In this document: positions 1 through 32,989 of the stretch, in pieces | Position numbering within the stretch: position 1 is the first letter of the stretch | Layout: every line of letters starts with the position of its first letter | Source: an uncultured Bacteroidales bacterium | Lineage (GTDB): Bacteria; Bacteroidota; Bacteroidia; Bacteroidales; P3 | Direction of reading: 5' to 3' | DNA length: 32,989 nt | Assembly (NCBI GenBank): GCA_905236645.1 | Contig: CAJOMZ010000024.1 | Location: 1 to 32,989, forward strand | The notes under the pieces: generated by a model | Databases searched by the model: none | What the model was told of the DNA's origin: nothing | Seen by the model: only the letters and a program-made list of their open reading frames with translations | Program-made: the position numbers and the translations under genes

Positions 1-2
1 TT

Positions 3-620
3 ATTGTCAACCCCGCCAGCACGACGGTCTATACCGTCAATGCAGTGAACGGCGTCTGCACCAACTCTGAGTCGGTGACGGTGGCCGTGGAGCCGCAGCC
101 GGTGGCTATCGGCGAGGTGACGCCACGCACGGTGTCGTTAGGTACAATGGAGGCGGTCTTCACCGACAAGAGCGAGCACGCGACCACGCGACGCTGGGAG
201 TTCCCCGACGGCGTGGTGAAGACGGAACAGGAGGTGTCGTATGTGGTGCCCGACGATGTGGATTCAATCAATGTTATGCTGTGGGCATACAACCCCTATA
301 TGTGCTTCGACACCACTACGGTGACGGTCTATGTGGACCATACGACGCTGTGGGTGCCCAACGCCTTTACGCCCGAGGAGAGTACCAACAACACTTTTCA
401 GGTCAAGATGAACGATATACAACGCTACCATATCTTCATCTATGACCGCCGCGGACAGCTGGTGTTTGAGTCGTATGACCAGGAACAGGCGTGGGACGGA
501 AATGCCCAAAATGGCGAAAAATGCCCCCAGGGAGTGTACACTTACCTCATCTCTTGCCACAAGATAACGTATCCTTTCGACCAAATTGTACGTAAGGGAA
601 CGGTGGTGTTAATTAGGTAG
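3..620 (+). CDS. C-terminal part of a secreted protein with type IX sorting domain (gliding motility-associated type)
   Basis: The reading frame is open from base 3, so the gene starts before the window. The visible 205 residues begin in an Ig/PKD-like strand region (TTVYTVNAVNG), pass through a second PKD-like segment (TRRWEFPDGV) and end in a domain that starts VPNAFTPEES and contains IFIYDRRGQLVFES, a WDG motif and QGVYTYLI. That order matches the CHU_C / gliding motility-associated C-terminal domain, which directs export and surface attachment by the type IX secretion system. The protein is therefore probably a large, multi-domain cell-surface protein. The family's usual NGDG-type loop is replaced by EESTNN. 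The function of the missing N-terminal part cannot be told. Confidence is high for the terminal domain. Confidence 0.85.
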   Translation: MVNPASTTVYTVNAVNGVCTNSESVTVAVEPQPVAIGEVTPRTVSLGTMEAVFTDKSEHATTRRWEFPDGVVKTEQEVSYVVPDDVDSINVMLWAYNPYMCFDTTTVTVYVDHTTLWVPNAFTPEESTNNTFQVKMNDIQRYHIFIYDRRGQLVFESYDQEQAWDGNAQNGEKCPQGVYTYLISCHKITYPFDQIVRKGTVVLIR

Positions 621-666
621 TTATAGCATAAGAAGGACTTTTTTGAAACACAAAAGTGAAAAAAAA

Positions 667-698
667 TTTGGTGGGTATCTGAAAAAGTAGTACTTTTG
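667..698 (+). promoter_or_regulatory. Bacteroidetes-type promoter for tRNA-Pro
   Basis: A TTTG at 667-670 and a perfect TAnnTTTG box (TACTTTTG, 691-698) are separated by 20 bases. This is the known spacing of the -33/-7 elements used by the Bacteroidetes housekeeping sigma factor. Transcription would begin near 705, about 50 bases before the mature tRNA. Confidence 0.7.
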
Positions 699-757
699 CA
701 CTCGCATTTGAGGAGGGGGAAAAGCTTTTTTTTCTGGCTTGAATGCAGAGTACAGTT

Positions 758-831
758 CGGGGCGTGGCGCAGTTGGCTAGCGCACTTGCATGGGGTGCAA
801 GGGGTCGGAAGTTCGAGTCTTCTCGCCCCGA
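758..831 (+). tRNA. tRNA-Pro (anticodon GGG)
   Basis: A complete 74-nt cloverleaf can be folded by hand: acceptor CGGGGCG/CGCCCCG with discriminator A, D stem GCGC/GCGC, anticodon stem CTTGC/GCAAG around the loop ATGGGGT, 5-nt variable region, and T stem GGAAG/CTTCT around TTCGAGT. In the anticodon loop U33 is followed by GGG at 34-36, which reads CCC/CCU proline codons, and G37 is typical of tRNA-Pro. The first base pair is C1-G72, also usual for bacterial tRNA-Pro. The 3' CCA is not encoded. It lies alone between its own promoter and terminator. Confidence 0.95.
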
Positions 832-836
832 CAGAG

Positions 837-867
837 AAAAGGGTTCTTCGAGAGAGGAACCTTTTTT
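837..867 (+). terminator. Rho-independent terminator after tRNA-Pro
   Basis: AAAAGGGTTCTTC and GAGGAACCTTTT pair over 13 positions (two G-U) around a GAGA tetraloop, and the 3' arm runs into a six-T tract (862-867). The hairpin begins six bases after the tRNA, so it ends the tRNA transcript and separates it from murF. Confidence 0.85.
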
Positions 868-903
868 CGTAGATTTGTATAAACATAATTGTTGTTTGGC
901 TAT

Positions 904-2310
904 ATGAATATTGAAGAACTCTATGCCGAATATCTGAAGAGGCGTGATGTCACCACCGATTCGCGCAAGGTGCGCGAGGGCAGCATCTTCTTTGCGCTCA
1001 AGGGCGACAACTTCGACGGCAACCGCTTTGCTGCGTCGGCCTTGGAGCAGGGCGCGGCCCTTTGCGTGATTGACAACCCTGAGTTTAAGACCGACGACCG
1101 CTGTGTGGTGGTGGGCGATGTGCTGCAGACGCTGCAGGAGCTGGCTCGCTTCCATCGCAGTCAGCTGACTGTTCCGGTGATTGGCATTACCGGCACCAAC
1201 GGCAAGACAACCACCAAGGAGCTCTTGGCGGCGGTGATGTCGAAGCGCTACCGCGTGCACGCCACGCAGGGGAACTTCAACAATCATTTGGGGGTGCGGC
1301 TGACGCTGCTTTCGATGCCCGCCGATGCAGAGATGCTGATAGTGGAAATGGGTGCCAACCATCCGGGCGAGATTGATTTTCTGTGCAATATCGCCAATCC
1401 GGAGTTCGGCCTCATCACCAATGTGGGCAAGGCGCATTTGGAGGGCTTTGGCTCGTTCAAGGGCGTGATCCGCACCAAGACGGAGCTGTATAAGCATCTG
1501 GCGGCAATGGCAGGAGTGATTTTTGTCAATTCGGACAACGAGATACTGATGGAGCGCGCCGAGAAGATGTCGCAGCTGCCTTCGAGCCCGTCGGTGCTGC
1601 CTGGCGTTATTCCTTCATTCCCTGGCGCCAAGCCTTCCGATTACACTGGCGACTTCAAGGTGCGCGGGGTTAATATGCCTATGGCTTCGGTTGTGACCTA
1701 CGGCAGCAGCGAGACGGCTGAATGCAAGGGCGCATTCGTGTCGGCCGACCCCTATATGAAGTTTTATTTCGAGGACGACGACAATGTGTATACCGTGCAG
1801 TCGCAGCTGATTGGCGCATACAACTACGACAACGCTATGGCTGCGGTGTGCGTGGGCCGCTACTTCGGCGTGGAGCTCTTTGACATCAAGACTGCCATTG
1901 AGGAGTACAGCCCGTCGAACAACCGTTCGCAGTTCAAACGCACGGAGCGCAACGCCCTGGTGCTTGACTGCTATAATGCCAACCCATCGAGTATGGGTGT
2001 GGCTGTCGACAATTTTATTGCTATGAAGGCTGACAACAAGGTTGTTATGCTTGGCGGAATGAAGGAACTGGGCGGCGACTCGAAGGCGGAGCATCGTAAG
2101 CTGTTCGACAAAGTGATGGGTGGAGGATTCAATATGATTGTACTTGTCGGCGATGAGTTCCGCTTCGCAGAAGGGGAGGGGGGCGTGCTGTGGTTCGCCA
2201 ACAGCAGTGATGCACTGACTCAACTGAAGGCAAATCCTGTGAGCGGCGCAACAATCCTGATTAAAGGCTCTAACTCGAACAAAATGTGGGTGCTGGAAGA
2301 GGCACTTTAG
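904..2310 (+). CDS. murF: UDP-N-acetylmuramoyl-tripeptide--D-alanyl-D-alanine ligase
   Basis: MurF adds D-Ala-D-Ala to UDP-MurNAc-tripeptide, the last cytoplasmic step of peptidoglycan precursor synthesis. The 468-residue product has the Mur ligase layout: an N-terminal substrate domain with TTDSRKVREGSIFFAL, the ATP-binding loop GITGTNGKTTTKE near residue 95, the central-domain motif VEMGANHPGEID, YNYDNAMAAV, and the C-terminal domain with DCYNANPSSM and GGMKELGGDS. DCYNANP is characteristic of MurF rather than MurC, D or E. I chose the ATG at 904 over a TTG at 889 because the protein then begins MNIEELY, as the family usually does. Length is normal. murB lies in the same window but in a separate run of genes. 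Confidence 0.95.
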   Translation: MNIEELYAEYLKRRDVTTDSRKVREGSIFFALKGDNFDGNRFAASALEQGAALCVIDNPEFKTDDRCVVVGDVLQTLQELARFHRSQLTVPVIGITGTNGKTTTKELLAAVMSKRYRVHATQGNFNNHLGVRLTLLSMPADAEMLIVEMGANHPGEIDFLCNIANPEFGLITNVGKAHLEGFGSFKGVIRTKTELYKHLAAMAGVIFVNSDNEILMERAEKMSQLPSSPSVLPGVIPSFPGAKPSDYTGDFKVRGVNMPMASVVTYGSSETAECKGAFVSADPYMKFYFEDDDNVYTVQSQLIGAYNYDNAMAAVCVGRYFGVELFDIKTAIEEYSPSNNRSQFKRTERNALVLDCYNANPSSMGVAVDNFIAMKADNKVVMLGGMKELGGDSKAEHRKLFDKVMGGGFNMIVLVGDEFRFAEGEGGVLWFANSSDALTQLKANPVSGATILIKGSNSNKMWVLEEAL

Positions 2311-2419
2311 CCCGAAAGCGGTTTTTAGAATTTTTTTTTGTCGGGACTTATACTTTTTTTTAATACGTGGCGTTATTTACTTTTAAATAACTGTAATTAG
2401 AGACAATAATTAAATCATT

Positions 2420-3169
2420 ATGAAGAAAATACTTGTTATTGCGGCTATGGCCGTTTTATCGATGGGCAGCCTTATGGCCCAGAACACTTTCAAAGGTATC
2501 ATCACCTATTCGGTTACATCGACAGGCGAGACTGCGTTCAACGTCCCTGAGCAGATGGCTACCGCAGAGCTTAAAGTCTATGACGACAAGGTACTTACGT
2601 CGAGTATGGTTTTCACCAACTCGCCGATGATTAACAGCATTCTCATTGATGGTCACAAGCAGTTCTCCTGCTGGGATTTGAGTATGATTTTTATGTATCT
2701 CTCGCAGAATGATGTGGAGCTCGACTACAAGGGCTCGAGCAAGATTCTTGCCAAAACGGAGCTGAAGCAGAGCAGTATTGACAGTTTGACGATTCCTTGC
2801 ACCGAGGGCTACTACATCGAGTATGTGGCTGGTGAGACCAAGACTGTTGCCGGCATCAATGCGAAAAAGGCTATCCTGCACGTATTTGACGATGAGAGTA
2901 CGGATCATCCTATCGTTATCTGGTACAGCGACGAGATGGGCCCCGATGTCAACCTGCTGTTCAATGGTGTCAAAGGCATCGGCCTTGAGTACTCGACCGA
3001 CCTTGGCGAGGGCCGTCAGCTGACGCTCACTGCCACCGAGGTGAAGAAAGGCAAGGTGAAAGAAGTTGATATGCTGCTGCCCAGTGGCTATGAGGAACTT
3101 TCGGAAAAGGAATTCACCGAGCTGTTCAAGCAAATCAGCGAAGAAATGCAATACCTGCAAGAGGAATAG
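2420..3169 (+). CDS. Secreted protein of unknown function (GLPGLI/DUF4412-like)
   Basis: A 249-residue protein starts with a clear signal peptide (MKKILVIAAMAVLSMGSLMAQ, cleavage probably after AQ). The mature part is beta-rich, with a pattern of short strands and a segment (IVIWYSDEMGP followed by VKGIGLEYS) that resembles the later part of GLPGLI or DUF4412 proteins of Bacteroidetes, which are periplasmic or outer-membrane-associated proteins without a known reaction. The family assignment is tentative. The stop codon lies 6 bases before ftsK, so the two genes are probably cotranscribed. The C terminus is acidic and helical (EELSEKEFTELFKQ). No lipobox cysteine is present. The 109-bp spacer before it is T-rich and I could not fix a promoter there. 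Confidence 0.7.
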   Translation: MKKILVIAAMAVLSMGSLMAQNTFKGIITYSVTSTGETAFNVPEQMATAELKVYDDKVLTSSMVFTNSPMINSILIDGHKQFSCWDLSMIFMYLSQNDVELDYKGSSKILAKTELKQSSIDSLTIPCTEGYYIEYVAGETKTVAGINAKKAILHVFDDESTDHPIVIWYSDEMGPDVNLLFNGVKGIGLEYSTDLGEGRQLTLTATEVKKGKVKEVDMLLPSGYEELSEKEFTELFKQISEEMQYLQEE

Positions 3170-3175
3170 TGATTT

Positions 3176-5755
3176 ATGGCTAAGAAGAAGAAAGTCAAAC
3201 CCACTAAGGAGGGAGGCCTGAAGCAGTTTCTGGCCTCCCCTCAGTTTGCCATAGTCCGAGGTTCATTCTATGTGCTGTTTGCGGTATTTGCCGCCATAGC
3301 CATTCTGTGCTATGTGCTGTGGTATATCAAGCTTGGTCTTGAGCCTTCGCGGTCGGTGAACTGGTGCGGCACCTTGGGTGGCTGGCTGGCATCGGTGCTG
3401 GTCAGCGGCTCGTTCGGTCTGGCTTCACTGGGTCTCTGTTTTCTTCTTTTTGTATATGGTCTTCGGCTTATCGTCACGCACCGTAAGTCGAAGTCGGAGA
3501 AGGCGCCGCGACGGACGTTGTGGCGCGATGACCGCCTGTTCCGCAAAACGTTATGGTCGGTCGTTTTCTGGGTTATGTGGCTCTGCACAACCATTGGCTG
3601 GCTCGCCAATCCCGAGAACGGCGACCAATATACTCTCGGCGCAGCCTTGTCGGGCGTGGTGGGTACCGAACTGGCACGGCTGCTATATGGGCTCCTGCAC
3701 ATTGGTCTGCCGATATTGCAACTGTTCCTTGCCTTTATTTTCCTGTTCTTGGTGCATAATGTACGATTCCATCTGCCCGAGCGCAAGGAGCGTCCGCAGG
3801 AGGATGCTGCTCCGCACGAAGTGGTTGAAGAGTCTGCCGATGAAGAAGAGGAGGAAAAAAAGCCGGGATTTATAAAGCGACTGTTTGGAGGACACAAAGA
3901 AGATGTCGATCTGGAAGACGAAGATGATGAAAACGAAGGCGTTGAGTTTGAATCTGATTCGCATTTGGACGATATCGTTATAGAGCGTGTCCAAAAGCGG
4001 CGTGGTGAACGTGAAGAGGTGGAGGAACCCGTGCAGCAGGAGAAGCCGGAAGTGGTTACTTTCAGCATCGACGACGAGTTTGAGAAAGTTAACAGCCGCG
4101 CCGGTCGCCCTGGCGAGAAGGCTGGTCAGGGCAATGAGCCGATATTCACCGTCAATGATATGCAGGATGAAGGCTCTAAAGAGCAACCACTGGAAGAAGA
4201 GGAGCTTGACCCTGACGATTACCGTGTGCACTACGGCATCGGCGAACCTTACGACCCCAAGCTTGACCTCAAGGACTTCAAGATGCCAGAAACCGACATA
4301 CTCGAGGACTGGGAGAAGAAGAATGTCAAGGTGACAAACGAAGAACTTGTGTCTAACAAAAACCGCATCGTCGAAACGTTGCGCAACTATGGCATCGAAA
4401 TTGTCGAAATCACAGCTTCGCCTGGCCCGACGGTAACGCTCTATGAGATAAAGCCGGCCCCTGGCATACGCATCTCCAAAATCAAAAGCCTTGAAGACGA
4501 TATTGCCCTGTCGCTCTCTGCGCTTGGCATCCGTATCATTGCACCGATTCCTGGCAAAGGCACCATAGGTATTGAAGTCCCCAACGCGAATCCGCAGGTT
4601 GTTTCTATGAGGACAATGCTGACGAGCGATGCTTTCCGCAACAGCAAGGCCGAGTTGCCCATTGCTTTCGGAAAAACCATCTCCAACGATGTCTTCGTTA
4701 CCGACCTTGCCAAGATGCCGCACCTCCTTATGGCAGGTGCCACGGGTACAGGTAAGTCGGTGGGCCTCAATGCTGTTATTGCTTCATTGCTTTATAAGAA
4801 ACATCCTGCAGAGCTCAAGTTTGTAATGGTGGACCCCAAGAAGGTCGAGCTGTCACTCTATAACGCCATAGAGCGCCACTATCTGGCTAAACTGCCTGAC
4901 TCTGAAGAGGCTATCATTACCGATGTCAAGAAGGTGGTACGCACCCTTAACTCGCTCTGCATAGAGATGGACCAGCGTTACGACCTGCTCAAGTCGGCCA
5001 AGGTGCGTAACCTTCAGGAGTACAATCCCAAATTCATCAGCCGCCAGCTCAATCCCGACCACGGTCACCGGTACTTGCCTTATATAGTGCTGGTTATCGA
5101 TGAGTTTGCCGACCTTATTATGACTGCTGGCAAAGAGGTGGAGCTCCCCATCTGCCGTCTTGCCCAGCTTGCAAGAGCCGTGGGTATACATCTGATTATT
5201 GCCACTCAGCGTCCTACGACCAATATCATCACTGGCGCTATCAAAGCCAATTTCCCTGCACGAATTGCGTTCCGTGTCATTTCTGCCATCGACTCGCGTA
5301 CCATTCTCGATACCAGTGGCGCCAATCAGCTCATAGGCCGTGGCGATATGCTCATTTCGCTTGCTGGCAAAGACCTTGTGCGCTGCCAGTGCGCACTTAT
5401 CGAGACTATCGAAATAGAGCGTCTTGCGCAATATATTGGCCAGCAGCGCGGCTATGCCGAGGGCGAAGGGTTCCTGCTGCCCGAGTATCTTGACGAGAAC
5501 GACGAGCCCAACAAAGAGTTCGATGCCAAGTCGAAGGATGAATTCTTCAACGACGCGGCGCGTCTTGTCGTGGCCTCGCAGTTCGGCAGTACGTCGCTGT
5601 TGCAGCGCAAGCTGTCGCTCGGTTACAACCGTGCCGGACGTATCATCGACCAGCTTGAGGCTGCGGGTATCGTCGGTCCTTACAATGGCTCCAAGGCTCG
5701 CGACGTCCTTATCAAAGACGAGGTCGCACTCGAAGAACTGCTTAAAAGCCTTTGA
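3176..5755 (+). CDS. ftsK: DNA translocase FtsK
   Basis: FtsK is a septum-located, ATP-driven double-stranded DNA pump that clears and aligns the chromosome termini at division. The 859-residue product has a basic start, four hydrophobic membrane segments within about residues 20-200, then a long acidic linker to about residue 400 (runs such as ADEEEEEKK). The RecA-like motor follows, with Walker A GATGTGKS at 521-528 and Walker B LVIDEFADLIM near 640, the ATQRP motif, and a C-terminal winged-helix gamma domain from about 787 (FGSTSLLQRKLSLGYNRAGRII) that would read polar KOPS-like sequences. All parts are intact and the length is normal for Bacteroidetes. The start ATG lies 6 bases after the preceding gene. 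The stop overlaps the possible TTG start of the methyltransferase. Confidence 0.96.
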   Translation: MAKKKKVKPTKEGGLKQFLASPQFAIVRGSFYVLFAVFAAIAILCYVLWYIKLGLEPSRSVNWCGTLGGWLASVLVSGSFGLASLGLCFLLFVYGLRLIVTHRKSKSEKAPRRTLWRDDRLFRKTLWSVVFWVMWLCTTIGWLANPENGDQYTLGAALSGVVGTELARLLYGLLHIGLPILQLFLAFIFLFLVHNVRFHLPERKERPQEDAAPHEVVEESADEEEEEKKPGFIKRLFGGHKEDVDLEDEDDENEGVEFESDSHLDDIVIERVQKRRGEREEVEEPVQQEKPEVVTFSIDDEFEKVNSRAGRPGEKAGQGNEPIFTVNDMQDEGSKEQPLEEEELDPDDYRVHYGIGEPYDPKLDLKDFKMPETDILEDWEKKNVKVTNEELVSNKNRIVETLRNYGIEIVEITASPGPTVTLYEIKPAPGIRISKIKSLEDDIALSLSALGIRIIAPIPGKGTIGIEVPNANPQVVSMRTMLTSDAFRNSKAELPIAFGKTISNDVFVTDLAKMPHLLMAGATGTGKSVGLNAVIASLLYKKHPAELKFVMVDPKKVELSLYNAIERHYLAKLPDSEEAIITDVKKVVRTLNSLCIEMDQRYDLLKSAKVRNLQEYNPKFISRQLNPDHGHRYLPYIVLVIDEFADLIMTAGKEVELPICRLAQLARAVGIHLIIATQRPTTNIITGAIKANFPARIAFRVISAIDSRTILDTSGANQLIGRGDMLISLAGKDLVRCQCALIETIEIERLAQYIGQQRGYAEGEGFLLPEYLDENDEPNKEFDAKSKDEFFNDAARLVVASQFGSTSLLQRKLSLGYNRAGRIIDQLEAAGIVGPYNGSKARDVLIKDEVALEELLKSL

Positions 5756-6396
5756 CGTTGAAAATCGAGGAATATACCGAGGCTTTCACCACATTTCAGG
5801 ATGACACGCTTGCGGCCATCGAACGCTGGGCACACCTCCACACCGCCCAGCCCCAAATGGTATGTGGCCCGTATCAGGGGCAACTGCTTACAACGCTTTG
5901 CCGCTCGTCGCACGCTCGTTGCGCCGTCGAGGTAGGGGCGTTTGTCGGCTATTCCACTGTATGTATGGCACGAGGGTTGGACGGCGATGCCACGCTCCAC
6001 TCTTTCGAAGTCAACGAGGAATACGAAGCCGTCATTCGCCGTCATCTTGCAATGGCCAATGTCAGCGACCGCGTAAGCCTTCATATAGGAGATGCAAAGA
6101 CATTGATTCCGAACTTGTTTTCGGATGGTTGCAGTCAGATAGATATTGCTTTTATCGATGCCGACAAGAGGCACACCAAAGACTATTACGAACTGCTTGT
6201 GCCGCGTATGCGTAGGGGAGGGCTTGTAATTGTAGACAACGTCCTTTGGGGCCGAAAAGTGCTTGATTTGGAGCAGAACAAGGATGCCGATACACGTTGT
6301 ATGCACGCCTTCAATGAATATGTTCAGGCCGACAAAAGAGTGGAAAACATCCTCTTGAACATCAGGGATGGACTGCTAATTTGCAGCGTGTTGTAA
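5752..6396 (+). CDS. SAM-dependent O-methyltransferase (family 3, caffeoyl-CoA-type fold)
   Basis: The product of about 214 residues carries the SAM-binding motif VEVGAFVGYSTVCMARGL, then AFIDADKRHTKDYYE and GGLVIVDNVLWGRKV, the order seen in the cation-dependent O-methyltransferase 3 family (COMT-like, with the metal-binding DADK and D-N residues). The substrate is unknown; bacterial members methylate small catechol-like hydroxyls or RNA. No ATG fits. The start is either the TTG at 5752, which overlaps the ftsK stop as TTGA, or the TTG at 5758, giving MKIEEY. It is probably translated by coupling to ftsK. The C terminus (NIRDGLLIC) is complete. Confidence 0.85.
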   Translation: MTLKIEEYTEAFTTFQDDTLAAIERWAHLHTAQPQMVCGPYQGQLLTTLCRSSHARCAVEVGAFVGYSTVCMARGLDGDATLHSFEVNEEYEAVIRRHLAMANVSDRVSLHIGDAKTLIPNLFSDGCSQIDIAFIDADKRHTKDYYELLVPRMRRGGLVIVDNVLWGRKVLDLEQNKDADTRCMHAFNEYVQADKRVENILLNIRDGLLICSVL

Positions 6397-6426
6397 CTTT
6401 TTTTTCTCCAAATGAAAAAAAAGTGC

Positions 6427-6434
6427 TATTTTTG
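6427..6434 (+). promoter_or_regulatory. -7 promoter element ahead of the small lipoprotein genes
   Basis: TATTTTTG is a perfect TAnnTTTG box. It lies about 35 bases before the ATG at 6469, so transcription would begin near 6441. No good TTTG -33 box is visible at the right distance, so the site is probable rather than certain. It would drive the 6469-8398 gene group. Confidence 0.5.
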
Positions 6435-6468
6435 CATTTTGATTCAGAGTAATATTACACATCATAAA

Positions 6469-6726
6469 ATGAAAAAAGTTCTTCTTTCCGTTGGCGCCCT
6501 GGCCCTTCTCTTTGCTGCAACTTCCTGCACCAAAGAGCGTACCTGCCGCTGTGCCGTCTTTGGTCGACAGGCCAACCCGCAGAAAATACGAATAATCAAA
6601 ATCGATAAAGGTACCTGCGAAGACCTGCGTTATGTGCTCTTCGACCAAGACCCGGTCCTTTATCCCGACATTACGGATTCCGTGCTATGCACCGACTTCG
6701 ACTTTGAAAATTATGCCAACAATTGA
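6469..6726 (+). CDS. Small cysteine-rich lipoprotein (paralogue 1 of 3)
   Basis: The 85-residue product begins MKKVLLSVGALALLFAATSC, a lipoprotein signal peptide with lipobox ATSC, so the mature protein would be anchored through a lipidated cysteine. After the lipobox come a CRC motif (TCRCAVFG) and two more single cysteines (GTCEDLRY and VLCTDFDF). The same pattern of lipobox Cys, CxC, C, C recurs in the genes at 6740 and 8198. I chose the ATG at 6469 over the one at 6412 because only the later one puts the signal peptide at the N terminus and it lies just after a promoter box. Function is unknown. The closeness of a thioredoxin-type membrane protein suggests that the cysteines take part in disulfide chemistry. 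Confidence 0.75.
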   Translation: MKKVLLSVGALALLFAATSCTKERTCRCAVFGRQANPQKIRIIKIDKGTCEDLRYVLFDQDPVLYPDITDSVLCTDFDFENYANN

Positions 6727-6739
6727 TACTATTAAAGGA

Positions 6740-7054
6740 ATGAAAACAAAGAAAATAGCTGTTGCTTTACTGCTCCTTGCCGTTGTCGTCACCCTTGGTG
6801 CCTGCAAGAAGAGCCGTTTCTGCCATTGTATTAGCGAGAGTTACACCACCGTCACCCCTGACAGTGTCAGACATATAGTCGCCGACACCGTTGTCGTCAA
6901 TGTCGACCGCAGCTTCAAGTGCAAACATCTGCTCGAACTGGGCATCCAAGAATTGAAAAACGGTGAATATGTTACCTCTACACGTAAGGTGGATTGTGTA
7001 GAACTCGATGTCGACAGCGTAACGACAATCCCGCAGGAACATCCTACCGACTGA
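6740..7054 (+). CDS. Small cysteine-rich lipoprotein (paralogue 2 of 3)
   Basis: A 104-residue lipoprotein starts MKTKKIAVALLLLAVVVTL with lipobox LGAC. It repeats the cysteine pattern of its upstream neighbour: CHC directly after the lipobox region (RFCHCISES), then FKCKHLLE and VDCVELDV. The remaining sequence differs, so this is an old duplication or a shared fold held by the cysteines. I chose the ATG at 6740 because AAAGGA precedes it closely and the signal peptide begins there; an upstream start in the same frame would read back into the previous gene. It ends 4 bases before the next start, so it is cotranscribed with the MauE-thioredoxin gene. No known family recognised. Confidence 0.75.
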   Translation: MKTKKIAVALLLLAVVVTLGACKKSRFCHCISESYTTVTPDSVRHIVADTVVVNVDRSFKCKHLLELGIQELKNGEYVTSTRKVDCVELDVDSVTTIPQEHPTD

Positions 7055-7058
7055 TTAG

Positions 7059-8162
7059 ATGAAAGCTCTGCGCGTATTGGCCTCAGTGCTGAAAATACTC
7101 GTCGGAATGATGTTCATCATCTCCGCTGTCTCCAAGTTTATCACTATCGACAGCTTCGAGATGTACATCTTCAGTTTCGGCATTTTCCCGCTCGGTGTCT
7201 CTTTCTATGTGGCCCGCTTCGTGCTTGCTTTCGAGCTAATCCTCGGTGCTGCGCTCATCTCGCATCGCAACCATCGTTTCGCGGTCCTGATGTCGTTGCT
7301 CTTCCTCCTCTGCTTTGTCGTATTCCTTACCTATGCGCACCTTGTGGGGCGCACCGACAGTTGCCATTGCTTCGGCGAAATGCTGCCGTTCGATCCCGTT
7401 CAGTCGATACTTAAGAATGCCGTTCTGGTCGTTCTGCTCCTGTTCATCTACAAGTTCACCCCCGCCGACTGGTTTCCGCGTTGGTGGCTCGTTGTTTTGA
7501 TATACCTTGCCACTGCCGTGCTGGTGGTCTACTGTATGGTGCACTCGTTCTACGCCATTGACAAACTGGCACTTGTAATGATGCTCGTGATGCTTGGCGT
7601 GGGTCTCCTGGCCTCCTTGCCGTTCTATGGCAAATGGTATGTCACCACGGCGCTCATCCTGGCACCCATCGTCACCACGTTCATCTTGACACCGCCCGAC
7701 AGCTGGTTCTACACCAACACCGACGAACGCTTCGACGAAGAGCTGTTCCTGCAGCAGCTGCAGCCCGCCGTCGACGCTGCCGACACGCTTGCGGTTCCGG
7801 CCAGCCCCGCCATACAGCTCCAGGAAGGCCGCAACATCGTCGCCTTCTTCAGCCCCAAGTGCGGCATCTGCCAGCTTGCCGCCGGCAAAATCTCTACCAT
7901 TGTGGCCCGCAACGACCTCGACAGCACACGCATAACCTACGTGTTTCCGAAGATAAGCGACACGGCAAGCTACGCCAAATTCTACGAGGTCTCTCGCTCT
8001 TCGCACTTCAGCGAGACAAGAATCGACAAGGAAACCTTCATCAAAATCACACGCGCCTCGTTCCCCATCGTGCTGCTTGTCGAGGATGGCGATGTCGCAG
8101 CCTCCTTTGCCTACCGCAATATAAACGAAAAACTTGTAACCGATTTTCTTGACAACAGATAG
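7059..8162 (+). CDS. MauE/DoxX-like membrane protein fused to a thioredoxin-like domain
   Basis: The 367-residue protein begins with a four-helix MauE/DoxX-type region (residues 1-135; ILVGMMFIISAVSKF and FELILGAAL are typical), with a CHC pair at 102 and 104 in the position where MauE relatives have SCxCFG. Further hydrophobic helices follow at about 140-220. The C-terminal 130 residues resemble a thioredoxin fold with FFSPKCGIC, a CxxC active site at Cys268 and Cys271. Related fusions are thought to pass electrons or carry thiol exchange across the inner membrane. Together with three cysteine-patterned lipoproteins around it, a role in forming, reducing or maturing their cysteines is likely but inferred. 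It lies 4 bases after one of them and 35 bases before another. Confidence 0.8.
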   Translation: MKALRVLASVLKILVGMMFIISAVSKFITIDSFEMYIFSFGIFPLGVSFYVARFVLAFELILGAALISHRNHRFAVLMSLLFLLCFVVFLTYAHLVGRTDSCHCFGEMLPFDPVQSILKNAVLVVLLLFIYKFTPADWFPRWWLVVLIYLATAVLVVYCMVHSFYAIDKLALVMMLVMLGVGLLASLPFYGKWYVTTALILAPIVTTFILTPPDSWFYTNTDERFDEELFLQQLQPAVDAADTLAVPASPAIQLQEGRNIVAFFSPKCGICQLAAGKISTIVARNDLDSTRITYVFPKISDTASYAKFYEVSRSSHFSETRIDKETFIKITRASFPIVLLVEDGDVAASFAYRNINEKLVTDFLDNR

Positions 8163-8197
8163 ATGCTTCGCGGCATCAGCCCGCTAACAACCGAACA

Positions 8198-8398
8198 ATG
8201 AAGAAACTGCTTATCATCCTTTCCGTCGTTGCCGCTCTCTGCACCTCGTGCAACAAAACCTGCCGCTGCTACCGCTATGACGGCAATGTCGACGAATTCG
8301 ACGAACAAGAACTCGAAGAACTCGGCACTTCCTGCCAGGCCAAGGAGGAAATCAACTTCCACCTTACCTATTCCCTCTGCGAGAAGGTGCTCTTTTAA
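8198..8398 (+). CDS. Small cysteine-rich lipoprotein (paralogue 3 of 3)
   Basis: A 66-residue lipoprotein begins MKKLLIILSVVAALCTSC, with lipobox CTSC. CRC follows four residues later (NKTCRCYRYDG), then single cysteines in TSCQAKEE and SLCEKVLF, giving the same lipobox-CxC-C-C pattern as the two genes upstream. The middle is acidic (DEFDEQELEEL). It is very short but the start, signal peptide and pattern make it a real gene. Its TAA stop (8396-8398) overlaps the stop of the flippase on the other strand (8395-8397), so the two transcripts meet tail to tail with no spacer for a terminator. Confidence 0.75.
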   Translation: MKKLLIILSVVAALCTSCNKTCRCYRYDGNVDEFDEQELEELGTSCQAKEEINFHLTYSLCEKVLF

Positions 8399-9885
8399 CC
8401 CCTCTTGATTCCTAATTTTCCAAGCACACGCTTTACCAGCGCGCGCTCGTTGTACAGCATCACTGCGGCATAGACGAGCAGCAGCAACGTGTTGATTGTC
8501 AGCGTCAGCCACTCTGAATCGAAGTGGACGCTGCTCATCGCGGCGAACACAGCCATTGCAAGTGCAAAATAGCCCAGAATGGCCTTGACCGGGTAGTCGA
8601 CGGGATTGTACCGCTGCCCGATAAAGTAGCTGAGCAGCATACACACGGCATAGCCGCAGAAGCCGCCCCAGGCGCAAGCCATATAGCCATAGCGCGGCAC
8701 GAAGATGAAGTTCACAGCCAGCAGCACCGCGCACCCTATGGCCGACATCACGGCGCCCCACCAGGTCTTGGCAATCAGCTTGTACCAGAACGACAGGTTG
8801 AAATAGATGCCCATAAAAATCTCGGCCATCATAACAATGGGCACTGCCCGCAGGCCGTCCCAGTAGCGCTCCGATATTATGTGGCGCAGAATGTCCATAT
8901 AGCCCACCACTGCCAGAAACGCCAACAGCGTGAACATAACAAAGTACTTCATTACCAGCGCCTGGCTTTCCTTGCTCTCCTTGCCGCCGCTGAAGACGAA
9001 CGGCTCGTAGGCATAGCGGAACGCCTGGGTGATCATTGCCATTATCATAGCAATCTTGACGCAGGCACCGTAAATGCCAAGCTGTGCGTCGCCCTCGGGC
9101 CCCGGAACGAGGAAGCGGAAGCAAATCTTGTCGGCCACCTGGTTCAGTATGCCCGCCAGCCCCAGCAGCAGCAGCGGCCACGTATAGCGCAGCATCTGCC
9201 TGGCCAGTCTGCGGTCGACGCCGTAGCGCAGATGGCGCAGCTCTGGCAAAAAGGCAAGCGTGATGGGCACTGTGCACAGAAGGTTGGACAGGAAGATGTA
9301 ATATACCTGACGGTCAATGCTGTACCAGCCCATCCATTCGGGATGCGACACGGCCAGACGCGGCGCGACAAGGAAGAAAAACAGGTTAAGCCCGATGTTG
9401 CAGAAGATGAACAGCAGTTTGAGGAACGCGAACTTCCACGCACGCCCCTTGAAGCGAAGGAAGGCGAACAATATCGCCTGAAAAGCGTCGAAGGCCACGA
9501 CCGTGGCCATAATGCGCAGATATTCAGGATGGTCGGCGTAGCCCAAGCCCCTCGAAACGGGCCCGATGAAGGCAAAGACGGCAACCAGAAACAGCAGCGC
9601 CACGCCACCCACCATATAGAGCGCCGTAGAGAACACCCGCTTGTAGTCGCCCTTGTTGTTGTTGGCAAAGTAGAAGAATGTCGTCTCCATACCGAACGTC
9701 AGCAGCACCAGCAGCAGCGCAGTGTAGGCGTAAAGGTTGGTCACAACGCCATAGCCGCCCGAACTCACCAGTTTGTAGGTGTAGAGCGGCACAAGCAGAT
9801 AGTTCAGGAAACGACCCACAATCGAACTCAAGCCGTATACCATCGAGTCCGAAAAAAGTTTCTTTAGCGAATTGCCGTCAGCCAT
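8395..9885 (-). CDS. Polysaccharide/oligosaccharide flippase (Wzx-like, MOP superfamily)
   Basis: The product has about 496 residues and is hydrophobic throughout, with some 12-14 membrane helices. The opening SLKKLFSDSMVYGLSSIVGRFLNYLLVPLYT and the later KFALPLLL-like segment (RYTWPLLLLGLAGILNQVADK) are typical of the Bacteroidetes polysaccharide-biosynthesis flippases, which move lipid-linked glycans across the inner membrane. I chose the ATG at 9885 (MADGNSLKKL) because family members begin close to this motif; ATGs at 9903 and 9942 are possible. No glycosyltransferases surround it, so it is an orphan flippase rather than part of a capsule cluster. Which glycan it carries is unknown. Confidence 0.85.
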   Translation of the reverse strand: MADGNSLKKLFSDSMVYGLSSIVGRFLNYLLVPLYTYKLVSSGGYGVVTNLYAYTALLLVLLTFGMETTFFYFANNNKGDYKRVFSTALYMVGGVALLFLVAVFAFIGPVSRGLGYADHPEYLRIMATVVAFDAFQAILFAFLRFKGRAWKFAFLKLLFIFCNIGLNLFFFLVAPRLAVSHPEWMGWYSIDRQVYYIFLSNLLCTVPITLAFLPELRHLRYGVDRRLARQMLRYTWPLLLLGLAGILNQVADKICFRFLVPGPEGDAQLGIYGACVKIAMIMAMITQAFRYAYEPFVFSGGKESKESQALVMKYFVMFTLLAFLAVVGYMDILRHIISERYWDGLRAVPIVMMAEIFMGIYFNLSFWYKLIAKTWWGAVMSAIGCAVLLAVNFIFVPRYGYMACAWGGFCGYAVCMLLSYFIGQRYNPVDYPVKAILGYFALAMAVFAAMSSVHFDSEWLTLTINTLLLLVYAAVMLYNERALVKRVLGKLGIKRG

Positions 9886-10140
9886 AGCAGATATTGTTTT
9901 CATCTCATAACTAAAAACGCCGCGAAAAATTGTATGCGGCATCCAAATTTCCTCTCAAAAAAGAACAGAAAACTTTTCGCAAAAAATCGTTCAATTCTGC
10001 GAAAAACGGGCCTGTTTGTTAAAAAGTCTTAAACCTTGCTGTAATTCATTGTAACTTAGAAGTTTCAGAGCGTTTATGACAAATTTTGGAAAACCCCGAA
10101 AAAGGCCCGATTTTGCCTTATTGCAACTCTCTGACAACCA

Positions 10141-10240
10141 GGTACCAAATTCCTATCAAAGTTTACTCAAAGTTTTACCAAAGTTCTACCAAAGTTCACC
10201 TCGGTGAAGTTTAATAAAACTTTCGTCAATTTTTGGTACG
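10141..10240. repeat. 11-bp periodic repeat array with opposed arms (array 1)
   Basis: Five adjoining 11-bp units fill 10143-10197: TACCAAATTCC, TATCAAAGTTT, ACTCAAAGTTT, TACCAAAGTTC, TACCAAAGTTC. At 10195-10208 the perfect dyad TTCACC-TC-GGTGAA turns the array round, and the other strand of 10207-10239 carries similar 11-bp units (TTATTAAACTT, TGACGAAAGTT, GTACCAAAAAT). The outer ends are GTACCAAA and TTTGGTAC. The array sits in the 540-bp spacer between two divergent genes, the flippase and the hexosaminidase. The rest of that spacer (9886-10140 and 10241-10392) is AT-rich on the left, GC-rich near 10270-10335, and shows nothing else I can name. Confidence 0.75.
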
Positions 10241-10392
10241 ATTTCAACATAGTTTTTTGACCTGTTTTTCGCGAGTCGGGCATCCTCCGGAACGGACGCG
10301 GAGACGGACCGTGGAGCGGCCTGGGGCCACGTGCCAAATCTTAAATAAAGATAAAAAATGCTTCAGGCTGCCGACAATTGAAAAATCTTTGG

Positions 10393-10400
10393 TATTTTTG
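10393..10400 (+). promoter_or_regulatory. -7 promoter element ahead of the hexosaminidase operon
   Basis: TATTTTTG is a perfect TAnnTTTG box 26 bases before the chosen ATG at 10426, which would give a leader of roughly 20 bases. I see no convincing TTTG box at the -33 distance. It is the only good candidate for the six-gene operon that follows. Confidence 0.5.
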
Positions 10401-10425
10401 CATTTTATAAATTATTTTGTGTAAA

Positions 10426-12276
10426 ATGCAAAAGTGCTTATATAGAGCCTGTTTGATAGTTGTCGCGTCTGTTTTGTTTGCCTCCTGTGGCAAGAAAGTG
10501 ACAATTGACAGCTATGCCCTGATCCCCCAGCCGGTCGAAATGACCGTCGAGAGCGGCACCTTTTCGCTCACCTCGTCTACCAAGTGCTATGCCGGCAATA
10601 TGGGACAGAACGACCCTGTAATCAAGTTTATCTCCACTCGCTTGCGCCAGTGGCACCTCAACCCGGTGCTGGCGGGCAAGCCCGAGGCCAACTGCCTTCA
10701 GTTCCTTGTCAATGAGGATTATGTGGACGAGCTCGGTGACGAGGGCTATCAGATAGACGTCGACAAGGACGGCGTGGCGGTCAGCGCCAACACCGAACGC
10801 GGCCTCTTCTACGGCTTCCAGACTTTTGTGCAGATGCTGCCCGAGGATGTGGCCACAACGCGCTACAGCCGGATAGACCTGCCGTACTGCCACATCAAGG
10901 ACTATCCCCGTTTCGGCTGGCGCGGATGCCACCTCGACGTGTCGCGCCATTTCTTTGGCGTCAGCCAGGTCAAGAAGATTCTCGACGTGATGGCGCTCTA
11001 CAAGATGAACAAGTTCCACTGGCACCTTACCGACGACCACGGCTGGCGCATAGAGATAGAGAAATACCCGTTGCTCAACGACATAGGCTCGTGGCGCGTG
11101 GACCGCGACGACCAGCCCTGGGGCGAGGCCGACCCCGCCGGCGAGGGAGGATTCCGCGATGCTGGTCCGGTAGGTTTTCATAAGCCCATTATTGTGAACT
11201 ATGCCGCCGAACGCTTCATCGACGTGGTGCCCGAAATCGAAATACCGGGCCATTGCTGTGCCATACTTGAGGCCTATCCGCAGTTTGCCTGCGCCGGCGA
11301 CGACACGACCTACACCGTCCAGTTCGGCCCCTACTGGCCTCCGCGCGCCATTCTGTGCGGCGGCAACGACAGCGTTATGACCTTCCTCAAGGACGTTATG
11401 GACGAAATCATACCGCTTTTCCCCTACAAGTATATCCACATCGGTGGCGACGAGGCTGTCAAGGACAACTGGACACGCTGCCCGCGCTGCAAGAAGCGTA
11501 TGCACGACCTGAAGTTGACCGACTGCGAGCAGCTGCAGGGATGGATGATTGTCGAGATGGAGAACTACGTGCGCCTTCAGGGACGCAGCATCATCGGCTG
11601 GGACGAGATGCTCGACGGCAACGTGTCGTCCGAGGCTACTGTGATGTCGTGGCGCGGCGAAAGTGGCGGAATTGCGGCGGCACGCCGAGGCAACGACGTG
11701 ATAATGACCCCCATAGACTACTGCTACTTCAACTTCTACCAGGCCAATGCCGATTTCCAGCCGCCGGCGATGCCCAATACCCTCATTACGCTTGACAAGG
11801 TGTACGGCTACGACCCTATGCCCAAGGGCTTGACGCCACGGCAGCAGAAGCATATCCTTGGCGGACAGGCCAACTTGTGGACCGAATACATCAACACCCC
11901 TGAAATGACGGAGTATATGCTGCTGCCGCGTCTGTGCGCTATGGCCGAGAACCTGTGGACGCCGCCGAGCGCGAAGAGCTGGCAGCGCTTCCGCGCTAAT
12001 GTGGCTCGCCACACCGTAAGGCTCGAGGCCAACGACTACACCGTGGGCAGCGGCTCGTTCAAGCCTCTCGTGGACGTAGAGAAGACTGCCGACGGCAAGC
12101 GCCTGGTGACGCTCGACGGGGAAGTGGAGGGAACGCGCTTCTACTACCGTGTCGGCGACGGCCCGTTCGTAAGGTACGAGTGTCCCTTCGAGGTGGCGAA
12201 AGGCGACAGCATCTCTACGGTGGCGTTCTATAAAGGTATGATGAAAGAGAAGGTCTATACCTTTAATATTAAATGA
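10426..12276 (+). CDS. Beta-N-acetylhexosaminidase, family GH20, lipoprotein
   Basis: The enzyme removes terminal GlcNAc or GalNAc from glycans by substrate-assisted catalysis. The 616-residue product begins with a lipoprotein signal (MQKCLYRACLIVVASVLFASC), so it is anchored in the envelope. An N-terminal GH20b-type domain (about 30-150) leads to the barrel with HWHLTDDHGWRIEIEKYP near 200, VVPEIEIPGH, and the catalytic pair HIGGDEA with Asp342-Glu343. VMSWRGE and GGQANLWTEY follow, then a small C-terminal beta domain from about 545. All expected active-site motifs are present. I chose the ATG at 10426 over a TTG nine bases upstream. It is first in a six-gene run and lies 16 bases before the acyltransferase gene. 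Host glycans or peptidoglycan fragments are possible substrates. Confidence 0.92.
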   Translation: MQKCLYRACLIVVASVLFASCGKKVTIDSYALIPQPVEMTVESGTFSLTSSTKCYAGNMGQNDPVIKFISTRLRQWHLNPVLAGKPEANCLQFLVNEDYVDELGDEGYQIDVDKDGVAVSANTERGLFYGFQTFVQMLPEDVATTRYSRIDLPYCHIKDYPRFGWRGCHLDVSRHFFGVSQVKKILDVMALYKMNKFHWHLTDDHGWRIEIEKYPLLNDIGSWRVDRDDQPWGEADPAGEGGFRDAGPVGFHKPIIVNYAAERFIDVVPEIEIPGHCCAILEAYPQFACAGDDTTYTVQFGPYWPPRAILCGGNDSVMTFLKDVMDEIIPLFPYKYIHIGGDEAVKDNWTRCPRCKKRMHDLKLTDCEQLQGWMIVEMENYVRLQGRSIIGWDEMLDGNVSSEATVMSWRGESGGIAAARRGNDVIMTPIDYCYFNFYQANADFQPPAMPNTLITLDKVYGYDPMPKGLTPRQQKHILGGQANLWTEYINTPEMTEYMLLPRLCAMAENLWTPPSAKSWQRFRANVARHTVRLEANDYTVGSGSFKPLVDVEKTADGKRLVTLDGEVEGTRFYYRVGDGPFVRYECPFEVAKGDSISTVAFYKGMMKEKVYTFNIK

Positions 12277-12292
12277 CAGAAAGCAACAGGTA

Positions 12293-13429
12293 ATGAGCGA
12301 TTTTGATTTCTCAAGCATTGAACCTTACAATAGCCAGGAAGTGCCGAAAGCGATAGCACGCCTGGCGCACAACTCTATGTTCGCGAGGCTGGTGAAGACT
12401 ATGAACCCCAAGGCCGACGCCTCGAGCCTTATGGCCCTGATGGAGTGCATCACCACCTGCGACGAACTGCAGTATATGGTGATGCGCCCACTTGTCTACC
12501 AGATCGTTCTGCGCAGCGCCACGTCGTTTACCTACGACGGGCTGGAGAACCTGGACAGGGGCAAGTCATACCTCTTCGTCTCCAACCATCGCGACATCAC
12601 CCTCGACGCGGGCCTGCTCGATGTCGCCCTCATTTCGAACGGCTACAAGACACCGGAGATAGGCTTTGGCAACAACTTGATGAAGAACGACTTTATCATC
12701 GACCTCTTCCGCCTGAACAAGATGTTCACCATCATCCGTGACGGGTCGCGCCGTGAATTCTACAACAACTCCGTGTTCTTGTCAAACTACATCCACCACG
12801 TGCTCTTCGAGAAAAAGAGCTCCGTGTGGATTGCGCAACGCAACGGACGCACCAAGAATGGCGACGACCGTACCGACCAGGGCCTCCTAAAGATGTTCTC
12901 GATGGCAGGCACGGGCGATTTCGAGGCCGACTTCAAAAGCCTGCAGATAGTGCCTGTGGCCATAAGCTACGAGTACGAGCCCTGCGACATAATGAAGAGC
13001 GTGTCGGAATATCTGTCGTCCACCGGCCTCTACGAGAAGTCGGCGCACGAGGACTTGCTCAGCATTATGACGGGCATCTCGCAGCAGAAAGGCGATATCC
13101 ACCTGCACTTCTGCAATCCTATCTCGCCCGACGAGGTGGCCCAATGCGCCAGCCTGGTCAAGAACGAACGCTATGCGGCACTGGCCGGCGTGATAGACAA
13201 GCACATCCATAATGGATACAAACTGCATAAAACCAACTATATTGCCGCCGACCTGCTCAGAGAGGAGACAAGGTACGACGACTTCTACACCACCGCTCAG
13301 ATGGAGAAGTTCATCGAATTTGCCGAACACTCTATGATGAAGGGCCCGTCGCAGGCTGCAAGGGAGAGCGTGATGGATTATTTCCTGACCATTTACGCCA
13401 ACCCTGTCTACAATAAAGAAAAGCTATGA
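12293..13429 (+). CDS. PlsC-like 1-acylglycerol-phosphate-type acyltransferase
   Basis: The 378-residue protein carries an acyltransferase block: LFVSNHRDITLDAGLLD near residue 100, FRLNKMFTIIRDGSRREF, and VWIAQRNGRTKNGDDRTDQGLLKM, which correspond to the NHxxxxD, FxxR and EGxR-type motifs of the PlsC/LPLAT fold. The first motif has five rather than four residues between His and Asp, and the third reads AQRNGR rather than EGTR, as in a divergent Bacteroidetes branch. It probably transfers an acyl chain to a glycerophospholipid or ornithine-type lipid at the inner membrane; the acceptor is unknown. A GGTAATG start follows the hexosaminidase, and its end overlaps the next start by 4 bases (ATGA). 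Confidence 0.8.
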   Translation: MSDFDFSSIEPYNSQEVPKAIARLAHNSMFARLVKTMNPKADASSLMALMECITTCDELQYMVMRPLVYQIVLRSATSFTYDGLENLDRGKSYLFVSNHRDITLDAGLLDVALISNGYKTPEIGFGNNLMKNDFIIDLFRLNKMFTIIRDGSRREFYNNSVFLSNYIHHVLFEKKSSVWIAQRNGRTKNGDDRTDQGLLKMFSMAGTGDFEADFKSLQIVPVAISYEYEPCDIMKSVSEYLSSTGLYEKSAHEDLLSIMTGISQQKGDIHLHFCNPISPDEVAQCASLVKNERYAALAGVIDKHIHNGYKLHKTNYIAADLLREETRYDDFYTTAQMEKFIEFAEHSMMKGPSQAARESVMDYFLTIYANPVYNKEKL

Positions 13430-14628
13430 TAGATAGAATCAAACAGATAGCAAACCGTATCAACCCTGAAGTGATTGAATGGCGGCGCTGGCTGCACCGC
13501 CACCCCGAGCTGTCGCAGCAAGAGTACGGCACAATGGAATACGTGGCCGCGCGCCTGCGCGAGATGGGGCTTGAACCGAAAACGGGCATTGGCCGGACGG
13601 GATGTATGGCGCTGCTGCGCGGCGGCATCGAGCCCGACAGCTACTGCGTGGCCCTGCGCAGCGACTACGACGCTCTGCCTCTGCAAGAGGAAACAGGCCT
13701 GCCTTTTGCGTCCGAAAACCCTGGCGTGATGCACGCCTGCGGCCACGATATGCACACCAGTTCGCTGCTCGGTGCCGCCAGGATACTGTGCGAGATCCGT
13801 GAGCAGCTGCACGGAACCATTATGTTCATCTTCGAGCCGTCGGAAGAGATGTACCCCGGCGGCGCACGTATGATGATGGACGACGGCCTCTTCAACGACC
13901 TTGTGCCCAACGAGATATACTCCTTCCACTGCTTGCCCGAGATGGACTGCGGGCGCGTCGGTATGCGCAAAGGCAAGTATATGGCTTCCACCGACGAGCT
14001 CTACTGGACCGTGAAGGGTAGGGGAGGCCACGGCGCCACGCCCCACCTCAGCGTCGACCCCATACTGATTGCCAGCCATATCGTTGTCGCCTTGCAACAG
14101 GTGGTGAGCCGCAACGCATCGCCGATGATGCCCACCACGCTCAGCTTCGGCAAATTCATCGGTAGCGGACGCACCAACATCATTCCCGACGAGGTGAAGA
14201 TGGAGGGCATCATACGCACCTTCGACGAGGAATGGCGCCTCGAGGCACACGAGAAGATACGCAAGATATCGTGCGGCATAGCGGAAAGTATGGGTGGCGA
14301 GTGCGACCTCTTCATCGACTACGGCTACCCCTACGTGGTCAACGACGATGAATGCACGCAACAGGTGCACGACAACGCCTGCGCCTTCGTCGGAAGCGAC
14401 AAGGTCGAATGGCTTGATATGCGTATGACTGCCGAGGACTTCGCCTTCTTCGCCCAGAAGATTCCTGCCTGCTATTTCCGCATCGGCATCCACGTGCCCG
14501 GCACGCCGTTCAGCAACCTGCACCGCCCCAACCTCATTGTCGACGAGCGCTCCATCGAGCTGGCCAACGGCCTGATAGCCTACAACGCTTATATGGCGCT
14601 GAACAACAGAATAAAGGAGACCAAATGA
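13426..14628 (+). CDS. M20 family amidohydrolase (N-acyl-amino acid / hippurate hydrolase type)
   Basis: M20D enzymes cleave amide bonds of N-acyl or conjugated amino acids with a two-metal centre in the cytoplasm. The 400-residue product has RRWLHRHPELSQQEYGT at the start, RSDYDALPLQEETGLPFAS, the metal motif MHACGHDMHTSSLLGAA near residue 102, and EPSEEMYPGGARMM, with the dimerisation domain (GRGGHGATPH, SVDPI) in the middle and a final LHRPNLIVDE motif. Length and motifs match the amidohydrolase branch rather than dipeptidases or DapE. The real substrate is not predictable. It overlaps both neighbours by ATGA, so it is translationally coupled to the acyltransferase and the MATE gene. Confidence 0.9.
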   Translation: MIDRIKQIANRINPEVIEWRRWLHRHPELSQQEYGTMEYVAARLREMGLEPKTGIGRTGCMALLRGGIEPDSYCVALRSDYDALPLQEETGLPFASENPGVMHACGHDMHTSSLLGAARILCEIREQLHGTIMFIFEPSEEMYPGGARMMMDDGLFNDLVPNEIYSFHCLPEMDCGRVGMRKGKYMASTDELYWTVKGRGGHGATPHLSVDPILIASHIVVALQQVVSRNASPMMPTTLSFGKFIGSGRTNIIPDEVKMEGIIRTFDEEWRLEAHEKIRKISCGIAESMGGECDLFIDYGYPYVVNDDECTQQVHDNACAFVGSDKVEWLDMRMTAEDFAFFAQKIPACYFRIGIHVPGTPFSNLHRPNLIVDERSIELANGLIAYNAYMALNNRIKETK

Positions 14629-16064
14629 CCGCAATAGACACTACCAAAGCTCTCGAGACCAAGAGTATCAAGCAGTTGCTGTGGGAATATGCGGTGCCCG
14701 CAGTGGCAAGCCAAGTGGTCACGTCTGTCTACAATATCGTTGACCGCATCTTCCTTGGCAACAGCGGCGACGGCAACGGAAAGCTCTACCTCGCGGCGCT
14801 GGCCATAACGTTCCCGCTGATGAACATCATCCACGCCTTCGGGTCGCTGGTCGGTTCCGGCGCTTCGTCCCGAATGAGCATCGTCCTGGGCCGAAAGGAT
14901 GTGCGCTGGGCAGAGAAAATCCTCGGCAATGCAATGCTGCTCTCTTTCTTCTTCGGTTTCCTGTTTGTCAGTGCCGGCTATCTGTGGATGAAGCCCATCC
15001 TCTTCCTGTTCGGTGCCTCGCCCGACACGATAAGCTACGCCTGCCAGTATATGGACATCGTCCTGCCGGGTATGTTCCTCGTAACGCTCACCTTCAACCT
15101 CACGGGCCTCATCCGCGCGTCAGGCTACCCCACCAAGGCGATGTGGATTATGGTTGGCGGTTCGGTGGTGAACATCCTTCTCGACTTTCTGTTCATCAGC
15201 GTCTTGGGCAAAGGCGTGGTCGGCGCCGCGTGGGGCACGACCATCTCTATGGCTCTCACCGCGCTGGTGTCGATAATGCACTTCGTCCAGCCTCGGTCGT
15301 TCATACGCTTCCGCAGCCACGCCTGGCAGCCCAAGCTCTACATTTTCCGCAACATCCTGGCCATCGGCATCAGCCCCTTCTCTATGAACGTCGCCGCCTT
15401 TGCGGTCGTGGCCATCCTCAACCGCCAGTTAGCCTTCTACGGAGGCGACAACGCCGTGGCGGTCTATGGAGTGGTCAACTCGGCTGCAGGGCTGATAATT
15501 ATGATGTTCCTCGGTGTCTGCCAGGGTATGCAGCCCATCGCGGGCTACAACTTCGGCGCAGGCCGCAACGACCGCCTCAAGGAGGTCTACCTACTGACGA
15601 TGAAGGTCTGCCTGTTGCTCGGCATTATAGGCACGACGGTCTCCCTGCTCTTCCCCGCAGCCATAATACGATGCTTCAACTCCGAAGCCGAAATACTGCG
15701 CGTCGGCGTCCCGGCCCTGCGCTATCTGATGGTGTTCGCGCCCCTCATCGCGTATACAATTGTCAACTCTCAGCTCTTCCAGTCGATCGACCTGCCCTGG
15801 ATATCGATAGTCACCAGCCTGTCGCGTCAGGTGATATTCCTGATTCCCATCTCGTTGGTGCTGCCCGACATAATGTACAACCTGAGCGGAGTGAAGGACG
15901 ACGGCGTCACGGGCGTCTGGATGTCGTGTATGATATGCGACTTCCTCGGCGCTGCGCTCTCCACGGTGCTGCTGCTGGCCAACCGCAAGGTGTTCAGGCA
16001 AGGCTACGTGCCGCCCGTGCGCAAGCCGCGCAAAGAGGCCGGCCCTAAAGACAACAACGAGTAA
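14625..16064 (+). CDS. MATE family multidrug/metabolite efflux transporter
   Basis: The 479-residue inner-membrane protein has about 12 hydrophobic helices and the duplicated MATE layout. LLWEYAVPAVASQVVTSVYNIVDRIFLG is the classic first helix with the VDRIFLG turn, GSGASSRMSI lies in the first half, and GVCQGMQPIAGYNFGAGR marks the second half. Members exchange cations for drugs or metabolites. It begins inside the amidohydrolase stop codon and ends 11 bases before the AAA-CYTH gene. The context gives no clear substrate; export of a product of the preceding amidohydrolase is only a guess. The C-terminal tail is basic and polar (RKPRKEAGPKDNNE). Confidence 0.92.
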   Translation: MTAIDTTKALETKSIKQLLWEYAVPAVASQVVTSVYNIVDRIFLGNSGDGNGKLYLAALAITFPLMNIIHAFGSLVGSGASSRMSIVLGRKDVRWAEKILGNAMLLSFFFGFLFVSAGYLWMKPILFLFGASPDTISYACQYMDIVLPGMFLVTLTFNLTGLIRASGYPTKAMWIMVGGSVVNILLDFLFISVLGKGVVGAAWGTTISMALTALVSIMHFVQPRSFIRFRSHAWQPKLYIFRNILAIGISPFSMNVAAFAVVAILNRQLAFYGGDNAVAVYGVVNSAAGLIIMMFLGVCQGMQPIAGYNFGAGRNDRLKEVYLLTMKVCLLLGIIGTTVSLLFPAAIIRCFNSEAEILRVGVPALRYLMVFAPLIAYTIVNSQLFQSIDLPWISIVTSLSRQVIFLIPISLVLPDIMYNLSGVKDDGVTGVWMSCMICDFLGAALSTVLLLANRKVFRQGYVPPVRKPRKEAGPKDNNE

Positions 16065-16075
16065 CACTGAAATAT

Positions 16076-17161
16076 ATGAACGACAGCGTCACCAAGATAG
16101 TCCTTACCGGCGGCCCCTGTGCAGGCAAGACCACGGCCTTGGCCCGCATTGTGGAGCACTTCTCGGGAATGGGCTACTATGTGCTTACCGTGCCCGAGGC
16201 GGCCACGCTCTTCTCCCAGTCAGGCATCGATTTCCTGACGGCCAACAAGCCGCTCTTCGTCGAAAGCGAACGCCAGCTGATGGAGTTCCAGCTCGAGATG
16301 GAGGACCGCCTGGAGCGCATCGCCGCGCATAGCGGCCAGCCCGCGCTCATAGTCTGCGACCGCGGCACGATGGACATCCGCGCCTATATGCGGCAAGAGA
16401 TGTGGGACAGCCTGCTGCAGTCGATAGGCAAGACGGCGGTAGAGCTTCGCGACGCCCGCTATGCCGCGGTGATCCATCTGTCCACCGCCGCCAAAGGCGC
16501 AGAGAAATTCTACACGCTCGGCAACAATGCCGCTCGCAGCGAAAGCCCCGAGCAGGCAAGGGCAATCGACGACCGGCTGATGACCGTCTGGACGGGCCAT
16601 CCGCACCTGCGCGTGATAGGCAACGACTGCGGCTTTGATGAAAAAATCAACCGCGTGCTGACGGAGATAGCTCACGTGCTGGGCGTGCCGCAACCCATTG
16701 AGATTGAACGCAAATACCTCGTTGAACGCACCGGTGCTATCCCCAACAGCAACGTCAGCGAGATAAGGCAGACCTACCTGCTCCCCGTCGACGGCCAGGA
16801 ACGCCGTCTGCGTATGCGCGGCGAGAACGGACACAGTGTCTACTTCCTCACCACCAAGATACGCCTGGCTGCCGACCGCAACTACGAGCACGAGTGCCAG
16901 ATAAGCGAAAGCAGATACCTCGAACTGCTGCGCGAGGCCAACCCCGAAAAGCGCACCGTCGTAAAGCACCGCACCTGCTTCCTGTGGCAGGACCAGTACT
17001 TTGAACTCGACGAATTCGTCGAACCCAAGCTGGACCACCTGGTGCTCGAAATCGAAGACGCCGAGGACGAGGCTGCGGTCCGCTTCCCGCCTTTCCTGCG
17101 CGTCATCAAGGACGTCACCGGCGACGAGGCCTACTACAACTCCAACATCGCAAAGAAATGA
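16076..17161 (+). CDS. AAA_28-type P-loop NTPase fused to a CYTH domain
   Basis: The 361-residue product has two parts. Residues 1-205 are a small kinase-like P-loop domain with Walker A LTGGPCAGKTTAL near residue 10 and a Walker B-like LIVCDRGTMD, as in the AAA_28/NadR-like group. Residues 205-361 form a CYTH (triphosphate tunnel) domain beginning IEIERKYLVE, followed by alternating charged strands with ERRLRMRGENG and EHECQISESRYLELL. CYTH domains bind or cut triphosphate groups with a divalent metal. The same order of domains is known from the TTD14-type proteins and from many uncharacterised Bacteroidetes proteins. The biological role is unknown. Its TGA stop overlaps the murB ATG by 4 bases. 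Confidence 0.85.
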   Translation: MNDSVTKIVLTGGPCAGKTTALARIVEHFSGMGYYVLTVPEAATLFSQSGIDFLTANKPLFVESERQLMEFQLEMEDRLERIAAHSGQPALIVCDRGTMDIRAYMRQEMWDSLLQSIGKTAVELRDARYAAVIHLSTAAKGAEKFYTLGNNAARSESPEQARAIDDRLMTVWTGHPHLRVIGNDCGFDEKINRVLTEIAHVLGVPQPIEIERKYLVERTGAIPNSNVSEIRQTYLLPVDGQERRLRMRGENGHSVYFLTTKIRLAADRNYEHECQISESRYLELLREANPEKRTVVKHRTCFLWQDQYFELDEFVEPKLDHLVLEIEDAEDEAAVRFPPFLRVIKDVTGDEAYYNSNIAKK

Positions 17162-18186
17162 ACGGCTCGCTGAACATAAAAGAGAATTTCAAGCTGCTGG
17201 AATACAACACCTTCGGCATCGACGCCGTGGCCGCCCGCTACGTGCAGCTCGACACCCTTGCCGACTATGCCGCGCTGGTGCGCTCGGGCCTGCTGCTGAG
17301 GCATCCGTTCTTCGTCCTCGGCGGCGGCAGCAACGTTGTGCTCCCCGACCGCTACGAGGGTACGGTGGTGCATCCTGCCAACAAGGGCATCCGCCTGATA
17401 GACAGGCAGAACGGCGTCTGCCTCGTCGAAGCCGAGGCCGGCGAGGTCTGGGCCAGATTTGTAGACCACTGCATATCCAACGGATGGCACGGGCTTGAAA
17501 ACCTGGCTGGCATCCCGGGCACCGTGGGCGCCGCTCCGGTGCAGAACGTGGGCGCCTACGGCAAAGAGGCCAAGGATGTCGTTGAACGCACGCATATCGT
17601 TGACATAGAGAGCGGTGAAGAGCGATGGGTCGCTGCCGCCGAGTGTCGGTTCGGCTACCGCCGCTCGCGCTTCAAGGACGACTGGCGCAACCGCTTCCTG
17701 ATAGACCGCGTGGTGTTCAGGCTTGCCGACACCTTCGTCCCCGACCTGGGCTACAAGGCATTGGCTACGGCACTGGCCGACAAAGGCTTGCAGCAGCCTA
17801 CGGCCCGCCAACTGGCCGACACCGTGACGGCGGTGAGGGACTCCAAGCTGCCCAACCCCAAGGTGACGGGCAGCGCCGGCAGCTTCTTCAAGAACCCGAT
17901 AGTTTGCGGCGCCGACTATGAGCGCATCAAGGCCGCCTGCCCCGATGTTGTGGCCTACGCCACCGCCGACGGAGGCTACAAGCTGGCAGCAGGCTGGCTG
18001 ATAGAGCGTTGCGGATGGAAAGGCCGCTCGCTGGGCCCCGTGGGGGTCTACGACAAGCAGGCCTTGGTGCTCGTCAACCGCGGCGGCTGCAAGGGCAGCG
18101 ACGTGCGCCGCCTTGCCGACACGATAATTGCCGATGTGGAAGCCCGCTTCGGCGTGAAACTCGAGTGTGAAGCAATATTCGTCTGA
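17158..18186 (+). CDS. murB: UDP-N-acetylenolpyruvoylglucosamine reductase
   Basis: MurB reduces UDP-GlcNAc-enolpyruvate to UDP-MurNAc with NADPH and bound FAD, the second committed step of peptidoglycan synthesis. The 342-residue product shows NTFGID at the start, the FAD-binding VLGGGSNVVLPDRYEG near residue 52, GLENLAGIPGTVGAAPVQNVGAYGKE, the catalytic FGYRRSRFK, and GSAGSFFKNPIV with the proton-donating Ser242. The C-terminal LECEAIF carries the conserved Glu. The Tyr-containing loop marks it as type I (E. coli-like). It is last in the six-gene run and translationally coupled to the CYTH gene. Confidence 0.95.
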   Translation: MNGSLNIKENFKLLEYNTFGIDAVAARYVQLDTLADYAALVRSGLLLRHPFFVLGGGSNVVLPDRYEGTVVHPANKGIRLIDRQNGVCLVEAEAGEVWARFVDHCISNGWHGLENLAGIPGTVGAAPVQNVGAYGKEAKDVVERTHIVDIESGEERWVAAAECRFGYRRSRFKDDWRNRFLIDRVVFRLADTFVPDLGYKALATALADKGLQQPTARQLADTVTAVRDSKLPNPKVTGSAGSFFKNPIVCGADYERIKAACPDVVAYATADGGYKLAAGWLIERCGWKGRSLGPVGVYDKQALVLVNRGGCKGSDVRRLADTIIADVEARFGVKLECEAIFV

Positions 18187-18279
18187 ATATTAAGTAAATA
18201 AACAATCCGACAAGCCACAACCACCGCCTATGCCCCTCGCGCCGACAAATCCGTATCCGCTCCATACCAACTCCGGTCG

Positions 18280-18369
18280 TTGTACAATATATGTACAATA
18301 CTTGTACAATACTTGTACAATTGGTAAACGTACAAATATTGTACAAGTATTGTACATATATTGGGTACC
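18280..18369. repeat. 11-bp TTGTACAATAC repeat array forming a 34-bp inverted repeat (array 2)
   Basis: Four adjoining 11-bp units occupy 18280-18323 (TTGTACAATAT, ATGTACAATAC, TTGTACAATAC, TTGTACAATTG). After a shift the 11-bp rhythm resumes at 18324-18367, with GTACA at 18330, 18341 and 18352. Left arm 18285-18318 and right arm 18330-18363 are complementary at 33 of 34 positions, with an 11-nt loop. GGTACC closes the array at 18364-18369. It lies in the 287-bp spacer between murB and the gene at 18474. No T-tract follows, so it is not an ordinary terminator. Nothing else is recognisable in that spacer. Confidence 0.85.
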
Positions 18370-18473
18370 TTGAAGGCTTGAGGATGAGGCGGTTATGAAA
18401 CGGTGCAAAAACGGGCCGAAAACGGACGATTTTTGAAGAGAAATTAATGACAATCAATTAAATATACAGAAAT

Positions 18474-19082
18474 ATGCACGATGTGAACGAATTTTGGAAC
18501 TGGTTTTCCGACAACAATGAGCGGCTGACGATGCTCGGCGACCTGGACGAGAAGGGGCAGCAGTCGCTGTTGGACGAGTTGCAGGAGCGGCTCGAAGCCT
18601 ATTGCGAGGGCTTGACCTACGAGATGGGCGAGCCTACGCCCTCGGGCCGCACGCTGACTTTCTCGGCCGAAGGCGATATGGACCTGTTCCGCTATGTGGT
18701 GGAGCTTGTCGACAATGCCCCCGACCTCGACTGGTGGGAGTTTGTGGCTTTCAAGCAGCCTAAGGGCACCGACCTGAAGGTGACCTTCGACAAGTACCGC
18801 TTCGAGACCAAGCAGATGTATTTTATGCAGCTCGAGAGCGAGGAAGAGCCTGATATTCTGGGCATCCGAGTGGCGCTGCCTGACCCTGTGGCCGACGACG
18901 ACGACCAGCTGGTGGGCGTGTACGTTACGCTGGAGGCTATGATTGGCGAGTTCGACTGCTCGACGCTGATAGGCTACCTCGACACTTGCGCCGTTCCACC
19001 CGAGCCCTTCAAGGCCGGATTCCGCCCGTTGGACGATTTCCCGGAGTTCGTGGAGTGGTTCAAAAAGCAACGCGAGAAATAA
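18474..19082 (+). CDS. Hypothetical acidic cytoplasmic protein (DUF695-like)
   Basis: The 202-residue product has no signal peptide or membrane helix and is rich in acidic residues and tryptophan. Its opening (FWNWFSDNNERL), the midpoint APDLDWWEFVAFKQPKG and the alternating strands that follow look like the DUF695-type proteins of unknown function; I hold this assignment loosely. The first half is helical (LDELQERLEAYCEGL). The last part, FPEFVEWFKKQREK, is again helical. It stands alone, between the array at 18280-18369 and purA. A GATTTTTG about 50 bases before the start could be a weak -7 box. Confidence 0.65.
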   Translation: MHDVNEFWNWFSDNNERLTMLGDLDEKGQQSLLDELQERLEAYCEGLTYEMGEPTPSGRTLTFSAEGDMDLFRYVVELVDNAPDLDWWEFVAFKQPKGTDLKVTFDKYRFETKQMYFMQLESEEEPDILGIRVALPDPVADDDDQLVGVYVTLEAMIGEFDCSTLIGYLDTCAVPPEPFKAGFRPLDDFPEFVEWFKKQREK

Positions 19083-19104
19083 TTTTTTATCCAAAAGGGT
19101 GGAA

Positions 19105-19128
19105 ATACGAAAATTTTTCGTATCTTCG
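19105..19128 (+). promoter_or_regulatory. Palindrome overlapping a -7 box ahead of purA
   Basis: ATACGAAAA (19105-19113) and TTTTCGTAT (19115-19123) form a perfect 9-bp inverted repeat around one central base. Its right end overlaps TATCTTCG (19121-19128), a one-mismatch TAnnTTTG -7 box about 80 bases before purA. An operator bound by a dimeric repressor would have this form. The tight centre makes an RNA hairpin unlikely. Confidence 0.45.
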
Positions 19129-19208
19129 TGACGTTTTTCGGGCGGTGCGCAAGACCGTTCGAGGCGTGTATGTGTTTTAAACAGAATGAAATATAAAAAA
19201 ATACAGAA

Positions 19209-20504
19209 ATGAGTAAAGTGGATGTTTTGTTAGGATTGCAGTGGGGCGACGAAGGAAAAGGCAAGATTGTCGACGTACTGACGCCCGGATACGATGTCAT
19301 AGCCCGCTTCCAGGGCGGCCCCAACGCGGGCCATACCCTCGAGTTCAATGGCATAAAGCACGTGCTCCATATCATTCCGTCCGGCATCTTTCACAAGGAA
19401 AAGCTTAATGTGATAGGCAACGGCGTGCTCATCGAGCCGGCTATATTCAAGGGCGAGATAGAGGCTCTGCGCGAGAAGGGGGTGGAGCCGACCGAGAATC
19501 TCTATGTCTCGAAGAAGGCTCACCTGATTCTGCCTTCGCACAGGCTGCTCGACGCCGCCAACGAGCAGGCCAAGGGCAACGCCAAGATCGGCTCGACGCT
19601 GAAGGGCATCGGCCCGGCCTATACCGACAAGATTGCCCGTACAGGCATCCGTGTGGGCGACATACTGGAGTTCGACTTCCGCGAGAAATACCAACTGCTT
19701 AAGTTTCAGCATATCCAGATTGCCAAGATGTTGAAGTTCGACATCGACGCGTTCCGCATCAATAATATGACGCTCGACGAGTATGAGGTGGAATGGATGG
19801 AGTCGCTCGAGACGCTGCGCAAGTTCAAACTGATTAACAGTGAGTATTTTATCAACCAGTGCCTGAAGGATGGCAAGAAGGTTCTGGCCGAGGGCGCCCA
19901 AGGCTCGATGCTCGACATCGACTTCGGCTCGTACCCGTTCGTCACATCGTCGTCGACCATCACGGCCGGCGTCTGCACCGGACTGGGCGTGGCCCCGTCG
20001 TCGATAGGGCGCGTGATGGGCATCACCAAGGCTTATTGCACCCGCGTCGGCGCGGGTCCCTTCCCGACAGAGCTGTTCGACGCCACGGGGCGCACATTGT
20101 GTGAGATAGGCCACGAATACGGCGCCACGACGGGCCGCTCGCGCCGCTGCGGATGGATCGACATTCCGGCGCTGCGCTATGCCTGTATGCTCAACGGCGT
20201 GACCGACCTGATTGTCACCAAGCCTGACGTGATGAACGATTTCGACGAGGTGAAGATGTGCACCGACTATGTCATCGACGACCGCGAGACTGACGAGATT
20301 CCCTTCGAGTTCAACGAGGTGGAAATCAGGCCTAAGCTGCAGTCGTTCATCGGCTGGAAGCAGAGTCTTGCCGGCGTTGCCAAATATGATGATTTGCCGG
20401 CGCCGCTGCAGGCCTATCTGTCTGCCATCGAGCTGCATACGGGTGTGCGCATTATGGCTGTGTCGGTAAGCCCCGACCGCAAGGACGTGCTGTTCAGAGA
20501 CTGA
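19209..20504 (+). CDS. purA: Adenylosuccinate synthetase
   Basis: PurA joins aspartate to IMP with GTP, the first of two steps from IMP to AMP. The 431-residue product begins MSKVDVLLGLQWGDEGKGKIVD, containing the GTP-loop and catalytic Asp, followed by FQGGPNAGHTLEFNG with the catalytic His, GSTLKGIGPAYTDK, the IMP-binding EGAQGSMLDIDFGSYPFVTSS, and RVGAGPFPTEL and ATTGRSRRCGWID. Length and all signature motifs are those of the family. The start ATG follows an AT-rich leader. An inverted repeat at 19105-19123 may regulate it. No other purine genes are nearby, as is common in Bacteroidetes. Confidence 0.96.
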   Translation: MSKVDVLLGLQWGDEGKGKIVDVLTPGYDVIARFQGGPNAGHTLEFNGIKHVLHIIPSGIFHKEKLNVIGNGVLIEPAIFKGEIEALREKGVEPTENLYVSKKAHLILPSHRLLDAANEQAKGNAKIGSTLKGIGPAYTDKIARTGIRVGDILEFDFREKYQLLKFQHIQIAKMLKFDIDAFRINNMTLDEYEVEWMESLETLRKFKLINSEYFINQCLKDGKKVLAEGAQGSMLDIDFGSYPFVTSSSTITAGVCTGLGVAPSSIGRVMGITKAYCTRVGAGPFPTELFDATGRTLCEIGHEYGATTGRSRRCGWIDIPALRYACMLNGVTDLIVTKPDVMNDFDEVKMCTDYVIDDRETDEIPFEFNEVEIRPKLQSFIGWKQSLAGVAKYDDLPAPLQAYLSAIELHTGVRIMAVSVSPDRKDVLFRD

Positions 20505-20638
20505 TTTGTGCCTGTTTTGAAACCATTTTGTTTTTTTGCCGTATAATATTTTTAACATTTCAACGTTAACGACAAAAACGGGTGGCAGATGCAATAAAAT
20601 GCCGCCGAAGACGACTAAATAGAAAAAATGATGCAAAA

Positions 20639-21682
20639 ATGAAAAGATTTGTTCTTGTAGCATTGATGTGCCTGCCCCTGCTTGCAACGGCACAGACGAA
20701 AGTGAAAGAGACCGACGTTCCGAAGTCGGTTCTGCTTTCGCTCGAGAAAACATACGAGTCCTATAAGGTCAAGACCTGGTATCAGGCTCCGGGGCAGTAT
20801 ATTGCGGACTTTGTCACCGACGGGCAGAACGGACGCTGCTACTTCACGGCCAACGGCGACTGGCAGTACAGCTCGTTCCCCGTGGCGCTGGAGGAGTGCC
20901 CGACGATGATGAACACTTATTTCGTCAACAACTACCCGGGCTATCGCATCAAGAGCACCGAATATGTCGAGGAGATGAGCGGCGACAACTATTACCGTAT
21001 GGTGATAGTGAAGAAGGGCCTTGGCTCGACCGACTGTGAGATGATTTTCGACACTCGCGGCAAGCTGCAGCGCTCTACGGCTCCCGACCCGGATGTGGTG
21101 AAGAAAGACTACTATACCCACTCGAACCCCGAGGACGTGAGCAGCGATGAGGAGACTTCCAAGACCAAGAAGTCGAACAAGAAACGCTCCAAGCCGGTTG
21201 AGGATGTGCCTGTAATCGAGGCTTTTGAACCGTCGCAGGCTATCGCTGCCAACTTCGCCAAGCGCTATCCCGCCACACGCCTCAGCGCCGGCCCCGACTG
21301 GTACGAGCGTTCGGGCGACGAGTGCGTGGCCTACTACGCCAACAACCAGAAGAACAAGTTTGAGGCTGTCTACAGTATGAGCGAGGAAAAACTCGTAAAG
21401 ACTGGCAAAGTGCTTGCCAAGGAACGCTACACGAGCGCCATCCTCAAGTACCTCAACGAGAAGTATAAAGGCGAGAAATACCGCGTCGAAAAGATGGTGG
21501 TGTATGAGTACGACGCCAAGTACCGCGGCGCTGACGGCAAGAAGCCGAAACCCTATACCTATGTGGTTGTCAGCCAGAAAGGTTCGGGCCACTCGCTGAA
21601 ATACACCCGTATGGAGTTCGACAATACCGGTAAGTTCACCGGCCTCCTCGCCCAGCCCCTCGACCCGCGAGACGTGCAGTAA
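20639..21682 (+). CDS. Secreted protein with PepSY-like (DUF2874) repeats
   Basis: The 347-residue product starts with a signal peptide (MKRFVLVALMCLPLLATAQ) and no lipobox, so it is periplasmic or exported. The mature part carries repeated modules of the PepSY-like/BLIP-like type, with the pattern of a helix (VPKSVLLSLEKTYES), then W-Y strands (KTWYQAPGQYIADF) and a DxxG turn. A second helix-strand unit begins PTMMNTYFVNNYPGY, a third after a basic linker (KTKKSNKKRSKP) at about AFEPSQAIAANFAKRYP, and a fourth at LKYLNEKYKGEKYRVE. Such proteins are common in gut Bacteroidales and have no known reaction. I chose the ATG at 20639 because an upstream in-frame ATG at 20582 would place 19 charged residues before the signal peptide. 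Confidence 0.8.
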   Translation: MKRFVLVALMCLPLLATAQTKVKETDVPKSVLLSLEKTYESYKVKTWYQAPGQYIADFVTDGQNGRCYFTANGDWQYSSFPVALEECPTMMNTYFVNNYPGYRIKSTEYVEEMSGDNYYRMVIVKKGLGSTDCEMIFDTRGKLQRSTAPDPDVVKKDYYTHSNPEDVSSDEETSKTKKSNKKRSKPVEDVPVIEAFEPSQAIAANFAKRYPATRLSAGPDWYERSGDECVAYYANNQKNKFEAVYSMSEEKLVKTGKVLAKERYTSAILKYLNEKYKGEKYRVEKMVVYEYDAKYRGADGKKPKPYTYVVVSQKGSGHSLKYTRMEFDNTGKFTGLLAQPLDPRDVQ

Positions 21683-21700
21683 GATATAGTTACAAATAAT

Positions 21701-21738
21701 AACGGAGGACAAATATTATATTGCCTTCCGTTTTTTGT
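21701..21738 (+). terminator. Rho-independent terminator after the PepSY-like gene
   Basis: AACGGAGGACAA and TTGCCTTCCGTT pair imperfectly around an AT loop and are followed by TTTTTTG. It begins 18 bases after the stop codon. The spacer that follows (21739-21830) is very AT-rich and holds nothing I can name. Confidence 0.65.
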
Positions 21739-21830
21739 TTGTATAAGATGTCGACAACAGATAATATGTATATATATAACAATTAATTAATAGATGTTAA
21801 TGTAAAAAAGACAGAATATAATTAAATATA

Positions 21831-22019
21831 ATAGCGATTCGTGCTATTCTTGACTACCAAATTTCCACATCGTCCTCGTTAACGAGGCAAACAATGCAAG
21901 AATAGGTCAACGAAGCGTCGTTCATCGGCGTGGAATGACTTAGTTTGCATTGTAGGGCGTGGAAACCCTGGTAGTCAGACAGAGATACGTTCCACGCTAT
22001 TTTTATACACTCCACGCCC
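21831..22019 (+). other. Structured intergenic element ahead of the sigma operon (copy 1 of a repeat)
   Basis: This segment is dense in complementary pieces. ATAGC/GCTAT form a hairpin at 21831-21847, CCTCG-TTAA-CGAGG a second at 21874-21887. GACTACC (21852-21858) pairs with GGTAGTC (21970-21976) and, nested inside, TTTCCAC (21862-21868) pairs with GTGGAAA (21959-21965). ACAATGCAA (21891-21899) pairs with TTGCATTGT (21945-21953). CTATTCTTG (21844-21852) can instead pair with CAAGAATAG (21897-21905). The first 38 bases recur at 28860-28897. Four GGCGTGGA-type boxes, two in each orientation, lie at 21927, 21956, 21990 and 22011. It may be a regulatory leader, a small RNA or an inserted repeat. 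I know no named RNA family that it matches. Confidence 0.6.
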
Positions 22020-22020
22020 G

Positions 22021-22599
22021 ATGAAAAGCTTTGCTAAATATCGCTATACTACTGACCAACAGTTTGTCGCCGACCTTATTGCCAACGACAGCAAAGCCTT
22101 GGAGTGTTTGCTTTACGATAGATTTAGCTCCCTACTTCGTCTCAATGCTATGAAGGCTGCACCTAATGTGGCTGTTGACGACCTTATCCAAGAACTCTAC
22201 TTATACCTCAGTGCCGACAAATGGTCACGTTTAATGAAATACGACCCTTCGTTGCCTTTTGAGCGTTGGCTTTCAGTGGTCTCTTATCGGTTCTTCAAAG
22301 ATTTTTCACTTCGGATGATAGATTCCCGTCGCCAAATCCCTATTACCAATATAGAAGACCAACAACTGTTCAATGCAGGAACGACACAGATGAACCATAT
22401 TATGATGGATATAAGGAAAGGATTTGGCGAACTGGAGCCCCCACGTGACCGCGAGATACTCACCGCTCTCATCCTTCACGATGAGGAGCCCCAAGAGGTA
22501 GCCAACCGCTACAACGTCACTGTGGATAACCTTTATAATATCAAGCGGAGAGCATTGGCAAAATTGATACAGAAACATTTGAAGGATTATGCAAGTTAA
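22021..22599 (+). CDS. RNA polymerase sigma factor, ECF-like (sigma-70 family)
   Basis: The 192-residue product has the two-domain ECF layout. Region 2 covers about residues 15-105, with LIANDSKALECLLYDRFSSLL, DDLIQELYLYL and PFERWLSVVSYRFFKDFSLR, which lies where the -10 recognition helix is expected. Region 4 covers about 130-190, with REILTALILHDEEPQEVANRYNVTVDNLYNIKRRALAKL, a helix-turn-helix. It would direct RNA polymerase to its own promoters, usually including its own operon. The next gene overlaps it by 11 bases and encodes a probable membrane anti-sigma protein. The GGCGTGGA boxes just before its start are candidate autoregulatory sites. Start ATG at 22021. Confidence 0.88.
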   Translation: MKSFAKYRYTTDQQFVADLIANDSKALECLLYDRFSSLLRLNAMKAAPNVAVDDLIQELYLYLSADKWSRLMKYDPSLPFERWLSVVSYRFFKDFSLRMIDSRRQIPITNIEDQQLFNAGTTQMNHIMMDIRKGFGELEPPRDREILTALILHDEEPQEVANRYNVTVDNLYNIKRRALAKLIQKHLKDYAS

Positions 22600-22936
22600 A
22601 GTGACAGATGAGATGATTGCCCGCTATTTAAGCGGCAAAGCCACCCCTGAAGAGGAGTCGGCAGTGCTTGACTATATGTCCGAAAATGACGAGCGCCTTG
22701 AAGACTTGCTTGCTATGTCGGCTTCAGTGGAGCAGTGTAAGGAAACGAAGCAGCGGCAAAAGGTTCGCTCTCTTTGGCAAGTGTCCTCTGCTGTCGCCAG
22801 TATGATTTTGCTTATAGGTGTAGGTATCACTCTTTGGCATTCCAACCAGTCGGAACGAGAAATAGGCTTTGAACTTGCACCCGCTTATGCTGAACAAGAT
22901 AGTGTCATGGTAATGGAAATGGAGGATGTTTTATGA
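22589..22936 (+). CDS. Probable membrane-bound anti-sigma factor
   Basis: A 115-residue protein overlaps the sigma gene by 11 bases. Its first 45 residues (EMIARYLSGKATPEEESAVLDYMSENDERLEDLLAM) look like the N-terminal helical domain of Bacteroidetes FecR/anti-sigma proteins, in which this part holds the sigma factor. One membrane helix follows at about 68-84 (VSSAVASMILLIGVGITLW), and a short 30-residue outer part ends the protein. There is no FecR sensor domain, so the periplasmic side is much shorter than in FecR. The signal may therefore come through another product of the operon. Family membership is inferred from the sequence pattern and from position. Confidence 0.7.
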   Translation: MQVKVTDEMIARYLSGKATPEEESAVLDYMSENDERLEDLLAMSASVEQCKETKQRQKVRSLWQVSSAVASMILLIGVGITLWHSNQSEREIGFELAPAYAEQDSVMVMEMEDVL

Positions 22937-24381
22937 GAAAAGTATTATACATCTTGGTAATTATCTGTGCCTATCTGAATGTCGATTCGGTATCTGCACA
23001 AGTTGTGCCTGACAACTACAGACAGCAGAGGCAACAAGAGTATCAGGATTTCAAAGACTCTATTCACGACAACTTCTTGCGTTATCTGCAGCATCTTTGG
23101 ACAGAATACCAACTATTCTCAGGAGAATCCTCTCCACGCAGCGTCAAGCCTGTTGAGCAGCCACAACTTGACACGATGGAATCGGGCGATACCCTCAAGA
23201 CAGACACACAGTTACCTTATGGACAGCAGACAGACATACAGAATGTGGGAGCCGTAGAGTATCTACCTCCTGCAAGCATTGCAGACATTCAAAAACGCAA
23301 CTATATGGTGCGGTTTTACGGCAAGGAATTGACTATAACTTTACCAGAGAATGTCGCTAATGAAAAACTCGACGGCATACGGGAGAAACAGGTGGCACGC
23401 TATTGGAAGAAGTTGATAAACAATCACGCCGACCAGTGCCTTGCTTCGCTTGACCAACAGCGCCGTAATCTATACCTTTGTGATTGGGGTCTTTTCGACC
23501 TCATCCGTCATTTATCCGCAGTTGTCTATCCTGGTCAAGTGAACGAGCAGGCGGCGCTTTCGGTATATTTGCTGGATGCAATGCACTATGATGCACGTGT
23601 GGGGCGTATGGACGACCGTCTCGTGATGCTTGTCAATACAGGCAGCCGCCTCTACGATATTCCTTATGTGGAGATTGACACCGTGCGTTACTATGCCTTT
23701 GGCCAATTACCTCGCAAAGGGAGACTTCATACTTATGATCGTCAGATGGCAAGTGCCGACCGACCTATCGATATGAACCTTTATTATTCGCCGCGTCTCG
23801 GTGGTGCATTGTCACCCAAGACATATAGTTATACGCTCTTAGGTCGTAAGGTGAGTTTGCGTGTCAATCAGCCTTTGATGGATTTCTATGCCCATCATCC
23901 GCAGACGGAACTTGCCGTCTATGCCAATGCCACAATGGAGGAGGCTTTTGCAGCTGCTGTTGAGCGTGAGCTACGGCCTTTTGTCGAAAAACAAAGCCCT
24001 GTGGATGCACTGAACAATCTGCTTGAATTTATGCAGCAGGGGTTTGTATATCAAACCGACAGCAAGCAGTTCGGGCGAGAGAAAAACTTCTTCTGTGAGG
24101 AGAACTTTTACTATCCAGCCAACGACTGTGAGGATAGGGCTGTCCTTTTTGCCCGAATGGTAAAAGTGCTTCTGGGGTATGACGTAGTGCTGCTGGAGTA
24201 TACCGACCACGTGGCTACAGCGGTGCATATTCCCGGAAGAAAGGTTCGCGGTCAACACATCGACCTGCAAGGGAAAAGATATGTGGTATGTGACCCCACT
24301 TGTCTCGGAGCCTCTGTCGGTGACCTCAGTCAGAAGTATCGTAATAAGAAAGCAAAAATTATAATAATTAAAAATTCATAG
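22933..24381 (+). CDS. Exported transglutaminase-like cysteine protease-fold protein
   Basis: The 482-residue product has a signal peptide (MRKVLYILVIICAYLNVDSVSAQ), a variable middle region, and a C-terminal transglutaminase-like core. NDCEDRAVLFARMVKVLLGYDVVLL carries Cys399, ATAVHIPG carries His432, and VVCDPTCLGASVG carries Asp454, the expected Cys-His-Asp order. Such proteins are usually periplasmic peptidases or cross-linking enzymes. DCEDRAV is the form seen in bacterial transglutaminase-like proteins. It overlaps the anti-sigma gene by ATGA and is followed 2 bases later by a lipoprotein gene. In this operon it may act on envelope proteins or release the anti-sigma protein; that is only a hypothesis. 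Confidence 0.78.
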   Translation: MRKVLYILVIICAYLNVDSVSAQVVPDNYRQQRQQEYQDFKDSIHDNFLRYLQHLWTEYQLFSGESSPRSVKPVEQPQLDTMESGDTLKTDTQLPYGQQTDIQNVGAVEYLPPASIADIQKRNYMVRFYGKELTITLPENVANEKLDGIREKQVARYWKKLINNHADQCLASLDQQRRNLYLCDWGLFDLIRHLSAVVYPGQVNEQAALSVYLLDAMHYDARVGRMDDRLVMLVNTGSRLYDIPYVEIDTVRYYAFGQLPRKGRLHTYDRQMASADRPIDMNLYYSPRLGGALSPKTYSYTLLGRKVSLRVNQPLMDFYAHHPQTELAVYANATMEEAFAAAVERELRPFVEKQSPVDALNNLLEFMQQGFVYQTDSKQFGREKNFFCEENFYYPANDCEDRAVLFARMVKVLLGYDVVLLEYTDHVATAVHIPGRKVRGQHIDLQGKRYVVCDPTCLGASVGDLSQKYRNKKAKIIIIKNS

Positions 24382-24383
24382 AG

Positions 24384-24950
24384 ATGAAACGTACTGTTAT
24401 TCTTATGGCCACTGTGTCCACAATGATGCTCTTTGGAGCCTGCAAAAGTAACAAACCTATTACACAGGAACAGATAGGCAATAAAGAAATAGAATTGCCG
24501 TGTTCGGGCTATGACAGAGACACTGAAGATTATTTTGGTGGCAGCGGCATCGGCGAGAATGTCAATATGCAGAATGCCCGTCTGACAGCTCTCAATGCCG
24601 CCAAGAGTATGATTAATGCCAAAATCGGTGGTCTTGCCAAAGGCCTTGCTACCGACTATGTTCGCTCACAGGGCGGTGCAGCACAGCAAGACGATGTGCA
24701 ACGTATTGCAGAACGTGAAATAACACAGGTGGTTGAGCGTTTGCTTAACGATGCCGAGCAGGTCTGCGAGAAGATGTACCAGACACCCAACGGCACCTAC
24801 CAGAGTCATATCGCCATTCGTATCTCCAAGAAAGAGCTTGCCAACAATATGGCCACCGCCCTCAGCGACGACCAAAAGCTTGAGGGTATGTTCCACCGCG
24901 ACCAGTTCCGTAAGTGGGCTGAAGAGTATATGAAGAATTTCAAGAATTGA
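24384..24950 (+). CDS. Lipoprotein, LPP20-like
   Basis: The 188-residue product begins MKRTVILMATVSTMMLFGAC, a lipoprotein signal peptide. A run of small residues (ENVNMQNARLTALNAAKSMINAKIGGLAKGLATDY) resembles the LPP20/FlgT-N type domain, in which N-A-R-x-x-A-L-x-A-A is common in proteins that turn over partial envelope stresses or flagellar-like structures; no function is known here. Two cysteines outside the lipobox (ELPCSGYD and EQVCEKMY) might form a disulfide. It starts 2 bases after the transglutaminase-like gene and lies 13 bases before the next one, so it belongs to the sigma operon. Confidence 0.65.
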   Translation: MKRTVILMATVSTMMLFGACKSNKPITQEQIGNKEIELPCSGYDRDTEDYFGGSGIGENVNMQNARLTALNAAKSMINAKIGGLAKGLATDYVRSQGGAAQQDDVQRIAEREITQVVERLLNDAEQVCEKMYQTPNGTYQSHIAIRISKKELANNMATALSDDQKLEGMFHRDQFRKWAEEYMKNFKN

Positions 24951-24963
24951 AAGTGGGAAGTCA

Positions 24964-25779
24964 GTGAGAAAAGTTTTCTTCATCGTATTATTACTGTTGG
25001 CGAATGTGGCCGCTTGGGGTGCCAAGCGGCTGCCGCCGTGGATGAATGAATTGCCCAAAGCTGGCAACCCTACCATTATGTATGTCCGTGAGGCTGGCGA
25101 AGGCACCACACTTACGGCAGCTCATAACCAAGCCCTGCTTCGTGTGATGCAAAACACAGCCAACCGACTTGGACGGCCGTTCGACATCAACGAGGTGGAT
25201 AAGGCGCTGTTTGGTAGCAACGACTACCAATCCATTAGTCACCAATACAATATCCCCATCAACAAGGTCGACCAATACGAGGAACAGTTGAGCGATGGCA
25301 CCTATCGTGTGTGGGTACTTTGTCAAGTGGCGGTCAGTGGCAACATACAACCCATTTGGGAGGATTTGCGTCGCGAGGGCGAAATCAACAACTGGGTGTC
25401 GCTGGCCAAGAGTGCTGTTGTGCCGGGTCTCGGACAGATGGGCAAAGGCTATATCTCCGAAGGTGTGCTTGCCCTCGGTGGAGAGTTGCTGCTTGTGGGC
25501 ACGTGTGTGGGCAGTTATTTTATGGCACAAAAACAGCTGGAGGTAATGCGCGACGCCAACACATCCTATGCCGACTGGAACGCTGCCAGTAACACCTACA
25601 ACACCCTGCGGACGGTCTCTTATATCGCTTGGGGCACTGCCGCTGTACTCTATGCCTTCAGCCTCTACAGAGCCTATTCTATGCAACCCAAGCGCACTAT
25701 GGGTATCGCTTTCGCACCTACGCTGATGCCTACAGATGTCGGCATTGCTCCTGGTGTGTCATTCTCGATAAACCTTTAA
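24964..25779 (+). CDS. Exported membrane-associated protein with DUF5683-like C-terminal helices
   Basis: The 271-residue product starts at a GTG (24964) after GGGAAG and opens with a signal peptide or signal anchor (MRKVFFIVLLLLANVAAWGA). The first half is a compact domain with RLPPWMNELPKAGNPTIMYVREAGEG, which again has an LPP20-like helix (TLTAAHNQALLRVMQNTANRLG). The second half has KSAVVPGLGQMGKGY followed by hydrophobic helices, a pattern like DUF5683 envelope proteins, with a final beta-rich tail (APGVSFSINL) suggesting an outer-membrane edge. The function is unknown. No ATG fits the start. The gene is in the sigma operon and ends 3 bases before the Fn3 lipoprotein. Confidence 0.65.
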   Translation: MRKVFFIVLLLLANVAAWGAKRLPPWMNELPKAGNPTIMYVREAGEGTTLTAAHNQALLRVMQNTANRLGRPFDINEVDKALFGSNDYQSISHQYNIPINKVDQYEEQLSDGTYRVWVLCQVAVSGNIQPIWEDLRREGEINNWVSLAKSAVVPGLGQMGKGYISEGVLALGGELLLVGTCVGSYFMAQKQLEVMRDANTSYADWNAASNTYNTLRTVSYIAWGTAAVLYAFSLYRAYSMQPKRTMGIAFAPTLMPTDVGIAPGVSFSINL

Positions 25780-25782
25780 CTT

Positions 25783-27030
25783 ATGAGACGATTACTTTGG
25801 ATACTGATACCACTAATGTTCACTTCCTGTATAAAGGATTTGGAACAGGAGGGCATCTACACAGTGGGAACGGTCATTGGACGTGTAGTGGAACGCACCA
25901 CGCAACAACCCGTTGGAAGACTCACCGTGCAGCTTGTCTCGGGTGATGCCACCTTGAGCACCACCACCTCTGCCAACGACGGGACATTCAGCCTCCCCAT
26001 CACCACTGAGCAGCAATCCCATGGCTGCCAGGTCGTGATCAGCGCCGACTCACTCTATATCGGATGCAGCGCCGATGTACCCAGTGGTAGCTTCGGACGG
26101 CAGGAGTACTACCTCGGGGTGTTGTATGTCGATGGGCCGGGACTGCCTGTGGTGCATACCAACACTATTTCTCCCGATGCCGTGAGCGCCACCTCGGTGA
26201 CGCTCACGGGAACTGTAGCCGACGACCTGCGTTCCACTATCATCAGTCGCGGGTTCGCCTATAGCACCTTGCAGTATCCCACGCTTGCCGACGGCAGCGT
26301 GTCGGTGGGTGGCACCTTGGGCGACTTCACCGCCACCGTTACAGGCCTGCAACCGGGCACCATCTACTATGTACGGGCCTACGCCACCAACGGGGTGGGT
26401 ACCGCTTACGGAGAACAGCAGACCTTCACTACTCCCAGCGGTTTGCCTACGGTACAGACGGCCAGTGAGGTCACTTTAACGGGAAGCAGTACGGCTCAGT
26501 GTGGCGGCACCGTTACAGGCGACGGAGGCTTTACGGTCACCGCCCGCGGTGTCTGCTGGAGTGTGTCGCCCGAGCCTACGGTGAGCAACCTGCATAGTAC
26601 CGACGGCAACGGTCTGGGTACCTTCGTCAGCACTCTCACGGGCTTGCAGCCCAGCACCACCTACTATGTGCGGGCCTATGCCACCAATGCCAACGGCACC
26701 GTCTATGGCGAGCAGCGCAGTATCACCACTCCCAGCGGACTGCCGACGGTTACAACGACCACTGCCAGCAGCATCACATCCAATAGTGCAGTCTGTGGTG
26801 GCAATGTCACCTCCGACGGCGGCTATACCGTCATACAGCGCGGCGTCTGCTATAGTACTACACCTAACCCCGCTGTCTCTGGGCCTCATACCACCGACGG
26901 CAGCGGCACCGGCAGCTTCGTCAGCAACCTCACAGGACTCACCGCCAACACCACCTACTATTATAGAGCCTACGCCACCAACGCCACAGGGACGGTGTAT
27001 GGAGTGGAGAGGACATTAACTACTAATTGA
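25783..27030 (+). CDS. Lipoprotein with a carboxypeptidase-regulatory-like domain and three Fn3-type repeats
   Basis: The 415-residue product has a lipoprotein signal (MRRLLWILIPLMFTSC). An N-terminal segment (VGTVIGRVVERTTQQPVGRLTVQLV) resembles the carboxypeptidase D regulatory-like domain. Three beta-sandwich repeats follow, each with TVxGxL/TSDGG, RGVCW/Y and a closing YYxRAYATN. The YY positions are spaced by 99 and 98 residues, so the repeats are regular and similar also at DNA level. Such proteins are surface-exposed and probably adhesive or structural. It is the last gene of the sigma operon, with 3 bases between it and the previous stop, so it is a likely effector whose display the sigma factor controls. 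Confidence 0.75.
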   Translation: MRRLLWILIPLMFTSCIKDLEQEGIYTVGTVIGRVVERTTQQPVGRLTVQLVSGDATLSTTTSANDGTFSLPITTEQQSHGCQVVISADSLYIGCSADVPSGSFGRQEYYLGVLYVDGPGLPVVHTNTISPDAVSATSVTLTGTVADDLRSTIISRGFAYSTLQYPTLADGSVSVGGTLGDFTATVTGLQPGTIYYVRAYATNGVGTAYGEQQTFTTPSGLPTVQTASEVTLTGSSTAQCGGTVTGDGGFTVTARGVCWSVSPEPTVSNLHSTDGNGLGTFVSTLTGLQPSTTYYVRAYATNANGTVYGEQRSITTPSGLPTVTTTTASSITSNSAVCGGNVTSDGGYTVIQRGVCYSTTPNPAVSGPHTTDGSGTGSFVSNLTGLTANTTYYYRAYATNATGTVYGVERTLTTN

Positions 27031-27131
27031 AAGGGAAAAACACATTTACCCATCGTTGCGAATGAAACAAAAAAAAAATCTCCCAAATGAATGATTACTA
27101 CCAAAAGCGACTATCCGCATTCATCACACAA

Positions 27132-27226
27132 AAGCCCAGGAGGGGCTTAATCTCATTAACCCCAGACAATCGGAGAGCAGTCTGGGGACTGAAAAACTGC
27201 CTCATCCCTGCGTCTCGGAGAGACGC
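27132..27226. other. Three successive strong hairpins (possible small RNA)
   Basis: In a 400-bp spacer without genes three perfect stems follow one another: AAGCCC/GGGCTT (27132-27148, 5-nt loop), CCCCAGAC/GTCTGGGG (27160-27187) and GCGTCTC/GAGACGC (27210-27226, 3-nt loop). CGGAGAG occurs in the loop of the second and across the third. No T-tract follows the last stem, so these are not simple terminators. The spacer before (27031-27131) and after (27227-27311) shows nothing recognisable. Confidence 0.5.
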
Positions 27227-27311
27227 GACTTCAACTATGTGCAAATTGCGGACAATCATTTAACCCCAAAAATCAACCGAAACAATGACGAGTAAATACT
27301 CATTAATTGCC

Positions 27312-27403
27312 ATTTGGTGTCAAAACCGGCAGTTCGATAAATGCGATTTGGTGCAAATTTTCCAATTTAATAGCTTGTATTTGGTGTAAAATCTGTATAT
27401 TTG
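27312..27403 (+). promoter_or_regulatory. Triple ATTTGGTGY repeat and promoter ahead of the ATPase
   Basis: ATTTGGTGT, ATTTGGTGC and ATTTGGTGT occur at 27312, 27346 and 27379, 34 and 33 bases apart, each followed by an A-rich stretch. A perfect TAnnTTTG box (TATATTTG) lies at 27396-27403, with CTTG 18 bases upstream as a possible -33 element. Transcription would begin near 27410, just before the ATG at 27431. The repeats are spaced by about three helical turns, as in an operator array. Confidence 0.55.
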
Positions 27404-27430
27404 CAAAATGAAATTAAGTGCAAAATTATT

Positions 27431-28780
27431 ATGAAAAGAAAGATTTACAACAAGTTGCTAAATTGGAAAGAAACACAGCAAGGCCAAACGGCCATTTTGG
27501 TCGATGGCGCACGTCGTGTAGGCAAGAGCTACATTGTGGAAGAATTCGCCAGGAAAGAATACAAATCCTACATCCTGATAGACTTCAGCAATGAGGACAA
27601 ACAGCTGAAGATGCTGTTTGAGGAACATCTCTCCAATCTCGACACATTCTTCCATATGCTCTCCATTTTGAAAGATGTAAAGCTCTATCCGCGCGAGTCA
27701 GTCATTGTGTTCGATGAGGTACAGCAGTACCCTCCTGCCCGCGCCGCCATCAAACACCTTGTAAAAGACGGTCGTTTCGACTATATAGAGACCGGCTCCC
27801 TTGTCAGCATCAACCGCAACGTGAAGAATATCGTCATACCGTCCGAAGAAGAGCGCATTGATATGCACCCTATGGACTTTGAAGAGTTCCTCTGGGCTAT
27901 GGGCAACGACGGGCTGATGGATTATATCAGAGACTGTTTCTCCGCTCACACCCCTATGGGAGAAGCACTGCACCGCAAGGCTATGGAACTTTTCCGACAG
28001 TATATGATTGTGGGAGGTATGCCCCAGGCCGTGGAGATTTATGCCCAAACAAAAGACTTCGACAAGGTTGACCGCATCAAACGTAACATATTGAACATCT
28101 ATCGTGCCGACATCAGCAAATATGCGGCAGGCAATGAACAGAAAGTGACGCGCGTGTTCGACACTATACCGTCTCAGCTGCAACGCCACGAAAAACGGTT
28201 TCGCGTCAGCGACCTTGAGAAAGGCGCACGGACCAGAACCTATGCCAACGCCTTTTTCTGGCTCCAAGAGTCGCGCGTGATCAACACCTGCTTTGCCGCC
28301 ACAGAACCCAACGTCGGGTTGAATCTAAGCCGCGACGACGCCAAGCGGAAAATATATATGGCCGACACCGGCCTGCTCATAGCTATGGCTTTCGACGAGA
28401 AGGACATCCAGCAGGGGCAGCTGTACAAAAAACTGATGTTTGACAAATTGGAAATAAACAGGGGTATGCTGGTAGAAAATATTGTAGCCCAAATGCTGCG
28501 TACAGCAGGCAATCGGCTTTATTTCTACTCCAATGCATCTCATAACAAAGATGACAAAATGGAGATAGACTTCCTTGTCAGGAAACCGTCGGTGACCTCT
28601 CGCCATAATATCTCCCCCATCGAAGTAAAGTCATCGGCACGTTATACGCTTACATCCTTGGACAAATACCGACATAAATATTCCGAATACCTGGCCACAC
28701 CCTACGTAATACATTCCAAGGACTATATCGAAAAGGACGGCATCACCTATATCCCCTTGTATATGACGCCACTGCTGTAA
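27431..28780 (+). CDS. AAA_14 family ATPase with C-terminal DUF4143 domain
   Basis: The 449-residue product has an N-terminal P-loop domain with LVDGARRVGKSYIVEEF (Walker A near residue 30), SVIVFDEVQQYP as Walker B and YIETGSLVS as sensor. The C-terminal DUF4143 region has AYMADTGLL-like MADTGLLIAM, GMLVENIVAQML, EIDFLVRK and PIEVKSS, the last two resembling a PD-(D/E)xK nuclease core. Such proteins are abundant and mobile in gut Bacteroidales and their role is unclear, though toxin-antitoxin or conflict functions have been suggested. I chose the ATG at 27431 because the TTG at 27401 lies inside the promoter box. It stands as a single gene with its own repeat-rich promoter. Confidence 0.85.
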   Translation: MKRKIYNKLLNWKETQQGQTAILVDGARRVGKSYIVEEFARKEYKSYILIDFSNEDKQLKMLFEEHLSNLDTFFHMLSILKDVKLYPRESVIVFDEVQQYPPARAAIKHLVKDGRFDYIETGSLVSINRNVKNIVIPSEEERIDMHPMDFEEFLWAMGNDGLMDYIRDCFSAHTPMGEALHRKAMELFRQYMIVGGMPQAVEIYAQTKDFDKVDRIKRNILNIYRADISKYAAGNEQKVTRVFDTIPSQLQRHEKRFRVSDLEKGARTRTYANAFFWLQESRVINTCFAATEPNVGLNLSRDDAKRKIYMADTGLLIAMAFDEKDIQQGQLYKKLMFDKLEINRGMLVENIVAQMLRTAGNRLYFYSNASHNKDDKMEIDFLVRKPSVTSRHNISPIEVKSSARYTLTSLDKYRHKYSEYLATPYVIHSKDYIEKDGITYIPLYMTPLL

Positions 28781-28859
28781 AACGTCCAAACCGAAAATAA
28801 TCACTCAGTCGAACGAAAACAGAACCAATATGCAACACATAGATGAAAGTCAGATAACG

Positions 28860-29080
28860 ATAGCGGATCGTGCTATTCTTGGCCACCGAATTTCCACCTT
28901 TGCCCACTTATGCGGGAATGCCACAATCTAGAATCGTCAGGCGCGCACCGTCTGTGTTCTGCCGCATCGCCACACAATTAGAAAAGAAACTATGAAGAAT
29001 GGGGTAAATAGAACAGAAGAATGTGATTATTCCGTCGGGGACCCTTCGGTGGTCCTTCGACGACGGGTCGTCGCTATATA
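28860..29080 (+). other. Structured intergenic element ahead of the protease pair (copy 2 of a repeat)
   Basis: Bases 28860-28897 match 21831-21868 at 33 of 38 positions. The layout is the same: ATAGC-7 nt-GCTAT hairpin, TCTTG, the left strand GGCCACC (28881-28887), TTTCCAC (28891-28897), and a 14-nt hairpin at the same offset (CCCAC-TTAT-GCGGG, 28903-28916, one mismatch). GGTGGTC at 29048-29054 pairs with GGCCACC with one G-U. Further hairpins CGACGA-CGGG-TCGTCG and GGACC/GGTCC lie near 29036-29076. The stretch 28917-29030 between has no other feature that I recognise. The element covers most of the 332-bp gap before the protease gene. Confidence 0.55.
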
Positions 29081-29112
29081 GAAATGTGGAATAACTTATT
29101 AATAATAAATAT

Positions 29113-29748
29113 ATGAAAGAAGATAATATAACTGATGCTATTGTTCCAATATATTGCAATAGTAGATTCAATGGGACTGGCTATATATATAAGTCGTATT
29201 TGATAACTGCAGCACATGTAGTGGAGAATATGGATGACATTGGATATGTATTTCAAGGTAATTACTATAAATTGGATGAGGACAACAGGAAATATATTAA
29301 AAAAAGAGGTAAAGATCGAGATGAATTTGGAAGGATAATATTTAATGCTTTAGCAGAAGATTTAGCGATCTACCGTATTGATACTCATTGTGACATATTT
29401 GAATTATCAAATGAATCAGTTCTGGACGGAACATGCTCCACTTTGTTTGGATATCATTACATCGATGAAGACAATAATCCTTTAAAATATGGAATCGTAA
29501 AGATATACAATAGTTGTAAAATTGAAGGGACTATTCTGTTTCCACAAGATTACTGCATGTACTGTAAAAAGTTGGAGAATTCGTTTAATATTATCAAAGG
29601 ATATAGTGGTGGTCCATTGATTGTTGAGAATACCGTTGTAGGTATGTTAATTGAAAGTATGACGATTGATGGTTATTACCACATAATGAAGTCTAAACGA
29701 ATTTGGGATATGATAAATAATAATGAGCATGATACAGATAGAGCATAA
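29113..29748 (+). CDS. Trypsin-like serine protease, cytoplasmic
   Basis: The 211-residue product has the S1/trypsin-2 order of catalytic residues: AAHVVENM with His35, AEDLAIYRID with Asp83 and GYSGGPLIV with Ser165. TGYIYKSYLITAAHVV and the following VVGMLIES strand also fit this fold. Unlike HtrA it has no PDZ domain, and it has no signal peptide, so it would act inside the cell. The gene is AT-rich (28 percent G+C in 29281-29340), unlike its neighbours, and uses ATA, AGA and TTA codons. It overlaps the next gene, a DUF2971 protein, by 26 bases. Trypsin-like proteases paired with other proteins occur in bacterial conflict systems; here the partner and substrate are unknown. Confidence 0.82.
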   Translation: MKEDNITDAIVPIYCNSRFNGTGYIYKSYLITAAHVVENMDDIGYVFQGNYYKLDEDNRKYIKKRGKDRDEFGRIIFNALAEDLAIYRIDTHCDIFELSNESVLDGTCSTLFGYHYIDEDNNPLKYGIVKIYNSCKIEGTILFPQDYCMYCKKLENSFNIIKGYSGGPLIVENTVVGMLIESMTIDGYYHIMKSKRIWDMINNNEHDTDRA

Positions 29749-30646
29749 CAATAGATTATATAGGGATTATTATGATTATCCTGAGATAACTTATAAAAGT
29801 GGTCGACGTTTTTCACCACCAGATTTTTTATATAAATATTATCCCCTAAACGATAACTCCATTGATGCAATTACTAATCATTATTTATATGCATCCAAAC
29901 CATCTCAACTGAACGATAGGTTTGACTGCTCTAATCAGCTATTACAAAGCCAAAGTTACACCGATGAGATAGAACTACTAAAAATTTGTGGATCAGATCA
30001 AGATCTTTCTCTGGAAGAATACTATCTTTTAAATGATTTTGGACTTTCAACGGATATATATGAAAAAATATTCAGCGAGACAGGGATAATCAGTATGACT
30101 ACAAATCATTCTGATATTCTTATGTGGTCTCATTATGCTAAAAACAATGGGTTTTGTGTTGAGTATAGGATTGATTGTTTTCCATGGGATTGGATAGGCC
30201 CATTCCCAATACAATATTGTAAACGGCGGGAATCAACTCCAGTTGATGCGAGTCAGTTCTCATTAATACCACTCCTCCTCTGTTTTCAGAAAAACTCAAA
30301 ATGGAAATATGAAAAAGAATGGAGGGTGTTGGTTAGTCTTAAGGACAATCCCAATCGGAAATGCGTCTATTCATTAGAGACCATAACAGGGATTTATTTT
30401 GGCGCATCTTTTTTCAATGAAAAAGAGACTCAACTTGACCCTAATGAGGAGTTCCATACGATTGTCAAAATTGACAATCGATTAGACGATTATCGAATAA
30501 AATTGTTGGATTTCATAGTTAATAATAGTATTCCGGCTTATTTTGATTTCACAGCAAATATTGATGAGATAACATTCCTTCGATCATATTGCAAGGGAGG
30601 CAATGGAGAATATGATATATACAACGAAATTGGTGAAATATATTAA
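29723..30646 (+). CDS. DUF2971 domain protein, partner of the trypsin-like protease
   Basis: The 307-residue product matches the DUF2971 pattern: LYKYYPLND, LYASKPSQLNDRFDCSN, ILMWSHYAKNNGFCVEYRID, KWKYEKEWRVLVS and ITGIYFGASF. No reaction is known for the family, but it occurs often in mobile and defence-associated gene sets. No membrane helix or signal peptide is visible. The gene starts inside the protease gene (26-base overlap; ATG at 29723, with a second ATG at 29729), which implies translational coupling and joint function. The codon use is AT-rich like that of the protease. The next gene begins 2 bases after its stop. Confidence 0.8.
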   Translation: MSMIQIEHNNRLYRDYYDYPEITYKSGRRFSPPDFLYKYYPLNDNSIDAITNHYLYASKPSQLNDRFDCSNQLLQSQSYTDEIELLKICGSDQDLSLEEYYLLNDFGLSTDIYEKIFSETGIISMTTNHSDILMWSHYAKNNGFCVEYRIDCFPWDWIGPFPIQYCKRRESTPVDASQFSLIPLLLCFQKNSKWKYEKEWRVLVSLKDNPNRKCVYSLETITGIYFGASFFNEKETQLDPNEEFHTIVKIDNRLDDYRIKLLDFIVNNSIPAYFDFTANIDEITFLRSYCKGGNGEYDIYNEIGEIY

Positions 30647-30648
30647 AT

Positions 30649-32989
30649 ATGAAAAAGATACTTTTTACAATCCTACTGCTGACGGCAGCAATCAATACTT
30701 ACGCCTATGACTTCTCGGCAGTATGTAGTACAGGGCAGACATTGTATTATAACATTACCAGTGATAGTACTGTATGTATAACTTATCCTGGTGATTATTT
30801 GGCTGGAACAAGATGCTATCTATATACAGGAAATTCCTTCGGGCCATATACTATTGGTTCTCCATATAACAAATATGTATTAGATACCCATCTTCCATAT
30901 ACACAAATGAACTATAACGGTTCAATAATAACTGTACCACGATTATACGGAAATGGAAATTATATAAAGCCTTCGGGTAGACTTGTAATACCCCAAAACG
31001 TGACACATAATAATCATGATTATATAGTTAACGAAATAGGAGAACAATGTTTTTATGGATGTAATCTTTCTTCTATACTAATCCCAAATACTATTTTGAA
31101 CATTGGTAACAATGCTTTGTGGGGAAATTCTATAGACACACTTTATTTTAATGCGACAAACTGTTATACATTTGATAGCCGACAGATGGGAAACGCTTTA
31201 ACTATGTGTTCAATAATAATTGGGAACAATGTCAAACGAATACCTGATTATATGCTATACTATACACACAATATCAATCTTTCAGTCATTGATTCATTAC
31301 GATATGTTGGAGCTTTTAGTTTTAATAATAGAAACGACATTAGTGGTCAATTTATGATATCTTCATTTGTTGATAGTATAAGCAATTATGCGTTTGCAAA
31401 TTGTGACAACATCATCTCCATTTATACCAACGCACATTTTATCGGCAGCAACGCTTTCGCCAACTGTGACCGCCTCGTATCTGTAACCTTAGGTGATTCA
31501 ACACAAGCTCTCGGCAGCGGTGCCTTCAGTGGTTGTTTCCGCCTACAGAATATCGACCTTGGTGGAGTAAATTCCATAGGTGACAGCGCTTTTAGCGGCT
31601 GCGTGCGATTGGAAAAACCTGAACTGCCGGCGAACCTCATCACCATCGGCGCACGTGCATTCAACGACTGCAACCTGCTGGAGGGCAAGCTGACATTCCC
31701 GGCTACCATCACCAGCATCGGGGATTACGCATATAGTGGTATTGGCATCATCACGGAGATAGAGATGCAAGGGGTCACCCCACCGACCATCTATGCCCAC
31801 ACCTTCAACTCGGTGGCTGGCAGCACGCCGGTCAGCGTACCGTGCGGGGCTGTTCTCAACTACTACACCACCAACTACTGGGAAAACTTCTCCACCATCG
31901 TGGAGGCACCGCCGTACAAACTTACTGTAGCCACAAACAACGAGGTGATGGGCAGCGCGGCGGTGACGCAGCAGCCCACCTGCGGCAACCACTCGGCCAT
32001 AATACAGGCATCAGCGCTTATAGGCTACCATTTCCTGCAATGGAACGACGGCAACACGGCCAATCCACGTACCATCAATATGACGCAGGACTCGTCGTTT
32101 ACCGCCATATTCGTGGTGAACAACAGCTATATCACCATCCACGCCAACGATTCAACGATGGGATCTGTCACCGGGACAGGTCTCTACAGCTACAACGCCC
32201 CCGTGACAATGACGGCGACGGCCTACAGCGGCTACCACTTCCTGAAATGGAACGACGGCAACACGCAGAACCCGCGCTATATGGCCGCGGTGCGCGACAC
32301 CACCTTTACGGCTATTTTCGTGAGCAACGTCAGCACCATCACCGTCAGCAACGCGAACCCTGATATGGGCAATGTGAGCGGCAGCGGCGTGTACTACTAC
32401 CAGAACCTGGTGAGCATCACCGCCACGCCCGTCTATGGCTACCACTTCACGCAGTGGAACGACGGCAACACGCAGAACCCGCGCACCGTGGTAGTGAACC
32501 AGGACAGCAGCTTCACGGCCTACTTCGCACCCAACATCTACAGCATCGTGGGCAGCAGCAATAGCACCACGATGGGCAGCGTCAGCGGTGGCGGCAATTA
32601 CACCTATCTGCACAATATGAGCCTTACAGCCACACCAGCCTTTGGCTATCACTTCGTGCAGTGGAACGACCAGGTGACGGACAACCCGCGCACCATCACC
32701 GTGACACGCGACTCGGCCTTCACCGCCCAGTTCGCCGCAAACAGCTACGTTATCACCGCCGAGCCCAACGATCCGACGATGGGCAGTGCCTACGGCAGTG
32801 GCACCTATAACTTCAACACCACGGCCACGCTGACGGCAGTGGCGGAATACGGATACCACTTCACGCAGTGGAGCGACGGCATTACGGACAATCCCCGCAC
32901 TGTCACGGTGCAGAACTCCGCCACCTACACGGCACAGTTCGAGATAAACAGCTACATCCTCACCGTGCAGAGCAGCAACCCCACCATAG
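30649..32989 (+). CDS. BspA-type leucine-rich-repeat surface protein (3' end beyond window)
   Basis: An open frame starts at ATG 30649 and runs to the window edge, at least 780 residues without a stop. It begins with a signal peptide (MKKILFTILLLTAAINTYA) and the YDFSAVCSTGQTLYYNI opening typical of Bacteroidales BspA-like proteins. LRR_5 repeats follow at about residues 120-400 (VNEIGEQCFYGCNLSSI, ISNYAFANCDNIISI, IGSNAFANCDRLVSV, IGDSAFSGCVRLEK). From about residue 424 come InlB-B-like repeats of exactly 69 residues. The protein is probably exported by the type IX system and displayed on the surface; a sorting domain would lie downstream. Base composition changes inside the gene: about 35 percent G+C at 31141-31200 against 60 percent at 31621-31680. 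It starts 2 bases after the DUF2971 gene. Confidence 0.85.
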   Translation, partial: MKKILFTILLLTAAINTYAYDFSAVCSTGQTLYYNITSDSTVCITYPGDYLAGTRCYLYTGNSFGPYTIGSPYNKYVLDTHLPYTQMNYNGSIITVPRLYGNGNYIKPSGRLVIPQNVTHNNHDYIVNEIGEQCFYGCNLSSILIPNTILNIGNNALWGNSIDTLYFNATNCYTFDSRQMGNALTMCSIIIGNNVKRIPDYMLYYTHNINLSVIDSLRYVGAFSFNNRNDISGQFMISSFVDSISNYAFANCDNIISIYTNAHFIGSNAFANCDRLVSVTLGDSTQALGSGAFSGCFRLQNIDLGGVNSIGDSAFSGCVRLEKPELPANLITIGARAFNDCNLLEGKLTFPATITSIGDYAYSGIGIITEIEMQGVTPPTIYAHTFNSVAGSTPVSVPCGAVLNYYTTNYWENFSTIVEAPPYKLTVATNNEVMGSAAVTQQPTCGNHSAIIQASALIGYHFLQWNDGNTANPRTINMTQDSSFTAIFVVNNSYITIHANDSTMGSVTGTGLYSYNAPVTMTATAYSGYHFLKWNDGNTQNPRYMAAVRDTTFTAIFVSNVSTITVSNANPDMGNVSGSGVYYYQNLVSITATPVYGYHFTQWNDGNTQNPRTVVVNQDSSFTAYFAPNIYSIVGSSNSTTMGSVSGGGNYTYLHNMSLTATPAFGYHFVQWNDQVTDNPRTITVTRDSAFTAQFAANSYVITAEPNDPTMGSAYGSGTYNFNTTATLTAVAEYGYHFTQWSDGITDNPRTVTVQNSATYTAQFEINSYILTVQSSNPTI
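31918..32989 (+). repeat. Tandem 207-bp repeats (69-residue InlB-B-like units)
   Basis: The motif GYHFxxWxD recurs with the glycine codon at 32023, 32230, 32437, 32644 and 32851, exactly 207 bases each time. Each unit has the order ITVxxN, MGSVxGSGxYxY, TAxPxxGYHFxQWNDGNTxNPRTxTV, DSxFTAxF. The array continues past the window. Confidence 0.85.

Follow-up and report, generated by a model that had tools for sequence, protein, structure and literature searches.

A protease and DUF2971 gene pair is probably one of several alternative, defence-type cargoes of a variable slot upstream of a BspA-type surface protein gene in Bacteroidales

What is the role of a trypsin-like serine protease gene that overlaps a gene of the DUF2971 family in an uncultured Bacteroidales bacterium, and do the two genes act as a unit? 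The window analysed here, 32,989 nucleotides, spans the entire contig C24 of a draft genome (2.38 Mb, 91% complete). A sequence-only reading had proposed that the pair near its right end is a two-gene defence module. We refer to the protease (211 aa) as P0001 and to the DUF2971 protein (307 aa) as P0002. A tRNA-Pro gene (anticodon GGG) was seen near the left window end, at 758-832. The features of the locus, in window coordinates, are as follows.

25783..27030, + strand: fn3-domain gene with a lipoprotein-like start by eye, which anchors the left side of the slot in this genus (Pfam, locus comparison)
27431..28780, + strand: AAA_14/DUF4143 ATPase gene (PADLOC PDC-S01), left flank, outside the insert (Pfam, PADLOC; L313 has an 88% identical copy at this position)
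28860..28934, + strand: repeated intergenic element, left flank (blastn; second copy at 21831-21868)
29061..30645, no strand assigned: cassette without a detected counterpart in the sister species G687 (blastn homology borders)
29113..29748, + strand: trypsin-like serine protease gene, 211 aa, triad H35/D83/S165, without a signal peptide by eye (ORFs, Pfam, homologue alignment)
29723..30646, + strand: gene of the 307-aa DUF2971 protein, with 29729 as a possible start site (ORF, Pfam, PADLOC, family alignment)
30649..32989, + strand: BspA-type LRR / InlB B-repeat surface protein gene, right anchor, running off the contig end (ORF, Pfam, locus comparison)
30800..31370, + strand: second variable block, comprising the N-terminal LRR region of BspA (about aa 50-240), which is divergent and AT-rich (protein and nucleotide comparison)

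The reading frames of the protease and DUF2971 genes overlap by 26 nt by their ORF coordinates, which suggests coupled translation of the two proteins. An alternative DUF2971 start at M3 (29729), the position at which a relative begins in the alignment, would shorten the overlap to 20 nt. This overlap with a protease carrying a complete triad had been described from the letters alone, and was borne out by the ORFs, the Pfam matches and the triad residues. The description of the protease as lacking a signal peptide agrees with our inspection by eye, in which neither P0001 nor P0002 showed one; both proteins are predicted to be cytoplasmic. The GC content is 0.31 in the protease gene and 0.34 in the DUF2971 gene, compared to 0.59 in the upstream fn3 gene and 0.48 in the AAA_14 gene. 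The claim that the pair is AT-richer than its flanks therefore holds on the upstream side but not downstream, where the low GC extends past DUF2971 into the first ~250 codons of the BspA gene (0.30-0.36).

The closest relative of the locus is found in G687 (L313), in which purA is 97%, fn3 89% and AAA_14 88% identical and the stretch from purA to fn3 is 82-97% identical. Between these matching flanks, G687 carries cargo unlike that of the window, namely three small genes with a GC of 0.32-0.36. In blastn comparisons, homology to L313 ended at 29060, and homology to L315, L316, L317 and L319 restarted at 30626-30645; nucleotide homology to G687 itself restarted only at 30742. Since homology ends at 29060 and restarts at the BspA start codon, we delimit the cassette as 29061-30645. 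It contains the protease and DUF2971 genes and no further same-strand gene, and no mobility gene was found in its gene content. The BspA gene begins 2 nt past the DUF2971 stop. The sequence-only reading had placed the pair after a repeated element and a mobile-type ATPase. The repeat does have a second copy in the window (21831-21868, 38 bases, 87% alike), and degenerate copies are present in intergenic places of relatives (L313 3164-3234, L262 4839-4969, L317 1907-1962); taken together, the copies are 67-87% alike. The ATPase, on the other hand, is the AAA_14/DUF4143 protein that stands at the same place in G687 next to other cargo, and so belongs to the flank rather than to the insert. By eye, the left cassette edge shows an imperfect palindrome (29037-29072), 27 bases of which recur in L319 ahead of other cargo (89%, E 0.007).

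Of the 120 genomes of the genus that were searched, 36 carry the fn3 gene, our own among them. We surveyed the slot at 32 loci in 29 genomes, leaving out eight weaker places in the other seven genomes with fn3. In 19 of the 32 loci the slot was empty, with BspA following fn3 within 97 bp, and at eight loci, including the window, cargo reached up to the BspA start. The remaining five end at contig ends: cargo is visible in L262 and L263, L318 retains part of an AAA gene, and L314 and L278 show nothing readable. Over the aligned part, fn3 is 49-100% identical to that of the window at occupied loci and 42-48% at empty loci. G649 and G677 have one occupied and one empty locus each, and G044 has an empty locus and a cargo locus at a contig end. 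The split in fn3 identity, together with these genomes with two loci, indicates that the occupied slots belong to one lineage, or to one of two paralogous loci. In each of the eight occupied slots, the cargo gene nearest to BspA ends no more than 9 nt from the BspA start or overlaps it. Tight junctions of this sort are in part characteristic of the site, so the overlap inside the pair is weak evidence of coupling.

The other occupants of the slot tell what it carries. In G649 (L315, 3844-5397), the same chromosomal slot holds an AbiP2 reverse transcriptase (PADLOC, 608 bits, 3e-183), which like the window pair has a low GC (0.32) and directly precedes BspA. At a contig end, G044 has a reverse transcriptase judged by eye to be nearly identical (L263:1-1401). 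AbiP2 is another protein family, and its presence informs us about the slot and not about what the window pair does. G653 (L317) has an FRG-domain gene (FRG 6.5e-17; PADLOC candidate PDC-S15, 1.3e-46), and G690 (L319) has a DUF2971 gene without a protease (DUF2971 3.3e-5; PDC-S31 2.7e-39). The G690 protein is 24% identical to P0002 over 153 aa, and its gene is preceded by a 107-aa gene without a family match. G016 (L262) has an HNH gene (1.1e-8) at a contig end. The slots of G029 and G677 contain related genes with a hydrophobic N-terminal stretch, and that of G003 contains a gene resembling Fic by eye and another small gene. The alternative occupants therefore include one known antiphage family, AbiP2, and two PADLOC candidate families, FRG/PDC-S15 and DUF2971/PDC-S31. 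In four of the eight occupied slots, the gene adjoining BspA has no match to a curated family (L261:12791-13462, L316:6239-6940, L313:11172-11912 and L269:463-1035; no Pfam match, hydrophobic N-terminus by eye), which leaves AbiP2, FRG and DUF2971 as the basis of the defence label. The three of these genes that were scanned with PADLOC (L261, L316, L313) gave no match there either, and those of L261 and L316 are related to each other (24%, 4e-15). We regard all four as candidate unnamed defence genes. By association of its occupants, the slot supports a predicted role of its cargo in defence.

Collectively, these results suggest, in our judgement with fair probability, that the protease and DUF2971 genes are one alternative, swappable and probably antiphage cassette upstream of the BspA/InlB gene, with DUF2971 as the effector candidate and the protease co-expressed. 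Species of one lineage hold different, mostly AT-rich cargo in the slot, and this cargo would most likely serve phage defence. DUF2971 would be the probable effector and the protease a co-expressed regulator or second effector, probably translated together with it; the protease may control DUF2971. An isolated pair is thereby replaced by a located, comparable slot, in which sister species carry AbiP2, FRG, DUF2971 or small genes without a name. These last, together with the protease, become candidate new defence genes, and the slot offers a direct route to more. Defence-type cargo in a variable chromosomal slot is of a kind already known, and here it adjoins a variable surface-protein domain.

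P0002 matches DUF2971 (PF11185) at 31.2 bits (Pfam cut-off 22) and PADLOC PDC-S31 at 1.7e-36. An alignment was made of P0002 and 59 of 70 non-redundant relatives picked from 160 matches. All 60 members match PDC-S31, and in all 60 the residues N64, D65, Y138, G143, Y165, K190, W194, E197, E199 and R201 are invariant. This largely polar core looks like a predicted enzyme or binding site, which makes DUF2971 the better effector candidate of the two proteins and the probable effector of the cassette. By profile match, P0002 belongs to the phage-defence candidate PDC-S31, in which we take the letter S to stand for single-gene. PDC-S31 is itself a predicted candidate, and the window copy differs from it by the protease gene upstream. 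DUF2971 is commoner than the protease, occurring in at least 19 of 198 genomes of the order and at least eight of 120 of the genus; these counts are lower bounds, as the G690 copy escaped the single-sequence search. Relatives of P0002 were also found in 11 plasmid records and one phage record, and no protease was listed near DUF2971 in the five of the 11 plasmid regions that were opened, for which the gene table was incomplete. No significant relative of DUF2971 was found among solved structures (best E 0.61). A relationship of DUF2971 to FRG was considered and rejected, as profile comparisons showed no relation. We found no published test of DUF2971/PDC-S31 in phage defence in the literature searched, and the titles and abstract openings of work on the slot setting, PADLOC candidates and AbiGi mentioned neither this slot nor DUF2971.

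P0001 passes the Pfam cut-offs for Trypsin (30.6 bits; cut-off 20.6) and Trypsin_2 (28.9; cut-off 27.6). Its catalytic triad is H35, D83 and S165, with the serine in a GYSGGP motif, and all three residues are retained in its single clear homologue, in G047 (32% identical). An alignment of P0001 with this homologue gave no significant match to a solved structure, the best (E 0.28) being to trypsin-fold proteases. Proteases of this type are rare. They were found in two of 99 relatives and in one of 395 genomes of the phylum, the own genome counted in each, and in three of 395 genomes of the class including the own, two of these being weak partial matches. Sequence searches found no relatives in plasmids, phages or viral contigs. 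P0001 matches the PADLOC models RT-Protease_XI, LmuA, HamA1 and PDC-M35A at ~1e-9. A secreted HtrA of a genus-mate scores better on the same models (best 3.5e-26), and the G047 homologue, encoded in the same genome as this HtrA, has no match to any of them at E 0.01; these matches are unspecific, and we rejected them as evidence that P0001 is a defence-associated protease. The HtrA-type secreted proteases of the genus have the trypsin-like domain in common with P0001, but by eye they begin with a signal-peptide-like stretch and, at 489 and 715 aa, contain additional parts, whereas P0001 is a bare single domain of 211 aa without a fusion partner.

To find other instances of the pair, DUF2971 loci were drawn from viral contigs (126 distinct), genome contigs (the best 80 of 147) and whole-genome searches. 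Of the 326 loci, 244 carry a DUF2971 ORF by profile, with repeats included and many having only ~1.5 kb of flank. Trypsin-like neighbours were sought with seven protease seeds and a broad motif. Such a neighbour was detected at two places among the 244 loci: that of the window, fetched five times, and one place in the sister species (G687/RUG13410), fetched twice. At this second place (L163:5953-9554 / L268), two genes come after the closest relative of the window's DUF2971: one of 119 aa, and behind it that of a 715-aa HtrA-type protease, which is on the same strand as DUF2971, 423 bp away, and has a signal-peptide-like start. The proposed search for the pair across genomes thus returned only the window and a place with a secreted protease, and the pair was not recurrent in independent genomes among the 244 loci sampled. 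The sequence-only reading had named as contrary findings that the two families do not occur together elsewhere or that the pair sits only beside surface-protein genes and shows no link to mobile or defence loci; the former is what we observed in these loci, while the other occupants tie the slot to defence genes. Its two-gene defence module is partly supported: the slot elsewhere holds AbiP2, FRG/PDC-S15 and another DUF2971/PDC-S31, and P0002 is itself a PDC-S31 protein, but this supports defence for the slot rather than a recurrent system made of the two genes.

The neighbourhood of DUF2971 at large was compared at 80 loci. Of 122 near neighbours, 11 of at least 900 aa were set aside, leaving 111; the far set comprised the first 111 of 134 proteins, one more having been set aside for length. 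The near set matched 242 PADLOC models and the far set 21; as the models are redundant, do not count proteins and are listed for 25 rows, the comparison is only suggestive and we claim no protein-level enrichment. The near neighbours matched 106 Pfam families, of which the best 25 are listed, a list that by itself leaves room for a trypsin family among the others.

The strongest competing explanation is that the two genes are independent cargo: DUF2971 would be a defence effector that works alone, and the protease a separate gene that landed upstream of it. The two places among 244 loci, allowing for their many repeats and short flanks of ~1.5 kb, are in keeping with this, as are the PADLOC class of DUF2971, PDC-S31, the protease-free DUF2971 of L319 in the same slot, and the protease homologue of G047, among whose listed neighbours there is no DUF2971. 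The frame overlap and the coupled translation that it suggests speak against independence, though weakly, as all eight occupied slots abut or overlap the next gene. We give independent cargo a substantial chance, somewhat short of even.

A more elaborate possibility is that the protease activates DUF2971, so that upon infection it would cut the DUF2971 protein and thereby switch it on. A two-gene logic of this kind is described by Tuck et al. (Science 2025, PMC12799240), in whose nuclease-protease pairs trypsin-like proteases cut and activate a gated nuclease. In those pairs a defence enzyme (HamA, Avs1a or LmuA) carries the trypsin-like protease as a fusion, and a gated MBL nuclease serves as its partner; canu loci are described as well. 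The window pair resembles these pairs and canu loci in that a trypsin-like protease with an intact triad adjoins the gene of a putative effector in defence-type surroundings. The overlapping genes, and the triad retained in the homologue, would also fit such activation. In contrast to the published pairs, the partner here is DUF2971 and not an MBL-fold nuclease, the protease stands alone without a fused sensor or defence enzyme, the segment lengths give no evident sign of a gating insertion, and we found a single instance of the pair. Across eight segments of the 60-row alignment, P0002 is shorter than the family median in three, equal in two and longer in three. The longer segments are the N-terminus, 201-227 and the C-terminal part (81 versus a median of 48), and all eight segments lie within the family range, with no clear insertion by length. 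We consider activation by cleavage unlikely. Given the lack of a fused sensor or MBL nuclease, the lengths within the family range and the unspecific PADLOC matches of the protease, we commit only to the wider statement, that the pair is an alternative and probably antiphage cassette.

Alternatively, the cassette might be co-transcribed with the BspA gene and modify or regulate the surface protein. The BspA start 2 nt after the DUF2971 stop, the junctions of at most 9 nt or overlaps in eight of eight slots, and the variability of the BspA N-terminal LRR region itself would be consistent with such a role. The cargo, however, varies by species and includes AbiP2 and FRG, neither window protein has a signal peptide by eye, and 19 loci have BspA without any cargo. 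We know of no surface role for AbiP2 or FRG, and we regard a function in surface biology as improbable.

The variable N-terminal region of BspA is a second variable block, standing between a better conserved 5' end and the conserved InlB repeats. Around the BspA start and the first ~50 codons (30626-30798), the nucleotide sequence is 68-75% identical to L315, L316, L317 and L319, and partly to L261 and L313. Homology within the gene breaks at ~30798 and restarts at 31018-31441. At the protein level, aa 60-240 are 18-47% identical to six occupied-slot relatives (L313, L315, L316, L317, L319, L261), and from aa 240 on identity is 60-93%; in the same alignment aa 1-60 are 18-73% identical, with low values in G649 and G653. 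In the six relatives, the GC of BspA is 0.32-0.40 at the start and rises above 0.5 after 900 to 2100 nt, while two BspA genes at empty slots have 0.43-0.47 in the first 300 nt and at least 0.5 in later windows. We speculate, giving the idea little chance of being right as a whole, that the locus is a two-block exchange site, in which an intracellular defence cassette and, a few hundred bases further along, the N-terminal LRR ectodomain of BspA would be swapped between conserved flanks, and the window cassette would be a protease-controlled DUF2971 effector. If so, one recombination event would change both the phage- or partner-facing surface and an internal antiphage gene. It is unusual for such a slot to adjoin a variable surface-protein domain, and the arrangement is open to testing.

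The least probable reading is a remote kinship of DUF2971 with AbiGi, under which the pair would work as an AbiG-like abortive infection unit: comparison of 161 DUF2971 with 42 AbiGi (PF10899) sequences in hhalign gave a score of 30.8 (P 0.001), above all controls (FRG 13.0, AAA_14 10.2, reversed AbiGi 13.3; 100 column shuffles with mean 13.0 and maximum 23.2, 0 of 100 reaching 30.8), and by eye four motifs occur in the same order, but the HH-suite probability was only 21.6% with a 7-column core at E-x-EWR, it was 4.8% with seven AbiGi sequences, the global mode scored 2.7, and the partner gene encodes a protease and not AbiGii.

On viral contigs of at least 30 kb, 23 of 40 DUF2971 loci sit no more than 6 kb from a contig end (a hand count that includes several near-duplicates), a position that is common for prophage cargo genes.
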